From contig QKED01000046.1 of NCBI GenBank assembly GCA_003252455.1, forward strand, positions 1-64,000: a DNA stretch of 64,000 nt, in the 5' to 3' direction. The DNA is from Gammaproteobacteria bacterium (GTDB lineage Bacteria > Pseudomonadota > Gammaproteobacteria > Thiohalomonadales > Thiohalomonadaceae). Each line of letters starts with the position of its first letter. Within the stretch, counting starts at the first letter, position 1. Under the pieces are notes generated by a model. The model had not been told where the DNA came from. It did no database searches and was given only the letters and a program-made list of their open reading frames with translations. Positions 1 to 64,000 of this stretch are shown here, in pieces. Position numbers and translations under genes: made by a program.

Positions 1-44
1 GCTCTGTGGCCCCGGGCGAGCTGCTCTTCACCTATTTGCCGTGA
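1..44 (+). CDS. C-terminal tail of an upstream gene (partial)
   Basis: An open frame enters the window in the third reading frame and ends at a TGA (42-44) after the residues SVAPGELLFTYLP. The stop overlaps the GTG start of the next gene in a GTGA arrangement, which is typical of translational coupling. Too little is present to identify it. In related genomes a DUF2066 protein or purM lies upstream of perM-hda, so either is possible, but this is inference from gene order only. Confidence 0.5.
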   Translation, partial: SVAPGELLFTYLP

Positions 45-592
45 CCCGGCGCGACCTGCCCAACCTCATCTCGGCGCTGCGCCTGGCGCTCATCCCGCCG
101 GTGGTCCTGGCCCTGCTCGGGGGGCACTTCGGTCTGGCCCTGGGGCTCTTCGCCCTGGCCGGGGCGAGCGACGGGGTCGATGGTTGGCTGGCGCGCCGCA
201 TGGGGTGGCAGAGTCGTCTGGGGGCCTTTCTCGACCCCTTGGCAGACAAGTTGATGATGCTCCACGCCTATGGGACCCTGGCCTGGCTCGGCCTGTTGCC
301 GCCCTGGCTGGCGGTGCTGGTGGTGGGGCGCGACCTACTCATCGCCGGGGGCGCACTGGCCTATCGGCGCTGTTGCGGGCGCATCGAGCCCGCGCCGCTG
401 CTGCTCAGCAAGCTCAATACGCTGGTGCAGATCGGCTTCGTGCTGCTGCTGTTATGCTGGTTGGCGTTCGGTGTGCTCGGGCCGCTGCTCGGGCCGGGGA
501 TGCTCTTGGTCTGCCTCACCACGCTGTCGAGTGGTGCGGCCTACGTGTGGGTCTGGGGGCGCAAGGCGCGCCAGGGAGTGAGGCATGAGTGA
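41..592 (+). CDS. CDP-alcohol phosphatidyltransferase family membrane protein (PgsA-like)
   Basis: This 183-residue integral membrane protein belongs to the CDP-alcohol phosphatidyltransferase family, which transfers a phosphatidyl group from CDP-diacylglycerol to an alcohol in phospholipid synthesis. The family signature DG-x2-AR-x8-G-x3-D-x3-D is complete at about residues 46-70 (DGWLAR, then LG, then FLDPLADK). Several hydrophobic segments follow. The start is a GTG overlapping the preceding stop (GTGA), and the gene overlaps perM by 8 bases, so it is co-transcribed. The alcohol substrate (glycerol phosphate or other) cannot be read from the sequence. Because the true pgsA usually sits next to uvrC, this may be a paralogue. 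Confidence 0.85.
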   Translation: MTRRDLPNLISALRLALIPPVVLALLGGHFGLALGLFALAGASDGVDGWLARRMGWQSRLGAFLDPLADKLMMLHAYGTLAWLGLLPPWLAVLVVGRDLLIAGGALAYRRCCGRIEPAPLLLSKLNTLVQIGFVLLLLCWLAFGVLGPLLGPGMLLVCLTTLSSGAAYVWVWGRKARQGVRHE

Positions 593-1652
593 ATCGCAAC
601 GCTGGTTTCTGTTGGCGATCGGTCTGGTGCTGGTCGGGTTGGTCTACCTACTGGCACCGATCCTGACCCCCTTCCTGGCCGCCTCCATCCTCGCCTACAT
701 CGGCGACCCCATCGCCGACAAGCTGGAGGCGCGTGGCATGACCCGTACCCTCTCGGTGGTCACCGTCTTCTCCGTCCTCACCCTGGTGCTGCTGATCCTG
801 CTGCTGATCCTCATCCCCTCGGTGCAGGGGCAGGTCAAGCTGCTGATCAGTCATATCCCACGCTACATCGCCTGGCTCCAGGAACAGGGGCTACCGGCCC
901 TCGGTACCCTGCTCGGCTATGCCGAGGAGGAGTTCGGGGTCGGCGAGCTGAAGTCCTACCTGGGGGATATGCAGGGGGCCGGTGGGGCGCTCGGCAAGCT
1001 GCTCGCGCTGCTCGGCCACTCGGGCCAGACCCTGCTGCACTGGGTCGCCAACCTCACGCTGATCCCGGTGGTCACCTTCTATATGTTGCGCGACTGGGAC
1101 CTCATCGTCGCCCGCGTGCAAGAGCTGCTGCCGCGCTACCTGGAGCCGCGCATCACCCGCCTGGCGCGCGAGTCCGACGAGGTGCTCGGCGCCTTCTTCC
1201 GCGGCCAACTGCTGGTGATGTTGGCGCTCGGCACCCTCTACTCCATCGGCCTGGCCATGGTCGGCCTCGACCTCTCACTGCTCATCGGCATGCTCGCCGG
1301 GCTGGTCAGTTTTGTGCCTTACCTCGGCGCCATCACCGGCATCCTAGTCGCGGGGCTCGCGGCCATTATGCAGTTCCACGACCTGCTGCATCTGGTCCTG
1401 GTGGCGCTGGTGTTCGGCGTCGGCCAAGCGGTGGAAGGGATGCTCCTCACCCCGCTGTTGGTGGGCGAGAAGATCGGCCTGCACCCGGTGGCGGTGCTCT
1501 TCGCCGTGCTCGCGGGGGGGCAGTTGTTCGGCTTCTTCGGCATCCTCCTCGCCCTGCCGGTGGCCGCCGTGGTGATGGTGCTGCTGCGCTACGCCCACCA
1601 GCGCTACCGCCACAGCGAACTCTACGGCGAGGGGTGCGATGAGCAAGGCTAG
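585..1652 (+). CDS. perM: AI-2E family transporter / PerM-like permease
   Basis: The 355-residue protein is a polytopic inner-membrane protein of the AI-2E/PerM family. Two N-terminal hydrophobic helices (about residues 8-30 and 57-80) are followed by an amphipathic central region (about 80-150). Further transmembrane segments run to the end and include the conserved TPLLVGEKIGLHPVAVL stretch and the GILLALPVAAV stretch near residues 285-325. Members are putative exporters with no firmly established substrate. The gene sits directly upstream of hda and overlaps it by 14 bases, a pairing seen widely in gammaproteobacteria. The ATG lies inside the end of the preceding gene. Confidence 0.9.
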   Translation: MSESQRWFLLAIGLVLVGLVYLLAPILTPFLAASILAYIGDPIADKLEARGMTRTLSVVTVFSVLTLVLLILLLILIPSVQGQVKLLISHIPRYIAWLQEQGLPALGTLLGYAEEEFGVGELKSYLGDMQGAGGALGKLLALLGHSGQTLLHWVANLTLIPVVTFYMLRDWDLIVARVQELLPRYLEPRITRLARESDEVLGAFFRGQLLVMLALGTLYSIGLAMVGLDLSLLIGMLAGLVSFVPYLGAITGILVAGLAAIMQFHDLLHLVLVALVFGVGQAVEGMLLTPLLVGEKIGLHPVAVLFAVLAGGQLFGFFGILLALPVAAVVMVLLRYAHQRYRHSELYGEGCDEQG

Positions 1653-2334
1653 CGGCGGGGTGCAGCTGCCGCTCGGCCTCGCCCTGCGCGACGGCTTCGG
1701 CCTCGACAACTTCCACCCCGGCGCCAACGCCCAGGCGCTGCACGCGGTGCGCGAGGCGCAGCTCCCCTTCATCTACCTCTGGGGTGCCTACGGCAGCGGG
1801 CGCAGCCACCTCCTGCAGGCGGCGGTGGGCGCCGAATCGGCCCCGGCCCTCTACCTGCCCCTGGCCGAGGCGCGTGACTACGGCCCGGAGATGCTCGAAG
1901 GGCTGGAAGAGATGGCGCTGCTGGCCCTCGACGACATCGAACAGGTGGCCGGGGAGCGCCCCTGGGAGGAGGCGCTGTTCCACCTCTACAACCGCCTACA
2001 CCTCGCCGGAGGGCGCCTGCTGGTGGCCGCCGACCGCGCCCCGGTCAATCTGCCGCTGCTGATCCCCGACCTGCGCACCCGCCTCTCCCACGGCGTCACC
2101 CTACAGCTCCAGACCCTCGACGACGACGGCCTCGCCGCCGCGCTACAACTGCGCGCCGCCCAGCGTGGACTAGAGCTGGGTGACGAGGTGGCCAGCTACC
2201 TGCTGCGCCGCGCGCCGCGCGACAGTCACGCGCTGTTCGAGTTGTTGGAGCGCCTCGACCAGGCGAGCTGGGAGCAGAAGCGGCGGCTGACGGTGCCGTT
2301 TGTGCGCGGGTTGTTGGACACCCCCGAACACTAA
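1639..2334 (+). CDS. hda: DnaA regulatory inactivator Hda
   Basis: Hda is a DnaA-like AAA+ protein that binds the DNA-loaded beta clamp and stimulates ATP hydrolysis by DnaA, preventing re-initiation of replication. The 231-residue length fits the family. The N-terminus VQLPLGLAL resembles the clamp-binding QL(S/P)L motif. The Walker A region reads WGAYGSGRSH, with Arg in place of Lys as in known Hda proteins, and the Walker B region reads LLALDDIE. A DnaA-type lid follows with no C-terminal DNA-binding domain IV. It is the last gene of the perM-hda operon. Confidence 0.93.
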   Translation: MSKASGGVQLPLGLALRDGFGLDNFHPGANAQALHAVREAQLPFIYLWGAYGSGRSHLLQAAVGAESAPALYLPLAEARDYGPEMLEGLEEMALLALDDIEQVAGERPWEEALFHLYNRLHLAGGRLLVAADRAPVNLPLLIPDLRTRLSHGVTLQLQTLDDDGLAAALQLRAAQRGLELGDEVASYLLRRAPRDSHALFELLERLDQASWEQKRRLTVPFVRGLLDTPEH

Positions 2335-2502
2335 GGTCTGCTTGCCCGGTTGCGGGTTGTTTGGGGTTACGCTCTGTCGTGCGCGAGCGCCGCCCATCCC
2401 CCTCCTCATCTTTGAACAACCTACGCTCTCCATGGCTTGGCAAGCGCTGGCGCAGGCCGCTCTAGTCGACAGAAGAAACATGTGAACTCAGTCTCAGACG
2501 GG

Positions 2503-2511
2503 TGATATAGT
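2503..2511 (+). promoter_or_regulatory. Candidate extended -10 promoter of the M48-helicase gene
   Basis: A TGATATAGT sequence forms an extended -10 element (TG-N-TATAGT) in an AT-richer patch about 100 bases upstream of the ATG at 2609. No convincing -35 box is visible, which is tolerated at extended -10 promoters. This is a prediction from the motif and position only. Confidence 0.4.
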
Positions 2512-2524
2512 CCATCACACCTAA

Positions 2525-2540
2525 CAACCTTTTTAGGTTG
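2525..2540. repeat. Small inverted repeat (CAACCT-TTTT-AGGTTG), possible operator
   Basis: Six-base perfect arms CAACCT and AGGTTG flank four T residues, just downstream of the candidate -10 element and about 70 bases before the start of the M48-helicase gene. The position near the expected transcription start would suit an operator or a 5' mRNA hairpin. The rest of the 274-base gap after hda shows no gene. Confidence 0.4.
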
Positions 2541-2608
2541 CATGTGTGGGGGCGCCCGCGCTTCGTGCCGTGGCGCTCGCTTGTTACGTCCAATACGGGG
2601 GATGGAGT

Positions 2609-5600
2609 ATGTCGCACGAGCCGCTGCCGACTGAGGATGGGAGGGCTAGCCGCATTTTGCAGCCCATGGAGACGGCCTCGATCCGCTTTGTCGGCGAGGA
2701 GACCTATGCCAGCCAACTGTTGGCGATTCCCGGCCTGCTGGGTATCGGGGCGGAAGGGGTCGTCGATACGAGCAGGATCCGCCGTCGGCTACTGGCGCAA
2801 TCACTCCTGTTGAGCGAGGGCATGGCCCCAGCGGTCTATGCACTGGCGCGAGAGTGTGCCGAACGCTTCGGGATCGCGGCCCCTATCGAGTTGTATCAAG
2901 CCGATGGCGCCGAAAATGCCGCCATGCATCTGCTCGACTCCCCCGTCTTGTTGGAGGTGCAGGGGAAGCTACTCGCGCTGCTCGATGACGGCGCGCTCAG
3001 TGCGCTGCTCGGCCACGAACTCGGCCACTATCTGGCGCACGGCCTCGATGGTCCGCATGCGCCGCTGATCGGGGCCCTTACCGCCATCTTTACCAAGCAG
3101 GGCGTCGCCGAGGATGTGCTCGTGACGGCGCTGCGTTACAGCATGGCGAGGGAGTTGACCGCCGATCGCTTCGGCCTCCTCGCCTGTGGCGACCTCGATG
3201 CGGCCCTGAGACTGGAGATGGTGGTGGTCACAGGCCTCTCCAGTGACACCCTGACCTGGGATACGCAGGCCTACCTGGCACAGAGCCGGGCGCTGATCGA
3301 GGAGACCCTGGCGCAGGGCGAGACGACGCAGATCTCGACCCACCCCGAACACAGCCTGCGGGCCTACGCCTTGTGGCTGTTCAGTGAGACCGACCTCTTT
3401 CGCGCACTCACCGGTAAGGGCCCAGGGAGTCGCAGCGTGGCCGAGGTGGATGCCGTGCTGATGCGCATTCTCGGTGCGCCATCGGTGCAACTCGGGATGG
3501 CCGAGCTGCTCGATGAGCCGCCACCGGAGATGCACGAGTGCGCCCTCGCCGCCTGCGTGTTGATGGCCTTCGCCGATGGCGAGATGCACGACAGTGAACT
3601 GGAGGCGATCGAGCGTGTCTTCGCCCCGCTGCTGGGGCACTGGCGTGAGCTGCTCGACCCAGACACGGCGCTCGCGCGCTTTCAGGCGCTGGCGCCGCTG
3701 GTGATCAACGCCGGACCCAAGATGCAGCGTGCCCTGTTCGTGTTGCTGACACACGTACTCGCCGCCGATGGCGAGGCGCACGAGGGGGAGGTCGAGGTGC
3801 TGCTCGGCATAGGCAGCGCCTTGGGTTGCCTCTCCCTCTATCGCGAGTTGCTGCGCCCGGTGCTGGACCATTTTGGGCTAGAGCCGGAGCTGCTCACGGG
3901 ACTCGGGCGGGTCATCCCCATGCCCGCGCGGGTCGCCGAGGCCAAGGAGGCGCTGCGGGTCTACGTCGAGGAGACCGCGCGCAGAGGCAGTGGCCGGGTC
4001 ACGTTGCGCCGCCTACTGCGCTTGATGGGTGAACAGAGCGCCAATGCTCAGGTGCTCGACGAGATCCAGCGTGGTCTGACGCGTGCCGATCTGCTCTGTG
4101 AGCCAGCGTTGGGTGAGTCGTTGGATACGCTGCACGAGTTACGCCTCACCCCGGAGCGTGCAGCAAGCCGCGAGGCCCATCCGCCCGCACCCCCGGTCGG
4201 CTTGGGCGAAGAGGGCGCGCGGCTGCGTAACGGCCTGGCCAGGCTGCGCGACCAGCTGATCTCGGGGGATGGGCGTAGCCCTTCGGTTCGGCTACGCCGC
4301 TGTCGTACAGGGGCCAGCCTCGATCTCTATCTGCTCGAAAGGGTCTCGACCGGGCTCGCCGAACGCACCTTGACCCTGCTCCGCTCACATCGGCGCGCGC
4401 GTCTGCTCGATGCGGCGGAGACGGGCGTACATGAGGGGGCCAAACAGCTGGCGCGGGAGTTGGTGGCACTCGACCGCGAGCATCGCGCCCGCCTGGAGGA
4501 GAGTGGCGCGCATGACCTGCACCTGGGTTACCCCTTTCTTACCGGTGTAGTGAACGGCTATCTGTTCCGCGCGCCGTTACTGCTCTTTCCCGTGCACATC
4601 ACGCGCGATAACCGCGGGGAGGAGGCGATCACCCTGCGACCTGTGGAGGGGGCCGACACCCTGATCAACCAATCGGCATTACGCATGATCTTCTCGCGTC
4701 GCGGCAGCCGCTACACCGAGGAGATGAGTGAGCGCCTGGATGCGGCGGCACAGGAGTCGGTCGAGGTGGTGGTCGAGACCTTGGCGGCGCTCGGCCTGCC
4801 TACCATGGCGGTGCGCGGGGAACTCACCGCCTTCCACGATCGCTCCGAAGAGTTGGACACATGGCGTGATGACCGGCTGGAGTTGGAGGAGTGTGCCGTG
4901 CTCGGGCTCTTCCCGCAGTCGAGCTCGGAGCTGCTGCAAGACTACGATGAGCTACTCGCGGCACTCGATAGAGGCGAGTCGGCGGCGCAGCTGCTCGGCT
5001 GTGCGGTGGATCTGCTGCCGGAGGATCTCAAGGCGCACCTGGCGACCCCCTTCACCCCCGTCGATGCCGAGGCCGCCGCGCCTGTGCCGGTCATCTACGC
5101 CGACCCGAGTCAGCGCGCCGTGTTGAGCAAGGCGCGCGCGACCCGCACCCTGGTCGTCGATGGCCCGCCGGGCACCGGCAAGAGTCAGGTGATCGTGAAC
5201 CTGGTCGCTGATGCGCTTGCGCGGGGCGAACGGGTAGCGGTGGTGTGTGAGAAACGCGCGGCGCTGGATGTGGTCGCGAACCGCCTGGAGGGTGTCGGCC
5301 TGCGCCATCTGTTGGCCGTGGTACACGATGTGCAGGAGGACCGACGGGCACTCTATGACCAGGTGAACGCGCGTTTGTCGGATGATGAACGACGTCGCGA
5401 TCCCCTTGAGGCGATCAAAGGGGTGGCGGGGGAGGTGAAGGGCCTCTTCGCCGGGCTCAAAGAGAAGGCTGTGGTGCTCGCCACCCGCCATCTGGGGTTG
5501 GCGCTGAGTGAGTTACATACCTATGCCAGCTCGTTTGTCGGCGTGACAGCCGCTCGACACAGCGGAGTCGAAGGGCTGACGCTGGCGCAGGTAGAGGCCT

Positions 5601-8407
5601 TGGCCGCGGACATGGAGCGCCTGCGTCCGTTTGCCGACCTGTGGGCCGAGGGGAGCCTCTGGCTCGCCCCGCAGGCGAGCGTGACACGCCAGCGTGTAAG
5701 TGGCTTCGATGCCACACAGCGGGCGGAGCTGACGCGGGCCATGCAGGAGGCGGTCGGTGCGGCCAAAGCGCTTGAGGCGAGTTGTGTGCAACAGGCGCAG
5801 GCACCTGATTCGCTCGCCCTCTTGCAGGGGAGTCGCAGCGCTATTCTGGCCGTGCGTGACGGCGCGCCTCGGCGTGCCAGCGCGGATATGCGCAGCCTGT
5901 TTCTAGCCGCACTCAGCCGAGCAGAGGCGGGCGGGTCACGGCTGGACGCATTCGACCAACTGCAGCGACAGTGGCGCGACGCCGCCAGCGCCGTGGCACG
6001 CTTCGATACCCCCGTGGATCTCGCGCTGGATGTAGCGCAGCAGCAGGCGCTGGAGGTGATCGTGCATGCGGCTGGTGGGCTCGGGCGCTATCTCTCGCCC
6101 GCCTGGTGGCGCGCGCGTGGGGTGTTACGCCGAGTCTTGCTCACACAGTGGCCGGAGATGAGCGCGGCACCGATCGACCTGGCCTTGGCTGGCGCGCTAC
6201 GTGATCGGCAACAGGCGGCAGCGTTTTGGCGCGCGCTGGAGGGGCTGGCCCTGATGGTGCCCGATCTCACCACGCCTCAGCGCGCCGGGGGCATCGACGC
6301 CTGGTTGGGCGAGGCCGCCGCCGTGTTGCGCGACGCCTTCGCCATCGCTTGTTTGCGCCCGACACTTGAGCCGATTGCGGCATGGCCCCGCGCTTGGCTG
6401 CCGCCGCTGCTCGACGAGTGGGAGCGGCAGCTCGGCGAGCGTCTTGAGCTGCTAGAGCTGGCCGAGCGGCTCGCCGCGGTGGTCAGGCCCGTCACCACAC
6501 TCGTGCCGTGGCTGGAGCCGCTGCCGCCGAGTCGGCGCCTGGAGGAGCTCTTGGCGAGTTGGCTACGCGAGGGTGAGCGCCTTGCCGAAGCCGACCGCTG
6601 GTTGGCCTCGGCCTCTGCCGTCTATCCCAGTGCCGAGTCGCTACTGCGTCAGCTCGCATCCGCGGCGACGGCGCTGCCGGGCAGTTGGGCCGACGCGGTG
6701 CGCAAGGGGTGGGCGCAGGCCGCCGTCGAGGTGGTGCAACAGGCCCGCCCGCAACTGCAACGCGTAGATGCCGAGAGCGGACAGGGTGATGCGCTGCTTG
6801 GTCAACGGCTTGGTCGGCAACTGGCAGAGTATGCCGAGCTGCACGTCGAGCGCATCTTGGCGCGCCAAGACGAGCGCCCGTTATTGCAGGTGAGAGCGGC
6901 GGAGAAGGGTAAACGCCGGACCCCAGAACAGGCCCTGGTCGAGACGCTGCAAAAAGAGACGCGCAAGAAGAGCCGTCTACTGCCGTTGCGGACCTTCACG
7001 CGGCGCTTCTACACCGAGGGGTTACTCGATCTACTGCCGGTCTGGTTGCTCTCGCCCGAGACCATCGCCGTGCTCTTCCCGCGTGAGCCGGTGTTCGACT
7101 TGGTGATCCTTGACGAGGGCTCGCAGTGCACGGTCGAGAATGGCCTGCCGGTGTTGATGCGCGCGCGGCGTGGCGTGGTCGCCGGGGACGAGCACCAGAT
7201 GCCGCCGACCAACTTCTTCAAGCGCGCTGGTGATGATGAGGAGATAGAGGTAAGTGCCGCGCGTGAGATGTTCGATGCCGAGTCGCTGCTGGTGCTGGCG
7301 CGTGCGCGCGCGGCGCACAGCGGGCTTCAGTGGCACTACCGTTGTCTGCACGAGGAGCTGATCGCCTTCTCCAACCATGCGATCTACGGCGGTGGCCTGC
7401 GCACCATCCCCTCGACTTCGAGCCGTCTCGCCCCTGCCGCCGTGCGTTGGGTCGAGGTACCCGACGCCCAGTACGAGGCCGGGGTCAACGCGCGTGAGGC
7501 AGACAAGGTCGTCGATCTCATCGCCGAGTTGTTGGCCGACCCGACGGCACCGACCCTGGGTGTGGTCACCTTCAACCTCAGCCAGCGGCGCGCGATCCTC
7601 GATGCGCTCGATGCGCGTCAGGTGAGCGACCCGCACTTTGCGCAGCTGTATACCGCAGCGATGAGCCAAGAGATGGTCGACCGCCGCCCCTTCGTGAAGA
7701 ATCTCGAATCGGTGCAGGGGGATGAGCGCGACGTGATCCTCTTCTCGCTCGGCCACGCCCCGGTCGAACGAAAAAAGGCCAACGGCGCGGTGGACCGCTA
7801 CGTTCCCGCGCGCTTCGGCCCTTTGGGGCAGCGCGGTGGTGAGCGGCGTTTGAATGTGGCGATCTCGCGGGCCAAACAATCCATCATCGTCGTCGCCTCC
7901 TTCGAACCCGAGCTGCTCTCTGTCGCGCGCAGCCGCAACGAGGGCCCCAAGCTGTTCAAGGCGTTCTTGGAGTTCTCTCGCTCCATGGCCGAGGGGCGGC
8001 GCAGCCAGGCGGAGCGGGTACTCGATCGTGTTCGAGCCAGCCCGCAGACGACCGTCGCGGTGGCGCGTGACACGCGTCCTGAGGGCTATGTCCCACTCAA
8101 GGCCCAGATCGCCCTGGCGTTGGAAGCGCTGGGGATCCGCTGTGAGATGGATGTGGGTAGTTCGGCATTTCGGGTCGATTTGGCCATCATCGACCCTGCG
8201 GATCGGCATTTCTATCGCTGGGGGATCTTGTGCGATGAGGGGGGCGAGCCGCGCACGCCACTGGAGACCCATGTGCATGTCCCCAACGTATTGGCCATGC
8301 GTGGCTGGCGGCTCCTTCGTGTCACGGGGCGAGAGTGGGATCGCAATCGAGAAGGAGTGCTCGCCAGCGTCGGCAAAATGCTCGGCGAGAGGTCGGGCAA
8401 CGCCTGA
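2609..8407 (+). CDS. Giant fusion: M48-type metalloprotease, TerB-like, DUF4011-like, SF1 helicase, Vsr-like nuclease
   Basis: This 1932-residue protein has, in order, an M48-like zinc protease (HELGH at 136-140, third ligand Glu182 in ELTADRF) and two TerB-like helical repeats (about 305-440, each with an ADGE motif). A DUF4011-like region follows (about 530-800, including APLLLFPV), then a superfamily 1 helicase. The helicase has Walker A GPPGTGKS at 852-859, DEGSQ at 1502-1506, and ISRAK near 1752. The C-terminus is a Vsr/MTES_1575-like nuclease (FRVDLAI at 1854, ILCD near 1873). No signal peptide or membrane helix is seen, so it is probably cytoplasmic. The DUF4011-helicase-Vsr part matches the Hhe-type antiphage architecture; I do not know the N-terminal protease-TerB fusion from described systems. 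The ATG was chosen over one 63 bases upstream because of a GGATGGAG element. It stands alone between hda and a GGDEF-EAL gene. Function is inferred. Confidence 0.85.
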   Translation: MSHEPLPTEDGRASRILQPMETASIRFVGEETYASQLLAIPGLLGIGAEGVVDTSRIRRRLLAQSLLLSEGMAPAVYALARECAERFGIAAPIELYQADGAENAAMHLLDSPVLLEVQGKLLALLDDGALSALLGHELGHYLAHGLDGPHAPLIGALTAIFTKQGVAEDVLVTALRYSMARELTADRFGLLACGDLDAALRLEMVVVTGLSSDTLTWDTQAYLAQSRALIEETLAQGETTQISTHPEHSLRAYALWLFSETDLFRALTGKGPGSRSVAEVDAVLMRILGAPSVQLGMAELLDEPPPEMHECALAACVLMAFADGEMHDSELEAIERVFAPLLGHWRELLDPDTALARFQALAPLVINAGPKMQRALFVLLTHVLAADGEAHEGEVEVLLGIGSALGCLSLYRELLRPVLDHFGLEPELLTGLGRVIPMPARVAEAKEALRVYVEETARRGSGRVTLRRLLRLMGEQSANAQVLDEIQRGLTRADLLCEPALGESLDTLHELRLTPERAASREAHPPAPPVGLGEEGARLRNGLARLRDQLISGDGRSPSVRLRRCRTGASLDLYLLERVSTGLAERTLTLLRSHRRARLLDAAETGVHEGAKQLARELVALDREHRARLEESGAHDLHLGYPFLTGVVNGYLFRAPLLLFPVHITRDNRGEEAITLRPVEGADTLINQSALRMIFSRRGSRYTEEMSERLDAAAQESVEVVVETLAALGLPTMAVRGELTAFHDRSEELDTWRDDRLELEECAVLGLFPQSSSELLQDYDELLAALDRGESAAQLLGCAVDLLPEDLKAHLATPFTPVDAEAAAPVPVIYADPSQRAVLSKARATRTLVVDGPPGTGKSQVIVNLVADALARGERVAVVCEKRAALDVVANRLEGVGLRHLLAVVHDVQEDRRALYDQVNARLSDDERRRDPLEAIKGVAGEVKGLFAGLKEKAVVLATRHLGLALSELHTYASSFVGVTAARHSGVEGLTLAQVEALAADMERLRPFADLWAEGSLWLAPQASVTRQRVSGFDATQRAELTRAMQEAVGAAKALEASCVQQAQAPDSLALLQGSRSAILAVRDGAPRRASADMRSLFLAALSRAEAGGSRLDAFDQLQRQWRDAASAVARFDTPVDLALDVAQQQALEVIVHAAGGLGRYLSPAWWRARGVLRRVLLTQWPEMSAAPIDLALAGALRDRQQAAAFWRALEGLALMVPDLTTPQRAGGIDAWLGEAAAVLRDAFAIACLRPTLEPIAAWPRAWLPPLLDEWERQLGERLELLELAERLAAVVRPVTTLVPWLEPLPPSRRLEELLASWLREGERLAEADRWLASASAVYPSAESLLRQLASAATALPGSWADAVRKGWAQAAVEVVQQARPQLQRVDAESGQGDALLGQRLGRQLAEYAELHVERILARQDERPLLQVRAAEKGKRRTPEQALVETLQKETRKKSRLLPLRTFTRRFYTEGLLDLLPVWLLSPETIAVLFPREPVFDLVILDEGSQCTVENGLPVLMRARRGVVAGDEHQMPPTNFFKRAGDDEEIEVSAAREMFDAESLLVLARARAAHSGLQWHYRCLHEELIAFSNHAIYGGGLRTIPSTSSRLAPAAVRWVEVPDAQYEAGVNAREADKVVDLIAELLADPTAPTLGVVTFNLSQRRAILDALDARQVSDPHFAQLYTAAMSQEMVDRRPFVKNLESVQGDERDVILFSLGHAPVERKKANGAVDRYVPARFGPLGQRGGERRLNVAISRAKQSIIVVASFEPELLSVARSRNEGPKLFKAFLEFSRSMAEGRRSQAERVLDRVRASPQTTVAVARDTRPEGYVPLKAQIALALEALGIRCEMDVGSSAFRVDLAIIDPADRHFYRWGILCDEGGEPRTPLETHVHVPNVLAMRGWRLLRVTGREWDRNREGVLASVGKMLGERSGNA

Positions 8408-8555
8408 AGAGGGGGCGTGGTAACGCCGCAGCAGGATTGCCACTCGGGTGGGCGGACGAAGGCATAGGTGGCGCGTATTCTCGGTTCAAGGCGACTTGTT
8501 GTCGGGCCGCTTGATATGAAACTATCGAGGCTTGTTGATGACAGGCTGAAGCTAA

Positions 8556-10961
8556 GTGACCAGCGCCGAGCAACCCCTCGCTCCCACGTTTGAACTGCTC
8601 GAACTGATGCAGGACGGCGTCTTTACCGCCGATGGCGAGGGGCGCTACACCTACGCCAACCCCGCTGCCCTGCGTCAGGTGGGCTACACCCTGGCGGAGT
8701 TGACCCGTCGCTCCATCGTCGACCTGGTGGTGCCCGAGCAGTATGCCCGCCTGCCTGACCATCTGGCGCGGATGGACGCCGGTGAGCTGCTCTCCAGCGA
8801 GTGGTTGATGCTGCGTAAGGATGGCAGTCGTTTTCATGCCGAGCTCTCCACCCGCCGCCTGCCGGACGGGGGCTACTTGGCCATCTCCCGCGATATCAGC
8901 GCACGCAAGCGCAGCGAGCAGGAGATGTTGGAGCAGCAGGCGATCTACCGCGCGATCGTCGACACGCCCGCCGAGGGGTTCTGGATGGCGGACCTGGATG
9001 GGCGCTTGCTGGAGGTGAACGGGGCCTACGCGCGCCTCTCCGGCTACAGTCGAGAGGAGCTGCTCTCGGGGATGCGTATCACCGACCTGGAGGCGCAGGA
9101 GACGCGCGAGGAGACCGAGGCACACATCCATCTGTTGCGCGAGCGTGGCTACGACCGTTTTCGCACCCTGCATCGGCGCCGTGACGGCAGTGTCTGGCCG
9201 GTGGAGATCGTCACCACCCTGCACCTGGAGCTGGCCGGTGGTTGCCTCTTCGTCTTCATTGAGGATATCAGCGACAAGGTGCAGAGCGAACGGGAGCTGC
9301 GCATTGCCGCCAGTGTGCTGGAGACCATGGAGCAGGCGGTGGTGGTGACCGATGCGCACAACCGCATCATCTCGGTCAATCCGGCGCAGACGCGTATCAC
9401 CGGTTACACCCTCGACGAACTCTGCGGCCAGGACCCCAAGGTGTTCGCCTCTGGCCGTCACGATGAGGAGTTTTATGCGCAGATGTGGCACGACCTGGCG
9501 CTGCGCGACCATTGGGCCGGGGAGATCTGGGACCGCAAAAAGAGCGGTGAGGTCTATGCCAAGTGGCTCAACATCAATGTGTTGCGCAACGCCGACGGCA
9601 GTGTCCACCAGTATATCTCGGTCTTCTCCGATATCACCGAGAAGAAGCGCTCCGAGGAGCTGATCTGGCAGCAGGCCAACTTCTGCCCACTCACCGAGCT
9701 GCCCAACCGGCGCATGTTCACCGACCGCCTGGAGCAGGCGATCCACAAGGCGCGGCGCAGCGAGGGGCGTCTCGCCCTGCTCTATATCGACCTCGATCAC
9801 TTCAAGGAGATCAACGACACCCTCGGCCACAGCATGGGCGACACCCTGTTGCGCGACGCCGCCAAGCGCCTGGTCGGTTGTGTGCGCGAGAGTGACACCG
9901 TGGCGCGCCTGGGGGGGGACGAGTTCACCGTGCTGCTGGTCGACCTCCCCTCGGAGCAGACCGTGGAGCGCGTGGTGCAGGCGATCCTGCACAAGTTCGT
10001 CTCCCCCTTCCAGCTCGGCAGCGAGGCGAGCTACGTCACCCCGAGCATCGGCATCACCCTCTTCCCCGAGGATGCCGACGACGCCGAGAGTCTGCTCAAG
10101 AACGCCGATCAGGCGATGTACGCGGCCAAGCGTCAGGGGCGTAACGGCTACCACTACTTCACCCCGGCGATGCAGGAGGGGGCGCAGTTTCGCATGCGTC
10201 AGTTGCGTGACCTGCGTGCCGCGGTGGCCAATGCCGAGCTGCGCGTCTACTACCAGCCGATCGTCGACCTCGCCGACATGGGTATCCGTAAGGCCGAGGC
10301 GCTGCTGCGTTGGCAGCACCCGCAGCGTGGCCTGCTCGGTCCGGGCGAGTTCATCGCCCTGGCCGAGGAGAGCGGACTCATCGTGGAGCTGGGCAACTGG
10401 GTATTTCGTGAGGTGATCGCCCAGGTATGCCGCTGGCGCGAGCGGATCCACCCGGAGTTTCAGATCAGCGTCAACAAGTCACCGTTGCAGTTTCGTCGTG
10501 ACCTGGAGGGGGGCAGCTGCTGGCTCTCGCAGATGCAGGCGCAGGGGCTGCCGGGCAGTGGCGTGGTGGTGGAGATCACCGAGGGCTCGCTGATGGAGAG
10601 CAACTCTCAGGTGCGCAACCGCCTCATCGAATTCCGTGAGCGCGGCATCCAGGTCGCGCTGGACGACTTCGGCACCGGCTACTCCTCGCTCGCCTACCTC
10701 AAGCGCTTCGACATCGACTACCTGAAGATCGATCAGACCTTTGTGCGCAATATGACCGCCGACTCCGACGACCTGGCGCTCAACGAGGCGATCATCGTCA
10801 TGGCGCACCGCCTCGGCATCGAGGTGGTGGCGGAGGGGGTGGAGACGGCAGAACAGCTCGCCCTGCTCAAGGCGGCCGGGTGTGACTACGCCCAGGGCTA
10901 CTACTTTTCACGCCCGGTCCCGGCGCAGGCGTTCGAGCGCCTGCTACAGCAGCAGGCCGAG

Positions 10962-10976
<15 letters not shown>
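8556..10976 (+). CDS. PAS-PAS-PAS-GGDEF-EAL cyclic-di-GMP signalling protein
   Basis: The 806-residue protein carries three PAS domains (about 10-125, 130-250 and 255-370), a GGDEF diguanylate cyclase domain with an intact GGDEF at 453-457, and an EAL phosphodiesterase domain with EAL at 581-583, DDFGTGYSS and VAEGVET. Both catalytic signatures are intact, so it may both make and degrade c-di-GMP. No transmembrane helix is evident, which suggests cytosolic sensing through the PAS domains. The start is a GTG; an ATG slightly upstream runs directly into a stop. Its end overlaps the convergent DUF2069 gene by 15 bases. Signal and targets are unknown. Confidence 0.93.
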
Positions 10977-12302
<1,326 letters not shown>

Positions 12303-12460
12303 ACGTCTCCGTCGCCTCTGGGCCTGGGTTGGGGCGGGCTATTGTAGCGGTTTTCGTCCGCCAAGGGGTGTCGGCGCCACACCGCGACGGGTGAATAAGG
12401 CAACGGACACGCTACGAAAACCCCAGTGATTAGAGCGGTTTGCCGGTAGGGGTGGCTTGC

Positions 12461-12489
12461 TTGACACCCCATAGGGGCGGTGATAGCGT
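12461..12489 (+). promoter_or_regulatory. Predicted sigma-70 promoter for the DUF4398 lipoprotein gene
   Basis: A perfect -35 box TTGACA is followed by a 17-base spacer and a weaker -10 box TAGCGT. It lies about 70 bases upstream of the lipoprotein start, in the 259-base gap after the divergent arsC gene. The spacer contains the palindrome CCCCATAGGGG, which could bind a regulator. The rest of the gap shows no gene. Confidence 0.5.
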
Positions 12490-12561
12490 CCCAGACGATC
12501 ATCCTATTCCGCCCCTTGGCCATGCGCCGAGGCGGCGTTGCCCATGACCGATGAGGGGACT

Positions 12562-12906
12562 ATGTCCACCGTTCCAAGCCTGCCCTCCCGCCTTCTGCCC
12601 ACCGGCCTGTTGGCGCTGCTCTGGCTCTGCGCCTGCACCGTGGCGCCGCCGGTACAGGAGATGAGTGACGCCCGTCAGGCGCTCGCCGAGGCGCGTGCCG
12701 CCGAGGCCCACGACCTCGCCGGGAAGAGCCTGGAGGAGGCGGAGAGCCAGATGCGTGACGCCACCGAGCTGCTCGAACAGGGGCAGTTCGACGCCGCGAG
12801 ACGGCGGGCCATGGAGGCCAAGCAGAGCGCCCTGGAGGCGCGCGACGAGGCGCTGCGCAAGCGAACCCCCTCCGCCGGGGTGGATTCGGGGGGCGAAATT
12901 CCCTGA
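12562..12906 (+). CDS. DUF4398-type lipoprotein, short form
   Basis: This 114-residue protein has a signal peptide ending in the lipobox LCAC (Cys at about position 27). It is followed by alternating Ala/Glu/Arg-rich helices with the motif QEMSDARQALAEARAAEA, typical of DUF4398. It is probably an outer-membrane-anchored periplasmic helical protein of unknown role. The ATG preceded by GAGGGG was chosen over an ATG 18 bases upstream. The next gene encodes a longer relative with the same QEM(S/T)DA motif, so the two may be an old duplication. Confidence 0.78.
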   Translation: MSTVPSLPSRLLPTGLLALLWLCACTVAPPVQEMSDARQALAEARAAEAHDLAGKSLEEAESQMRDATELLEQGQFDAARRRAMEAKQSALEARDEALRKRTPSAGVDSGGEIP

Positions 12907-13058
12907 AAAAGTGTGAGGAGGGCGGTTGACTCCCCCCAGTGTTCGGCGCAGATTGACCCCTCAATCGTAAGAAATTGTCGCTGAGTGTGGGCAAAACGGC
13001 CATGCACCTCGGCATTCCGGGTTGAGTTTGCACAACAACGCCACAGGAGTTTCCATCC

Positions 13059-13823
13059 ATGCACGCATCCAAGCACCCCCTTCTCGTCGCTCTGTTGGCC
13101 GGCGCCATCACCCTGGCCGCTGGCTGCAGTAGCGCGCCCACTCAGGAGATGACCGACGCGCAGGCCGCCATCGCCGACGCGCGCGCGGCCGTCGAGGCCT
13201 CCACCAGCGCTGGCTACTCCAGCGGTGCCGCGGCGGCCCTACTGGCCAAGGCCGAGGCCGCGCTGATGGACGGTGATTATGCCACCGCCATGGAGTTGGC
13301 CAAGCAGGCCCGCGCCGCCGATGCCGCCGACCGCGCCATCTATGCCGCAGGTCAGGCCATCGACAAGGCCGCAGCTGCTGGTGCCGACGTGACCCAGGCC
13401 AAGGCCACCCTGGCCAAGGCGATCGCCGCGCGCGATGCCGCTGACTACAGCGGTGCCGCCTCCCTCGCCAAGCAGGCGCTGAGCGAGTCCGACGAGGCGT
13501 TGGCCCAGTACCGCGCGGCGCTGCAGCAGCAGAAGCCGGCCAAGGTCGCCGACGACAGCTATACCGTGATGCGCGGCGACCACCTGTGGGGGATCGCCGG
13601 CAAGGCGCAGATCTACGGGAACTCTTACCAGTGGCCGCTGATCTATAAGGCTAACCTGGACAAGATCCATGATGCCGACCTGATCCACCCCGATCAGGTG
13701 CTCACCATCACCCGCGGTGCCAGTGCCAGCGAGGTGGATGCCGCCGTCAACCATGCGCGCACCCGTGGCGCCTGGAGCATCGGTGGGGTGGAGAGCTCGG
13801 ATCGCGCCTACGTCGGTCGCTAA
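13059..13823 (+). CDS. DUF4398 and LysM domain lipoprotein
   Basis: This 254-residue lipoprotein has signal peptide and lipobox LAAGC (Cys at about 23) and Ala-rich DUF4398 helices containing TQEMTDAQAAIADARAA. The repeats of the form AKAxLAKA resemble tetratricopeptide-like helices. A C-terminal LysM domain (about residues 168-220, from YTVMRGDHLWGIA to HPDQVLTI) should bind peptidoglycan. It probably links the outer membrane to the cell wall. CAGGAG lies 9 bases before the ATG, and a strong terminator follows the stop by about 20 bases, so the transcript ends here. Confidence 0.88.
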   Translation: MHASKHPLLVALLAGAITLAAGCSSAPTQEMTDAQAAIADARAAVEASTSAGYSSGAAAALLAKAEAALMDGDYATAMELAKQARAADAADRAIYAAGQAIDKAAAAGADVTQAKATLAKAIAARDAADYSGAASLAKQALSESDEALAQYRAALQQQKPAKVADDSYTVMRGDHLWGIAGKAQIYGNSYQWPLIYKANLDKIHDADLIHPDQVLTITRGASASEVDAAVNHARTRGAWSIGGVESSDRAYVGR

Positions 13824-13843
13824 GACACACCCTCCAGTGTGTG

Positions 13844-13869
13844 AAAAAGGGCCCGACAGGGCCCTTTTT
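13844..13869 (+). terminator. Rho-independent terminator after the LysM lipoprotein gene
   Basis: An 11-base-pair stem (AAAAAGGGCCC / GGGCCCTTTTT) with loop GACA ends in a T run. It follows the upstream stop codon closely and lies before the next start, so it separates the lipoprotein and thioredoxin transcription units. Because the arms are A- and T-rich at the base, it could work in both directions. Confidence 0.9.
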
Positions 13870-13897
13870 CGTTTCTGCTACGAGGACCACGATACCT

Positions 13898-14395
13898 ATG
13901 TATCGACTATTCGCCCCTTGGTTGATTTTTCTGTTACTTTGCTCCCCGTCCGTGCAGGCGGCAGAGGGGTCGATCCCCGACTTCGCCCTCACCGACCTGA
14001 GTGGCCAGCCACAGAGCCTCGCCGCCTATCGCGGCAAGTGGGTGGTGGTCAACTTCTGGGCCACCTGGTGCCCACCCTGTCTGGAGGAGCTGCCCGAGCT
14101 GGCCATGTTCCACGAGTTCCACCACGAGAAAGACGCAGTGGTGCTCGGCATGAACAGCGAGGGGTTGCCGCCCGAGCGCCTGCGTCGTTTCGTCGCCGAC
14201 TTCGAGGTGGGTTACCCGATCATCCAGGTCGAGGAGACGCTCCCCGGTTTTGGCCGCATCAGCGCCCTGCCTACCACCTTCCTGTTCGACCCCGAGGGGC
14301 GGCTGGTGGCGCGCAAGGTGGGGCAAGTGACCATGCAGGGGCTGGAGAAGGTGATCGCTCAGCGCGGCCCGCTCAGCGCAAAGCTCGAAAAGTAA
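13898..14395 (+). CDS. TlpA/ResA-like periplasmic thioredoxin
   Basis: The 165-residue protein has an N-terminal signal sequence (YRLFAPWLIFLLLC to VQAAE) and a TlpA-like thioredoxin fold. The active site is WCPPC (Cys58 and Cys61), and the cis-proline region is SALPTTFLFD. Members reduce disulfides in the periplasm, often for cytochrome c maturation or copper-site assembly. The ATG downstream of the terminator was chosen; a longer frame would start inside the terminator hairpin. The next gene is another secreted thioredoxin-like protein, suggesting a shared redox role. Confidence 0.88.
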   Translation: MYRLFAPWLIFLLLCSPSVQAAEGSIPDFALTDLSGQPQSLAAYRGKWVVVNFWATWCPPCLEELPELAMFHEFHHEKDAVVLGMNSEGLPPERLRRFVADFEVGYPIIQVEETLPGFGRISALPTTFLFDPEGRLVARKVGQVTMQGLEKVIAQRGPLSAKLEK

Positions 14396-14441
14396 TTACA
14401 AGGCAGTCCGCCACACACCCTCGATGGAAAGGAGAAGCGCC

Positions 14442-14966
14442 GTGCGCCAACTCATCGCCCTCTGCACCCTCTGGCTCGCCCTGCTGTCGTCTCCCCTGCA
14501 GGCGCAGACCGGCCTCGACCCCTATAGCCACTTCTTCAACGAGACCTTCGGCAACCTGAGCGAGGAGTTGCAGAGTGCCCGGGAGCAGGGCAAGAGCGGC
14601 ATCATGCTCTTCTTCGAGATGGATGAGTGCCCCTTCTGCCACTTTATGAAGCAGAACGTGCTGAATCAGCCCGAGGTGCAGGCCTACTTCCGCGAGCACT
14701 TCCTGCTCTTCCCCATCGACATCGAGGGTGATGTGGAGATGACCGACTTCGAGGGGCACACCATGCCGCAGAAGGACTACGCCTTTAAGGTCAACCGCGT
14801 GCGTGCCACCCCGGTGATCGCCTTCTATGACCTCGATGGCCAGCAGACCCTGCGCTACACCGGGCGTACCGCCGACGTGGCGGAGTTCATGCTCATGGGC
14901 CGCTTCATCGTCGAGGGGCACTACAAGACCACCCGCTTCAGCAAGTTCAAACGCGAACAGCACTAA
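14442..14966 (+). CDS. Secreted thioredoxin-fold protein with CPFC site (SoxW-like)
   Basis: The 174-residue protein has a signal peptide (about residues 1-22) and a thioredoxin-like domain with CPFC at 63-66. A cis-proline stretch RATPVIAFYD follows. It resembles SoxW/thioredoxin_2-type periplasmic reductases, some of which serve sulfur-oxidation enzymes, but no sox genes are nearby. The GTG start was chosen because AAGGAG lies 8 bases upstream of it; an ATG six codons earlier would overlap that ribosome site. It follows the TlpA-like gene by 46 bases. Confidence 0.82.
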   Translation: MRQLIALCTLWLALLSSPLQAQTGLDPYSHFFNETFGNLSEELQSAREQGKSGIMLFFEMDECPFCHFMKQNVLNQPEVQAYFREHFLLFPIDIEGDVEMTDFEGHTMPQKDYAFKVNRVRATPVIAFYDLDGQQTLRYTGRTADVAEFMLMGRFIVEGHYKTTRFSKFKREQH

Positions 14967-14985
14967 CCCCAGGACGGGCCCCGGT

Positions 14986-16314
14986 ATGCCACTTCGCAGA
15001 CACTACCCCAGTCCGCTCACTGCCCTCGCCCTGCTGCTCGCCAGCCTCGGTGCGGGTGCCGAACCCGCCCCTTTGCCCGAGCCGCTGACCCTGGAGGCGG
15101 CCTTGGCGCAGAGCGAGGTCAACCACCCCCAGTTGGCCGCCGCGCGCGCCCGTCTGGCCGCTGCCGAGGCGGGGGTCGAGCAGGCGCAGAGCGGTTACGG
15201 CAGCCGCCTCACCATCGAGGGGCGCCTGCGTTGGATCGACCCCTCACCCATCGCCGCCGACCAGGATAGCGCCGACCACAAGGCGAGCCTCTTCTGGCGT
15301 AAGAAGCTCTACGACTTCGGCCGTACCGCCGGGGCCGAGGAGGCCGCCGAGGCGCTGCGTGACGGCGCCGAGGGGGCCATGCTCGATGCCCGACGTGAGC
15401 GGCGCCTGGTGATCATGCGCGACTACTTCGCCGTGTTGCGTGCCGACCAGCGCTTCGCCATCCAGAACGAGGGGTTGGCGGTGGCCTACGTGACCCTCGA
15501 TCGGCTGCGTAACCGCCACGAGATGGGCCAGGTGTCGGACATCGACCTGCTCGCCTCCGAGAGCGACTACCAGAAGGTGGTGCGTGAGCGCGCCGAGGCC
15601 GAGCAGCAGCAGCGCATCACCCGCGCCCGGCTGGCCAATACCCTCGACCGCCCCGGCCAGCTCTCCGCCACCCTGATGCCGCCACCGCCGCCCGATCTGG
15701 GGCGCGAGCTGGAGGAGATCGAAGCGTTGCAGGTGCAGGCGCGCGAGCACAACCCGGGGCTGCAGACGCTGCGCGGCGCGGTGCGCGCGGCCAAGGCGCG
15801 GGTCGAGGCGGCGCGCGCCGGGCGCCTGCCTGAGCTGGATGGTGAGCTGGAGCTCTCCGAGTACAGCCGTGAGATGGGCGGTTACGACCGTTGGCGCGCC
15901 AGTCTCAACCTCAAGGTGCCACTCTACGACGCCTCGGTGAGCCCCGCCGTGGCGCGCGCCCAGGCGGAGCTCTACGCCGCCGAGGCGGCGCTGCGTGAGG
16001 GGGTGTTCGCGCTGGATCAGGCGGTGCTGGAGCAGTGGATGCGTATCGGCGCACTGAAGGCGCGCCAGAGCGAGGTGGCGCGCCTCGCCGAGTATCGTGA
16101 ACTCTACTTGGAGCGCAGTCGCGCCAACTACGAGATGGAGGCGAAGGCCGACCTGGGCGACGCCATGGTGCGCCTGAGCGAGGCGCAGTTGGCCGAACTG
16201 GAGTTCGCCCTCGATGCCACGCTCGCCTGGGAGCGACTCGATGCCCTGCTCGGTCGCCCCCTGCCACTGGCCGAGTCGGCCCCGTCCGAGAACCCTGAGA
16301 ATCGAGAGGAGTAG
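14986..16314 (+). CDS. TolC-family outer-membrane efflux protein
   Basis: The 442-residue precursor has a signal peptide (about 1-24) and two OEP repeats rich in long coiled-coil helices, with motifs such as SEVNHPQLAAARARLAAAEA and an internal RVEAARAGRLPELD repeat. TolC-like trimers form the outer-membrane duct of type I secretion and tripartite efflux pumps. The start ATG was placed before the signal peptide; the longer open frame overlaps the preceding gene. An adaptor gene follows by 5 bases, but no inner-membrane pump gene is adjacent. Confidence 0.9.
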   Translation: MPLRRHYPSPLTALALLLASLGAGAEPAPLPEPLTLEAALAQSEVNHPQLAAARARLAAAEAGVEQAQSGYGSRLTIEGRLRWIDPSPIAADQDSADHKASLFWRKKLYDFGRTAGAEEAAEALRDGAEGAMLDARRERRLVIMRDYFAVLRADQRFAIQNEGLAVAYVTLDRLRNRHEMGQVSDIDLLASESDYQKVVRERAEAEQQQRITRARLANTLDRPGQLSATLMPPPPPDLGRELEEIEALQVQAREHNPGLQTLRGAVRAAKARVEAARAGRLPELDGELELSEYSREMGGYDRWRASLNLKVPLYDASVSPAVARAQAELYAAEAALREGVFALDQAVLEQWMRIGALKARQSEVARLAEYRELYLERSRANYEMEAKADLGDAMVRLSEAQLAELEFALDATLAWERLDALLGRPLPLAESAPSENPENREE

Positions 16315-16319
16315 CCGAC

Positions 16320-17117
16320 ATGGCGCTGCAACGAGGAGTGAGTATGGTATCGCCGCTGGGTGGGGCCCGCCTGTCGGTCTGGGGTCTGCTGTTGCTAGGG
16401 CTGGCGCAATCCGCCTCGGCCCTGGAGGTGGAGGGCGAGCTGCGCTGGTTGCGCCGGGTAGAGCTGGGTCTGCCCCTCTCCGGGGTGGTGGCGGAGGTGA
16501 GCGTGCAGCCGGGGCAGCGGGTCGCCGAGGGCGAGCTGTTGCTCAAACTCGATGCGCGTCTGCAGCAGGCGCAGTTGCGCCGTGCCGAGGCGCGCAACGC
16601 CCGCGAACAGTTGGCCATGGAGGAGGCGGAGCGCGAGTTGGAGCGGGCCGAGGAGCTGTATGCCCGTACCCTGCTCTCCGACCACGACCTGCAGGTCGCT
16701 CGGTTGGCCCACGCCGAGGCCAAGGCGGCGCGCCAGGATGCCAGTTCGGCACTCAGCGAGGCGCGCGTGCAGCTCGATTACACCCGCCTCAAGGCACCGT
16801 TCGATGCCCTGGTGCTGGAGCGCCGGGTGGAGCCGGGGGAGAGCGTGAACAGTGAGTTGGGGAGCCAGCCCCTGCTGGTGCTGGCCGACCGACGCGAGAT
16901 GGTCGCCCGGGTGCTGCTCAACGCCGAGCAGATGCGTGGTCTCACCGGGCAGGTCAAGGCCGGGGTGGTGGTGGAGGGACAGCGTCTCTCCGGCACCCTG
17001 CAGAGTTTGGGTTACGAGCCGACCGCCGAGGGGGGCTATCCGGTGGATGTACGTTTCAGTCTGGGCGAGACGCCGCTGCCACGCGTGGGGCAGCGGGTGC
17101 GCGTGGAGTTGCCGTGA
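16320..17117 (+). CDS. Periplasmic adaptor subunit (HlyD/RND membrane-fusion protein)
   Basis: This 265-residue protein has a signal sequence, a lipoyl half-domain (GVVAEVSVQPGQRVAEGELLLKLD reduced to its pattern), a coiled-coil hairpin (about 75-140), the second lipoyl half (LKAPFDALVLERRVEPGE pattern) and a beta-barrel. These features define the membrane-fusion-protein family that joins TolC-like ducts to inner-membrane pumps. It is short for the family and lacks a clear membrane-proximal domain. A second ATG 24 bases downstream also has a GAGGAG site, so the start is uncertain. It pairs with the preceding TolC-like gene. Confidence 0.88.
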   Translation: MALQRGVSMVSPLGGARLSVWGLLLLGLAQSASALEVEGELRWLRRVELGLPLSGVVAEVSVQPGQRVAEGELLLKLDARLQQAQLRRAEARNAREQLAMEEAERELERAEELYARTLLSDHDLQVARLAHAEAKAARQDASSALSEARVQLDYTRLKAPFDALVLERRVEPGESVNSELGSQPLLVLADRREMVARVLLNAEQMRGLTGQVKAGVVVEGQRLSGTLQSLGYEPTAEGGYPVDVRFSLGETPLPRVGQRVRVELP

Positions 17118-17401
17118 TGGGGGGGGGCGCGCGAGTCTGTCGGCGCTGCCTGGTGAACGGCAAGGTGCAGGGGGTCTCCTATCGCGCCTCGACCCAACGC
17201 AAGGCGTTTGCCCTCGGGGTGGTGGGGCATGCCATCAACCTGCCCGACGGGCAGGTCGAGGTGGTGGTGTGTGGCCCGGAGGAGGCGGTACAGGCGCTGG
17301 GGAGCTGGCTCTGGCAGGGGCCGCCGGCGGCGCGTGTGGAGGGGGTGGAGTGTGAGGCGATCGCCGAGCCGGGCGATCTCAACGGATTTCGCACCGGCTA
17401 G
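17117..17401 (+). CDS. acyP: Acylphosphatase
   Basis: Acylphosphatases hydrolyse carboxyl-phosphate bonds in small acyl phosphates. The 94-residue protein has the family pattern VNGKVQGVSYRAST, with the phosphate-binding loop and catalytic Arg, and GHAINLPDGQVEV with the catalytic Asn. The Gly-Trp-Val-Arg commonly found before that Asn is replaced by GHAI. A GTG one codon earlier also overlaps the preceding stop; either start gives nearly the same protein. It is translationally coupled to the adaptor gene. Confidence 0.92.
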   Translation: MGGGARVCRRCLVNGKVQGVSYRASTQRKAFALGVVGHAINLPDGQVEVVVCGPEEAVQALGSWLWQGPPAARVEGVECEAIAEPGDLNGFRTG

Positions 17402-17406
17402 ACTCG

Positions 17407-17715
17407 ATGAACACCCGCGTCGTCCTACTGTTTCTCGTCCTGTTCATGATCCTCGCCCTGCACCTCCCCGTGGGGATGATCGCCGGGCTCGGATTTCAGC
17501 CCAACATCCTGATCGCCGGACTGGTGGCGGTGGTGCTCACCAGCTTTTTGGCCGAGCGCTCCATGGGGTTGGTGATCCTGGTGGTTACCCTCACCCTGCT
17601 GGCCAACTTCCCAGTGGAGGATTACATCGCGCTCGGTTTCGACCGTGATGTGGTCATTACCGTGCTCATCCTGTTGGTGCTGACCCCCATCGTCTACCGT
17701 TTCTTCGACGACTGA
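17407..17715 (+). CDS. Small hydrophobic membrane protein of unknown function
   Basis: The 102-residue protein is almost wholly hydrophobic, with about three transmembrane segments (roughly 5-30, 33-62 and 75-97) and acidic residues only near the last loop (VEDYIALGFDRD) and the C-terminus (FFDD). I do not recognise a family. It follows acyP by 5 bases and is likely in the same transcript as the TolC/adaptor pair. Confidence 0.65.
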   Translation: MNTRVVLLFLVLFMILALHLPVGMIAGLGFQPNILIAGLVAVVLTSFLAERSMGLVILVVTLTLLANFPVEDYIALGFDRDVVITVLILLVLTPIVYRFFDD

Positions 17716-17722
17716 GCGCCCC

Positions 17723-18352
17723 TCAGCGCAGGCCGTTACGCCCGAGTGGGCAGGCGTTGACGATGGTGCAGAACAGCTCGGCGGTGCGCTGGGCGTCGTA
17801 GACGGCGGAGTGCGCCTGATGGTTGTCCCAGTGGATGCCGGCGGCTTGTGCGGCACGCGCGAGCACCGTCTGGCCGTAGGCGAGACCGCCGAGGGTGGCG
17901 GTGTCGAAGGTGGTGAAGTCGTGGAACGGGTTTTTCTTGTAGCGGCTGCGCTCCACCGCCGCCTTGATGAAGCCGAGGTCGAAGGTGGGGTTGTGCCCCA
18001 CCAGCACGGCGCGACTGCAGCCGGTGGCGGCGATCTCCGCGTGCAGCGGCGGCATGATCTTCTCTAGCGCCTGGCGCTCGGGAAGGGCGATGCGAAACGG
18101 GTGGTAGGGGTCGATGCCGGTGAAGGCGAGTGACTCCTCGTTGAGCACCGCCCCTGGGAAGGGCTCCACATGGCAGCTCAAGGTGTCGGCGGGGGTGAGC
18201 CTGCCGTCACGGTCCATGCGGATGATCACCGCGGCGATCTCCAACAGGGCATCAGTGCGGGGATTGAAGCCGGCGGTCTCGACGTCGACCACCACCGGGA
18301 GGAAGCCGCGAAAGCGGTTGGCGATGCGCGCGGGGGTGTTGTCCATAAGCAT
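17723..18352 (-). CDS. rnt: Ribonuclease T
   Basis: RNase T is a DEDDh 3'-5' exonuclease that trims tRNA and other stable RNA ends. The 209-residue protein has exonuclease motif I VVDVETAG, motif II HNPTFDLGF and motif III HSAVYDAQRTAEL with the catalytic His and Asp. The FDTATLGGLAYGQTVLARA stretch, taken as a pattern, is typical of RNase T. The start is uncertain: a GTG 6 bases upstream and an ATG 6 bases downstream are both possible, and no strong ribosome site separates them. Confidence 0.93.
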   Translation of the reverse strand: MLMDNTPARIANRFRGFLPVVVDVETAGFNPRTDALLEIAAVIIRMDRDGRLTPADTLSCHVEPFPGAVLNEESLAFTGIDPYHPFRIALPERQALEKIMPPLHAEIAATGCSRAVLVGHNPTFDLGFIKAAVERSRYKKNPFHDFTTFDTATLGGLAYGQTVLARAAQAAGIHWDNHQAHSAVYDAQRTAELFCTIVNACPLGRNGLR

Positions 18353-18399
18353 CGGCACAGCTTAACCGATCCGCTCTAGCGGTGCGACCGCGACGCGGT

Positions 18400-18972
18400 T
18401 CAGGCCAGTGCCCAGTAGCGGCGATAGGCCTCCAACAGGGCGATGATCACCAGCGCCGCGATGAGAGTGTTGTGCTCGTGGTTGCGGTACCACTGGGCGC
18501 CGCTCCACTGCATGCCACGCAGGGCCGAGAGGCGTAGCGGGTTGGGCAGGATGCGCGGGGTAGAGGCCACGTAGGCGTGCCAGGCGTCGCCATACTTCTG
18601 TGCCAGGCCAACCTCTTCGCGCAGGATGGTGGGTACGTAGGTGAGGGCGAAGATGCCTAGGGTCACCAACAGCACCAGCCAGTGGAAGATGATCAGGTTG
18701 ACCCCGAGCAGCAGCAGCAGTGAGCCGAAGTAGAGGGGATTGCGCACCATGGCGTAGATCCCCTCGGTGGCGAGGATGTCGTTCTTGTGCAGCACCCCGG
18801 CGGAGAGGCTGCGCACGCCTACGCCGAGGGCGATGAGCAGCAGACCGGCGAGCCCGAGGGGGGCATCGAAGGGCTGGATCGGGATGCGCAGGTAGCCGAA
18901 GACGTCGATCACCAGCAGGGTGAAGATGATGCGGCTGAGCAGGACGCGGTACTTTTGCAGGAACTGATGCAT
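18400..18972 (-). CDS. Isoprenylcysteine/phospholipid methyltransferase-like membrane protein
   Basis: The 190-residue membrane protein has four to five hydrophobic segments and the ICMT/PEMT-family signature GIYAMVRNPLYFGSLLL, followed by EEVGLAQKYGDAWHAY. That pattern binds S-adenosylmethionine and carries conserved RNP and EE residues. Bacterial members are usually annotated only as isoprenylcysteine carboxyl methyltransferase family. The substrate is unknown. The gene stands alone between rnt and pyrC. Confidence 0.82.
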   Translation of the reverse strand: MHQFLQKYRVLLSRIIFTLLVIDVFGYLRIPIQPFDAPLGLAGLLLIALGVGVRSLSAGVLHKNDILATEGIYAMVRNPLYFGSLLLLLGVNLIIFHWLVLLVTLGIFALTYVPTILREEVGLAQKYGDAWHAYVASTPRILPNPLRLSALRGMQWSGAQWYRNHEHNTLIAALVIIALLEAYRRYWALA

Positions 18973-19062
18973 GGGGTGTTCGGCGCTACGGCGGGGTAAA
19001 CCGCGATTATAGCGCCCGCGGGGGGTAGCGGACAGGCTTCATTAACTGCGAACGCCGCGTGG

Positions 19063-19082
19063 CCGCCCCCCCTGGGGGGCGG
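19063..19082 (-). terminator. GC-rich hairpin downstream of pyrC
   Basis: Arms CCGCCCCCC and GGGGGGCGG form a 9-base-pair stem with a 2-base loop just beyond the pyrC stop codon. There is no T run on either side, so it may stall polymerase or protect the 3' end rather than act as a classical terminator. Confidence 0.4.
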
Positions 19083-19103
19083 TGGGTTACCCCGAGGGCT
19101 GCA

Positions 19104-20135
19104 CTATAGTAGGCGCCAGCGCAGTTCGCCCCCGGCGCGCATCGGCACCAGACACTCGCCGTCGGCATAGGGGTAGCTGGCCGGGACTGGCCACGTCTCT
19201 TGGCGCAGGGTGATGGTGTCGGTGTTGCGCGCCAGGCGGTAGAAGTCCGCGCCGTGGTGGCTGGCGAACCCCTCCAGTTTGTCCAGCGCCCCGGCCGCCT
19301 CGAACGCCTCGGCGTAGAGCTCGATGGCGGCGTGGGCGGAGTACATACCGGCGCAGCCGCAGTGGTTCTCTTTGGCCCCCTTGGCGTGGGGGGCGCTGTC
19401 GGTGCCGAGGAAGAATTTGGGGTTGCCGGAGGTGGCCACTTCGAGCAGGCGACGGCGGTGGGTCTCGCGCTTGAGCACCGGCAGGCAGAAGTGGTGCGGG
19501 TGGATGCCGCCCACCAGTATCGCGTTGCGGTTCATCAGCAGGTGTTGTGGGGTGAGGGTGGCTGCGACACTCTCGCCCGCGCCGAGCACGAAGTCGGCGG
19601 CGTCGGCGGTGGTGATGTGCTCGAAGACGATGCGCAATTGCGGCAGGCGCGCGTGCAGGGGGGCGAGCACGCGCTCGATGAACACCGCCTCGCGGTCGAA
19701 CACGTCCACCTCGGGGTCGGTCACCTCGCCGTGCACCAGCAGCGGCAGGTCGTGCTCGGCCATCGCGGCGAGGGTGGCGTCGAGTTTGGCCAGGTCCGTC
19801 ACCCCGGAGGCGGAGTTGGTGGTGGCCCCGGCGGGGTAGAGCTTCACCGCGTGCACCCGCCCGCTCGCCTTGGCGGTGGCGATCTCCGCCGGTGCGGTGG
19901 CGTCGGTGAGGTAGAGGGTCATCAACGGCTCGAAGCGGCTGCCGATGGGCAGTGCGGCGAGGATGCGCTCGCGGTAGGCGAGGGCCTCGGCGGTGGTGGT
20001 CACCGGTGGCTTGAGGTTGGGCATGACGATGGCGCGGCCGAAACGCTCGGCGGTGTGGGCCACCACGGCCTGCAGGGCGGCGCCGTCGCGCAGGTGCAGA
20101 TGCCAGTCGTCGGGACGGGTGAGGGTCAGTTCCAC
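19104..20135 (-). CDS. pyrC: Dihydroorotase, PyrC type
   Basis: PyrC cyclises N-carbamoyl-aspartate to dihydroorotate in pyrimidine synthesis. The 343-residue protein matches the class II family length and motifs: zinc ligands in DWHLHLRDG, the carboxylated Lys in [13 protein letters not shown], His residues in LLVHGEVT and VFEHITT, and the catalytic Asp in GTDSAPH. The GTG start was chosen because GAGG lies 8 bases upstream and the protein then begins [14 protein letters not shown], as in known PyrC. The gene is unlinked to the other pyrimidine gene here, pyrE. Confidence 0.95.
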
Positions 20136-20221
20136 GCAGATACCTCGTTTCGGGTTGTCTCGCTCGGGATTGCTGGCGATAGTATGCCACGCCCACACCG
20201 GGCCCCCACGGAGAACCCACC

Positions 20222-20560
20222 ATGCCTATGCAGGAGATGCTCGCCTGGCTGCTGCTCGGCGCCGTGCTCTGGTACCTCTACGACGGCGTCGTCACGCGCG
20301 AGCGTGCCCTGACCCTGGCCCGCGAGCTGTGCCAGCGCCACGACGTACAACTGCTCGACGAGAGCGTGGCGCAGGTGCGCCTACGCCCGCAGCGCGACGC
20401 CAACGGACGGCTGCGCTGGCGGCGCGAGTACCGCTTCGAGGTGAGTCTGTCGGGGGATGAGCGGCGTGCGGGGCGCCTGGTGCTGCTTGGTCGACGCCTG
20501 CTGGCGGCCGAACTGGAGCTGGAGGGTGGGGTCCTGCACGAGGACCCCTCGGGCCGCTAG
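20222..20560 (+). CDS. DUF3301 family protein
   Basis: This 112-residue protein has one N-terminal transmembrane helix (about 6-22) and a charged domain with [22 protein letters not shown]-like pattern and RRLLAAELE, typical of DUF3301. These are small membrane-anchored proteins of unknown function in gammaproteobacteria. A GGAGA site precedes the ATG. Its 3' end overlaps the convergent downstream gene by 4 bases. Confidence 0.75.
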
Positions 20561-20937
20561 GCCCAGTTCTGCGTGCAGTCGAGGCTGCGCCAGACGCGCT
20601 GCATGCCGTTCAGGCCGTCGTCGAGCATGATCTGCATCGGCACCCCCTTGAGGGTGCGATTGCGGTGCTTGAGCCAGAAGGAGGGCATCTTGTGGTTGAG
20701 CGGGAAGACCAGCTGCAGCGAGTGCTGGATGCCGAGCAGGTGGCGGGCACGCTCCAGCACGGCGTCGTCGTTCGGCAGCGGGGTGCCGTTGCGAAAGCGC
20801 ACCAGCTCACGCGGCCGCGTCCCCTCGGGGAGGCCGAGTAGGGTGAGCTGTTCCTCGCTGGAGATCTGCCAGTCGTTGAAGATGTTCATCACCACCTCGG
20901 AGAGGTGGGTGCGGTCGGTCTGATCGAGGTTGGACAT
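20557..20937 (-). CDS. MbcA/ParS/Xre-type toxin-binding-domain protein (orphan)
   Basis: The 126-residue protein begins MSNLDQTDRTHLSEVVMNIF. It contains an N-terminal helical region (NDWQISSEEQLTLLGL) and a C-terminal domain resembling the DUF2384 toxin-binding domain of MbcA/ParS antitoxins (RARHLLGIQHSLQLVFP, MPSFWLKHRN, PMQIMLDDGLNGMQRV). In toxin-antitoxin pairs this family neutralises RES-domain NAD-degrading toxins, but no RES gene is adjacent. It may be a solitary regulator. A longer upstream frame lacks a plausible ribosome site and was not used. An inverted repeat lies upstream. Confidence 0.72.
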   Translation of the reverse strand: MSNLDQTDRTHLSEVVMNIFNDWQISSEEQLTLLGLPEGTRPRELVRFRNGTPLPNDDAVLERARHLLGIQHSLQLVFPLNHKMPSFWLKHRNRTLKGVPMQIMLDDGLNGMQRVWRSLDCTQNWA

Positions 20938-21010
20938 GGGGGCTGCCCCTGAGTGATGGGCTGGATGGGCGACCGGCGGTGGGTCGCACACATGACATGG
21001 GGTGTAATTT

Positions 21011-21035
21011 TTGACTATTTTAGTAAGGTAGTCAA
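21011..21035. promoter_or_regulatory. Inverted repeat TTGACTA-N11-TAGTCAA, possible operator
   Basis: Perfect 7-base arms separated by 11 bases lie in an AT-rich 211-base gap between the divergent MbcA/ParS-like gene and the L,D-transpeptidase gene. The size and symmetry suit a dimeric regulator, perhaps the MbcA/ParS-like protein itself. A TTGACC followed by an AT-rich stretch near 21102-21132 could hold the promoter of the transpeptidase gene. All of this is inferred from pattern. Confidence 0.5.
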
Positions 21036-21148
21036 CCGAGCCCACCTTGCTGGGCGAGGGTGAGCCGGTCGATTGACCCGACAGATTCGAGGGGTATGAT
21101 GGATTTGACCCCATAAGTAAGAAAATAATTACAGAAGATATCGCCGCC

Positions 21149-22822
21149 ATGATCCGCCACAGCACACCCCACTGGCGCTCGCTGCGCCACACCCTCGGTC
21201 TCCTCTTACTGACCCTCGGCGCGGCCCTCGCCAGTGGTGCCCAGGCGCTGGAGCTGGCCGCGCTCAATGCCGCCATCAGTGGCCTGCTGCAGTCCGATGC
21301 GCGGCTTGGCAAGGCGTTGGTGAGCCGCGAGGAGGTGCTGCGTTTCTATCAGCGGCGCGAATACCGCGCCGCTTGGTACGCGGAGTATGGTCCCGATCTG
21401 CAGCGCGAGGAGTTGATCGAGGCGTTGCGCAATGCCCCACTCGATGGCCTCACCCCGTCCGACTACCACCTACCGCGTTTGCAGGAGGCGCTGGAGCGCA
21501 AGAGCCAAGACCCGAGTGCCGTGGCGCGCCTCGACATCCTCCTCACCGACGCCTTTCTCAGCTTCGCCTCGGCCCTGCGCTCGGGGCGAGTGGACCCGCA
21601 CACGGTCGATCCGGAGTGGGATATCCGCACCAACCGCTACCACATGAGCGAGGTGCTGGAGTATGCCCTGGATCACGCCGCGGTGGTCGAGGTGCTGCGC
21701 GATATGCCCCCCTTCCAGCAGGGTTATTACGACCTGCGTGACGCCTTGGCGCGCTATCAGGCCATCGCCGACGCCGGTGGTTGGCCCCTGGTGGCGCTGG
21801 GCGAGACCTTGCGCCCGGGGGAGCGCGACCCACGGGTGCCACAGCTGCGCGCGCGTCTGCTGGCGGGGGGGGAGCTGCCGAGCGTGCAACTCATGGAGGG
21901 TGAAGAGTCGCTCTTCGACCCGATGCTCGCCGATGCCCTCAAGCGTTTTCAGCACAACCACGGACTGGTGGCCGACGGCGTGCTCGGGCGTGGCACCCTG
22001 CTGGCACTCAACGTGCCGGTGGAGGAGCGGGTACGCACCCTGCGCGTCAACCTGGAGCGCTGGCGCTGGCTACCGCGCGGCTACCTGGACCGCTACCTGC
22101 TGGTCAACCTCACCGACTTCACCCTGGATGTCTACGAGGAGGGGCGCTCGGTGCTGAAGATGAACGTCATCGTCGGGCGCCGCGATCGCCAGACCCCGGT
22201 CCTCTCCAGCCAGATCGACGCCCTGGTGCTCAACCCCAACTGGTATGTGCCGCGCAGCATCTTCCGCCGTGACATCCTGCCGGAGCTGCAGAAGGACCCG
22301 GATTACCTCAAACGTAAGTCCATCAATCTGGTGGCCCACGACGGCTCCGGTGAGCGTAGCAGTACCGACATCGACTGGAGTCAGGTCAATCCGCGTGACT
22401 TCCCCTACACCCTGCGCCAGGACCCGGGCGAGTCCAACGCCCTCGGTGTGGTCAAGTTCACCTTCCCCAATCGCCACGAGGTCTATCTACACGACACCCC
22501 GACCAAGACACTCTTTGCCAAGCCGGTGCGCGCCTTCAGCTCCGGCTGTGTGCGCCTGGAGGAGCCGCTCAAACTGGTGGAGTATCTACTGCGTGACGAG
22601 CCGGATTGGGATATGTCGCGCGCCGAGGCGCAGCTCAAGGCCGGTGGTAATCGACGCGTCTCCCTCAGCAGGCCGCTGCCGGTCTTCCTCTTCTACTGGA
22701 CCGCCTGGGTCGACGAGGATGGGCAGGTGCAGTTTCGCGACGATATCTACGGGCGTGATCGGCGCCTCATCGAGGTGCTCGGGCGCCGTGACGGGCAGGC
22801 GGTGGCCCTCTCCAGCCGTTAG
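21149..22822 (+). CDS. L,D-transpeptidase, YcbB/LdtD family
   Basis: The 557-residue protein has a signal peptide (about 1-33), an N-terminal scaffold domain, a peptidoglycan-binding domain (about 240-290, with ADALKRFQHNHGLVADGVLG), and a YkuD catalytic domain. The catalytic domain ends in HDTP...AFSSGCVRLEEP, giving the His and the catalytic Cys of SxGCxR. YcbB-type enzymes make 3-3 cross-links between meso-diaminopimelate residues in peptidoglycan. The length and order match LdtD. It acts in the periplasm. The gene is monocistronic, and its ribosome site is weak. Confidence 0.93.
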   Translation: MIRHSTPHWRSLRHTLGLLLLTLGAALASGAQALELAALNAAISGLLQSDARLGKALVSREEVLRFYQRREYRAAWYAEYGPDLQREELIEALRNAPLDGLTPSDYHLPRLQEALERKSQDPSAVARLDILLTDAFLSFASALRSGRVDPHTVDPEWDIRTNRYHMSEVLEYALDHAAVVEVLRDMPPFQQGYYDLRDALARYQAIADAGGWPLVALGETLRPGERDPRVPQLRARLLAGGELPSVQLMEGEESLFDPMLADALKRFQHNHGLVADGVLGRGTLLALNVPVEERVRTLRVNLERWRWLPRGYLDRYLLVNLTDFTLDVYEEGRSVLKMNVIVGRRDRQTPVLSSQIDALVLNPNWYVPRSIFRRDILPELQKDPDYLKRKSINLVAHDGSGERSSTDIDWSQVNPRDFPYTLRQDPGESNALGVVKFTFPNRHEVYLHDTPTKTLFAKPVRAFSSGCVRLEEPLKLVEYLLRDEPDWDMSRAEAQLKAGGNRRVSLSRPLPVFLFYWTAWVDEDGQVQFRDDIYGRDRRLIEVLGRRDGQAVALSSR

Positions 22823-22862
22823 CTGGGGAGGGCCTGGGGTAGGCGTGGGGCACGCCGGGGGG

Positions 22863-23441
22863 TTACATGGGCTGGCGGATGGTGAAGGCGCCGCGGATGT
22901 CTCCAAGGTGGAAGCCGCGTGCCTGGTCGTTGGGGTAGAGCGCGTCGAGGGTCGCGGTCACCTGGGGGTCCAGCTCGGCGCCGTGACACTTGAGGCACAC
23001 CTCGCCGGTGGGGATCGCCTTCATGAAGCGATACTCCTTGGCGCCGTTCTCGCCCTCGACCACCTCGGCGTAGGCGATCGCCTGTACATCTTCACCGGCG
23101 GCCTTGCGCTCCTCGAACTTCTCCAGCACCGCGCGCTCCCAGGCATCCGGGGCGTTGGCCGCGTTGCGCTCCTTGAGCGAGGTCCGGCCGATGCTCCACC
23201 CCTTGCGCTCGGACATCTCGGCCGCCAGCTGCGGGGCCACTTGGTTACACACGCGGATCGCCTCGACGGGGCCGCCCGCCTTCAGGGCCGCCTGGAGCTG
23301 GCCCTTGAGGTTGCCAGCGAACTCCTGGATGGTCGCCTTGATCTCGGCGTTGCGGGCGGCCATCGGGTCGCTCGCCTCGTCGGCGGCCTGGAGCACGAGG
23401 GGGCTGGTGGCGAGCAGGGCGGTGAGCAGGATGCGCTTCAT
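22863..23441 (-). CDS. DUF3365 / Tll0287-like single-haem periplasmic protein
   Basis: This 192-residue secreted protein (signal peptide about 1-20) has one c-type haem-binding motif, CLKCH, at 149-153. The surrounding helical domain is of the DUF3365/Tll0287-like type (EFAGNLKGQLQAALKAGG, VCNQVAPQLA, SIGRTSLKERN). Members are haem sensor or electron-carrier domains, sometimes fused to histidine kinases; here it stands alone. AGGAGA precedes the ATG. Role is unknown, but it is probably a redox or gas sensor in the periplasm. It is convergent with the transpeptidase gene. Confidence 0.87.
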   Translation of the reverse strand: MKRILLTALLATSPLVLQAADEASDPMAARNAEIKATIQEFAGNLKGQLQAALKAGGPVEAIRVCNQVAPQLAAEMSERKGWSIGRTSLKERNAANAPDAWERAVLEKFEERKAAGEDVQAIAYAEVVEGENGAKEYRFMKAIPTGEVCLKCHGAELDPQVTATLDALYPNDQARGFHLGDIRGAFTIRQPM

Positions 23442-23722
23442 CTGATTCTCCTGTTGGGTGTGGCGCAAGGCCACTGAGTGGTAGGTAGGGGATTGTGGCC
23501 CCGATGGTTTCGATAGTACCTGAGGGCCACCTCTTTGTGTCTTTCTGTGGCGTAAGATTCCGCTAATCGGAACATTTTCGCCATCCCCCGCATCCAACCC
23601 CACGACCTACGCCCGTCGCCTGACGGCCGGGCGACACTAGGCACGTGCCCTGCGGGCGGTTACGATGCCGGGTTGCAGGGCTCAAGCAGAGCCGAAGATT
23701 TCAAGCAATGAGGATTGGATCC

Positions 23723-24286
23723 ATGCGTATTCGCCTTCTCGTCAGTGCCGCGCTGCTCACCGCCAGCCAGGCGGCACTGGCCGACTCCGTCGAACTGGAC
23801 ATCAACAAAGATACCCTGCGGGCCATCTACGCCCACCGACTCGATGTCGGCTATCAGGGGTTGGAGATGGACCTGGGCTATCTCTACAAGGAGGATAAGG
23901 GGGCGAACGATGTGATCACCGCGAGTCTCTTCGTCGGTGGTGACGAGTGGACCGACAAGGGCACCTACACCATCCGCATGGGTGGTCGTGCGATGCTCGC
24001 CACCCCGGATGCGGGCGATGTGGTGGCCGTGGGCCTCGGCGGCAAGGTGCGCTACAACCCGCCGGAGCAGCGTTGGGGGGTCTCGGTGGAGGGCTACTAC
24101 GCGCCGAAGATCCTCGCCTTTGGCGACGGTGAAGAGGCGCTGGAGCTGGGTGGGCGTGTCGACTACCGCGTGCTGGTGCAGGCGGTGGTCTATGCGGGCT
24201 ACCGGCACATCGAGGTGGATACCACCAAGGTGCACAACATCACCCTCGACGACGAGGCCCACATCGGCATGCAGCTACTCTTCTAA
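23723..24286 (+). CDS. YfaZ-like outer-membrane protein
   Basis: The 187-residue precursor has a signal peptide (RIRLLVSAALLTASQAALA) followed by alternating amphipathic strands with a terminal Phe (HIGMQLLF), the typical sign of an outer-membrane beta-barrel. The VGYQGLEMDLGYLYKED and YNPPEQRWGVSVEGYYAP patterns fit the YfaZ family, whose function is poorly known. The ATG next to the signal peptide was chosen; two upstream in-frame ATG codons exist. The 281-base gap before it shows no gene. Confidence 0.78.
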   Translation: MRIRLLVSAALLTASQAALADSVELDINKDTLRAIYAHRLDVGYQGLEMDLGYLYKEDKGANDVITASLFVGGDEWTDKGTYTIRMGGRAMLATPDAGDVVAVGLGGKVRYNPPEQRWGVSVEGYYAPKILAFGDGEEALELGGRVDYRVLVQAVVYAGYRHIEVDTTKVHNITLDDEAHIGMQLLF

Positions 24287-24351
24287 GCGCTGCAGGCGCG
24301 GTGGCGGGGGCGCGAGGGCTGGACCGCCGCCGGTGAGGCGGCGGGGCGGGC

Positions 24352-24945
24352 TCAGGCCAGGGCGGCCTCCAGCTCGGCGAAGGTGCGGGCCACCTCGGCG
24401 GTCTCGATCTGGATGCCGAGCTGTTTGCCGATCTGCGTGGCCGAGAAGATACCGCGCAGGGCCATGCCACCCTCGGCGTCCATATCCACCACCATGGCGT
24501 GCTGGCGCCCGAGGCGCTTGAGGGTGGCGACGATATCGCCCACCTGGGCTCGCACCACATCCTTCATATCCAACACGTCGAGGCGCTCCAGCGGGGTCAT
24601 CACCTCGCGGATGATGATGTCCTCACGCTTGCCGCCGGTGGTTTGCAGATAGAGCATCGGTCGTTCGCCGGTGATGTCACGGTAGGTGAGTACACCTTGG
24701 ATGCGGTTGTGCTGGTCAGGTACCAGGAGCATACGCACGCCGCTGGCGATCATGCGCTGCTTGGCCTCTTCGAGGCCCGCGCAGGGGCCGATGGTGACGG
24801 CGGCCACCTTGGTCAGGTCGGTCATCACATCCAGCGCCGGGCTCTGGGCCGTGACGTGCTCCGGCAGCTCCTGGGCAGGACGACGATAGGTGCTGCCAGC
24901 CTGCAGGCTGGCGGTCTCCAGTGGGCGGTATTCGCTGCTGGTCAT
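24352..24945 (-). CDS. CBS-domain protein
   Basis: The 197-residue protein has two CBS motifs (about residues 45-100 and 110-185). The cores are AAVTIGPCAGLEEAKQRMIASGVRMLLVPDQ and VVRAQVGDIVATLKRLGRQHAMVVD, seen here only as patterns. CBS pairs bind adenosine nucleotides and usually regulate an attached or partner protein. Here the module is free-standing, so a partner must be supplied elsewhere. AGGAG precedes the ATG. A long open frame continues upstream but has no support. Confidence 0.85.
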   Translation of the reverse strand: MTSSEYRPLETASLQAGSTYRRPAQELPEHVTAQSPALDVMTDLTKVAAVTIGPCAGLEEAKQRMIASGVRMLLVPDQHNRIQGVLTYRDITGERPMLYLQTTGGKREDIIIREVMTPLERLDVLDMKDVVRAQVGDIVATLKRLGRQHAMVVDMDAEGGMALRGIFSATQIGKQLGIQIETAEVARTFAELEAALA

Positions 24946-25140
24946 GCGGTACTCCTCTGCGGGGGTGGGGGAAACGCCCTTTTGCCTATTGATATAGCAA
25001 CGAAAGACCGATTGCAATGGAGGGGAAATAGAATCTTTTCCTCCCGGGATTAGTTGGCTAAATATAAGTAAATGACCAGAAAATGATGCTCGTTGCCGAG
25101 ACTCGCACCTAGAGCCATGCACCCCCTGACGAGAGAGACC

Positions 25141-25845
25141 ATGCACTACCGCTACCTGCTGTTCGATCTGTTTCATACCCTGGTCGACGTGCCTGCCGCC
25201 CCTGGTGCCGAGGGGCGCTACACCGCCGACATCCTCGGTGTCGGGCGTGAGGCGTGGAATGCCGCCTGCTTCGGTCCTGCGCACCCCATCACCCGCCCCA
25301 CGACCCACATCGAAGTAGTGCGTGCCCTGGCCCATAGCCTCGACCCGGCGATCGGCGAGGCGGCCATCGAAGCGGCCACCGCAGAGCGCCAGCGCCGCTT
25401 CGACTACGCCCTCACCCACGTGCACCCCGAGGTGCTGGAGGCGCTGGCGACGCTACGCCAGATGGGGTGTCGTCTGGCACTGGTCTCCAACGCCTCCAGT
25501 GGCGAGGTGAGTGCCTGGCCCGCGTCGCCCCTGGCGCCCCTGTTCGACAGTGTCCTGTTCAGCTGTGACGTGGGGCTGTGCAAGCCGGACCCGGCCATCT
25601 ATCGACTGGCGCTGACGCACCTCGGCGGCTCTGCCGAGCAGGCGCTCTTCATCGGTGACGGGGGGAGTCGCGAGCACTTCGGTGCCGGCGAGGTGGGGCT
25701 GCTGCGTGTACTACAGCGCAGCCACATGGCCGCACGCTACAACGCGCGCGAGCTGCGTGCACGGGCGGGTGAGACGGAGGCGGAGATCGACGGCGTGGCG
25801 GCGTTACCGGCACTGCTGTCACGGCTCAATGCCGGGCGGGGATAG
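25141..25845 (+). CDS. HAD-superfamily hydrolase with altered motif I
   Basis: The 234-residue protein has HAD motifs II (LVSNAS), III (LCKPDPAIY) and IV (FIGDGGSREHFGA), with a helical cap between. Motif I reads FDLFHTL. The nucleophile Asp is present, but the second Asp of the usual DxDxT is Phe, which is more like dehalogenase-type or atypical members than standard phosphatases. The substrate is unknown. The ATG chosen is preceded by GAGAGA; another ATG 24 bases upstream is possible. The 195-base gap before it shows an AT-rich stretch but no clear promoter. Confidence 0.85.
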   Translation: MHYRYLLFDLFHTLVDVPAAPGAEGRYTADILGVGREAWNAACFGPAHPITRPTTHIEVVRALAHSLDPAIGEAAIEAATAERQRRFDYALTHVHPEVLEALATLRQMGCRLALVSNASSGEVSAWPASPLAPLFDSVLFSCDVGLCKPDPAIYRLALTHLGGSAEQALFIGDGGSREHFGAGEVGLLRVLQRSHMAARYNARELRARAGETEAEIDGVAALPALLSRLNAGRG

Positions 25846-25879
25846 GGCGCAGGGGAGGGTGTTCGAGGGGGAGAAGCGG

Positions 25880-25901
25880 GCGGGGCCGAGGTTGGCCCCG
25901 C
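25880..25901. terminator. GC hairpin between convergent HAD and HU genes
   Basis: Arms GCGGGGCC and GGCCCCGC form an 8-base-pair stem with a 6-base loop (GAGGTT) between the two convergent stops. It has no T run, so it is only a possible bidirectional terminator. Confidence 0.4.
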
Positions 25902-25909
25902 TCGGCCCG

Positions 25910-26401
25910 TTAGGCGTTGACGGTGTCCTTCAGACGCTTGAGGGCGGTGAGGCGCACGGTGTTGCTGGCGGGCTTGGCCTTCACCTCGATCTCCTGACCG
26001 GTGAACGGTGAGATCATCTTGCGGGCCTTCTGTGCGGGGCGCTTTTTGCGCACCACCTTCACGCCCACCTCGGGGATGGTGAACTCACCGGAGCCGCGGC
26101 GCTTCATGTGGGACTCGATCAGGCCGGAGAGCGACTTGAACACGGCGTCCACCTCCTTGCGCGCCAGGCCGGTCTCCTCGGCGATCTGGGAGAGGATCTG
26201 CACCTTGGTCATCTTGTCGGCGACGGCCTTGGACTTGGCGGCGGCCGCAGGGGTGGCCTTCGGTTCGGCCTTCTTCGTGGCCGCCTTGGCGGCAGGGGCA
26301 GCCTTCGGCTCGGCCTTTTTCGGTGCGGCCTTCTTCGGGGTGCTCTTCTTGGTGGGGCTTTGGGGCTCGCTAGCGGGAGCGGCTTTCTTCTTGACTGCCA
26401 T
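25910..26401 (-). CDS. HU-family DNA-binding protein with histone-H1-like Lys/Ala/Pro tail
   Basis: The 163-residue protein has a roughly 65-residue N-terminal tail rich in Lys, Ala and Pro, with repeats like KKAEPKA and KKAAPKK. A complete HU/IHF-type domain follows (about 66-163, with MTKVQILSQIAEETGLARKEVDAVF seen as pattern and VKVVRKKRPAQKARK in the arm). The domain should bend DNA, and the tail resembles eukaryotic H1 or bacterial AlgP/Hc1-like tails. It is likely an extra nucleoid protein besides HU. GGAGA lies before the ATG. The Lys-rich composition could shift with strain because such repeats are unstable. Confidence 0.9.
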   Translation of the reverse strand: MAVKKKAAPASEPQSPTKKSTPKKAAPKKAEPKAAPAAKAATKKAEPKATPAAAAKSKAVADKMTKVQILSQIAEETGLARKEVDAVFKSLSGLIESHMKRRGSGEFTIPEVGVKVVRKKRPAQKARKMISPFTGQEIEVKAKPASNTVRLTALKRLKDTVNA

Positions 26402-26587
26402 CGGTGATTCTCCGTGCGCTTAAATGTAGGGGTCCTGCAACCGCGGGTCGCCATGGAATTCTGCGTCTGCGTATCGCAAAATACAAGCGACTCACCGCTG
26501 TAATCGGCGCTTTTTCCCAGCTAAACGTCAAACGGTGCGCCATGCCACCTTCGTCGTGCCGACCCGCCTTCCATCCCAGGACTCGCC

Positions 26588-26995
26588 ATGCACAAAATCC
26601 TCTCTCTGCAGACCCGTGGCCAGGGGTTGCACCTGATCACCGAGGCGGTCGCGCACGTGGTGGCCGAGGCCGCTGTGCGCGAGGGGCTGTGCACGCTGAT
26701 GTTGCAGCACACCTCCGCCAGTCTCACCATCCAGGAGAATGCCGACCCATCGGCGCGACACGACCTGGAGCAATGGCTCAACCGTTTGGTGCCTGAGCAC
26801 GACCCGCTTTACACCCACACCCTGGAGGGGGCCGACGACATGCCCGCACATATCAAGGCCGCGCTCACCGCTGCGACCCTCTCCATCCCGATCATCGACG
26901 GTGCATTGGCGCTCGGCACCTGGCAGGGGCTCTACCTCTGGGAGCATCGCCACGCTGCCGGGCGGCGGCGCCTGGTCGTCTACATCGGTCACTGA
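26588..26995 (+). CDS. YjbQ/UPF0047 family protein
   Basis: The 135-residue protein has the UPF0047 signatures LMLQHTSASLTIQENADP, DDMPAHIKAAL, and GTWQGLYLWEHR near its C-terminus. The family is often annotated as secondary thiamine-phosphate synthase because of weak complementation activity; the real role is unsettled. The His, Glu and Asp residues expected to coordinate metal are present. AGGA lies 7 bases before the ATG. It is followed 7 bases later by a transporter gene and probably co-transcribed with it. Confidence 0.9.
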   Translation: MHKILSLQTRGQGLHLITEAVAHVVAEAAVREGLCTLMLQHTSASLTIQENADPSARHDLEQWLNRLVPEHDPLYTHTLEGADDMPAHIKAALTAATLSIPIIDGALALGTWQGLYLWEHRHAAGRRRLVVYIGH

Positions 26996-27002
26996 GCGCG
27001 CC

Positions 27003-27917
27003 ATGGACAACGTCATCCTCCAATCCGGTCTGTTGATCCTGTGTGGTGTGGCCTGGCGCATCCTGCGTCCCCAGGGGCTCGACGCCGATGCGCTACGGCT
27101 GAATCTCACCGGGCTGGTCTACCATCTGCTGCTACCGGCGCTGGTGCTCAAGGTGCTCTGGCTCGCCCCCATCGGCCTCGACACCCTGCGTATCGCCCTG
27201 TTGGCCAACGCCGCGGTGCTGCTCGGCATGGGGGCCTGCTGGCTGCTGCTGCGCCTGCTCCCCGTCGCGCGTCCGATCCAGGGGGCGCTGCTGCTCGCCT
27301 CCGCCTTTCCCAATGCCACCTACCTGGGGCTGCCGGTGCTGGAGAGTGTGTTGGGGCCCGACGGACGCCACATCGCCATCCAGTTCGACCTCTTCGCCTG
27401 CACCCCGCTCCTGCTCACCCTCGGTATCCTGGTGGCGGTGCGCTATGGTGAGGGCAACACGCAGCCCTCGTTGTTCAAGAGCCTGTTGCGGGTGCCGCCA
27501 CTCTGGGCCGCGCTGGCCGCGGTGCTACTCAACCTGCTGCACCTGCCGATGCCTGCGCTCATCGACGGGCCGCTGGAGCTGCTCGGTGGCGGGGTGATCC
27601 CGCTGATGCTCTTCTCCCTCGGTCTCGGCCTGCGCTGGAGCAGCCAGTGGCGACGCTATATCCTGCTGGCACTGCCGATCCTCGTGATCGTGCTGCTGCT
27701 CACCCCCTTCCTGGTCTGGCAGTTGGCCGAGCTGGTGGGGCTGATGGGGGCCGCACGCATCGGTGTGGTGTTGGAGGCGGCCATGCCGAGCATGGTCCTC
27801 GGGATCGTGCTGTGTGACCGCTACCGGCTCGATACCACCCTCTACGCGATCCTCGTCACCCTCACTACGGCAGGTTCCCTCATCACCCTGCCCCTTTGGT
27901 ACGGATGGTTACTATGA
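27003..27917 (+). CDS. AEC (auxin efflux carrier) family transporter
   Basis: The 304-residue protein has about ten transmembrane helices and AEC-family patterns such as AFPNATYLGLPVLESVLG (conserved NxxxxGxP-type motif) and an internal GGGVIPLMLFSLGLGL. Bacterial members export organic acids such as malate, but the substrate here cannot be told. The ATG directly after yjbQ was chosen over a longer frame overlapping yjbQ. Its stop overlaps the next start as ATGA. Confidence 0.87.
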   Translation: MDNVILQSGLLILCGVAWRILRPQGLDADALRLNLTGLVYHLLLPALVLKVLWLAPIGLDTLRIALLANAAVLLGMGACWLLLRLLPVARPIQGALLLASAFPNATYLGLPVLESVLGPDGRHIAIQFDLFACTPLLLTLGILVAVRYGEGNTQPSLFKSLLRVPPLWAALAAVLLNLLHLPMPALIDGPLELLGGGVIPLMLFSLGLGLRWSSQWRRYILLALPILVIVLLLTPFLVWQLAELVGLMGAARIGVVLEAAMPSMVLGIVLCDRYRLDTTLYAILVTLTTAGSLITLPLWYGWLL

Positions 27918-28267
27918 CGATGCAAAGACTCTGTGCGCTGGACGAACTCACCCCGGGCCTGGGGCGTGAGTTCACCCTGGAGAGCGACGAGGGGGCGGCC
28001 GAGGCCTTTGTCCTACGCCAGGGCGACGGGGTGGTCGCCTACCTCAACCGCTGTCCGCACATCGGTGTCGGGCTCAACTGGAAGCCGGGTCACTACCTCG
28101 ATCCCAAGGGGCAGGTGATCGAGTGCGCCATGCACGGGGCGCAGTTTCGTATCGAGGATGGCGCCTGTCTGCGCGGTATGTGTCACGGTGAAGGGTTGGA
28201 GCCTGTCGCGGTGGAGCTGCGTGGTGTCGAGGTGTGGGTGCCGACAGAGCTCCCCCCGACGTGCTAG
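27914..28267 (+). CDS. Rieske [2Fe-2S] domain protein
   Basis: The 117-residue protein is a single Rieske domain with cluster-binding motifs CPHIG and CAMHGAQF (two Cys and two His). It resembles the small ferredoxin subunits of dioxygenases and nitrite reductase NirD. No signal peptide is seen, so it is cytoplasmic. No oxygenase gene is adjacent, so its electron partner is unknown. Translation is coupled to the AEC transporter by an ATGA overlap; an in-frame GTG 18 bases upstream was not used. Confidence 0.88.
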   Translation: MTMQRLCALDELTPGLGREFTLESDEGAAEAFVLRQGDGVVAYLNRCPHIGVGLNWKPGHYLDPKGQVIECAMHGAQFRIEDGACLRGMCHGEGLEPVAVELRGVEVWVPTELPPTC

Positions 28268-28345
28268 ACTGCACCCCATTCCACCTGTTTCCAGCCGTTC
28301 CGGTAGCCCCGGAGACGCCGATCTTGACCCAAAGAGAGTGACGGC

Positions 28346-28942
28346 ATGGCAGTCATGCGCCCGATACTGACCCTCCTCCTGCTCACCTTCGCCCTGGGCC
28401 TACGGGCCGAGGTCGCCTACGTGGACGACACCCTGCGGGTGCTAGTGCGCTCGGAGCCGGACAGTCGCAAGAACCCGGTTACCACCATCGTCAGCGGCGA
28501 TCGCGTCGAGATCCTCGAACGCAAGGGCGAGGATGACGTAAAGATCCGCACCGCCGACGACGAAGAGGGGTGGGTCAAGGAGCGCTACCTCACCACCGAG
28601 GTACCGCCCCGTGCCCAACTGGGGATGCTCCAAGAGCAGCACACCCAGTTGCAGGCGGAGTTGGCCAAGGCCAAGGCCGACAAGCAGCGCCTCGGCGAGA
28701 CCGCCGCCAGTCAGTTGGCCGAGCTGGAGGCCCTACGCACCCAGCTGGCCCTGGTGGGCCGCGAGCGCGATACCCTCGTCCATGCCAGCCAGGCGAAGGA
28801 GCAGGGTAAGGAGGAGGAGCTGCGCAATATCGTGCTGGCCATCGCCGGGGCGCTGCTGTTCCTCTTCACCCTGGGCTATGTGCTCGGCGTACGCAAGGTG
28901 CGCCGTCAGGTGCGTGAGCGCTTCGGAGGGATGGAGGTGTAG
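28346..28942 (+). CDS. SH3-domain membrane protein (TIGR04211/YgiM-like)
   Basis: The 198-residue protein has a signal sequence (about 1-20) and a bacterial SH3 domain (about 22-88, with TLRVLVRSEPDSRKNPV and GWVKERYL). A coiled coil (about 95-160) and one C-terminal transmembrane helix (about 165-182, ending in a basic tail) follow. This order matches YgiM/TIGR04211 proteins of unknown function, which sit in the inner membrane with the SH3 domain in the periplasm. A terminator follows. Confidence 0.87.
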   Translation: MAVMRPILTLLLLTFALGLRAEVAYVDDTLRVLVRSEPDSRKNPVTTIVSGDRVEILERKGEDDVKIRTADDEEGWVKERYLTTEVPPRAQLGMLQEQHTQLQAELAKAKADKQRLGETAASQLAELEALRTQLALVGRERDTLVHASQAKEQGKEEELRNIVLAIAGALLFLFTLGYVLGVRKVRRQVRERFGGMEV

Positions 28943-28969
28943 GCGCGCCGCGCGACCACCCCTAAACAG

Positions 28970-28995
28970 AACGGGGCGCCTAGGCGCCCCGTTTT
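28970..28995. terminator. Bidirectional terminator between convergent SH3 and GST genes
   Basis: A near-perfect palindrome (AACGGGGCGCC / GGCGCCCCGTT) makes an 11-base-pair stem with a 2-base loop and is followed on the plus strand by TTTT. It lies between two convergent stops, so it probably ends both transcripts, with the better T run on the plus strand. Confidence 0.85.
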
Positions 28996-29014
28996 GCGTC
29001 ATGGCGATACGGCG

Positions 29015-29671
29015 CTATCCCCCCATCGCGCTGGCGAAGTACCCGCCGTTCATCTCCACGAAGCCGCGGTAGAGGTCGGGGAACTCCGGTACCACGGAGT
29101 CGATCACGCTCTGGCGCGCCAGCAGCTCCTCGCTCCATTGGGCGAGCTTGGGTAGGCCGTCGAGCAGGCCCATGGGCAGCCAGCTTTCGAGCAGGTTCAG
29201 GCGCATGAAGATGGGGGCGCTGGCGATATCGACCAGGGCCAGGGCCGCGCCGTTGAACAGTGGGCCGGCGAGCTGCGTCTCCAGTGCCTCCAGGTGGCCG
29301 CGCAGGGTCTTGCGCGCCTGCAGGTGCGCCTCCTCCTCCTTGGCCGTGGCCAGTTTGAACTGCTCCATCAGCAGGTTGGAGCTGAACTCGATCCAGGCGC
29401 GGTTGCGCGCCTTGGTGAGCGGATCGAGCGGGTGCAGCGAGGGCGGGTGTACCTCGTCCAGATACTCCATGATCACCGCCGACTCGAACAGCACCTCGTC
29501 CCCCACCTTGAGCACCGGTACCTTGCCCAGCGGTGAGATGGCCTTGAACCACGCCGGTGGCTCCTTGAGGTTGATGTACTCGATGTCGAACTCGACCCGC
29601 TTTTCGTGGAGCAGGATCACCGAGCGCTGCACGAAGGGGCAGATCTTGAAGCTGATGAGTTGCGGTTTCAT
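29015..29671 (-). CDS. Glutathione S-transferase family protein
   Basis: The 218-residue protein has an N-terminal thioredoxin-like domain (SFKICPFVQRSVI with a Cys in the active-site position; SPLGKVPVL with the cis-Pro; ESAVIMEYLDE for glutathione binding). An all-helical C-terminal domain follows. The Cys suggests an omega- or beta-like enzyme able to carry out thiol transfer. Substrate unknown. GGAGA precedes the ATG; a GTG-type extension of 11 codons was not used. Confidence 0.9.
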   Translation of the reverse strand: MKPQLISFKICPFVQRSVILLHEKRVEFDIEYINLKEPPAWFKAISPLGKVPVLKVGDEVLFESAVIMEYLDEVHPPSLHPLDPLTKARNRAWIEFSSNLLMEQFKLATAKEEEAHLQARKTLRGHLEALETQLAGPLFNGAALALVDIASAPIFMRLNLLESWLPMGLLDGLPKLAQWSEELLARQSVIDSVVPEFPDLYRGFVEMNGGYFASAMGG

Positions 29672-29744
29672 GGGTTCTCCGCTGGCAGATGAGATTAGCG
29701 TCACATCATAGGCAGGGGGGAGGGTCGTGGCAAATCACCCCATG

Positions 29745-29941
29745 CAGGGCAAGCGCACACGTTGCCCAAAATGGCCGAGGTCTAGCCACGCTAGGCACAG
29801 AGAACGCGGAGATTGGCGGGTATTGGCGTACGGGCAAGGCGGCCCACGTAGCGGAGGCGTGCGCGTCGACAGCCAATTGCGCCCGCGCTGTACCTCTACG
29901 TCTTCACCGAGCCTCTGTGGCAAAAGTATGCGCTTGCCCTG
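29745..29941. repeat. Intergenic element bounded by a 13-base perfect inverted repeat
   Basis: CAGGGCAAGCGCA (29745-29757) and its exact complement TGCGCTTGCCCTG (29929-29941) flank about 170 bases with no credible gene. CCCATGC-like sequence touches the left arm and recurs just outside the right arm. The interior includes GGCACAGAG- and CCTCTGTGG-like pieces similar to repeats near 50.0 and 53.2 kb. The element fills most of the 383-base gap between the GST and subtilase genes. It may be a small non-autonomous mobile element. Confidence 0.55.
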
Positions 29942-30054
29942 TCGCCCCATGCGTATCCTGTCGCTAGGTAGCGGATGGACCGTGGGGGCGTCAGCCCCGT
30001 GACCGTTCGTAATCCAGCTGCACGCCTCTGTAGCCCCTGGGGTACCATGGGCCT

Positions 30055-32232
30055 ATGGATGCCCCCTCCCCGCGCCTGCTCTGGGTCGTGCTCGCCCTGC
30101 TGCTGTTCGCCTCTGCGCCGTGCGCCGAGGAGCGGCTCATCGTGCGCCTGCGCGACAGTCAGGGGCAGGCGACCCTCGACCCCGACCTGACCCTCTACCT
30201 GGCGCAACGGGGCAGCCGTGGCGTGGCCATCTACCGGATCCGTGACGGGCTCAGTGCCGAGGCGTCGGCGGCGCTCTATCGGCGCCTGGCGCTCAACCCC
30301 GCGGTGCACTGGATGGAGTCGGATCAGCGCATCGTCGGTCCGCAGGCCGCCACCGCCACTCCCCCCGGCTACCCCACCCCTTGGCAGGGCACTCTGCGCC
30401 TCGATCAGGCTTGGGGCTACAGCGGCGATTGCCGTGGTGTGATCGTCGCCATCGTCGACTCCGGGGTGGACAGCGACCACCCCCAACTGGCCAGACAACT
30501 CTGGCAAAACCGCGACGAACTGGCCGGTAACGGCATCGACGACGACGGCAACGGCTACGTGGACGATGTGCATGGTTACAATGCCATCGACCTGAGCGGT
30601 AGCCCGGAGGACGACTACGGCCACGGTACGCGCATCGCCGGGCTCATCGGCGGCAGCCTGGGGGGCGAGGGGGTGGGCGTCTGCCACCAGGCCTATCTGC
30701 TCCCGCTGAAGTTTCTCGATGGCGGCGGCAGTGGCTACCTTACCGACGCCGAGGTGGCCTATACCTACCTGCTCGACCTGCAGCAGCGCCACCCCGAGTA
30801 CCACTATGTGGTCAACAACTCCTGGGCCAGCAGCAGTCGGCTGTCACTGCAGCTGCTCATGCAGGAGGCGGAGGCGGTGGGGATGCTGCAGGTCCACGCC
30901 GCCGGGAATCAGGCGCAGGATACCGACACTCAACCGGTCTTTCCCGCCAACCTCGCCCGCGACAGCCTCAGTCACGTGGCGGTGGCGGCCGTGGCCGGTG
31001 ACGCCGAGGCGGGTTGGACGCTGGAGGGGCAGAGTAACTGGGGGGCCGCCGGGGTGACACTCGCCGCCCCCGGCAGTCACATCGTCACCAGCCAGCTCGG
31101 TGGTGGCTACGCCACCGACACCGGCACCTCCATCGCCACCGCCATCGTCTCCGGCCTCGCCGCCCTGCTCTGGAGTCATAACCCACAGCTCAGCGCCGCC
31201 GAGGTGCGTGCCCTGTTGGAGACCTACATCCAACCTCAAGCGGCCCTGGTGGGCAGGGTGCGTGCCCCCGGCTTCAGCGATGCCGAGGCACTGCTGCGCA
31301 ACAGCGCCGCGGTGCCGCCCCTGCTCGAAACCCTGGCGCTCGACGCCGATCCCGTCACCCTCCGTGGCCTGCATCTGTCCGGCCTCGACTGGCTCTTCCT
31401 GGACGGTACGCAGCCGCTGGCGGTGCACGCCGTCAACGACCAAGAGGTACAGATCGCCGACGCGCGACAGCTCCGATGTGGCTATCTCAACGTCGCCACC
31501 CCGACGAGCACCGGCCCTGGACTCTACCTCGATCTGGTCCCTCAGCCCCCCCAGGGGCTCGTGCTGACCCCCGTCAATCCCGGCTGGCGCCTCACCTGGG
31601 AGCCGCAGATGGGGGGCTCGGGTGTGGTGGTGGAGCGTCTGGGGGGGGATGGTGCCTATCGTGAACAGGCGCGCAGTGAGGGGGAGGGGCCCTTGACCCT
31701 GACGGGATTGACGGGGGGGGAGCGTCTGCGTGTCAGCACCTTGGTGCGCTGCCTCGGCCGTGATGGTGTGAGCGCCATTGAGCGCACCTCCGCCCCCGTG
31801 CTGCTGGAGGTGCCGGATCAGGGCGTGGCCGAGGTGAGTGCCTGCAGCAACCACTGCGATGCGCGCTGCTTTATCGCCACCGCCGCCTACGGCTCACCCA
31901 TGGCCCCGCATGTGCGTCTGCTGCGGGAGTTTCGCGATCGCCTGCTGCTGAGCCACCCCCCCGGGCGTTGGCTGGTGGCGCAGTACTACGCGCTCTCGCC
32001 CCCCTATGCGCGCCAGATCGCCGCCGACCCGGGTCTGCGTCGCCTCACCCGCCTGGCCCTCTGGCCACTGGTCGCCAGCGTCTGGTTGCTCATCGGTGTG
32101 GGCCCTTGGCCACCGCTGCTCTTGGCCAGCGCCCTCGGCCTGCTGCTCTACCGCTTGCGATGTGCCAGGGTCGTTGGTGAGAGTGTGCCGCTTGCGCGCC
32201 TGGGCGCCGGTGACGCTTCGGCGGACGCTTAG
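30055..32232 (+). CDS. Subtilisin-like (S8) serine protease with CFI-box C-terminal region
   Basis: The 725-residue protein has a signal peptide (about 1-24) and an S8 catalytic domain. The triad is Asp135 (VDSGVDSDH), His190 (GHGTRIAG) and Ser359 (GTSIATA, in place of GTSMATP), with the oxyanion Asn285 (HAAGNQ). A middle region of about 400-590 includes fibronectin-like strands. At 605 the [10 protein letters not shown] box begins, followed by [10 protein letters not shown] and a YY..SP pattern, and two hydrophobic segments (about 660-705). This CFI-box C-terminus is found on secreted proteins and may help anchoring or sorting. It is likely exported. The ribosome site is weak. Confidence 0.9.
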
Positions 32233-32244
32233 GAGCCCCACCCT

Positions 32245-33018
32245 TCACCTCGCCTCGGGCCGCCGCCCCGCATACCAGCGCCAGCCGTTCTCGTACAGCA
32301 CCTGCCGTGCCCCGGCCTCGCCGAGGGTCTCGACTACCAGCGTGAGGTCATCGTCGCGGTAGGGGCGGGGTGCTCGGGTCGAGGGGAGGTCGGTGCCGAA
32401 CATGAGTGCCTCGGGGTTTACCGCATGGATCGCCTGCAGGGTGGCCGGGATCGGCAGGTCGCCACGGGCGAAGCCGCACGCCTTGACCCGTGCACCCCGC
32501 TCCACCAGGCGCAGCAGCTCACCGAGCCCGGCCTGGGTGAGGCCCAGGTGGTCGATGCAGACGGCGGGTAGGCGTGCCAGGCGCGGGCCGAGCTCGGTGA
32601 GCAGGGTCGCGTCGAGGTAGAACTCCACATGCCAGCCGGCCAGGGCGTGGACGCGCGTGGCCATGCGTTCGAGCTGGTCGAGCCCCGCGGAGCCGCCGCG
32701 CTTGAGGTTGAAGCGCAGGGCACGCACGCCGCTGGCGTCGAGGGCGCGGATCTCGGTATCGCTCACCTCGGCGGGGAGCTGGGTGACGCCGAAAAAGCCG
32801 GGACCGAGGGCGGCGAGGGCGGCACGCAGGTAGCCCTGGTCGAAGCCCTGGAAGGAGCCGGAGACGACCGCCCCGCCACGCAGGTCGTAGGCGCTCAGGC
32901 GCGTCCGATAGTCGGCGACGGTGAAGGGGGCGGGGAGGAAGCCCTGGTTGGGGATGAGTGGATGGGCCGGGTCGATGATGTGCAGGTGGGCATCGAACAG
33001 GGGGAGGTCGGCGAGCAT
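32245..33018 (-). CDS. Amidohydrolase-family (COG3618-like) metal-dependent hydrolase
   Basis: The 257-residue protein is a TIM-barrel amidohydrolase. The metal-binding HxH is in FDAHLHIID (residues 11 and 13), with a His in CIDHLG and the catalytic Asp in FGTDLPS. The length and motifs fit the amidohydrolase-2 family, which includes lactonases and decarboxylases, but the substrate cannot be assigned. It is the only gene between the protease and the rnf cluster and is convergent with the protease gene. Confidence 0.85.
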   Translation of the reverse strand: MLADLPLFDAHLHIIDPAHPLIPNQGFLPAPFTVADYRTRLSAYDLRGGAVVSGSFQGFDQGYLRAALAALGPGFFGVTQLPAEVSDTEIRALDASGVRALRFNLKRGGSAGLDQLERMATRVHALAGWHVEFYLDATLLTELGPRLARLPAVCIDHLGLTQAGLGELLRLVERGARVKACGFARGDLPIPATLQAIHAVNPEALMFGTDLPSTRAPRPYRDDDLTLVVETLGEAGARQVLYENGWRWYAGRRPEAR

Positions 33019-33086
33019 GGGCGGCTCCTGCGTCCGGGCGGATGAGGGCCATGATGGAGGCGCACGGGGGGCTTGTCGAGCACTGC

Positions 33087-33107
33087 GGTCCGGCCTGGGG
33101 CCGGACC
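33087..33107 (-). terminator. Hairpin at the end of the rnf operon
   Basis: GGTCCGGCC and GGCCGGACC form a perfect 9-base-pair stem with loop TGG, 11 bases downstream of the rnfH stop. No T run follows on the minus strand, so termination may be weak or Rho-assisted. Confidence 0.5.
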
Positions 33108-33117
33108 TTACGGGGGC

Positions 33118-33384
33118 TCAGTCGTCGTCGAGCTTGCGCTTGGCCGAGTTGTCTTCGGCGTCGATGGGTACGTAGATCTCGACGCGGTCACCCTCGGTGA
33201 CGCCGTCGGTGAGCTTCTTGATCACGCCGAAGATGCCCACCTTTTGCGTCTCCAGGTCGATGTTGGGGAAGCGCTTGAGGATGCCGGAGTGTTCGATCAC
33301 CTGCTGTACGGTGCTCCCGTCCGGGACCTCCAGCTTGAGCCAGACCTGCTCTTCGAGGTCGGCATAGGCGACACCTACGTTCAT
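33118..33384 (-). CDS. rnfH: RnfH family protein
   Basis: The 88-residue protein belongs to the RnfH/UPF0125 family of ubiquitin-like fold proteins (VGVAYADLEEQVWLKLEVP, IFGVIKKLTDGVTEGDRVEIYVPI as patterns). Relatives are encoded beside rnf in Azotobacter and Rhodobacter and beside ratA elsewhere. The exact role is unclear. It is the last gene of the operon, 2 bases after rnfE, which supports a link to Rnf rather than to the ratA-type locus. Confidence 0.9.
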   Translation of the reverse strand: MNVGVAYADLEEQVWLKLEVPDGSTVQQVIEHSGILKRFPNIDLETQKVGIFGVIKKLTDGVTEGDRVEIYVPIDAEDNSAKRKLDDD

Positions 33385-33386
33385 GT

Positions 33387-34121
33387 TCAGGCCCCCTTGG
33401 TTTGTTGGGCCGCCGCGGCACGGCGTGCGGCGAGGCTACGGTCGATCATGCGTTTGCCTACCAGGAGGAAGCCGAGGGCGATGAAGCCGCCGGGGGGCAG
33501 GATCATCAGCAGGAAGCCAGCGTAGTCCGGGATCAGCGTCAGCTCCATGAAGTGGAAGGCGTCGCCCATCAGCAGCGAGGCGTTGGCGAACAGGGTGCCG
33601 CTGCCGATGATCTCGCGCACGCTGCCGAGGATCACCAGGGCCATGGTGAAGCCGAGCCCCATCATCAGTCCGTCGAGGGCAGAGGGGAGCACATTGTTGC
33701 GCGAGGCGAACGACTCCATGCGCCCGAGGATGGCGCAGTTGGTGACGATGAGCGGGATGAACAGGCCGAGCACTTTGTGCAACTCGTGGACCCAGGCATT
33801 CATCGCCATGTCGACCAGGGTGACGATGGCGGCGATGAGCAGGACGAAGACCGGGATGCGCACCTCGGCGGTGATGATGCCGCGCAGCATGGAGATCACC
33901 AGCGCGGAGGCGACCAGCACGAAGGTGGTGGCGAGCCCCATGCCGAGGCCGTTGGTGGCGCCGCTGGTGACCGCGAGCAGCGGGCAGAGGGCGAGCATCT
34001 GGGCGAAGACGACGTTGTTGTCCCAGATGCCGTCACGGATGATGCGCATCCAGTCGGTCTTGGGGGCAGACGGGGCCTGCTCGACGACCTCGGTCTGCGG
34101 ATCGGCAGTGGCTTCACTCAT
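33387..34121 (-). CDS. rnfE: Rnf electron transport complex subunit RnfE
   Basis: RnfE is a six-helix inner-membrane subunit of the Rnf complex, which couples electron transfer between ferredoxin and NAD to ion movement. The 244-residue protein has the family stretches NNVVFAQMLALCPLLAVTSG, LIVTNCAILGRMESFASRN, and LGSVREIIGSGTLF. The conserved Cys in ALCPLL and in VTNCAIL are kept; with RnfA they bind an iron-sulfur centre in the membrane. The first 25 residues are a polar extension. It overlaps rnfG by 8 bases. Confidence 0.95.
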   Translation of the reverse strand: MSEATADPQTEVVEQAPSAPKTDWMRIIRDGIWDNNVVFAQMLALCPLLAVTSGATNGLGMGLATTFVLVASALVISMLRGIITAEVRIPVFVLLIAAIVTLVDMAMNAWVHELHKVLGLFIPLIVTNCAILGRMESFASRNNVLPSALDGLMMGLGFTMALVILGSVREIIGSGTLFANASLLMGDAFHFMELTLIPDYAGFLLMILPPGGFIALGFLLVGKRMIDRSLAARRAAAAQQTKGA

Positions 34122-34800
34122 GGCGCGGCTCCGGCTTGGATTGTGACGGGGAGTCGCCCTCGGCCTGGGCCGTGGGCTCGCTGTGTAACAGGGTCTGCTG
34201 GTTGGCTTGGAACAGTTTCAGCCCCTTGGTCACCGCCAACACCACGGCCCGCGGGGTGATGGTGGCGCCACTGAACTGGTCGAAGATGCCGCCGTCCTTC
34301 TTCACCTTCCACTTCTCCTCCGGTGGGTTGCCTAGGGAGCGCCCGTCGAAGTCGAGGATCCAGTGGGTACGCGCGACCTCGATCTTGTCGCCGAGGCCGG
34401 GGGTCTCGGCATGGGAGAGGACGCGCACGCCGAGTACGGTACCGTCGGCCTTGAGGCCCATCAGACAGACCACCGGACCGGCGTAGCCGACGGCGCTGGT
34501 CTCGAAGGCGACGGCGATCACCGTGCCCTCTTTGCGTGCACGGTAGACGGTGGTCTTCTCGCCGTTGTTGTCGATGACGATGGCGTCGGCGAGCAGGTCG
34601 TTGTCGTGCGTGGCCGGGTCGATCACCTGGCTCAGGTTGGCGGTGAGGTCTTCGGCCTTGCGCGCGGCGATGGCGTCGCGCGTCTCGACCTCGCCCACCA
34701 CCAGCAGCGAGCTGGCGAGCAGGGCGATCATGCCGAGCAGCATGGTGTGATAGGCGGGCCGCTGGCGGTAACTGGGTTCGACGCTACCTTTGTGGCTCAT
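34114..34800 (-). CDS. rnfG: Rnf electron transport complex subunit RnfG
   Basis: RnfG is a periplasm-facing flavoprotein of the Rnf complex with one N-terminal membrane helix (about 20-38). The 228-residue protein carries the flavinylation motif SGATIT at 177-182, in which Thr is covalently bound to FMN by ApbE, here at the consensus position. The long Gln/Ser/Glu-rich C-terminal tail (after about 200) is variable. It overlaps rnfD by ATGA and rnfE by 8 bases. No apbE is in the window. Confidence 0.95.
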   Translation of the reverse strand: MSHKGSVEPSYRQRPAYHTMLLGMIALLASSLLVVGEVETRDAIAARKAEDLTANLSQVIDPATHDNDLLADAIVIDNNGEKTTVYRARKEGTVIAVAFETSAVGYAGPVVCLMGLKADGTVLGVRVLSHAETPGLGDKIEVARTHWILDFDGRSLGNPPEEKWKVKKDGGIFDQFSGATITPRAVVLAVTKGLKLFQANQQTLLHSEPTAQAEGDSPSQSKPEPRHE

Positions 34801-35891
34801 GACCGCCCCTCCTTCTCACTGTCGTAGTTCAAGGGTTTGCCCTGGCGGTCACGCCCGTAGATGCGTGGCCGTGTGTAGTGGTCGATCACCGGGGTGGCGG
34901 CATTCATCAGTAGCACGGCGAAGGCGACCCCCTCGGGGAAGCCGCCCCAGGTGCGGATGATGAACACCAGCAGACCGCAGCCGGCACCGAAGACGATCTG
35001 CCCGAGGCGACTGCTCGGCGAGGTGACCATGTCGGTGGCGATGAAGAAGGCGCCGAGCATCAGCGCGCCGGTGGTGAGGTGGAACAGCGGGCCGGCGTAG
35101 CGCTCGGCGTCGACCAGGTGCAGGAGGGTGGCGGGGAGGGCCACGGCGAGCAGCATGCTCACGGGGATCTCCCAGGTGATGACCTTCTTGTAGAGCAGCC
35201 AGAGACCACCGAGCAGCACCAACAGGGCGGAGGTCTCGCCGAGGGAGCCGCGCAGGGAGCCGAACAGGCCGTCGATGAAGCTGTAGACCTCGGGGGCGGA
35301 GCTGCTCACGCCGATACCCTGGGTGAGGGCGGTCTTGATGTGGCCGAGCGGCGAGGCACCGGTGACGCCGTCGATGGCGGCGCCGCCGAAGGTGATCGCG
35401 AGCGATTCGGCCAGCGAGGGGGCCGCCGCACTGTGCAGTGGGGCGATGTCGGGCCAGGTGGTGAGCTGCAGCGGGAAGGCGATGAGTAGCATCACACGCC
35501 CGAGCATGGCCGGGTTGAACAGGTTGTTACCCAGCCCGCCGAAGATGTGCTTGCCCACCAGGATGGCGAACAGGCCCCCCACCACGCCGACCCACCAGGG
35601 GGCCCAGGGCGGCAGGGTCATGGCCAGCAGGATGCCGGTGAGCAGGGCAGAGCCGTCACCCAGGGTGGGGCCTACCGGGCGTCCCACCAGGCGCAGGGCA
35701 AAGGCCTCGCCGACGAGGGTCGCGGCCAGGGTGATGAGGACCAGCCACAGGGTGGGCCAACCGAACATATAGATGCCGAAGAGCAGGGCGGGGACCAGGG
35801 CCAGGATCACCGTCCACATGATCTCGCCTACGCCACCGGGGGCGTGGGCGTGGGGGGCGGTCACCGGCGCTGGGGCGGCGGGGGATTTCAT
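34797..35891 (-). CDS. rnfD: Rnf electron transport complex subunit RnfD
   Basis: RnfD is a polytopic inner-membrane flavoprotein homologous to NqrB. The 364-residue protein has about nine helices and family patterns GKHIFGGLGNNLFNPAMLGR, FFIATDMVTSP, and GFPEGVAFAVLLMNAATP. The FMN-attachment motif reads DGVTGASPL, with Ser180 where the usual residue is Thr. Serine is chemically able to accept the flavin phosphate, but this change is worth noting. It overlaps rnfC and rnfG by 4 bases each (ATGA). Confidence 0.95.
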   Translation of the reverse strand: MKSPAAPAPVTAPHAHAPGGVGEIMWTVILALVPALLFGIYMFGWPTLWLVLITLAATLVGEAFALRLVGRPVGPTLGDGSALLTGILLAMTLPPWAPWWVGVVGGLFAILVGKHIFGGLGNNLFNPAMLGRVMLLIAFPLQLTTWPDIAPLHSAAAPSLAESLAITFGGAAIDGVTGASPLGHIKTALTQGIGVSSSAPEVYSFIDGLFGSLRGSLGETSALLVLLGGLWLLYKKVITWEIPVSMLLAVALPATLLHLVDAERYAGPLFHLTTGALMLGAFFIATDMVTSPSSRLGQIVFGAGCGLLVFIIRTWGGFPEGVAFAVLLMNAATPVIDHYTRPRIYGRDRQGKPLNYDSEKEGRS

Positions 35892-37399
35892 GCGCTGGTC
35901 TCCTTCTGCTCGGTGCTGGTTTCACTGTCACCCGCCGGGGCGGCGCTCTCCTCCTCGGCGGCCTTCTTGGCCCGTGCGGCCTTGCGCGCGGCGGCGGCGG
36001 CGGCCTTCTCGGCCTTGATGCGCTCCATGCGCTCACTGCGTGCCTCGGCCAGACGGCGTGTCTCCTTGGCCTTGTGGTCGGCCTGGGCGCGTGCGGTCAG
36101 CTCGCCTTTGGCGTGGTTGAAGAACTGTACCAACGGGATGTGTGCCGGGCAGACGTAGGAGCACGAGGCGCAGGAGAGGCAATCGCGCAGCCCCCACGCC
36201 TCGGCCCCCTTGAAGTCGCCGACGCGGATGCGTCCGGCCATCTCCAATGGCACCAGGCCCACCGGGCAGGCGCGCACGCAGCGGCTGCAGCGGATGCAAT
36301 TGGCGGTGCTCTGCTCGTTCACCTCTTGCGCGGTGAGGGCGAGGATGCCGCTGCTGCCCTTGACCACCGGGACCTGCATGTTGGGCAACACCTGCCCCAT
36401 CATCGGTCCGCCCATCAGCAGGCGGGCAGGCTCGCCCTTGATCCCGCCGCAGTAGGCGAACAGCGCCTCCACCGGGGTACCGAGGCGCACGCGCAGGTTG
36501 CGCGGCTTGACGATGGCGGAGCCGGCGACGGTGGTGATGCGTTCGATGAGTGGTTCGCCGAATCGCACCGCGCGGTGTACGGCGAAGGCGGTGCCGACGT
36601 TGTGCACCACCACGCCCAGGTCGGAACTCATGCCGCCGGCGGGGACCTCTTGACCGAGCACGGTCTCGATCATCTGCTTCTCCGAACCCATGGGATAGAG
36701 GCTCGGCACCTGCACCACCTCGACCTCGCTCACCGCCTCAGCGGCGGCGTGCATGGCGGCGAAGGCCTCGGGTTTGTTGTCTTCGATCACCACCAGGGCG
36801 CGCTGCGCCTCCAGGGCGCGCAGCATCAGGCGCACCCCCTCGACGATGGCGACGGACTCTTCGCGCATCAGGCGGTCGTCGCAGGTGAGGTAGGGCTCGC
36901 ACTCGCCACCATTGATGATCAGGGTGTGGATCGGGTTGCGATTCTTCAGCTTGAGCTTCACCGCCGACGGGAAGGTGGCGCCGCCGAGACCGACGATGCC
37001 CGCCTCGCCGACCTTCGCCGCGATGGCGTCGGGGTCGAGGTCGAAGGGCGTGTCGCAGGGGTGCAGCTCGCACCAGGTGTCGTTGCCGTCGGCCTCGATG
37101 ACTACGGTCTCGATGGGCAGACCGGAGGGGTGTGGCGCGGTATGCTTGCCGATGGCCACCACGGTGCCCGAGGTGGGGGCGTGCACGGCGGCGGAGATGG
37201 GGCCGGAGGCGCGCCCGATCAGCTCACCCTTGAGCACCTGCTGGCCGCGACGGACAATGGCCTGGGCCGGGGCACCGAGGTGCTGCTGCAGCGGGACGTA
37301 GAGGCGCGCGGGGAGTGGCGCGTTCTCGATGCCCTGTGAGGCGCTCTGCTCTTTGAAGCCGGGCGGGTGGACGCCGCCACGAAACAGGGTGAGTTTCAT
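35888..37399 (-). CDS. rnfC: Rnf electron transport complex subunit RnfC
   Basis: RnfC is the peripheral subunit that exchanges electrons with NADH. The 503-residue protein has an N-terminal biotinyl-like region, the Complex I 51-kDa-like FMN/NADH fold (GGATFPSAVKLKL, INGGECEPYLTCDD), an SLBB domain, and two 4Fe-4S motifs, CIRCSRCVRACP and CLSCASCSYVCP (about 375-425). A long Ala/Lys/Glu-rich tail (about 440-503) is typical of gammaproteobacterial RnfC. It shares one base with the rnfB stop and overlaps rnfD by ATGA. Confidence 0.96.
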   Translation of the reverse strand: MKLTLFRGGVHPPGFKEQSASQGIENAPLPARLYVPLQQHLGAPAQAIVRRGQQVLKGELIGRASGPISAAVHAPTSGTVVAIGKHTAPHPSGLPIETVVIEADGNDTWCELHPCDTPFDLDPDAIAAKVGEAGIVGLGGATFPSAVKLKLKNRNPIHTLIINGGECEPYLTCDDRLMREESVAIVEGVRLMLRALEAQRALVVIEDNKPEAFAAMHAAAEAVSEVEVVQVPSLYPMGSEKQMIETVLGQEVPAGGMSSDLGVVVHNVGTAFAVHRAVRFGEPLIERITTVAGSAIVKPRNLRVRLGTPVEALFAYCGGIKGEPARLLMGGPMMGQVLPNMQVPVVKGSSGILALTAQEVNEQSTANCIRCSRCVRACPVGLVPLEMAGRIRVGDFKGAEAWGLRDCLSCASCSYVCPAHIPLVQFFNHAKGELTARAQADHKAKETRRLAEARSERMERIKAEKAAAAAARKAARAKKAAEEESAAPAGDSETSTEQKETSA

Positions 37400-37941
37400 C
37401 AGACCACCTCCACCAGATTCATTTGCGGTTTGGGCCAGTACCAGCTCTTCAGGGTCGCCTCAATGGGGCGCAGCACCACGCTCTCGGAGGGGCAGGACTC
37501 CACGCACTTGCCACAGCCGGTGCAGGCGTCCTTGATCACCAGGTGGAGCTGTTTGGGGGCGCCGATGATGGCGTCGGTGGGGCAGACCTTGAAGCAGCGG
37601 GTGCAGCCGGTGCAGAGTTCGGGCAGGACCACGGCGAGCTTGGGACCGGCGTCCTCCATATCCCCCAGGTCGGCGGTGACGCCGAGCTTGGCGGCCAGCG
37701 CCTCGGCCAGGGCCTTGCCACCGGGGGGGCAGAGGGTTACCGGGGCCGCGCCGGAGGCGATCGCCTCGGCGGCGGGGGAGCAGCCGGGGAAGCCGCACTG
37801 ACCGCACTGGGAGCCGGGGAGCATGGCATCGATCTCCTCGACCAGCGGGTTCCCCTCCACCTTGAACCAGCGGGCGGCTTGGGCTAGGCCATAGCCGAGG
37901 ATGAGACCCATCAGGGTGAGACTGACGATGGCAGCGTACAT
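37399..37941 (-). CDS. rnfB: Rnf electron transport complex subunit RnfB
   Basis: RnfB is the ferredoxin-like subunit that hands electrons between the membrane part and soluble ferredoxin. The 180-residue protein has an N-terminal membrane helix (about 5-22), the 4Fe-4S Fes domain (CGQCGFPGC, with a further Cys in LCPPGG), and two ferredoxin motifs (CTGCTRCFKVCP and CTGCGKCVESCP). The ATG giving MYAAIVSLTLMG was chosen; a 32-codon upstream extension is low-quality. Separated from rnfA by 99 bases holding a hairpin. Confidence 0.95.
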   Translation of the reverse strand: MYAAIVSLTLMGLILGYGLAQAARWFKVEGNPLVEEIDAMLPGSQCGQCGFPGCSPAAEAIASGAAPVTLCPPGGKALAEALAAKLGVTADLGDMEDAGPKLAVVLPELCTGCTRCFKVCPTDAIIGAPKQLHLVIKDACTGCGKCVESCPSESVVLRPIEATLKSWYWPKPQMNLVEVV

Positions 37942-37998
37942 GGTGGTTGACCTCCGTCGAGGGCGGGGTGTGACCCGCCGGAAAATGCGAGTGGGTGT

Positions 37999-38014
37999 GC
38001 ACCCCGAGGGGTGC
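37999..38014. repeat. Stem-loop between rnfA and rnfB
   Basis: GCACCCC and GGGGTGC make a 7-base-pair hairpin with a 2-base loop in the only real gap (99 bases) inside the rnf operon. A second, weaker inverted repeat (GGCCCG / CGGGCC) lies next to it. They could affect mRNA stability or the rnfA:rnfB ratio. Confidence 0.4.
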
Positions 38015-38040
38015 GCCGGGCGGCCCGGACGGGCCACCCT

Positions 38041-38622
38041 TTATTTGGTCGGCAGACCGGCGAAGCCCATGAAGGCGAGAGAGAGCAGGCCGGCGACGAT
38101 AAAGGCGATGGGGGTACCGGCGAAGAGTGCCGGGACGCGCGCCAGGGCCATGCGCTCACGCAGGCCGGCGAAGATCACCATCACCAGGGTGAAGCCGAGG
38201 GCCGAGCCGATGCCGTAGACGGCGCTTTCGAGGAAGCCGTGCTCCTTTTGCACATTGAGCAGGGCCACACCGAGCACCGCGCAGTTGGTGGTGATGAGCG
38301 GCAGGAAGATGCCGAGTACCTGGTAGAGCACCGGGCTGCTCTTTTTGATCGCCATCTCGGTGAACTGCACCACGGCGGCGATGATCAGGATGAAGGAGAG
38401 GATGCGCAGGAAGCCGATGCCGAGCGGGGCCAACACGAAGTGCTCGATGAGCCAACTGCTGATGGCCGCCAGGGCCAGGACGAAGGTGGTGGCCAGACCC
38501 ATCCCCAGGGCGGTGTCCATCTTGTTGGAGACCCCCATGAAGGGACAGAGGCCGAGGAAGTTCACCAGCACCACATTGTTGACCAGCGCGGTGCCGATCA
38601 GGAGGAGGATATATTCGGTCAT
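38041..38622 (-). CDS. rnfA: Rnf electron transport complex subunit RnfA
   Basis: RnfA is a six-helix inner-membrane protein homologous to RnfE and NqrE. The 193-residue protein has [20 protein letters not shown] and [17 protein letters not shown] as patterns, keeping the two Cys that hold the membrane iron-sulfur centre with RnfE. It is the first gene of rnfABCDGEH and lies 36 bases after a predicted sigma-54 promoter. GAGG-type sequence precedes its ATG. Confidence 0.96.
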
Positions 38623-38657
38623 GGTGAGGCACCTCGTGATTCTGATGCGCAGAGTTC

Positions 38658-38673
38658 TGCATCAAGTGTGCCA
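38658..38673 (-). promoter_or_regulatory. Sigma-54 (-24/-12) promoter of the rnf operon
   Basis: On the minus strand the sequence TGGCACACTTGATGCA has GG and GC separated by exactly 10 bases. It fits the TGGCAC-N5-TTGC consensus except for one T in the -12 box. It lies about 36 bases upstream of the rnfA start, which leaves room for a normal leader. The two NifA-type sites lie about 75-145 bases further upstream, a usual distance for activation through DNA looping. Confidence 0.8.
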
Positions 38674-38747
38674 GTACATAAGAGTGAGCTAAGATGCCGA
38701 TTCGCCGTCGGCGATATGCCCCCATAGGCGGCAGGGATGTCGCACAT

Positions 38748-38763
38748 TGTCGAATAGTCGACA
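38748..38763. promoter_or_regulatory. NifA upstream activator site 1 (TGT-N10-ACA)
   Basis: TGT, then ten bases, then ACA matches the NifA binding-site consensus exactly. It lies about 75 bases upstream of the rnfA -24/-12 promoter and about 125 bases upstream of the nifL one, in the middle of the divergent region. Confidence 0.75.
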
Positions 38764-38781
38764 GTGCCCCCACGGGGCACT
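38763..38781. repeat. Inverted repeat AGTGCCCC-CAC-GGGGCACT between the two NifA sites
   Basis: A perfect 8-base inverted repeat with a 3-base centre begins at the last base of NifA site 1 and ends 9 bases before NifA site 2. It might be a site for another regulator or a DNA structure assisting looping. No T run follows, so it is not a terminator. Confidence 0.5.
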
Positions 38782-38789
38782 CCAATGCT

Positions 38790-38805
38790 TGTCGTTTTTG
38801 TTACA
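38790..38805. promoter_or_regulatory. NifA upstream activator site 2 (TGT-N10-ACA)
   Basis: A second exact TGT-N10-ACA with one extra symmetric base on each side (TTGT...ACAA). It is 26 bases from site 1 and about 82 bases upstream of the nifL -24 element. Spacing between the sites is 42 bases centre to centre, that is four helical turns, which would place both on the same DNA face. Confidence 0.78.
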
Positions 38806-38885
38806 ATGCGCAAACAAGGGCCGATTTCGCCAGACTGGCCGACCTCTATCCCCCGCACCAGGGGGGTGAACGAGGCCGAATATAT

Positions 38886-38901
38886 AGGCATGGCAGTTGC
38901 T
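38886..38901 (+). promoter_or_regulatory. Sigma-54 (-24/-12) promoter of nifL-nifA
   Basis: AGGCATGGCAGTTGCT has GG and GC separated by 10 bases, with the -12 core TTGC intact and the -24 core GGCA intact. It lies 64 bases upstream of the nifL start on the plus strand. With the NifA sites upstream, this implies autoactivation of nifLA. Confidence 0.72.
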
Positions 38902-38907
38902 TATATC

Positions 38908-38924
38908 ATTGTTTATTGAACAAT
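38908..38924. promoter_or_regulatory. Inverted repeat ATTGTT-N5-AACAAT downstream of the nifL promoter
   Basis: Six-base perfect arms lie at about the expected transcription start of nifL. The position would allow a repressor to block transcription, or the repeat could form a leader hairpin. No known operator consensus is matched. Confidence 0.35.
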
Positions 38925-38965
38925 TTTTCTGCTCAGAGGCCGCTGGACGCGGCTGAGGAGAGACC

Positions 38966-40605
38966 ATGTCCACAACAGTACGCCATATGAGTGAGCAAAC
39001 GTTGATCAGCGACTTCCTCGCTGCACCACCCGAGGGCACGCCCGAGGCGGTGCTCGATCTGCTGCGTGCCGGGTTGCGTGAGCAGCGCGGCGGCGGTGTG
39101 CCGATGCGCATCTTTTACGAGGCGGTCGAACAGTCCCCCATCGCCACCTCGATCACCGACACGGCGGCCAATATCCTCTATGCCAACCGCGCCTTCAGCC
39201 GCGTGACCGGCTACTCCATGCGCGATGTGATTGGCCGCAACGCCTCTATGCTGTCGGACAAGAACACCCCACCGGAGGTCTACCGCGACCTCTGGAGCAC
39301 CGTCTCCAAGCGCCAGATTTGGCGCGGACAGCTGGTCAACAGGCGTGCCCTGGGCGAGCGTTACCTGGCCGAGTTGACCATCGCCCCGGTCTTCAGCGGC
39401 GGTGAGGTGAGCCACTACCTGGCCATGCACCGCGACATCACCCAGGAGCACGAGACCCAGCAGGGGTTGAAGAATCAGAAGCGGGTGGTGGAGTCGGTGC
39501 TCGATATGACCCCCACCGCCATCGCCCTGCTCGCCCCGGATGGTCGGGTGATCCTCGACAACCACGCCTACAAGAAGCTGGTGGGGGACATGCAGGTGGC
39601 CGAGCCCGCCTTCACCTTTATCGACCAGTTGCACGCCGCGCTCGGTCCGCGCTTCGACGAGTGCAAGCAGCGTGGCGGCACCTTCCAGAATATCGAGGTG
39701 CTCATCTCCCCCAAGGGGGGGCGGCGTGAACGCTGGTTCAGCTGTTTTGGCAACTGGTTCGATATGGAAGAGACCGGGGTGGAGAACTACTTCGAGGGTC
39801 ACGAGAGCCGCTATCTGCTGCTGGCGATCAACGAGATCACCCACCACAAGCTGCAGCAGGAGGAGCTGCGCGCCGCGGCCATCCACTCCCTCACCCTGCA
39901 GCAGGAGCTGACCCAGAGCCTGCGCGAGGTGATCTCCGCCGCCATCTTCCAGTTCCAGACCCCGCTCAACCTGATCGGTGCCGCTACCGGTATCGTGCAG
40001 CGCCGTGCCACCAGTGAGGGGGGCACGGAGCAGGAGCCGATGATGCGCGTGCTCGGCCTGGCCCTGCGCGAGGGGCGCAAGGTGATCGACACCCTGCGCA
40101 GCTCGCTGCCCGAGCGCATCGACGAGGGGCGTGGGGCGGTCAATATCAACCAGGTGGTGCGCGACACCCTGGCCATCATCACGCCGCAACTGCTCAAGCA
40201 GGGGGTGGTGGTCGATTGGCTGCCCACCGCCCACCTGCCCAACCTCTGCGCCGTCGAGTCCCAGTTGCGTACGGCGGTGAAGAAGGTGCTGGAGAATGCC
40301 GTGGAGGCGCTGTCGCAAAAGCGTGACGGTGAGCGCTCGCTACGCATCAAGACCAATCAGGTCGGTGGCGTGGTGGAACTCTCTATAATGGACAATGGCC
40401 CCGGCATCCCCCTCGACCTGCGTCTGCGCGCCTTCGAGCCCTTCTTCACCACCAAGGCGGGGGGCGGCGGTCTAGGCATGGGTCTGACCATCGCCCAAGA
40501 GATTGTTAACGACCACCAGGGCACCATCGTCCTGGGCGAGGGTGAACAGGGGGGGTGTCGCGTCACCCTGAGACTGCCCCTCAAATCGACCCATGGGGAA
40601 TGCAA

Positions 40606-40609
<4 letters not shown>
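38966..40609 (+). CDS. nifL: NifL, flavin-PAS anti-activator of NifA
   Basis: NifL senses redox and nitrogen/ADP status and inhibits NifA by direct binding. The 547-residue protein has a PAS domain typical of flavin-binding NifL (about 48-145, ending [10 protein letters not shown]), a second PAS (about 160-300), and a histidine-kinase-like C-terminus. That region has N box [13 protein letters not shown]1 [10 protein letters not shown] box FEPFFTT and G2 [11 protein letters not shown]. The expected phospho-acceptor region reads FQFQTPLN at 328-335, with no His, which agrees with NifL acting without phosphotransfer. GAGGAG precedes the ATG. It overlaps nifA by ATGA. Confidence 0.93.
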
Positions 40610-42180
<1,571 letters not shown>

Positions 42181-42190
42181 CCCACCCCGC

Positions 42191-42214
42191 ACCGACAGGC
42201 CCCGGCCTGTCGGT
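42191..42214. terminator. Strong GC hairpin between convergent nifA and TSUP genes
   Basis: ACCGACAGGCC and GGCCTGTCGGT form an 11-base-pair stem with only two loop bases, 10 bases after the nifA stop and 10 before the convergent TSUP stop. No T run follows on either strand, but the position suits a bidirectional transcript end. Confidence 0.5.
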
Positions 42215-42223
42215 ACCCCGGTT

Positions 42224-42979
42224 TCACCAGAGTAGCTTCACCCCCACCGCGATGGTCAGCACCTCGAAGGTGCGCTTGATCCATTTGTTGCCGTGCTTCA
42301 GTGCCAGGTGTGCCCCCGCATATCCACCGAGCAGAGAGGCCACCAACAGCACCGGCAACCACTCCCAGCGGATCTCCCCCAGCAGGCCGAGGGTCACTGC
42401 CCCGGTGCCGTTCCAGAACAGACCCACCAGCACCAGGGTGTAGGCGACCGCCAGCTTGTAATCAAAGCCGAACCAACGCACCAACCAGAGGGTGACGAAG
42501 AGGCCGGTGCCGGAGGTGAGCGAGCCGTTGAGCAGGCCGAGGAAGAAGAGCACCGCCCCGCCCTGGTGTAGCCCCCAGCCAGAACGGTGGCGCGGGGCGA
42601 GGTCCTGCCCCAGGTCGCGCTTGAGGAGGGAGTAGATCCCCAAACCCATGGTCAAAAGCCCTAACGCAATCTGTGCCGGGCGATCGGGCACATGCAGGAT
42701 CAGACTCGCCCCGAGCAGCACGCCAGGCAGTCCCCAGGCGAGGATCACCAGGGTCATGCCGCGCTCCAACTTGCCTTCGCGCAGGTGGCGAAGGGTGGCG
42801 CCGACGCCCAGCGCGACGGTCGCCGCCTTGTGTGTGGCCAGCGCCACGCTGAAGCTCAGACCGAGGAAGATGAGGATGGGAAATTGCAGCAGACCCGCGC
42901 CGCCACCGGCGAAGGCGGAGAAGAGGTTGGCGATGAAGGAGACGACAAACAGTAGCGATTGTTCGAGTACCGGGGACAT
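42224..42979 (-). CDS. TSUP (TauE/SafE) family membrane permease
   Basis: The 251-residue protein has about eight transmembrane helices in two halves with the family patterns FAGGGAGLLQFPILIFLGLS and LNGSLTSGTGLFVTLWL. TSUP proteins transport sulfonates, sulfite or related anions; the substrate here is not determinable. It is encoded alone, downstream of and convergent with nifA. Confidence 0.88.
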   Translation of the reverse strand: MSPVLEQSLLFVVSFIANLFSAFAGGGAGLLQFPILIFLGLSFSVALATHKAATVALGVGATLRHLREGKLERGMTLVILAWGLPGVLLGASLILHVPDRPAQIALGLLTMGLGIYSLLKRDLGQDLAPRHRSGWGLHQGGAVLFFLGLLNGSLTSGTGLFVTLWLVRWFGFDYKLAVAYTLVLVGLFWNGTGAVTLGLLGEIRWEWLPVLLVASLLGGYAGAHLALKHGNKWIKRTFEVLTIAVGVKLLW

Positions 42980-43060
42980 ACGTAATCAACCAATTGGGGT
43001 AAACTGCGCGGGTGTGATGTGAGGATGTCGGATGCTAGCAGCCACAGGCAAGGGGTGGGC

Positions 43061-43762
43061 ATGAGCACTGGAGTGAGGACGGGGGTGCGTCGTCAAGCAC
43101 TCACCTCGTTGCTGCTGCTCCTGTTCGTTGCACAGGCCCACGCGGGGTTCAAGTGCTGGGTCAACCATGAAGGGGTGCGCGAGTGCGGTAATGCCGTGCC
43201 CCCCGAGTTCGCCCAAAAGCGTACCGTCACCATCAACGGCCAGGGACTCACTGTGGATGTGCGCGAGCGCGCCCCCACCGCCGACGAAGTGGCCGAGATG
43301 CGCGAGCGCGAGCGCCAGGAGAAGGAGCGCCTGCGCGAGGAGGAGCGTCGACGTAAGGCGCAGGACGCCTACGACCGCGTGCTGCTGGCCAGCTTCACCA
43401 CCGAACGTGACCTGCTCATGTCGCGTGACCAGAAGCTCGCCGCGGTGGACGCCAACATGGAGCTGACCCGCATCACCATCGACAAGCTCAAAGAGGACCT
43501 CGCCGACCTGACCAAGAAGGCGGCGGACTTCGAGCGCGCACGCCGCCCCATCCCCACCGACCTGCAAGAGGATCTGGATCGTACCAATCACCAGATCGAC
43601 GAGAAGATGGCCCATATCTCCACCCAGGAAGAGCGCCGCGAGGCCTTCGAGGAGGAGTATCGCGGTTACATCGAGCGCTTCCGCTACCTCAAGACCCCGC
43701 CCCACCTGCGCTCGGAGCGGGATGCCTCCGAGCTGACCCCGGAGCGTGTCCCGGTCGACTGA
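43061..43762 (+). CDS. Secreted coiled-coil protein, paralogue of the 54.6-kb gene
   Basis: The 233-residue protein has a signal peptide (about 1-28). A short Cys-containing N-terminal domain follows, [20 protein letters not shown], resembling DUF4124-type heads. The rest is a long charged coiled coil (about 85-215) with repeats of RERERQEKERLREEERRR and KLKEDLADLTKKAADFERA as patterns. It shares the same head ([16 protein letters not shown]) and a similar helical core with the protein at about 54.6 kb. Probably periplasmic; role unknown. AGGGG precedes the chosen ATG. Confidence 0.8.
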   Translation: MSTGVRTGVRRQALTSLLLLLFVAQAHAGFKCWVNHEGVRECGNAVPPEFAQKRTVTINGQGLTVDVRERAPTADEVAEMRERERQEKERLREEERRRKAQDAYDRVLLASFTTERDLLMSRDQKLAAVDANMELTRITIDKLKEDLADLTKKAADFERARRPIPTDLQEDLDRTNHQIDEKMAHISTQEERREAFEEEYRGYIERFRYLKTPPHLRSERDASELTPERVPVD

Positions 43763-43780
43763 CGCCCCACCGGCTCGCCG

Positions 43781-45380
<1,600 letters not shown>

Positions 45381-45390
45381 TCAAGGCGGC

Positions 45391-46527
45391 TCAAAGCCCG
45401 GGGAGGCGCTTCTTCGGGGCCGAGGGCTGTTGGCCCTGATCGCGCTTCTCATGCTCCTCCTTGGCGTGGGCGTGGCGCTCGGTATCGAGACGCTGGTTGG
45501 CCAGCAGGTTGGAGGTGGGGAAGTCGTTGAGGTGGTCGAGCAGGTGGCGTGAGGTCGAGGCGAATTCGCGTAGGCGGAAGCCGCCGAAGTCGTGCTTCTC
45601 GCCGTAGCCGCTCTTAATCGCCTGGCGTACTAGCAGCATCATGTCCTTGTTCAACACTCGGCGCAGGATGCGCGCGAAGAGGATGTAGACCAGCAGGATC
45701 GGCACTAGGGCGATGGCAAACACCGTGGCGTACTGGTTCACCGGTAGCTCTTCGCGGGTGCTCAGGTCGCTGCGCCACAACTCCAGTTGCCAGCGCGTGC
45801 CGGGTACCTTGGCGCTGGAGCCGAGGAGGCGCTCGAAGCTGGCGTCGCCGGCCTTGGCCAGGGTCTCGAAGCGGGTACCGATCAGCGCCTGGCGCACCTC
45901 CACATAGCTCCCTTTGGGTAGCATCTGCTCCAACCAGGTGGTAAGGGTTTGTGCCTCCAGGGTGAGGATCAGCGAGGCGAGCGGGGTGGTGACCTCGCCG
46001 GAGGGGGGAAGGATGGGGCGTACCAGGTCGATGTGCGCGGGGGCGTCATCGTAGAGGTGCATCTCCAGCGGCGGGAACTCGCCCTGTTCGGCGCTGCGTG
46101 CCAGGTCGAGGCAGGCGAAGCTCAAGGGTGGGTTGGCACCACTCACCGGGGTGAGGCGGTCGCGCCCGATGATCTCCAGCCGCAGTACGCTGGGCAGTAG
46201 GGTGCGCGCCTGCGCCAGCAACGCCTCGGCGGTGGCGGTGTCGTTGTTGGCCACCGCCTCGCGCAGAGGCAGGGAGGAGGCGAGCTGCTCCGCCAGCTGG
46301 CTCCACCCCTGACCGACACCACCGAGGCGGGCGGCGAGCTGTTCGGCCTGGGTGCCGTGCACCTTGTTCAGCGCCGCGTCGGTGTAGTGGCTCAGTTGCA
46401 GGTAGCCGGCGGCGGCGGCGGCGGCGAGAAACAGGGTGGTGACCGCGAAGGCCCCCAGGGAGAGGAGCATCAGGCTGATGCCGTGTGCCCTGTTCCCCTC
46501 GTGCGTGCTATCTCCTTGATCCGCCAT
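45391..46527 (-). CDS. Membrane protein resembling the N-terminal region of long AlgC proteins
   Basis: The 378-residue protein has a cytoplasmic start, a transmembrane helix (about 18-42), a periplasmic sensor-like domain (about 45-265, with AEALLAQARTLLPSVLRLEIIG), a second helix (about 267-287), and a charged cytoplasmic tail. It lies between dut and argB, where Pseudomonas has algC. As I recall, many gammaproteobacterial AlgC phosphomannomutases carry just such a membrane/periplasmic N-terminus, so this may be that region without the catalytic half. No phosphohexomutase motif is present. AGGAG lies 7 bases before the chosen ATG; a GTG two codons earlier was not used. Confidence 0.65.
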   Translation of the reverse strand: MADQGDSTHEGNRAHGISLMLLSLGAFAVTTLFLAAAAAAGYLQLSHYTDAALNKVHGTQAEQLAARLGGVGQGWSQLAEQLASSLPLREAVANNDTATAEALLAQARTLLPSVLRLEIIGRDRLTPVSGANPPLSFACLDLARSAEQGEFPPLEMHLYDDAPAHIDLVRPILPPSGEVTTPLASLILTLEAQTLTTWLEQMLPKGSYVEVRQALIGTRFETLAKAGDASFERLLGSSAKVPGTRWQLELWRSDLSTREELPVNQYATVFAIALVPILLVYILFARILRRVLNKDMMLLVRQAIKSGYGEKHDFGGFRLREFASTSRHLLDHLNDFPTSNLLANQRLDTERHAHAKEEHEKRDQGQQPSAPKKRLPGL

Positions 46528-46580
46528 GGTCACTCTCCTGTTTGTTTGGGCGGCCCGCCAGCGGGCGGGTCGGCTGGATA

Positions 46581-47039
46581 TCAGTGACGGCCGGTGTGGC
46601 CGAAGCCGCCGTCGCCACGCTCCGAGGTGCTGAACGCCTCCACCTGGCGGAAGCTCACCTGCACCACGGGTACACAGACCATCTGCGCGATGCGCTCACC
46701 GGGTTGGATCACGAAGGGGCTCGCGCTGCGGTTCCAGCAGGAGACGTAGACCTGCCCCTGGTAGTCGGAGTCGATGAGCCCGACCAGGTTGCCAAGCACG
46801 ATGCCGTGTTTGTGGCCGAGACCGGAGCGCGGCAGCAGTACGGCGGCGAGGTTGGGGTCGTCGATGTGGATGGCCATGCCGGTGGGGATCAGCTCGCACT
46901 GGCCCGGGGCCAGCTGCAGCGGGGCGTCGATGCAGGCGCGTAGGTCGAGTCCCGCGGCGCCCGCAGTGGCGTAGTGGGGCAGGGGAAACTCGCTACCCAG
47001 GCGGGGGTCGAGGATCTTCAGTTCAATCTCGGTGGGCAT
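46581..47039 (-). CDS. dut: Deoxyuridine 5'-triphosphate nucleotidohydrolase
   Basis: dUTPase hydrolyses dUTP to dUMP, keeping uracil out of DNA and feeding dTMP synthesis. The 152-residue protein has all five trimeric-dUTPase motifs: [31 protein letters not shown], and the C-terminal [10 protein letters not shown] that closes over the active site. It follows coaBC by 6 bases and is co-transcribed with it, an order common in gammaproteobacteria. Confidence 0.97.
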
Positions 47040-47045
47040 CGGCGT

Positions 47046-48272
47046 TCAACGGTTCGCGGTAGAGGTGGCGCGGCGCGCCACGATGTGGGTCAGGAGCTGG
47101 TTGGCCAGGGTCGCCTTGTCGGTCATCGGCAGGCTTGCCGAGCCCCCCTCCCAGAAGAGTTCCAGGGCGTTGTGCGCGCTGTTGAAACCGCCGCCATCGG
47201 CATGGGCACCGACCCAGTTGGCGGCGACCATATCGAGCCCCTTACGCGCGAGCTTGTCGCGGGCGTGGCGCTCCAGATCGTCGGTCTCGGCGGCGAAACC
47301 GACACAGAAAGGGCGTGCCGCGGCGGGTAGGGCGCTGACCGTGGCCAGTATGTCGGGGTTGCGCACCAGCTCGATCTGCAGCTGCTCGGCGCCCTTCTTG
47401 ATCTTCGTCTGTGCGGCGTGGAGCGGGCGATAGTCGGCCACCGCGGCGGCGGCGATGAAGAGTTCGCCGGGGTCGGCCAGCACGGCCGTGAGCATCTCCT
47501 CGGCGCTCTCCACCGGCACAAACTCGACCCCCATGGGGGGGGCCAGTTGGGTAGGTCCACTCACCAGGCGGACCCGGGCCCCGGCGCGGGCCGCGGCCGC
47601 GGCGATGGCGTAGCCCATGCGCCCGGAGCTGTGGTTGCTGATGTAGCGCACCGGGTCGAGGGCCTCGCGGGTGGGGCCGGCGGTGAGCGTCAGGCGCACC
47701 CCGGCGAGGGCGGCATCCGCACCCGTGTCGTGCGCGTCGAATAGGGCGGCGGCGATAGCTTGGGGGTCGAGCATGCGCCCGGCCCCCTCCTCGCCGCAGG
47801 CGAGGCGGCCGCTGTCGGGGCCGAGCAGGCGGACGCCGCGTTCGCGCAGGCGGGTGAGGTGCTCCTGGGTCGGCGCGGCGGCCCACATTTGACTGTTCAT
47901 CGCCGGGGCCAGGGCCAGTGGGGCGCGGCTCGCCAGGCAGAGTGTGGTGAGCAGGTCGTCGGCGAGGCCCAGGCTCAGACGGGCGATGAGGTCGGCGCTG
48001 GCGGGGGCGATGAGGATCTGATCGGGCCAACGGGCCAGCTCGATGTGGCCCATGGCCGCCTCGTGGGCCGGGTCGAAGAGGGCGCTGCGCACCGGGTGGC
48101 CGGAGAGGGCCTGCAGGGTCATGGGGGTGATGAACTCGGTGGCGGCGGCTGTCATCACCACACGTACCTCGGCCCCCTGCTCGCGCAAGCGGCGAACCAG
48201 ATCGGCACTCTTATAGGCGGCGATGCCGCCGCTGATGCCGAGGAGGATACGTTGGGGAGGTGTGATCAACAT
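47046..48272 (-). CDS. coaBC: Bifunctional phosphopantothenoylcysteine decarboxylase/synthetase
   Basis: CoaBC makes phosphopantothenoylcysteine and decarboxylates it to phosphopantetheine in coenzyme A synthesis. The 408-residue protein has the CoaC flavin domain ([19 protein letters not shown], and the substrate flap [13 protein letters not shown] with the catalytic Cys) and the CoaB domain ([35 protein letters not shown]). It is the first gene of coaBC-dut. A TATATA at 48283-48288 on the minus strand could be its -10 box. Confidence 0.96.
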
Positions 48273-48310
48273 CCCGGCAGTGTATATAAAAAGCGTGGAA
48301 TCTGGACAGT

Positions 48311-48346
48311 CGATAGCGACCTATTTCACACAGTGTCACGCTATCG
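48311..48346. promoter_or_regulatory. Inverted repeat CGATAGCG-N20-CGCTATCG in the coaBC/radC divergent region
   Basis: Perfect 8-base arms, separated by 20 bases, lie in the 94-base gap between the divergent coaBC and radC genes. Three helical turns between arm centres would suit two regulator half-sites. No known regulator consensus is recognised. Confidence 0.4.
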
Positions 48347-48366
48347 CGCACATAAGGAGGTGTGGG

Positions 48367-49041
48367 ATGAGCATACGGGATTGGCCCGCCCAGGAGCGGC
48401 CACGGGAGCGTCTGCTGGCGCTTGGGGCACAAGCGCTGAGCGACGCGGAGTTGCTGGCGATCTTTCTGCGCACCGGTGTGGCGGGGATGGACGCGCTGGA
48501 GTTGGCGCGTGAACTTCTACGCCAATTCGGTGACTTACGCGGGCTGTTGGGCGCCGATCGCGACGCATTTTGCGCCGGTCGAGGTCTGGGGGAGGCCAAG
48601 TATGTCTCCCTGCAGGCGGCCCTGGAGCTGAGTCGGCGCCACCTCTTCGCCACCCTGCAGCGGGGTGACGCGCTGACCTCGCCGGACGTCACGCGGGCCT
48701 ACCTGGCCGCCCAGCTCCGTGACCAGCCGCGTGAGCTGTTCGCCGTGCTGTTCCTCGACAACCGTCATCGGGTGATCGCCTATGAGACGCTGTTTCAAGG
48801 CACCATCGACGGGGCCAGCGTACACCCACGCGAGGTGGTGCGCCGTGCCCTGGAGTTGGGGGCAGCGGCGCTGATCTTGGCGCACAATCACCCCTCGGGG
48901 GTGGCCGAGCCGAGTCGTGCCGACAGCCTGATCACCCGGCGTCTGCGCGACGCCCTGGCGCTGGTGGAGATCCGCGTGGTCGATCACCTGATTGTCGGCG
49001 ATGGCGAGATCACCTCCCTGGCCGAGCGGGGTCTGCTCTGA
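48367..49041 (+). CDS. radC: RadC/YicR family JAB-domain protein
   Basis: The 224-residue protein has an N-terminal helix-hairpin-helix region ([25 protein letters not shown]) and the MPN/JAB domain with zinc ligands HNHPSG plus a later Asp ([10 protein letters not shown]). Despite the name, a role in DNA repair is not confirmed. An excellent ribosome site, AAGGAGGTG, lies just before the chosen ATG. Its position divergent from coaBC and upstream of rpmB-rpmG is the common gammaproteobacterial arrangement. Confidence 0.95.
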
Positions 49042-49110
49042 CCCACAAACAGGGTCAGGGTAGGCGCCGACGACGGACACAACCGAAAACACCCATCGCG
49101 TTGGCTCGGC

Positions 49111-49177
49111 GCACGCAGGGGGAGTGTCGCTCGGGTCGAGGAGGGCGCGCCTGCCACAGACACTGCACCCTGCGTGC
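49111..49177. repeat. Inverted repeat GCACGCAGGG-N47-CCCTGCGTGC upstream of rpmB
   Basis: Perfect 10-base arms in the 303-base gap between radC and rpmB. They lie upstream of the predicted rpmB promoter, so the repeat may fold in the radC 3' end or bind a factor. The rest of the gap is non-coding apart from that promoter. Confidence 0.4.
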
Positions 49178-49245
49178 CGCTTGCTTGTGCAGACCCTCAA
49201 CCGCCCTTGCCCTGTCGTCTGGGTGACTTGAAATCGACATCTCGC

Positions 49246-49274
49246 TTGCCTCTGAAGGTCTGTTTTGGTATAAA
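49246..49274 (+). promoter_or_regulatory. Sigma-70 promoter of rpmB-rpmG
   Basis: TTGCCT, a 17-base spacer and TATAAA match the sigma-70 -35/-10 layout closely. The start of transcription would fall about 65 bases upstream of rpmB. The AT-rich spacer stands out in this GC-rich genome. Confidence 0.75.
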
Positions 49275-49344
49275 TGGGGGCTTTCCGCGCCGCCGTGCGT
49301 GCGCGGTGCGTCGATTTATTGGTTTTCAACGGAGGCAACACACC

Positions 49345-49581
49345 ATGTCCAAGGTATGCCAGGTCACGGGCAAGCGCCCGATCACCGGGAACAACGTATC
49401 CCACGCCCACAACAAGACCCGTCGTCGTTTTCTGCCCAACCTGCACACCCACCGCTTCTGGGTGGAGAGTGAGAACCGTTGGGTCAAGCTGCGTCTGACC
49501 CCCAAGGGTATGCGCATCATCGACAAGAAGGGTATCGACGCCGTGCTGGCCGATATCCGTGCCCGTGGCGATAAGGTCTAA
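49345..49581 (+). CDS. rpmB: 50S ribosomal protein L28
   Basis: L28 is a small protein of the large ribosomal subunit. The 78-residue protein has the family pattern [31 protein letters not shown], and a basic C-terminal half. GGAGGC lies 9 bases before the ATG; a longer frame upstream includes the promoter and was rejected. It forms an operon with rpmG, ended by a strong terminator. Confidence 0.97.
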
Positions 49582-49594
49582 GAGGGTTTAAACA

Positions 49595-49762
49595 ATGGCT
49601 AAAGCAGGTCGCGATAAGATCCGTCTGGTCTCCAGTGCCGGTACCGGTCACTTCTATACCACCGATAAGAACAAGCGCAACATGCCCGAGAAGATGGAGA
49701 TCAAGAAGTATGATCCCGTCGTGCGCAAGCATGTGATGTACAAGGAAGCCAAGATCAAGTAA
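49595..49762 (+). CDS. rpmG: 50S ribosomal protein L33
   Basis: The 55-residue protein starts [20 protein letters not shown] and ends [11 protein letters not shown], which is the L33 pattern. It lacks the CxxC pairs of zinc-binding L33 forms, so it is the zinc-independent type. A GAGGGT-like site precedes the ATG, 13 bases after the rpmB stop. The rpmB-rpmG pairing is conserved. Confidence 0.97.
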
Positions 49763-49784
49763 TCGACGGTTGCCTCCGTACCGC

Positions 49785-49812
49785 AAAAAACCCGGCCTCG
49801 GCCGGGTTTTTT
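49785..49812 (+). terminator. Rho-independent terminator of rpmB-rpmG
   Basis: A CCCGGC/GCCGGG stem flanked by six A and six T bases (12 base pairs in all) with loop CTCG lies 22 bases after the rpmG stop. It is a textbook intrinsic terminator. Confidence 0.95.
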
Positions 49813-49851
49813 GCGTTTGGGTCAAGTTAGGCCTCCACGGACCTCGAAGAC

Positions 49852-50003
49852 TTAGCCACGGAGGACACAGAGTGGAATTATGAGCGGTACGTTCTCGGTC
49901 AATCGCTGCATATTGACACAAGGTGCGGTACTTCACCCAACTGGCTCCGTCCGAAAACACTCAGACTCAGCCCTCTCTGTGTCCTCTGTGCCTCCGTGGT
50001 TAA
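49852..50003. repeat. Intergenic element with CCACGGAGG...CACAGAG inverted ends
   Basis: The left end TTAGCCACGGAGGACACAGAG (a 21-base run at 49852-49872) is matched in inverted form by 49974-50003. The right end has an extra CACAGAG unit. About 100 bases between the arms contain no credible gene. Related units occur at 53.1-53.8 kb. The element abuts the srkA stop. It looks like a non-autonomous intergenic repeat family. Confidence 0.6.
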
Positions 50004-50005
50004 TC

Positions 50006-51001
50006 TTAGAACTGCTGCCCGAGGTTGGGCGGCTCGCGATCGATGCGTTCGAGCTGCTCGCGCAGTGCCTTGAGTTGGTCGAGCCAGTAGTCGCCGCTGT
50101 TGAACCAGGGGAAGTGCTGGGGGAAGGCCGGGTCATCCCAGCGCCGCGCCAGCCAGGCACAGTAGTCGAGCTGGCGCAGGGCGCGCAGTGGCTCCACCAG
50201 GTGCAGTTGGCGCAGGTCGAAGTCGTGGAACTCCTGGTAGCCATCGACCAGTTCGGCCAGTTGTGCCACCACCTCGTGCGACTCCCCGTCCTGAAGCAGC
50301 ATCCAGAGGTCCTGTACCGCCGGGCCCATGCGGCTGTCGTCCAGGTCGACCAGCAGTGGCTTGCGCTCGCGCCAGAGGATGTTGCCCGGGTGCAGGTCGC
50401 CATGTAGGCGGATAGGGTTGTAGCGCCCGGCGCGTTTGAAGCCGGCGCGCACCTTGTCGATCAGGTCGCCGCTCACCTTGCGGTAGTCATTGCGCAACTT
50501 GCCGGGGATAAAGTCGTTGTCTTGCAGGAAACGCACCGCCTCGACGCCCATGCGCTCGATGTCGATACTGCCGCGTTCGGTGAACTTGCCAGCGCTGCCG
50601 ACGGCGTGCAGACGCCCCAGCGTCTGGCCGATGCGGTAGAGGGTCTCCAGCTCGCCGAGCTCGGGGGCATGGCCACCGACGCGCGGGAAGAGGGCGAAGC
50701 GAAAGCCCTCGAATTGGTGTAGGGTGGCGCCCGAGGCGTTGCTCAGCGGGGCGACCACTGGGATCTCCGCCTGCGCCAGCTCCAGGCTGAAATGGTGCTC
50801 CTCCAGCAGCGCCGCGTCGCTCCAGCGGCCCGGGCGGTAGAATTTGGCGACGATGAAATCACCCGACTCCAGCCCCACTTGATAGACACGGTTTTCGTAG
50901 CTGTTGAGGGCGGCGAGGCGTCCCGACACGTGGAAACCGGCGGCTTCGATGGCGTCGAGGATACGGTCGGGGACGAGGGCGACGTAGGGGTGAGCACTCA
51001 A
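50006..51001 (-). CDS. srkA: Stress response kinase A (SrkA/YihE/RdoA family)
   Basis: SrkA is a small Ser/Thr kinase that counters stress-induced cell death in E. coli. The 331-residue protein has the APH-like fold with catalytic motif HGDLHPGNILW and the magnesium-binding LVDLDDSRMGPA. The only start that keeps the N-terminus (SAHPYVALVPDRILDAIEAAGF) is a TTG; an in-frame TAA lies just upstream, and no good ribosome site is visible. A rare start and low translation are therefore likely. Confidence 0.93.
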   Translation of the reverse strand: MSAHPYVALVPDRILDAIEAAGFHVSGRLAALNSYENRVYQVGLESGDFIVAKFYRPGRWSDAALLEEHHFSLELAQAEIPVVAPLSNASGATLHQFEGFRFALFPRVGGHAPELGELETLYRIGQTLGRLHAVGSAGKFTERGSIDIERMGVEAVRFLQDNDFIPGKLRNDYRKVSGDLIDKVRAGFKRAGRYNPIRLHGDLHPGNILWRERKPLLVDLDDSRMGPAVQDLWMLLQDGESHEVVAQLAELVDGYQEFHDFDLRQLHLVEPLRALRQLDYCAWLARRWDDPAFPQHFPWFNSGDYWLDQLKALREQLERIDREPPNLGQQF

Positions 51002-51056
51002 GGCGTGTTACTCGATATAGATGGCGGCCAGACCGCCGAACTGGGAAGCGAATAGT

Positions 51057-53105
51057 ATGCAAGAGAATCCACTGTTGGAAGAGGGCCTTCTGCCCGACTT
51101 CGCCGCCATCCGTCCGGAGCACGTGGAGCCGGCGATCGACACACGCCTGGCGGCCTGCCGCGATGGTCTGGAGCAGCTGTTGGCCGCGGCCCAGGGGCAC
51201 TATACCTGGGACAATCTGGTCGCCCCGTTGGAGGCGCTCAACGACGCCCTGGAGCACAGCTGGGCACCGGTGCGCCACCTCAACTCGGTGATGGGCGGTG
51301 GAGAGCTGCGCGAGGTCTACAACCGCTGCCGTGAGCGCATCAGCGACTACTGGTCGGCACTGGGCCAACATGCTGGCCTCTGCGCCGCCTACCAGGCGCT
51401 GCGTAACGGACCCGAGTATGCCCGTCTGGAAAAGGCCCAGCGCCGCACCGTGGAGAACGCCTTGCGTGACTTCCGCCTCTCCGGCATCGACCTGCCCCCC
51501 GAGCAGCAGGCCGAGTTTCGCGACTACGAGCAGCGCCTCTCGCGCCTCACCGCGCAATTTAGCGACAACCTGCTCGACGCCACCGACAACGGTCAGGTGT
51601 GGGTCGAGGCGGAGGCGCAGCTCGCCGGTATCCCCGAGGGGCACAAGGCGCGCTTCGCGCAGGCCGCCAGCGAGGCGGGACGCGAAGGGGCGTGGCGTAT
51701 CGGTCTCGATGGGCCGAGTTACATTGCTGTGCTGACCTACGCCGATGATCGCGCCCTGCGCGAGGCGTTCTACGCCGCCTACGTCACCCGCGCCTCCGAC
51801 CAGGGCCCCGATGCCGGGCGCTGGGACAACAGCGCGGTGATGGAGGAGATCCTCGCCGTGCGCCACGCCCAGGCGCGTCTACTCGGCTTCAACGACTATG
51901 CCGAACTCTCCCTCGCCACTAAGATGGCCGAGCGCCCCGAGCAGGTGATCGACTTTCTGCTCGACCTGGCCCGACGCAGCCGTCCGCTGGCGGAGCAGGA
52001 CCTCGCCGCTGTGACGGCCTACGCCCGAGCGCAGGATGGTCTCACCACCCTGGAGGCGTGGGATCAGCCCTACTACAGCGAGAAGTTGCGCCAGGCGACC
52101 CACGCCATCTCGCAGGAGGAGCTGCGCCCCTGGTTCCCCGCCGAGCGGGTGGTGCGCGGGCTCTTCGCCACCATCGAGCGCCTCTTCGGTATGCGCTTCG
52201 ACGCGCAACAGGGCTTCTCCCATTGGCACCCCGACGTGCGCCTCTACCAGGTGAGTGACCGCGACAACATCGTGCGCGGCTACGCCTATCTCGACCTCTA
52301 CGCCCGCAGCGGTAAGCGTGGCGGGGCCTGGATGGATGACTGCCGCGTGCGCCGTCGCGTGGGCAACAGTGTGCAGCTGCCGGTCGCCTTCATCACCTGC
52401 AACTTCGCCCCTGCGGCCCCAGGCGAGGTGGCGCAGTTGACCCACGACGAGGTGCAGACCCTGTTCCACGAGTTCGGCCACGGCATCCACCACCTCTTCA
52501 CCCAGCAGGAGGTGGCGGCGGTCTCCGGTATCAATGGGGTGGAGTGGGATGCGGTGGAGCTACCCAGCCAGTTTCTGGAGAACTGGTGCTTCGAGCGCGA
52601 GGCGCTCGACCTCATCTCGGGTCATGTAGAGACGGGTGAAGCGCTGCCGGATGCGCTGTTTGAGCGTATGACCGCGGCGCGCAACTTCCAGTCCGCCATG
52701 CAGATGCTGCGGCAGATCGAGTTCGCCCTGTTCGACTTCCGTCTGCACCGCGACTACGACCCACAGCAGGGTGGGCGCGTGCAGGAGACCCTGGATGCCG
52801 TACGCGAGGAGGTGGCGGTGGTGCGTCCCCCTGCCTACAACCGCTTCCAACACGGCTTCTCGCACATCTTCTCCGGCGGCTACGCGGCGGGCTACTACAG
52901 CTACAAGTGGGCAGAGGTGCTCTCCGCCGACGCCTTCTCACGCTTCGAGGAGGAGGGGATCTTCAACCCGCAGACCGGGCAGGACTTCCTCACCGCCATT
53001 CTGGAGCGTGGTGGCAGCGAGGCGCCGATGCAGCTCTTCGTCGAGTTCCGCGGGCGCGAGCCGAATATCGATGCGTTGTTGCGGCATAGTGGGATTGCGG
53101 CCTGA
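51057..53105 (+). CDS. prlC: Oligopeptidase A (M3 family)
   Basis: The 682-residue zinc peptidase of the M3 family degrades oligopeptides, including cleaved signal peptides, in the cytoplasm. The HEFGH motif (about residue 473) and the downstream Glu in LPSQFLENW provide the zinc ligands. Length and the ending (FVEFRGREPNIDALLRHSGI) match PrlC. The ATG giving MQENPLLEEGLLPDF was chosen over a 12-codon extension. It is divergent from srkA, with 55 bases between. Confidence 0.96.
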   Translation: MQENPLLEEGLLPDFAAIRPEHVEPAIDTRLAACRDGLEQLLAAAQGHYTWDNLVAPLEALNDALEHSWAPVRHLNSVMGGGELREVYNRCRERISDYWSALGQHAGLCAAYQALRNGPEYARLEKAQRRTVENALRDFRLSGIDLPPEQQAEFRDYEQRLSRLTAQFSDNLLDATDNGQVWVEAEAQLAGIPEGHKARFAQAASEAGREGAWRIGLDGPSYIAVLTYADDRALREAFYAAYVTRASDQGPDAGRWDNSAVMEEILAVRHAQARLLGFNDYAELSLATKMAERPEQVIDFLLDLARRSRPLAEQDLAAVTAYARAQDGLTTLEAWDQPYYSEKLRQATHAISQEELRPWFPAERVVRGLFATIERLFGMRFDAQQGFSHWHPDVRLYQVSDRDNIVRGYAYLDLYARSGKRGGAWMDDCRVRRRVGNSVQLPVAFITCNFAPAAPGEVAQLTHDEVQTLFHEFGHGIHHLFTQQEVAAVSGINGVEWDAVELPSQFLENWCFEREALDLISGHVETGEALPDALFERMTAARNFQSAMQMLRQIEFALFDFRLHRDYDPQQGGRVQETLDAVREEVAVVRPPAYNRFQHGFSHIFSGGYAAGYYSYKWAEVLSADAFSRFEEEGIFNPQTGQDFLTAILERGGSEAPMQLFVEFRGREPNIDALLRHSGIAA

Positions 53106-53111
53106 AGAGGG

Positions 53112-53134
53112 CTAACCACGAAGGGCACGAAGGG
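53112..53134. repeat. CCACGAAGG-type repeat unit after prlC
   Basis: CTAACCACGAAGG followed by GCACGAAGGG shows the tandem CAC(G/A)AAGG unit. It is related to the CCACGGAGG/CACAGAG units nearby and lies 7 bases after the prlC stop. It may be a degenerate copy of the same repeat family. Confidence 0.45.
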
Positions 53135-53167
53135 TTGTTGAGTTGCTTGCTGCCGCTAAAACAGCTG

Positions 53168-53251
53168 TTCACCACAGAGGACACAGAGAGCACAGAGAAG
53201 TGGGAATGCTGTGCTCACCTCGTTTTTTACCTCTGTGCTCTCTGTGGTGAA
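53168..53251. repeat. CCACAGAGG inverted repeat element
   Basis: The left arm (53168-53197, starting TTCACCACAGAGG and continuing with ACACAGAG and AGCACAGAG) and the right arm (53231-53251, CTCTGTGCTCTCTGTGGTGAA) are inverted with respect to one another around 33 bases. A third copy of the right arm appears at 53758-53787. Confidence 0.6.
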
Positions 53252-53294
53252 TATCCGCCCTGGATTAGTGCCAGAGTTTCTGGTGCAGTCAGTG

Positions 53295-53385
53295 GCGTAG
53301 CCCGCAAGGAGCGCAGCGGATGGCGGGGAACGGAGGAGGCCGAGGCCGGGTTCCGGGATTCCGTTGTGTCCCATCCGGGCTACGC
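53295..53385. repeat. REP-like element bounded by GCGTAGCCCG / CGGGCTACGC
   Basis: Ten-base perfect inverted ends enclose GC-rich sequence with GGAGCGCAGCGGAT. It resembles the GTAGCCCGGAT-type palindromic repeats common between genes in proteobacteria. No gene lies inside. Confidence 0.55.
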
Positions 53386-53414
53386 TCTGAGGGCTGTTCA
53401 GTGAGGTGCAGGGA

Positions 53415-53714
53415 CTAACCTAGCTTGGCGCATGGTAACAGAAGGAAAGAACGGATCTTTCTGGAGAGATAGCGCCTGCACCAGGCTATGGGCCAGAGCA
53501 GGACGCTAAGCAGTAACCACCACGACAGCCAGAAAAATGGCAGTGTCGGTGATACGAAGAACCTGGTGCCCGGAAAGCCTGTGCCCTCAGTGACCCTGAT
53601 TAAGACGATGGCCGTGGCACCGGTGACTGTCGTCAAGAGTATCGCGAGTAGCAGCTCGACCAAGAAGATCAGAACTATCAGTACGTGTGCGAACCAGCGC
53701 TTTACGCTTTTCAT
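53415..53714 (-). CDS. Hypothetical two-helix membrane protein within a repeat-rich gap
   Basis: The 99-residue open frame encodes two clear hydrophobic segments (about 8-42 and 58-78) and a basic C-terminal tail (CRRYLSRKIRS). A GGGGG stretch lies about 9 bases before the ATG. It sits between repeat copies at 53.2 and 53.76 kb, and its codon use is less GC-rich than that of the neighbours, suggesting acquisition. I do not recognise a family; it could also be a chance open frame. Confidence 0.5.
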   Translation of the reverse strand: MKSVKRWFAHVLIVLIFLVELLLAILLTTVTGATAIVLIRVTEGTGFPGTRFFVSPTLPFFWLSWWLLLSVLLWPIAWCRRYLSRKIRSFLLLPCAKLG

Positions 53715-53757
53715 CCTGCCAAGCCCCCTTTGCTGCGCATAGGCGTTGATCGCCTGG

Positions 53758-53787
53758 CTCTGTGTTCTCTGTGCTCTCTGTGGTGAA
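53758..53787. repeat. Second copy of the CTCTGTG...CTCTGTGGTGAA repeat arm
   Basis: CTCTGTG repeated three times and ending GTGGTGAA matches, in inverted form, the left arm at 53168-53197 and, directly, the arm at 53231-53251. Together these could mark the ends of a 620-base segment (53168-53787) carrying the small membrane protein gene. Positions 53788-53856 show nothing further. Confidence 0.55.
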
Positions 53788-53856
53788 CTACCGCGACAGG
53801 CTCACTCTCATTGCCGAGCTTAGCGGCATCTCCTCAGTCTACGCGCAGACAAACAA

Positions 53857-53888
53857 AAAGGGCGTGGGTCTTACGACTCACGCCCTTT
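53857..53888 (-). terminator. Terminator of pyrE
   Basis: On the minus strand AAAGGGCGTG-type arms pair over about 13 base pairs (one G-T) around a 6-base loop and lead into TTTTTGTTTG. The hairpin lies about 20 bases beyond the pyrE stop. Confidence 0.85.
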
Positions 53889-53910
53889 CGCTTGCCCGGC
53901 GGCAGAGAGG

Positions 53911-54555
53911 TTACTTCACCCCGTACTGCGCACGGTAGGCCTCGATGGCGCTGAGGTGCTCGGCCATCTCGGGCTTGTCGGCGAGGTACTCCACCAGCAG
54001 GTCGAGGGTGATGATGTTGAGCACCTTGAGGCCGTACTGCTGCTCCACCTCCTGGATGGCGGAGAGTTCACCCTTGCCGCGCTCCTGGCGGTCGAGGGCG
54101 ATGACCACACCCGCGGCCTCGGCCCCGGCGGCCTGGATGATCTCCATCGACTCGCGGATGGCGGTACCGGCGGTGATCACGTCGTCGATGATCAGCACCT
54201 TGCCCGCCAGCGGGGCGCCGACGATGTTGCCGCCCTCGCCGTGGTCCTTGGCCTCTTTGCGGTTGAAGCACCAGGGCACGTCGCGCTGGTGGTGCTCATA
54301 GAGCGCCACGGCGGCGGCGCTGGCCAGGGGGATGCCCTTGTAGGCGGGGCCGAACAGGGTGTCGAAGGCCAGATCGGAGCCGTCGATGGCGGCGGCGTAG
54401 TAGCGCCCGAGGCGGGCCAGGGCGGCGCCGCTGTTGAACAGCCCGGCGTTGAAGAAGTAGGGGCTGATACGCCCGGACTTGAGGGTGAACTGGCCGAAGC
54501 GCAGTACGTTGCTGGCGATGGCGAAGTCGATGAACTCGCGTTGGTAGTCCTGCAT
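53911..54555 (-). CDS. pyrE: Orotate phosphoribosyltransferase
   Basis: PyrE converts orotate and PRPP to OMP in pyrimidine synthesis. The 214-residue protein has the PRPP-binding motif [13 protein letters not shown], the N-terminal [14 protein letters not shown], and the flexible loop with [13 protein letters not shown]. The ATG giving [12 protein letters not shown] was chosen; the longer frame is not supported. In E. coli and Pseudomonas pyrE sits near slmA-dut-argB; here it is about 10 kb away, a sign of rearrangement or insertion. Confidence 0.97.
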
Positions 54556-54617
54556 GGTGGTTCCCGCGTCGATGGATGATAGGGCTATTTTACCCTGCCG
54601 CCGGTGTGGACGCCCCC

Positions 54618-55238
54618 TCAGTTGCAATTACGCAGTTGGCAAAAGCGCTGCAGGTAACCTTCGTACTTCTCGTGCAGTACCGCCCGCTCCTCCTCTTTGA
54701 GCTGGATGTATTCGTCCTTGCGCTGTACCTGGCCCTCAAGGTTGGTGATGTCTGCATCCATATCCGCACGGACCTTCCCGACCTTGCTAGGGGCCTGACG
54801 TTTGAGGTCGGTGAGCTGCTCCTGGATCTTGTCGCGGGTGATGCGCGTGATCTCGATGGTGCCGTCGATGGCGGCGATGTTGCGGTCGCGGTGGGCGATG
54901 ATCTCCTCCTGCTTGGTGAAGGTGGAGAAGAGTACCCGGTCGTACTCCGCCTGCTCTGCCTTGCGCCTGGCCTCGGCCTCGGCGGCCGCCTTGGCCTCGG
55001 CCGCCGCACGCATCTCCGCCTCCTTCTCCTCGCGGGTCTTGGCGCGCTCCTGCACGCCGATGGTGAGGCCCTGTTCATTGACGGTCTCGGTCTGCTGGGC
55101 GCGATACTCGGGGGGGATGACGTTGCCGCACTCGCGCACCCCCTCGCTGTTGGTCCAGCACTTGAACGAGGCGTGAGAGAGGGCGGGGCCGAGCAGTCCG
55201 ATGAGGGCGAACAGGGCGGCGGGACGTAGGCACTTCAT
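54618..55238 (-). CDS. Secreted coiled-coil protein, paralogue of the 43.1-kb gene
   Basis: The 206-residue precursor has a signal peptide (about 1-23), the head [20 protein letters not shown], and an Ala/Glu/Lys-rich coiled coil (about 65-195) with repeats such as [26 protein letters not shown]-terminal CQLRNCN adds two Cys. It shares the head and helical core with the 43.1-kb protein. Probably periplasmic; role unknown. GAGG lies before the ATG, and an AGTATA on the plus strand at 55280 gives a TATACT -10 box for this gene. Confidence 0.8.
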
Positions 55239-55355
55239 GGGGAAAACCTCCACGCGGGGGGTCGATGGGCGGAAATAAAAGTATACTGCACCGAGCCCCG
55301 CACACCTGTTGCTTTTAATCACAGTCGCCGGGTCTCATGTGTAACGGAGAACCGC

Positions 55356-56609
55356 TTGTCCGCTCACCCCTCAGCGGCGCCACTCTGGCGTCAGATCCTC
55401 ACTCAGCGCATGCTGGTGGCCCTGTTGATGGGCTTTGCCAGCGGCCTGCCGTTGCTGGTCACCGGCTCGTTGCTGCAGGCGTGGATGGAACAGCAGGGGG
55501 TGGCGTTGGAGCAGATCGGACTCTACGCCCTGGTTGGACTCCCCTATACGCTGAAGTTCCTCTGGGCCCCGCTGCTCGATCGCTTTACCCTGCTCGAACG
55601 GCTCGGGCGGCGGCGTGCCTGGCTGCTCGCCGCGCAACTCGGTCTGATGGTGGCACTGCTGCTGATGGCCTTCAGCGACCCGCTCGGGCGGCCCTGGTTG
55701 CTGGCCGGAGTGGCGTTGCTGGTCACCTTCTTCTCCGCCTCACAAGACATCGTCATCGACGCCTACCGGCGTGAATCGCTGCACGAGCGCGAACTGGGGC
55801 TCGGCTCCTCGCTCTACGTCAATGGCTATCGCATCGGCATGCTGGTGGCCGGTAGTGGCGGGTTGATCATGGCCGACCAGATCGGCTTTCGCGCGGTCTA
55901 TGTGGGGCTCGCCCTGGTGATGCTCACGGCGGTGGTCACCACCCTCTGGGCGCGTGAACCAGAGGCGCGTCACGGCCACCCGCAGAGCCTCAAAGAGGCG
56001 GTGGTGGCCCCCTTTGTCGACTACTTCCAGCGCCCCGGGGCCTGGTGGCTGCTCGCCTTCATCCTGCTCTACAAGATCGGCGACACCATGGCCGCCGCCA
56101 TCACCACCCCCTTCTACCTCCAACTCGGCTTCACCAACACCGAGATCGGCGCGGTGGTGAAGCTGTTCGGCTTCTGGGCGACCATCGTCGGGGGCCTGCT
56201 CGGTGGCGTGTTGATCCTGCGCTGGGGCATCCAGCGCTCGCTCTGGTGGTTCGGTATCCTGCAGGCCCTCTCTACGGCCGGCTTCGCCGTGCTTGCCGGG
56301 TGTGGCGCCAATCTGGCCTGCCTGGCCGGGGTGATCGCCTTCGAGAACCTCGCCGGGGGGCTCGGCACCGCGGCCTATGTGGCCTTCATGGCGAGCCTCA
56401 CCAACCAGCGCTTCACCGCCACCCAGTACGCCCTGCTTACCAGCCTTATGGGGGTGCCTCGGGTCCTGGCGGCGGCCCCTACCGGCTATCTCGCCTCGGC
56501 CCTCGATTGGCCGCTCTTCTTTATCCTCTGCACCCTGGTCGCCCTCCCGGGTCTATGGTTGGCGCGCCAGTTGTCACGCTGGGTGCAGGAGTCGTCCGAC
56601 GATGAGTGA
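55356..56609 (+). CDS. ampG: AmpG-like MFS permease
   Basis: The 417-residue protein has 12 predicted helices and AmpG-type patterns: GFASGLPLLVTGSLLQAWM, GLPYTLKFLWAPLLDRF, and ASQDIVIDAYRRE. AmpG imports anhydro-muropeptides for peptidoglycan recycling. The gene starts with TTG, placed 5 bases after a GGAGA site; no ATG lies suitably near. It overlaps the next gene by 8 bases. It could also be another MFS member of the same subfamily. Confidence 0.87.
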   Translation: MSAHPSAAPLWRQILTQRMLVALLMGFASGLPLLVTGSLLQAWMEQQGVALEQIGLYALVGLPYTLKFLWAPLLDRFTLLERLGRRRAWLLAAQLGLMVALLLMAFSDPLGRPWLLAGVALLVTFFSASQDIVIDAYRRESLHERELGLGSSLYVNGYRIGMLVAGSGGLIMADQIGFRAVYVGLALVMLTAVVTTLWAREPEARHGHPQSLKEAVVAPFVDYFQRPGAWWLLAFILLYKIGDTMAAAITTPFYLQLGFTNTEIGAVVKLFGFWATIVGGLLGGVLILRWGIQRSLWWFGILQALSTAGFAVLAGCGANLACLAGVIAFENLAGGLGTAAYVAFMASLTNQRFTATQYALLTSLMGVPRVLAAAPTGYLASALDWPLFFILCTLVALPGLWLARQLSRWVQESSDDE

Positions 56610-57288
56610 GGGGCTCTACCTCAGTGCCCTGCTCGCCGGGCTGCTCGGGGGCGTGCACTGTGTCGGCATGTGTGGTGGTGTGGTGGGGGTTATCGGCCTC
56701 ACCCTCGGCCCTCAGGGCGGGGGGCGGGCACTGCCGTTGCTGCTCGCCTACAACCTCGGACGCATCGTCAGTTACGCCCTGGCCGGGGCCCTGCTCGGTG
56801 GCGTGGGGCTGCTCGGTGCCGACCTGTTGGCACTCAACCAGGCACAGCAGTGGCTCGGTCTGCTGGCCGCGCTGGTGATGGTGTCGCTGGGGCTCTATCT
56901 CGGCGGCTGGTGGTTCGGTCTGTCGGCGGTGGAGCGCTTGGGTGGGGGGCTCTGGCGACGCATTGAGCCCTTCACCAAGCGCCTGCTGCCGGTCCGTCAC
57001 CCCGGTCAGGCGCTGGCCCTGGGGGCGCTGTGGGGTTGGCTCCCCTGTGGTCTGGTCTACAGCGCACTGATCATGGCCCTGACCAGTGGTGGCCCCGTGC
57101 AGGGGGCCCAACTGCTGTTCGCCTTTGGCCTCGGTACCCTGCCCAACCTGCTCTTGATGGGGGTGATGGCGCGCCGTTTGAGTGGTTGGGTGCGGTTGAC
57201 CTGGGTGCGGCGGTTAGCGGGGGGCGGGGTGCTGCTCTTCGGACTGGTAATGGCCGTACGGGCGGGGGTGGCCCTGTGGGGCGGATGA
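56602..57288 (+). CDS. Sulfite exporter TauE/SafE-like (HCxGMCGG) membrane protein
   Basis: The 228-residue protein has about six helices and begins with the motif GGVHCVGMCGGVVGVI. This identifies the UreH/CcoS-linked subfamily often called sulfite exporter TauE/SafE. The Cys-rich HCVGMCGG motif is typical of proteins involved in copper handling and cytochrome oxidase assembly, so metal transport is as likely as sulfite export. A second motif GALWGWLPCGLVYSAL is conserved too. Start overlaps the AmpG stop (ATGAGTGA). Confidence 0.85.
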   Translation: MSEGLYLSALLAGLLGGVHCVGMCGGVVGVIGLTLGPQGGGRALPLLLAYNLGRIVSYALAGALLGGVGLLGADLLALNQAQQWLGLLAALVMVSLGLYLGGWWFGLSAVERLGGGLWRRIEPFTKRLLPVRHPGQALALGALWGWLPCGLVYSALIMALTSGGPVQGAQLLFAFGLGTLPNLLLMGVMARRLSGWVRLTWVRRLAGGGVLLFGLVMAVRAGVALWGG

Positions 57289-57297
57289 GGGTCGGCG

Positions 57298-57321
57298 CGG
57301 CGGCCCGAGGGGGCCGCCGCA
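57298..57321. terminator. GC hairpin between convergent TauE-like and dynamin-like genes
   Basis: GCGGCGGCCC and GGGCCGCCGC form a perfect 10-base-pair stem with loop GAGG between two convergent stops. No T run follows, so it is a possible bidirectional transcript end of the non-canonical kind. Confidence 0.5.
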
Positions 57322-57328
57322 GAGGGGA

Positions 57329-59281
57329 CTATTCGGCGGGGTCTTGCTGATTGCCCAGGGGGCGATTGATGACCATCATGATGGTCTTGATCTCCTTGAA
57401 CTGGCGATCCACCACGGCCAGCGCCTTCTCCAGCTCGTCGATACGCGACTGCAACGTGTCGCGCGACTCGTTGATCTTGCGCAGGTTCTCCAGGCGCTTC
57501 TCCATCTGCTCCTTGTGCTCCTTGATCTGCTTGACCAGTGGGAGCAGCACCGCTTTACCCCAGTGCTCGGCGTCGTTGTGACCCTTGAAGAAGATGTTGC
57601 GCGCGTGCGAGGCGAGAGAGATGAAGAACTTCTTTATTACGAAGCTCTGCTCGGTCATGGTGGTGACCGGGCTGTTACGGAACGCCTCGGCATCGTGGTA
57701 GAGGCGCTTCATGTCGCGCATGTAGCCCTGGGTGGAGAAGAGCACCGGCTTGAGCTCGGTCATGCCGTGGTCTTCGTGGAACTTCTTGTAGATGGTGATG
57801 ACCAGGCGGTTGAGCTGGTTGGCGTAGTTATTCACCTCGGTGAACTTCTCGGTAATGCGGTCGAAGAAGAGCTTCATGCCGTCCTTGAGGCCGTGGGTGG
57901 TCCAGGAGTCGGACATCACGGTACGCGTCTCGGCCAGTAGGGCGTCGATCTCGGAGAGGGCGAGCATCGCCTGGAGCTTCTTCGCCTGCTCACCGAGCAG
58001 CTTCTTGTTGGCCTGGAAGCTCTCGACGTTCTTGTAGTAGGCGACCTGCTCCTCGCGGGTCTTCTTCATCAGGTGCTGGATCACCTCGTCGTTCTTGCCA
58101 CCGAGGCCCTTGAGCTCGTTGAGCTGTTTGGAGATGGCGTTGACGCGCCCCTCCAGCAGGTCGTAGGACTGCTTGACCATGGCACCGATGGTGCCCACCA
58201 CGTGCTCACGCACCAGACGCTGCTTGTGCGGCAGGATCTCGTTGGCGAGGATGTTTTCGAGGCGCAGGATGTTGGTGCGCTTGAGCAGCTCCTCGTCGTG
58301 GCGGATCTTGGCCAGCAGCGCCTTCTGCGCCGATGCGGGGATGATCTGCTCGGGGGCGATACCGAGATTGATCGCCGCCTTCTTGCGCTGCTCGGCGATC
58401 ACTGCGTTGACCTGCTCGACGGTCTTGAGGTCGTCCCACAGGGTGTCGATCTTGTTCAGAACGACGATCAGCCCCTTCTCGTTGCCCTCGCGCATGGGGC
58501 GCACATTGTGCTTCCACATGTCGAGGTCGGACTTGGTCACACCGGTGTCCGCGGCGAGGATGAACATCACCGCCTGGGCGTTGGGCAGCATGTTGATGGT
58601 CAGCTCGGGCTCGGAACCGATGGCGTTGAGGCCGGGGGTGTCGAGGATCACCAGGCCCTGCTTGAGCAGGGGGTGGGGGAAGCTGATCAGGGCGTGGCGC
58701 CACACCGGGATCTCGATCTCGGTGGGCACCTTGCCGTTGATGTGCAGGTGGGTGTCGCTGTCGGAGTAGAGGCCGAGTTTGCGGGCCTCCTCCAGCGGGG
58801 CCATCTTGGTCTTGACGCTCTCCTTGAAGGCGTCGGCCATGTTCTCCGGGTTGTCGAGGTCCAGCTCGATGGTGGTCCAGCGCATCGGCTCTTCCTTGAG
58901 CTGGGCGATGCTCTGGTCCTCTAGGCGGGTCTCGATGGGCAGAAGGCGGATGTAAGCGGCCTGATGCTCGGTGTCGTAGAGCAGCTCGGTGGGGCACATG
59001 GTGGTGCGCCCGGCCTCGGAGGGGAGCAGACGGCGGTCGTATTCGGAGAAGAAGATGGCGTTGATCAGCTCGGTCTTGCCACGGGCGAACTCGGCGACGA
59101 AGGCGATGGAGAGGCGATCACCCTGCAGCGCGCTGAGCACCTCGTAGATGCGCAGGTCGTCCTCGGTGCTGCCCATCTCGTTGATGTCGAGCCATTTTTG
59201 GAAGTGGGTAATGCCCTTGATGAGGTCACTCTTCCACTGACCATAGGCGCGCATCTGTTCATTAAAACGTTTGTTAGCCAT
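57329..59281 (-). CDS. Dynamin-like GTPase
   Basis: The 650-residue protein has a large GTPase domain: G1 AEFARGKT (63-70, with Ala in place of the first Gly), G2 Thr in GRTTMCPTEL (91-100), G3 DTPGLN (214-219) and G4 NKID (276-279). About 115 residues separate G2 and G3, more than usual. Helical stalk-like regions follow (about 330-640) with coiled coils near 350-460 and 590-640. No membrane helix is seen. Bacterial dynamin-like proteins remodel membranes, and some act in stress or phage defence; no partner gene is adjacent. GC-rich hairpins isolate it. Function unknown. Confidence 0.88.
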   Translation of the reverse strand: MANKRFNEQMRAYGQWKSDLIKGITHFQKWLDINEMGSTEDDLRIYEVLSALQGDRLSIAFVAEFARGKTELINAIFFSEYDRRLLPSEAGRTTMCPTELLYDTEHQAAYIRLLPIETRLEDQSIAQLKEEPMRWTTIELDLDNPENMADAFKESVKTKMAPLEEARKLGLYSDSDTHLHINGKVPTEIEIPVWRHALISFPHPLLKQGLVILDTPGLNAIGSEPELTINMLPNAQAVMFILAADTGVTKSDLDMWKHNVRPMREGNEKGLIVVLNKIDTLWDDLKTVEQVNAVIAEQRKKAAINLGIAPEQIIPASAQKALLAKIRHDEELLKRTNILRLENILANEILPHKQRLVREHVVGTIGAMVKQSYDLLEGRVNAISKQLNELKGLGGKNDEVIQHLMKKTREEQVAYYKNVESFQANKKLLGEQAKKLQAMLALSEIDALLAETRTVMSDSWTTHGLKDGMKLFFDRITEKFTEVNNYANQLNRLVITIYKKFHEDHGMTELKPVLFSTQGYMRDMKRLYHDAEAFRNSPVTTMTEQSFVIKKFFISLASHARNIFFKGHNDAEHWGKAVLLPLVKQIKEHKEQMEKRLENLRKINESRDTLQSRIDELEKALAVVDRQFKEIKTIMMVINRPLGNQQDPAE

Positions 59282-59457
59282 CGCCGGTCCTACTAGAGGT
59301 TATGCTCCGTGTATCAATCCTAGGTGAGTGCTTGCGTGGCTACACCGGGTGTCGCTAGGTGGCCGCGGCTTTGTAACGCGCCTGTGACAGGTGGTTAACG
59401 CAATTTCTCAGATTGGTACACCAATATATTGAAATTAGCCGGAAAGACAAGAGCTTT

Positions 59458-59766
59458 TCAACACTCTTGTGAGGCGGGACGAATATTTGCCGAGGCGGGC
59501 AAAGTGGCGGGAGATGAGATACGGAAGCGTTTGTTTCTGCCGCTCTCGCCGGAGAGGAGTTCGACCTGCATGCGTGGCACACCGAAGGCCTTGGCCAGAA
59601 AGCGGATCAGGTGCTCGTTGGCCTTACCCTCCACCGGGGGGGCGGTGATCTGTACCTTGAGGGCGTCGCCATAGGGGCCCACCAGGGCGTCGCGCGAGGC
59701 GCGCGGCTGGGCACGCACCCAGAGTAGTAGGTCGTCGCCCTGCCACTGGTACCAGGGCTCGCTCAC
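59458..59766 (-). CDS. yggU: DUF167/YggU family protein
   Basis: The 102-residue protein has the DUF167 pattern DLLLWVRAQPRASRDAL, GDALKVQITAPPVEGKANEHLIRFLAKAF, and VELLSGESGRNKRFRI. The fold is known but the function is not. The GTG start overlaps the yggT stop as GTGA. It is the last gene of proC-yggT-yggU. Confidence 0.92.
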   Translation of the reverse strand: MSEPWYQWQGDDLLLWVRAQPRASRDALVGPYGDALKVQITAPPVEGKANEHLIRFLAKAFGVPRMQVELLSGESGRNKRFRISSPATLPASANIRPASQEC

Positions 59767-60332
59767 CCCAGCCCCGCGAGCAGCAGGATCAGCTGCACCA
59801 CGAACATCTTTCCCGCCTGTAGCAGCAGCAACGCCACCAGGGCGGAGAGGTCGACGCCGGAGATAGGCGGCACGAAGCGGCGCAGCGGGGCGAGGATCGG
59901 CTCGTTGAGGCTGTGCAGCAGGCTGAAGGCGGGGTTGAACGGGTCGGGGTTGAGCCAGCTCATCAGCGCCTGGATGAAGATGGAGAAGAGGAAGACGTTG
60001 AACGCCAGCCCCACCAGCTCGGCCACCGACCAGATGAACAGTCCGAAGAGACCGACCGCGTGGTTGCCCAGGGCCAGCACCAGGCTCAGGGAGAGGAGTT
60101 GCAGGGCCAGCATCAGCACCACGGCGGCCATATCCAGCCCCCACAGGCCGGGGATGAAGCGGCGCAGTGGGCGTAGCGGCGGATTGGTCACCTTGACCAC
60201 GAACTGGCTCAAGGGGTTGTAGAAGTCGGCGCGCACAGCCTGCAGCAAGAAGCGCACCATCACCACCCCGATGTAGAGACTGAACAGGGTGGTGAGGAGA
60301 AACTCCAGCGGGGAGAGCAGTGGGTTGCTCAT
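59763..60332 (-). CDS. yggT: YggT family membrane protein
   Basis: The 189-residue protein has two YGGT repeats, each of two helices, with the typical SLYIGVVMVRFLLQAVRADFYNPLSQ and NPLFLL-type PLRPLRRFIP/LAPLRRFVPP ends. Members are implicated in osmotic stress tolerance and in division-site or cell-wall functions, but the mechanism is unclear. Translation is coupled to proC (overlap of 4 bases) and to yggU (GTGA). Confidence 0.93.
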   Translation of the reverse strand: MSNPLLSPLEFLLTTLFSLYIGVVMVRFLLQAVRADFYNPLSQFVVKVTNPPLRPLRRFIPGLWGLDMAAVVLMLALQLLSLSLVLALGNHAVGLFGLFIWSVAELVGLAFNVFLFSIFIQALMSWLNPDPFNPAFSLLHSLNEPILAPLRRFVPPISGVDLSALVALLLLQAGKMFVVQLILLLAGLG

Positions 60333-61162
60333 TGGTCCTGTTTACCCAGGATCGCGGCCAACTCCTCGGAGCGGCCATGGGCCGCCTGCAGCGCGCGGTC
60401 GAACAGCGCCTCCAGCTCGCCCCCCTGCAGTACGCCGATGGCGCGCTCGGTGGTGCCGCCGGGGGAGGTGACGTTGGCGCGCAGGGTGGCGGCATCCTGG
60501 CTGCTCTCCAGGGCCATCTTGGCCGCGCCGAAGGCGGTCTGCAGGGCCAGCAGGCGGGCGGTCTTGGCCGGCAGACCGAGCTTGATGCCGGCCTGCTCCA
60601 GCGCCTCCATGACCAGGAAGAAGTAGGCCGGACCACTGCCGGAGAGGGCGGTGACGGCGTCCATCTGCCCCTCGTTCTCCAGCCACAGGGTGAGGCCGAC
60701 GGCGCGCATCAGCGCCTCGCCCAGTTCACGCTGGGCGGCACTCACCTGCTTATTGGCGAAGAGTGCCGTGGCGCCGCTGCGTACCAGCGCGGGGGTGTTG
60801 GGCATGGTGCGGATCAGCGCCACATCGCCACCGAGCCAGCGCTGCAGGTCGTCGAGGCGCACCCCGGCGGCCACCGAGACCACCAAGGGCTTGTGCGCCT
60901 GCACGCTCTGGGCGATCTCCTGGCACACCGGGTACATCACCTGGGGTTTGACCGCGAGCACCACCACGCCGCAATCGGCCACCAGGTCACTGTTGTGGTC
61001 GTGGGCACGGATGTGGAAGAGGTCGAGCACCCGCTGGCGGTTGGCCGCGTCGGGCTCTGAGAAACAGATGCGGGACGCCTCGCAATTGTCGCCGAGGAGT
61101 CCGCCGATGAGGCTGCGGGCCATGTTGCCGCCGCCGATGAAGCCGATGGTTGTCTCTTGCAT
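60329..61162 (-). CDS. proC: Pyrroline-5-carboxylate reductase
   Basis: ProC catalyses the last step of proline synthesis, reducing pyrroline-5-carboxylate with NAD(P)H. The 277-residue protein has the dinucleotide loop GFIGGGNMA, AVKPQVM, VSVAAGV, RTMPNTPALV, and the signature ALSGSGPAYFFL. The ATG giving MQETTIGFIGGG was chosen. It begins the proC-yggT-yggU operon, with yggS 195 bases upstream on the same strand. That gap holds no gene. Confidence 0.96.
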   Translation of the reverse strand: MQETTIGFIGGGNMARSLIGGLLGDNCEASRICFSEPDAANRQRVLDLFHIRAHDHNSDLVADCGVVVLAVKPQVMYPVCQEIAQSVQAHKPLVVSVAAGVRLDDLQRWLGGDVALIRTMPNTPALVRSGATALFANKQVSAAQRELGEALMRAVGLTLWLENEGQMDAVTALSGSGPAYFFLVMEALEQAGIKLGLPAKTARLLALQTAFGAAKMALESSQDAATLRANVTSPGGTTERAIGVLQGGELEALFDRALQAAHGRSEELAAILGKQDQ

Positions 61163-61356
61163 GGTCGTCGTCTTGCGGATCGTCGTGAACTGAAATGGGG
61201 CGCCGGGGCGGGGCGCGGGACCCGTCACCCGCCATGGCGCTAGACATATAGGGATGATGACACAGAAACCAAGGGCAAGTCAGGCGCACCCTTCCGGTCA
61301 GGTCGAGTCACGCGATCCGCTGTAGGGGCCTTGTTGCTTATATAGACGCGTCGCGG

Positions 61357-62052
61357 CTACGTGCGTGGCCCGAACAGCGCGGTACCGATGCGTACCCAGG
61401 TGGCCCCTTCGAGGATCGCCGCTTCGAGGTCGTCGGACATGCCCATGGAGAGGGTGTCGATGGGGTGACCCTGGCCACGCAGCTGTTCGGCCAGGGCGGC
61501 CATGGCGGCGAACGGTGCGCGCTGGTTTGCCTCTCCCTCCATCGGGGCGGGGATGCACATCAGACCGCGCAGGGTCAGGCGCGGCAGTTCGGCCACCGCA
61601 TCGGCCAGGGCCGGCAGTGCGCTGGGGGGGATGCCCGACTTGCTCGGCTCGGCGCTGATATTCACCTGCAGGCAGATGTTCAGTGGGTCGAGGTGGTCGG
61701 GGCGCTGGGCACTGAGGCGCTCGGCCAGTTTGAGGCGGTCGACGCTGTGCACCCAGGCGAAGTGTTCGGCGATGGGGCGGGTCTTGTTCGACTGTAGCGG
61801 GCCGATGAAGTGCCACTCCAACCCCAGGTGGGCCAGCGCCTGCACCTTCTCCAACGCCTCTTGCACATAGCTCTCGCCGAAGGCGGATTGCCCCGCCGCC
61901 GCCAGTGCCGCAACCGCCTCGGCCGGGTTGTGTTTGCTCACCGCGAGGAGATGGATGCTCGCCGGGTCACGTCCGGCGCGGGCGGCGGCACGGGCGATGC
62001 GCCCGCGGGTCTCCTCCAGGCGGAGCGTGATGGGGGTCGTCTTGTCTGTCAT
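61357..62052 (-). CDS. yggS: YggS family pyridoxal-phosphate homeostasis protein
   Basis: The 231-residue PLP-binding protein has the Lys that binds PLP in LLAVSKHNP (residue 40), GESYVQEA, WHFIGPLQSNK, and the phosphate site LSMGMSDDLEAAI and VRIGTALFG. The family maintains free pyridoxal phosphate and affects amino acid pools. The gene is divergent from pilT, an arrangement common in pseudomonads and relatives. The 133-base gap to pilT holds a CTGTAG/CTACAG inverted repeat. Confidence 0.95.
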   Translation of the reverse strand: MTDKTTPITLRLEETRGRIARAAARAGRDPASIHLLAVSKHNPAEAVAALAAAGQSAFGESYVQEALEKVQALAHLGLEWHFIGPLQSNKTRPIAEHFAWVHSVDRLKLAERLSAQRPDHLDPLNICLQVNISAEPSKSGIPPSALPALADAVAELPRLTLRGLMCIPAPMEGEANQRAPFAAMAALAEQLRGQGHPIDTLSMGMSDDLEAAILEGATWVRIGTALFGPRT

Positions 62053-62185
62053 AGCGCAAAGTTATACTGTATGAATCGATGCAACTGCTGTCTGTAGGCC
62101 GCGTTTTGGCTGTAATCTACAGGCTTTTCTAGCGCCACCTCGTGGGTGCGTACCTGGCCATTTCGTATTTGGGAGAAGTCACCCG

Positions 62186-63223
62186 ATGGATATCACTGAG
62201 CTGCTCGCATTCGGCGTAAAGAACGGGTCGTCGGACCTACACCTCTCGGCAGGTCTGCCGCCGATGATCCGTGTCGATGGCGACATCCGCCGTATCAACG
62301 TGCCGCCGCTCGACCACGCCCAGGTGCATCAGCTCGTCTACGATATCATGAACGACAAGCAGCGCAAGGAGTACGAGGAGTATCTTGAATGCGACTTCTC
62401 TTTCGAGATCAAGGGGTTGGCGCGCTTTCGCGTGAACGCCTTCAACCAGAACCGGGGTGCCGGTGCGGTGCTGCGTACCATCCCCTCGAAGATCCTCTCG
62501 TTGGAGCAGCTCAACGCGCCCAAGTCCTTTGCCACCATCGCCGACTACCCGCGCGGCATCGTGCTGGTGACCGGGCCGACGGGCTCCGGTAAGTCCACCA
62601 CCCTGGCGGCCATCGTCAACCACAAGAACGACAACGAGTACGGCCACATCCTCACCATCGAGGACCCCATCGAGTTCGTGCACGAGTCGAAGAAGTGCCT
62701 GGTCAACCAGCGCGAGGTGCACCGTGACACCCTCGGCTTCAACGAGGCGCTGCGCTCCGCCCTGCGTGAGGACCCGGACGTCATCCTGGTGGGTGAGATG
62801 CGCGACCTCGAAACTATCAAACTGGCCCTGGAGGCGGCCGAGACCGGCCACTTGGTCTTCGGTACCCTGCACACCAGTTCCGCGGCCAAGACCATCGACC
62901 GTATCGTCGACGTCTTCCCCGCCGCGGAGAAGGAGATGGTGCGCTCCATGCTCTCCGAGTCGCTCAAGGCGGTGATCTCCCAGACCCTGTGTAAGAAGAT
63001 CGGTGGTGGCCGCGTGGCCGCCCACGAGATCATGATCGGCGTCCCCTCTATCCGCAACCTCATCCGCGAAAACAAGATCGCGCAGATGTACTCGGCCATC
63101 CAGACCGGTCAGCAGTTCGGCATGCAGACCCTCGATCAGGACCTGCAGCGCAAGCTCGACCAGGGCCTGATCACCAAAGAGGAGGCCCGCTCCAAGGCGG
63201 CCAACAAGGACAACTTCAAGTAA
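62186..63223 (+). CDS. pilT: Type IV pilus retraction ATPase PilT
   Basis: PilT is the hexameric ATPase that disassembles type IV pili, driving twitching and DNA uptake. The 345-residue protein has Walker A GPTGSGKST, the Asp box and Walker B VILVGEMRD, the His box GHLVFGTLHT, and the retraction-specific motif SIRNLIRE (AIRNLIRE in most). A GGGAGAAG site precedes the ATG. The companion pilU follows by 23 bases. Confidence 0.97.
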   Translation: MDITELLAFGVKNGSSDLHLSAGLPPMIRVDGDIRRINVPPLDHAQVHQLVYDIMNDKQRKEYEEYLECDFSFEIKGLARFRVNAFNQNRGAGAVLRTIPSKILSLEQLNAPKSFATIADYPRGIVLVTGPTGSGKSTTLAAIVNHKNDNEYGHILTIEDPIEFVHESKKCLVNQREVHRDTLGFNEALRSALREDPDVILVGEMRDLETIKLALEAAETGHLVFGTLHTSSAAKTIDRIVDVFPAAEKEMVRSMLSESLKAVISQTLCKKIGGGRVAAHEIMIGVPSIRNLIRENKIAQMYSAIQTGQQFGMQTLDQDLQRKLDQGLITKEEARSKAANKDNFK

Positions 63224-63246
63224 CTGGCAAGCAACGGGATAGACGC

Positions 63247-64000
63247 ATGGTTACACCTGCACAACCGCCGGAGCGCACGATGGCAAGCGAGTTCGACAAT
63301 TTCCTCAAGCTCATGGTCCACAAGGGCGGCTCCGACATCTTCGTCACCGCCGGTGTGCCGATCATGATGAAGGTGCACGGCAAGGTCTCGCCCGTGGCCA
63401 AGGCGACCCTCACCCCGCAGCAGTCGATGCAGCTGGTGCTGAGCATCATGAACGAGAAGCAGCGCGCCGAGTTCCTCGACACCCACGAGTGCAACTTCGC
63501 CATCCAGCGTGCCGGTATCGGGCGTTTTCGCGTCAACGCCTTCCAGCAGCGCAACAGCGCCGGCATGGTGCTGCGTAAGATCGAGACCACCATCCCCACC
63601 TTCGACAAGCTCAAGTTGCCCGAGGTGCTCAAAGAGGTGTGCATGACCAAGCGCGGCCTGGTCATCCTCGTGGGCGGTACCGGCTCCGGTAAATCCACCT
63701 CGCTGGCGGCGATGATCGACTACCGCAACACCAACAGCACCGGGCACATCATCACCGTCGAGGACCCCATCGAGTACGTCCACGAGCACAAGGGCAACAT
63801 CATCACCCAGCGCGAGGTGGGGGTGGACACCTTCACCTTCGAGGCGGCCCTGGTGAACACCCTGCGTCAGGCCCCGGACGTCATCCTACTCGGCGAGATC
63901 CGCACCATGGAGACCATGGAGCACGCCATCGCCTTCGCCGAGACCGGCCACCTGGCCATGGCCACCCTGCACGCCAACAACGCCAACCAGGCCCTCGACC
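63247..64000 (+). CDS. pilU: PilT-dependent retraction ATPase PilU (partial, runs off the window)
   Basis: The first 251 residues are present; the gene continues beyond the end. Motifs include Walker A GGTGSGKST (about 143-151), EDPIEYVHEHKGN, Walker B VILLGEIRTMETMEHA, and GHLAMATLHANN. The insertion-like GEIRTMETMEHA differs from PilT GEMRDLETIKLA and identifies PilU. PilU boosts retraction force in the presence of PilT. An ATG 11 codons downstream is an alternative start. Confidence 0.96.
   Translation, partial: MVTPAQPPERTMASEFDNFLKLMVHKGGSDIFVTAGVPIMMKVHGKVSPVAKATLTPQQSMQLVLSIMNEKQRAEFLDTHECNFAIQRAGIGRFRVNAFQQRNSAGMVLRKIETTIPTFDKLKLPEVLKEVCMTKRGLVILVGGTGSGKSTSLAAMIDYRNTNSTGHIITVEDPIEYVHEHKGNIITQREVGVDTFTFEAALVNTLRQAPDVILLGEIRTMETMEHAIAFAETGHLAMATLHANNANQALD

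Follow-up and report, generated by a model that had tools for sequence, protein, structure and literature searches.

Read from its sequence, the 1932-residue protein encoded at 2609-8407(+) of the window (the whole 64,000-nucleotide stretch analysed here) combines an intact helicase and an intact M48 protease with a C-terminal nuclease-like domain whose active site has been lost. We propose it as a putative antiphage or foreign-nucleic-acid surveillance protein of the DUF4011/Upf1-like SF1 kind in which the output would have changed from DNA cleavage to proteolysis, a proposal that we consider about evenly poised between right and wrong. The change of output is suggested by the joint pattern in M48-associated proteins, which have lost the nuclease active site while keeping the M48 zinc ligands and, in the fused proteins, the helicase residues.

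Domain content of the fused protein

The target gene is a single uninterrupted open reading frame with a GGAG-like ribosome-binding site immediately 5' of the ATG at 2609, and the frame read on the opposite strand contained many stops. Its product has the domain order M48, TerB, DUF4011, Upf1-like SF1 helicase, and MTES_1575/Vsr-like domain (Table 1). The intact frame and the Pfam matches bear out the fusion of M48, DUF4011, helicase, and Vsr-like parts in one chain that the first-pass annotation had described.

M48 enzymes are mainly familiar from envelope and protein quality control (BepA, HtpX). The Pfam M48 match covered residues 101-255 above the gathering cut-off, and the zinc-protease residues reported earlier as intact were verified; the target has an M48 fold together with an HExxH motif and a downstream Glu ligand. 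The HExxH, E, and D were conserved in 11/11 helicase-associated members. A structure predicted for residues 1-564 (mean pLDDT 81) had no significant Foldseek match at its N-terminus, and VIA-align returned M48 and TerB-type matches. The N-terminus resembled BepA (52-271, Z 8.5) and 3c37 (Z 8.3; both about 35-271), and the M48 domain also matched the fold of ZMPSTE24. Unlike membrane-bound M48 enzymes, the target had no convincing membrane segment in a hydropathy scan, with one borderline peak near residue 1472.

The TerB domain scored below the Pfam cut-off for the target protein alone, and was recognized through profile and fold matches to TerB-type structures. A profile built from 16 relatives reached HtpX and the TerB-type structures 2ou3 and 2h5n (E 6e-4), and residues 302-420 of the predicted structure matched PG1108/2h5n, which was deposited as a "protein of unknown function" and is called TerB-like here by sequence match. 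Two acidic ADGE-type half-motifs lie in this domain, and the simplest account of the two TerB-like repeats counted earlier is that each is one half of a single TerB domain. TerB also appears among the components of the Shango and Bunzi defence systems (PMC10952713). The weak matches of the segment that follows were to several unrelated chains, some of them of winged-helix type.

The helicase belongs to the Upf1/SMUBP-2 type and has the complete set of SF1 motifs claimed for it, from Walker A through motifs II-VI. AAA_11 and AAA_12 (E 3.6e-17) both exceeded their Pfam gathering scores, the DUF4011 match was likewise above its cut-off, and the tested helicase catalytic residues were invariant across the six fused proteins compared.

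Table 1 Features of the target gene and its insertion site, in window positions.
Feature	Position	Strand	Residues and basis
Full ORF, M48-TerB-(wHTH-like)-DUF4011-SF1 helicase-degenerate Vsr/MTES_1575	2609..8407	+	1932 aa; open frame, Pfam
M48 metalloprotease domain	2771..3418	+	about residues 55-270; Pfam E 1.6e-7, fold match, hydropathy
HELGH zinc motif	3014..3028	+	residues 136-140
ELTADR: E182 third zinc ligand, D186	3152..3169	+	residues 182-187
TerB domain	3512..3874	+	about residues 302-422; profile match 2ou3/2h5n, VIA Z 9.3 to 2h5n
Possible winged-helix domain, weak	3941..4174	+	about residues 445-522; VIA Z about 4
DUF4011 region	4211..5068	+	Pfam core 603-689, E 5.7e-10
SF1 helicase core 1A, Walker A GPPGTGKSQ (852-860)	5069..5398	+	Pfam; Upf1/SMUBP-2 similarity
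Long variable insertion	5399..6898	+	residues 931-1430; 5% of positions invariant in fused family
SF1 helicase motifs II-VI	6899..7978	+	DEGSQ, GDEHQMPP, WHYRC, QGDERD, NVAISRA; AAA_12
Degenerate MTES_1575/Vsr-like domain, predicted inactive	8081..8383	+	residues 1825-1925; LCDE, without His
PAS-GGDEF-EAL gene	8556..10976	+	same insertion as target, between hda and DUF2069
hda, left edge of insertion	1639..2334	+	adjoins DUF2069/wrbA in nine relatives

Nuclease active site across the M48-associated family

The homologue search suggested by the first-pass annotation returned six fused relatives with the domain order of the target, five at full length and one truncated by a contig end: a Betaproteobacteria MAG (L013), a Sulfuricellaceae genome (L014), a Rhodocyclaceae genome (L015, the truncated copy), Azoarcus indigens (L016), L064, and L130. 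At four further loci (L038, L065, L131, and L132) an M48 gene was followed by an overlapping or adjacent gene for a DUF4011-helicase-Vsr protein. The pair at L065 overlaps (1834-3051 and 3044-8746) and its helicase protein carries an additional C-terminal WGR domain. The helicase gene at L038 was split into two frames in the assembly (4688-10352) and may be a pseudogene or reflect a sequencing error. The occurrence of both fused and overlapping-gene arrangements shows that the protease belongs with the helicase.

Stand-alone M48-TerB proteins of ~400 amino acids were found in many Gammaproteobacteria (L066 and L069-L075; for example L066:8746-9948(-)). They share the module with the target but have no adjacent helicase, occur in ordinary contexts, and apparently form an uncharacterised, widespread protease family; three of them (L073-L075) lie in one and the same conserved setting, close to tuf and a birA-like gene. 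Searches of viral contigs, phage records, and plasmids for the M48-TerB module gave no match. In the M48 tree the fused and two-gene proteins grouped together against the stand-alone proteins (97/95), while the helicase tree placed the fused and two-gene clades apart at borderline significance (AU p 0.046). As the two trees disagree, recruitment of M48 may have taken place once or twice.

The C-terminal domain of the target matched MTES_1575 over residues 1833-1922 (44.8 bits vs a cut-off of 38.2). Its Vsr-like identity, asserted at first pass, thus stood as a domain signature, but not as a catalytic site: the family consensus ECDG..H has become LCDE without the His, and with both D retained and both E and the H gone the residues of a PD-(D/E)xK-type catalytic centre are incomplete. 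We surveyed the active site in aligned C-terminal domains of 46 distinct proteins, 10 with M48 and 36 without (ProA, Hhe, and others). The metal-binding Glu of ECDG was present in 0/10 proteins with M48 and 36/36 without. The first nuclease Glu (0/10 vs 34/36) and the His (0/10 vs 33/36) followed the same division, and the RIDL/RVDL Asp persisted in 6/10, the target included, vs 36/36. Some of the controls were taken from 369 genomes drawn evenly from the class, within which the ECDG Glu occurred in none of four M48-linked proteins and all 13 others. The raw Fisher p of 2.5e-10 for M48 presence against loss of the nuclease Glu overstates independence, because the ten M48-associated proteins form just two clades rather than ten separate events.

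The Vsr-like "nuclease" of the M48-associated proteins is thus very probably dead, judging by its residues. Since the active site is gone in 10/10 of them, there would be no working Vsr nuclease and hence no "restriction" output of the kind first envisaged, while the idea of the protease as output has been strengthened. Anyone annotating M48-linked proteins by their helicase-Vsr half only would mistake them for nucleases.

Insertion site and genomic neighbourhoods

The target gene was absent from 19 genomes of the host's family. In nine of the 19, perM/hda (or pgsA-like/hda) was directly followed by DUF2069 and wrbA (arsC in most), whereas in the window the target and the PAS-GGDEF-EAL gene separate hda from DUF2069. 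The GC3 of the target was 0.79 vs 0.85-0.91 in six window genes. Comparison of these sites and of base composition shows the target gene to be a mobile accessory.

A defence-island context, which had been anticipated for the family, was seen at some relatives and not at others. L130 adjoins a complete GajA-GajB (Gabija) pair, with integrases and a MOBH-type TraI relaxase nearby. L016 has TraI_2/TraD, Wadjet (II) JetB/JetC, AbiEii, and a DUF262-type gene as neighbours, and L132 lies near a SIR2-type candidate system (PDC-S65) and a HEPN/RES toxin. HigB and a PD-Lambda-2_B-like antitoxin were found near L014. The window copy is outside any defence island and has ordinary neighbours, as do L015 (guaBA), L064, and L131. 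DUF4011 genes can also be core genes, as at the flank of P. aeruginosa cDHS1 (PMC10250203). An all-against-all neighbour comparison of the 11 M48 loci identified no conserved partner gene other than the MOBH-type relaxase in two. Elsewhere in the window, a dynamin-like GTPase gene at 57329-59281(-) weakly matched PADLOC LeoBC (E 1.3e-6).

Known helicase systems, proposed mechanism, and alternatives

The Hhe-type likeness first recognized in the C-terminal part was upheld by both the PADLOC (E 1.6e-77) and NCBIfam (E 2e-105) Hhe models. Hhe (NF042953, PDLC02194) has DUF4011, SF1 helicase, and MTES_1575/Vsr in the same order as the target; unlike the target, the Hhe protein that we aligned keeps ECDG..H and has no M48-TerB. 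The closest helicase relatives were instead antiphage ProA (NCBIfam NF058533, E 1e-162) and PADLOC PDC-S37 (E 4e-156, with the best stretch at model positions 284-1337 of 1550). The target belongs to neither Hhe nor ProA as these are defined, with 353.6 bits against the NCBIfam equivalog cut-off of 2000 for Hhe and 543.7 against 1500 for ProA. The Hhe, ProA, and PDC-S37 models do not cover the N-terminal M48-TerB module, in agreement with the earlier view that it lies outside the described system.

ProA differs from the target at both ends, having an intact nuclease motif and a DUF3320 tail, and an N-terminus made of a beta-sandwich and a Cys/His domain weakly like transglutaminases where the target has M48-TerB. 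In the ProA proteins that we collected (L080-L091, residues about 1-340) the domain after the beta-sandwich has a Cys and a His that do not vary (TC-D ... GHAF), a pattern that recalls transglutaminase-like proteases. Should the resemblance hold, ProA too would join a protease to a helicase, in its case alongside an intact nuclease; such a protease is tentative, as the listed structure matches cover mainly the beta-sandwich. Our literature search, which was thin on subscription journals, found no description of M48-DUF4011 proteins, and the paper behind the name "ProA" was not found in it.

In Mokosh, the helicase occurs with a PLD domain (type II), or with kinase/NERD domains plus a PLD partner (type I). 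Mokosh (MkoA/MkoC) resembles the target in tying an SF1 helicase to effector domains, but the helicase part alone matches (E 1e-28), and we rejected membership because Pfam found no PLD, NERD, or kinase domains in the target chain. Our verdict from these comparisons is that the target probably works like a helicase of the Hhe/ProA group bearing a different weapon.

By analogy, the DUF4011-helicase part would recognize an aberrant nucleic acid of infection, such as a replication or transcription intermediate. An ATP-driven rearrangement or oligomerisation, probably relayed via TerB, would then un-gate the M48 active site, and M48 would cleave a host or phage protein, leading to growth arrest or blocked phage replication. 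The vestigial Vsr domain may be retained as a nucleic-acid-binding or structural part. The analogy is with Hachiman, in which the HamB helicase detects DNA that is damaged or replicating and thereby opens the gate on the effector (PMC12278908). In protease-HamA fusions the HamA nuclease motif is lost and proteolysis is helicase-dependent; the trypsin-like protease of HamMAB and the caspase of Canu activate a separate pro-enzyme, with the pro-nuclease gene immediately upstream in the protease-Hachiman case (PMC12799240). The target family likewise joins a protease to a putative defence helicase and has lost the older nuclease motif. We found in the target none of the distinguishing parts of HamMAB/Canu (a trypsin- or caspase-type protease, HamB helicase, HamA nuclease, or pro-nuclease gene), and did not assign it to these systems, given its M48 protease and the 11 loci with no conserved partner.

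The M48 protease could instead be an initiator that, as in HamMAB and Canu, activates a separate pro-enzyme, for example a nuclease or another toxin, whose gene lies close by or somewhere else. The precedent is exact in that gain of a fused protease is accompanied by decay of the former nuclease motif (PMC12799240), but its pro-nuclease gene is immediately upstream, and the M48 loci share no partner beyond the relaxase noted above; we regard an initiator role as unlikely. Because no pro-nuclease partner is conserved next door, unlike in Hachiman, the single fused chain may suffice. We tentatively entertain, at rather less than an even chance, an immune enzyme complete in itself, with a helicase as sensor, M48 as the direct executioner, and the Vsr nuclease as an inactivated scaffold; the weapon would have been swapped in a second helicase lineage, in parallel with and independently of Hachiman, without a pro-nuclease partner and possibly repeatedly.

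Other readings concern the purpose of the protease or the fate of the nuclease. The presence of an HExxH protease and a helicase within one system, and the ordinary neighbours of both the window copy and the stand-alone M48-TerB proteins, would suit quality control or DNA-protein crosslink repair, in which the helicase finds a blockage and the protease strips the protein (SPRTN/Wss1-like) with no mainly antiphage role. The very patchy distribution, the empty sites, and the conjugation and defence neighbours of relatives would be unusual for a housekeeping repair gene, and we find this reading improbable. Equally doubtful, or slightly more so, is a chance fusion in which the module is a regulatory or folding passenger (a TerB-linked stress protein) and not an effector: independent M48-TerB genes do exist, but none of the zinc ligands varies, and the module persists in either form, fused to the helicase or encoded by a gene of its own next to it. 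Both ends might also act, with the Vsr-like domain a nuclease of rearranged active site regulated by the protease. The domain passes the MTES_1575 cut-off and the D of RVDL is kept in six of the ten M48-associated proteins, but that D is itself lost in the other four and the metal-ligand Glu, first Glu, and His in all ten, making this very unlikely.

The best reading of these sequences is that the M48-linked DUF4011 helicase is a variant of the Hhe/ProA/PDC-S37 kind with a putative proteolytic output. Its protease, helicase, and nuclease are all different from those in the published Hachiman nuclease loss, and the protease-Hachiman pattern (PMC12799240) is extended to another helicase family. 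The rule that the nuclease is dead where the protease is present holds across two gene arrangements and makes effector swapping directly testable. Few protease effectors are known in bacterial immunity. The pattern suggests that helicase sensors are general platforms with an exchangeable weapon.

Follow-up and report, generated by a model that had tools for sequence, protein, structure and literature searches.

NifA binds TGT-N10-ACA and activates sigma-54 promoters from about 80-150 bases away, and the bacteria in which its targets have been described include the betaproteobacterium Azoarcus olearius BH72. In the available part of a review, nifLA of most NifL groups is placed beside an rnf operon that runs divergently, and NifA is reported to regulate rnf1 in A. 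vinelandii, P. stutzeri and A. olearius (PMC6490700). Tandem NifA sites are predicted upstream of both rnfA1 and nifL in Azoarcus (PMC3916325), and nifLA and rnf of P. stutzeri are both listed as predicted NifA-sigma-54 operons (PMC2820453), as the accessible excerpts of these papers have it. Further excerpts state that nifLA of A. vinelandii is not autoactivated by NifA and that nifLA of P. stutzeri is nitrogen-regulated (PMC8219145), and describe nifA and rnfA of P. stutzeri as NtrC-dependent, with putative NtrC sites (PMC8443478). Publications already describe the rnf-nifLA arrangement in P. stutzeri, Azoarcus and A. vinelandii.

The locus analyzed here lies in a window of 64,000 nucleotides (the whole stretch of DNA that was analyzed), in which a 343-base gap, 38623-38965, separates the divergent rnfA and nifL genes (Table 1). 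A ubiquitin-like RnfH gene follows rnfE, which makes the operon rnfABCDGEH, as in P. stutzeri. The genome also encodes rpoN, ntrC and nifH; it contains both RpoN and NifA, the two proteins that a NifA/sigma-54 enhancer-dependent rnf promoter calls for. Within the C-terminal helix-turn-helix of NifA, a 17-residue stretch is nearly invariant in the relatives aligned there, and the same DNA site is therefore expected for NifA. nifH has its own TGT-N10-ACA, TGTCGACATTGCGACA, 113 bases (start to start) upstream of a sigma-54-like TGGCACGCTCTTCGCA. Elsewhere in the genome are a second rnfC-like gene (contig C80, 50% identity) and a third (contig C84:222-1535, L155; 39% identity), which has one in-frame TGA near the contig end. 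Directly 3' of nifA, a hairpin with 11-base arms (ACCGACAGGCC/GGCCTGTCGGT, 42191-42214) and no T run is possibly the nifLA terminator. Beyond the rnf operon lies a subtilase gene (30055-32232, Pfam Peptidase_S8) with a CFI-box C-terminal domain.

Table 1. Genes and candidate control elements of the divergent rnf-nifLA region, in window coordinates.
Feature	Position	Strand	Details
rnfH	33118..33384	-	Pfam PF03658 Ub-RnfH, 101.9 bits; last in rnf operon
rnfABCDGE	33387-38622	-	NCBIfam; order after rnfA is rnfB, C, D, G, E
rnfA	38041..38622	-	TIGR01943, 281 bits (cut-off 229); heads rnfABCDGE
Sigma-54-like promoter of rnfABCDGEH, TGGCACACTTGATGCA	38658..38673	-	-24 G at 38672; consensus score 14.2 of 15.9
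Candidate NifA upstream activator site 1, TGTCGAATAGTCGACA	38748..38763		Exact TGT-N10-ACA
Inverted repeat, AGTGCCCC-CAC-GGGGCACT	38763..38781		8-base arms; starts at last base of site 1
Candidate NifA upstream activator site 2, TGTCGTTTTTGTTACA	38790..38805		Exact TGT-N10-ACA, 42 bases from site 1
Weak NtrC-like dyad, CGCACCAGGGGGGTGAA	38854..38870		10.7 bits with relatives' matrix; centre 25 bases upstream of nifL -24 G; of doubtful function
Sigma-54-like promoter of nifLA, AGGCATGGCAGTTGCT	38886..38901	+	-24 G at 38887; consensus score 13.9 of 15.9
nifL	38966..40609	+	TIGR02938, 561.6 bits (cut-off 242)
nifA	40555..42180	+	TIGR01817, 679 bits (cut-off 529); start overlaps nifL end

The initial annotation had reported GG-N10-GC promoters on both strands of this gap, two exact TGT-N10-ACA sites, and an 8-base inverted repeat lying between those sites. 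All of these elements are present, the repeat having one base in common with site 1, and the observation of this motif set in the rnfA-nifL gap is confirmed. The rnf promoter consists of a GG-N10-GC -24/-12 element with TGT-N10-ACA sites centred 83.5 (site 1) and 125.5 bases (site 2) from its -24 G, within the range of about 80-150 bases upstream. Measured to the nifL -24 G, the centres of sites 1 and 2 are 131.5 and 89.5 bases away, respectively.

Loci of relatives were gathered by NifL protein similarity alone, from the small GTDB family, the class, and named genomes; among the named-genome contigs a single NifL query gave no loci, and an alignment query gave the best 80 of 560 relatives. 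The window and 107 loci make up the 108 entries examined, which include some genomes twice and some loci at contig ends. Named records in the set, which holds the best 80 of 560 relatives, include Ectothiorhodospira, Methylomonas, Thiodiazotropha, Thiobacillus and a zetaproteobacterium, and the highest NifL identity to the window among the relatives gathered is 49%. rnfA is divergent upstream of nifL in 91 of the 108 entries, these again covering the best 80 of 560 relatives. Two gaps longer than 900 bases were set aside, and the remaining 89 yielded 85 distinct gaps, the window's included. At least one TGT-N10-ACA was found in 84 of these 85 gaps and at least two in 64 (best 80 of 560 relatives included); the sole gap lacking a site, L036, is doubtful because the start of its rnfA is an extrapolation from residue 95. 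In all, the 85 gaps contain 159 such sites versus 9.1 in scripted controls, which were first-order Markov resamplings of each gap and not exact shuffles. Relative to the same controls, sigma-54-like sites scoring at least 13 are present on the rnf strand in 74/85 gaps (controls, 5.3) and on the nifL strand in 71/85 (4.5), and sigma-54-like sites occur on both strands in 66/85 (0.4). Because related gaps are not independent, they were also thinned by NifL identity; among the 29 gaps left at less than 65% identity, a site is present in 28, two sites in 17, and both promoters in 16.

Spacing was evaluated in 71 gaps (52 with paired sites and 19 with a single site), 14 of the 85 having been dropped because a promoter or site fell below threshold. 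The two sites are 39-42 bases apart in 43 of the 52 paired gaps and 18, 20, 33, 34 or 63 bases apart in the others; at 42 bases, the window has the paired spacing that marks the conserved divergent rnf-nifLA region. In five gaps (L082, L084, L089, L099 and L105), whose records are Methylococcales, Methylococcaceae or uncultured proteobacteria, the NifA-type sites are only 18 bases apart and almost touch, in place of the common 39-42. Of the 43 pairs with a spacing of 39-42 bases, 41 have their near site at 64-65, 75-77, 84-88 or 94-97 bases, measured from the -24 G of rnf; the distances thus form rungs at about 64, 75, 86 and 96 bases, separated by roughly one turn of the helix, with none between. 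In the remaining two pairs the near site is far out, at 185 and 222 bases. Circular statistics on the rnf distances of all pairs gave R = 0.78 at a 10.5-base period, a value that 0 of 2000 jittered sets equalled (n = 52). R was 0.65 (0/2000, n = 27) after thinning to less than 80% NifL identity and 0.45 (109/2000, n = 14) after thinning to less than 70%. The signal from single-site gaps is weak (85/2000, n = 19; 1027/2000 after 80% thinning, n = 12). The rnf spacing ladder is strong over the whole sample, and among the most distant lineages it is suggestive. The window's rnf phase of 10.0 modulo 10.5 falls on a rung and differs by 2 bases from the paired-gap mean phase of 1.5.

The distances to the nifL promoter behave differently: the interquartile range over the 52 paired gaps is 63-111 bases versus 75-87 for rnf, and the nearest-site distance shows no 10.5-base period in pairs (322/2000). 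A period scan of the nifL distances peaked at 11.2, above its control. With its spacing locked to rnf and loose to nifL, the site pair is read as built around rnf. The gap is likely to be an enhancer region that two divergent sigma-54 operons share and in which the pair has this orientation toward rnf.

The conservation of a site in 84 of 85 gaps, the helical-turn spacing, and the published NifA-dependence of rnf in three relatives together argue for NifA/sigma-54 control of rnf. We regard rnf as very probably under NifA control, and the case that NifA would drive it from this site pair is strong. The route would be as follows. When fixed nitrogen and oxygen are low, NifL would release NifA, which would bind both TGT-N10-ACA sites, four helical turns apart on the same face of the DNA. 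Looping would then bring bound NifA to sigma-54 polymerase on the rnf promoter, turning on rnfABCDGEH, the Rnf complex serving as a low-potential electron supply for nitrogenase. The nifL promoter, too, could in principle be within reach of this bound NifA, which would create positive feedback. We infer binding, looping, the direction and strength of activation, and feedback on nifLA from the genes, motifs, conservation and spacing. The initial annotation had proposed that NifA switches on Rnf and itself together; conserved sites, phased spacing and published relatives strongly support its first half, and its second half, self-activation, is possible.

NifA action on nifLA is possible because the nifL promoter is good and lies 89.5 and 131.5 bases from the two sites, and we put the chances of autoactivation at about even. 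In the full form of this idea, that of the initial annotation, NifA bound at the shared pair would activate the two operons to an equal degree, as a positive-feedback switch. Those site distances agree with such a switch, as do the published predictions for both operons in P. stutzeri and in Azoarcus, in the excerpts cited above. The much looser nifL spacing weighs against it, as do the window's phase at nifL (5.5 modulo 10.5, which is between rungs and off the phase seen at rnf) and the report, in partial text, that nifLA of A. vinelandii lacks autoactivation by NifA. Equal activation of the two operons is somewhat short of an even bet.

Slightly behind it is the proposal that the NifA sites serve rnf only and that nifLA is driven by another enhancer-binding protein, most likely NtrC, whose site we take to be GCACC-N5-GGTGC. 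The Klebsiella NtrC-to-NifA cascade is a precedent, and the same is suggested for P. stutzeri in the text available, where nifA and rnfA are described as NtrC-dependent with putative sites; the absence of autoactivation reported for A. vinelandii nifLA fits as well, and ntrC is encoded in the window's genome. Exact GCAC-N7-GTGC occurs in 22 of the 85 gaps versus 0.94 in controls, and every listed gap with placeable promoters has one exact copy whose distance from the -24 G of rnf is 59-61 or 69-72 bases. A score of at least 6 bits in this slot was obtained in 29/71 gaps (about 40%) versus 2% in controls, a count that leans on the training sites because these very sites had gone into the matrix. 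In the window itself, no NtrC-like site occupies the slot conserved in relatives, where the best score is -0.7 bits. Its sole NtrC-like dyad is off the conserved position, lying 25 bases from the nifL -24 G as compared with 106-205 for the listed exact sites; its score is reached in 1.7% of shuffled gaps and is below those of all training sites (13.0-23.0). A genome-wide scan for NtrC-like sites with 2 mismatches was uninformative because matches were too many (591 per strand versus 128 for the reversed pattern). The 10.5-base period that is present in the nifL distances of single-site gaps (9/2000, n = 19) counts against a pure rnf-only role of the NifA sites.

A more tentative, and on balance unlikely, history would join these observations. 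The gap may be an old enhancer module in which NifA sites, and often an NtrC site, are held on one helix face relative to rnf and shift only in steps of a full turn, the nifL promoter being free to float. Lineages whose slot contains no NtrC site, the window's among them, would have moved from an NtrC-to-NifA cascade to NifA itself or to unregulated basal nifLA expression.

The inverted repeat, which the initial annotation had called unexplained, is real, and its simplest account is chance; it is probably fortuitous. Chance alone would place an equal repeat in 4.75% of comparable gaps, and the figure for comparable segments between two sites is 0.86%. Of the 61 between-site segments, the window's is the sole one with such a repeat; controls averaged 0.21, with at least one in 18% of runs. 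That the repeat is the operator of a further regulator, blocking or bridging the two NifA sites, is very improbable. Its perfect 8-base arms are placed between the sites, where the segment-level chance is 0.86%, and the half-repeat TGCCCCCA recurs 48 bases upstream; against these points, the repeat was found post hoc. Neither recurrence in the genome nor conservation in relatives was found, there being one exact copy in 4.58 Mb and none in the other 60 paired gaps, the nearest relative's NifL being 49% identical. A genome-wide operator was rejected on the single exact copy and on the best near copies (one with 1 mismatch and one with 2, on contig C38), which lie inside an open frame for a GGDEF-type protein as read by eye. 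As an NtrC site the repeat scores -6.2 bits and was likewise rejected. As a separate observation, perfect inverted repeats with arms of at least 8 bases occur anywhere in the gap in 14/85 cases versus 5.7 in controls, and in L021/L045, L029, L044, L050, L090 and L093 a NifA site lies within such a longer perfect repeat.

That the motifs are themselves fortuitous and the two operons use sigma-70 promoters is hardly credible: GG-N10-GC and TGT-N10-ACA are short and each is common, but their combination and conservation in relatives exceed controls, and the scan of 38500-39100 gave no sigma-70-like promoter. TGT-N10-ACA alone is not enriched (4 in the 64-kb window versus a mean of 5.97 in shuffles), and GG-N10-GC elements scoring at least 13.9 number 6 in the 64 kb. 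The 64 kb contain two cases of a strong sigma-54-like site that has TGT-N10-ACA 40-200 bases upstream, both in this gap and with two sites each. In 300 random first-order sequences the same combination averaged 0.13, with no two-site cases and no divergent pairs. Searches for other elements gave no terminators in the rnfA-nifL gap, no Rfam match in the window, and IHF consensus sites in 3/85 gaps versus 1.8 in controls, the window's gap having none.

A single control region would tie the electron supply of nitrogenase (Rnf) to the nitrogenase regulator in a lineage distant from the strains studied. With its rungs, the spacing ladder supplies natural variants that could test whether NifA action at rnf depends on the helix face. 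Whether a species has the NtrC slot or lacks it predicts whether its nifLA would be under general nitrogen control, a point of practical use in engineering ammonia-releasing strains. Judged from titles and the beginnings of abstracts, in a search with subscription papers mostly outside it, no published report of the rung spacing or the NtrC slot was found. One upstream activator sequence shared by two divergent operons is reportedly known near fdxN of Rhodobacter capsulatus, from work of Saeki in 1993; in what is available of that account, the genes and the class differ from those of the window. The Klebsiella nifLA promoter is sigma-54-dependent like the window's, but there it is NtrC-driven and has no rnf neighbor, in the partial descriptions at hand. 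A. vinelandii has the same gene order and an rnf1 regulated by NifA; unlike the 343-base gap of the window, its cloned intergenic region is 444 bp, and its nifLA is reported not to be autoactivated (PMC8219145, PMC6490700; parts available). The window resembles A. olearius BH72 in its tandem predicted NifA sites, and rnf1 there is positively regulated by NifA, according to the accessible text (PMC3916325). It differs from P. stutzeri, with its putative NtrC sites for nifA and rnfA, in having no such site in the relatives' slot. In the available sections of PMC2820453 and PMC8443478, P. stutzeri A1501 shares with the window the divergent rnfABCDGEH/nifLA layout, both operons being listed there with a sigma-54 promoter and a NifA site, and its rnf1-nifLA region is induced under nitrogen fixation.
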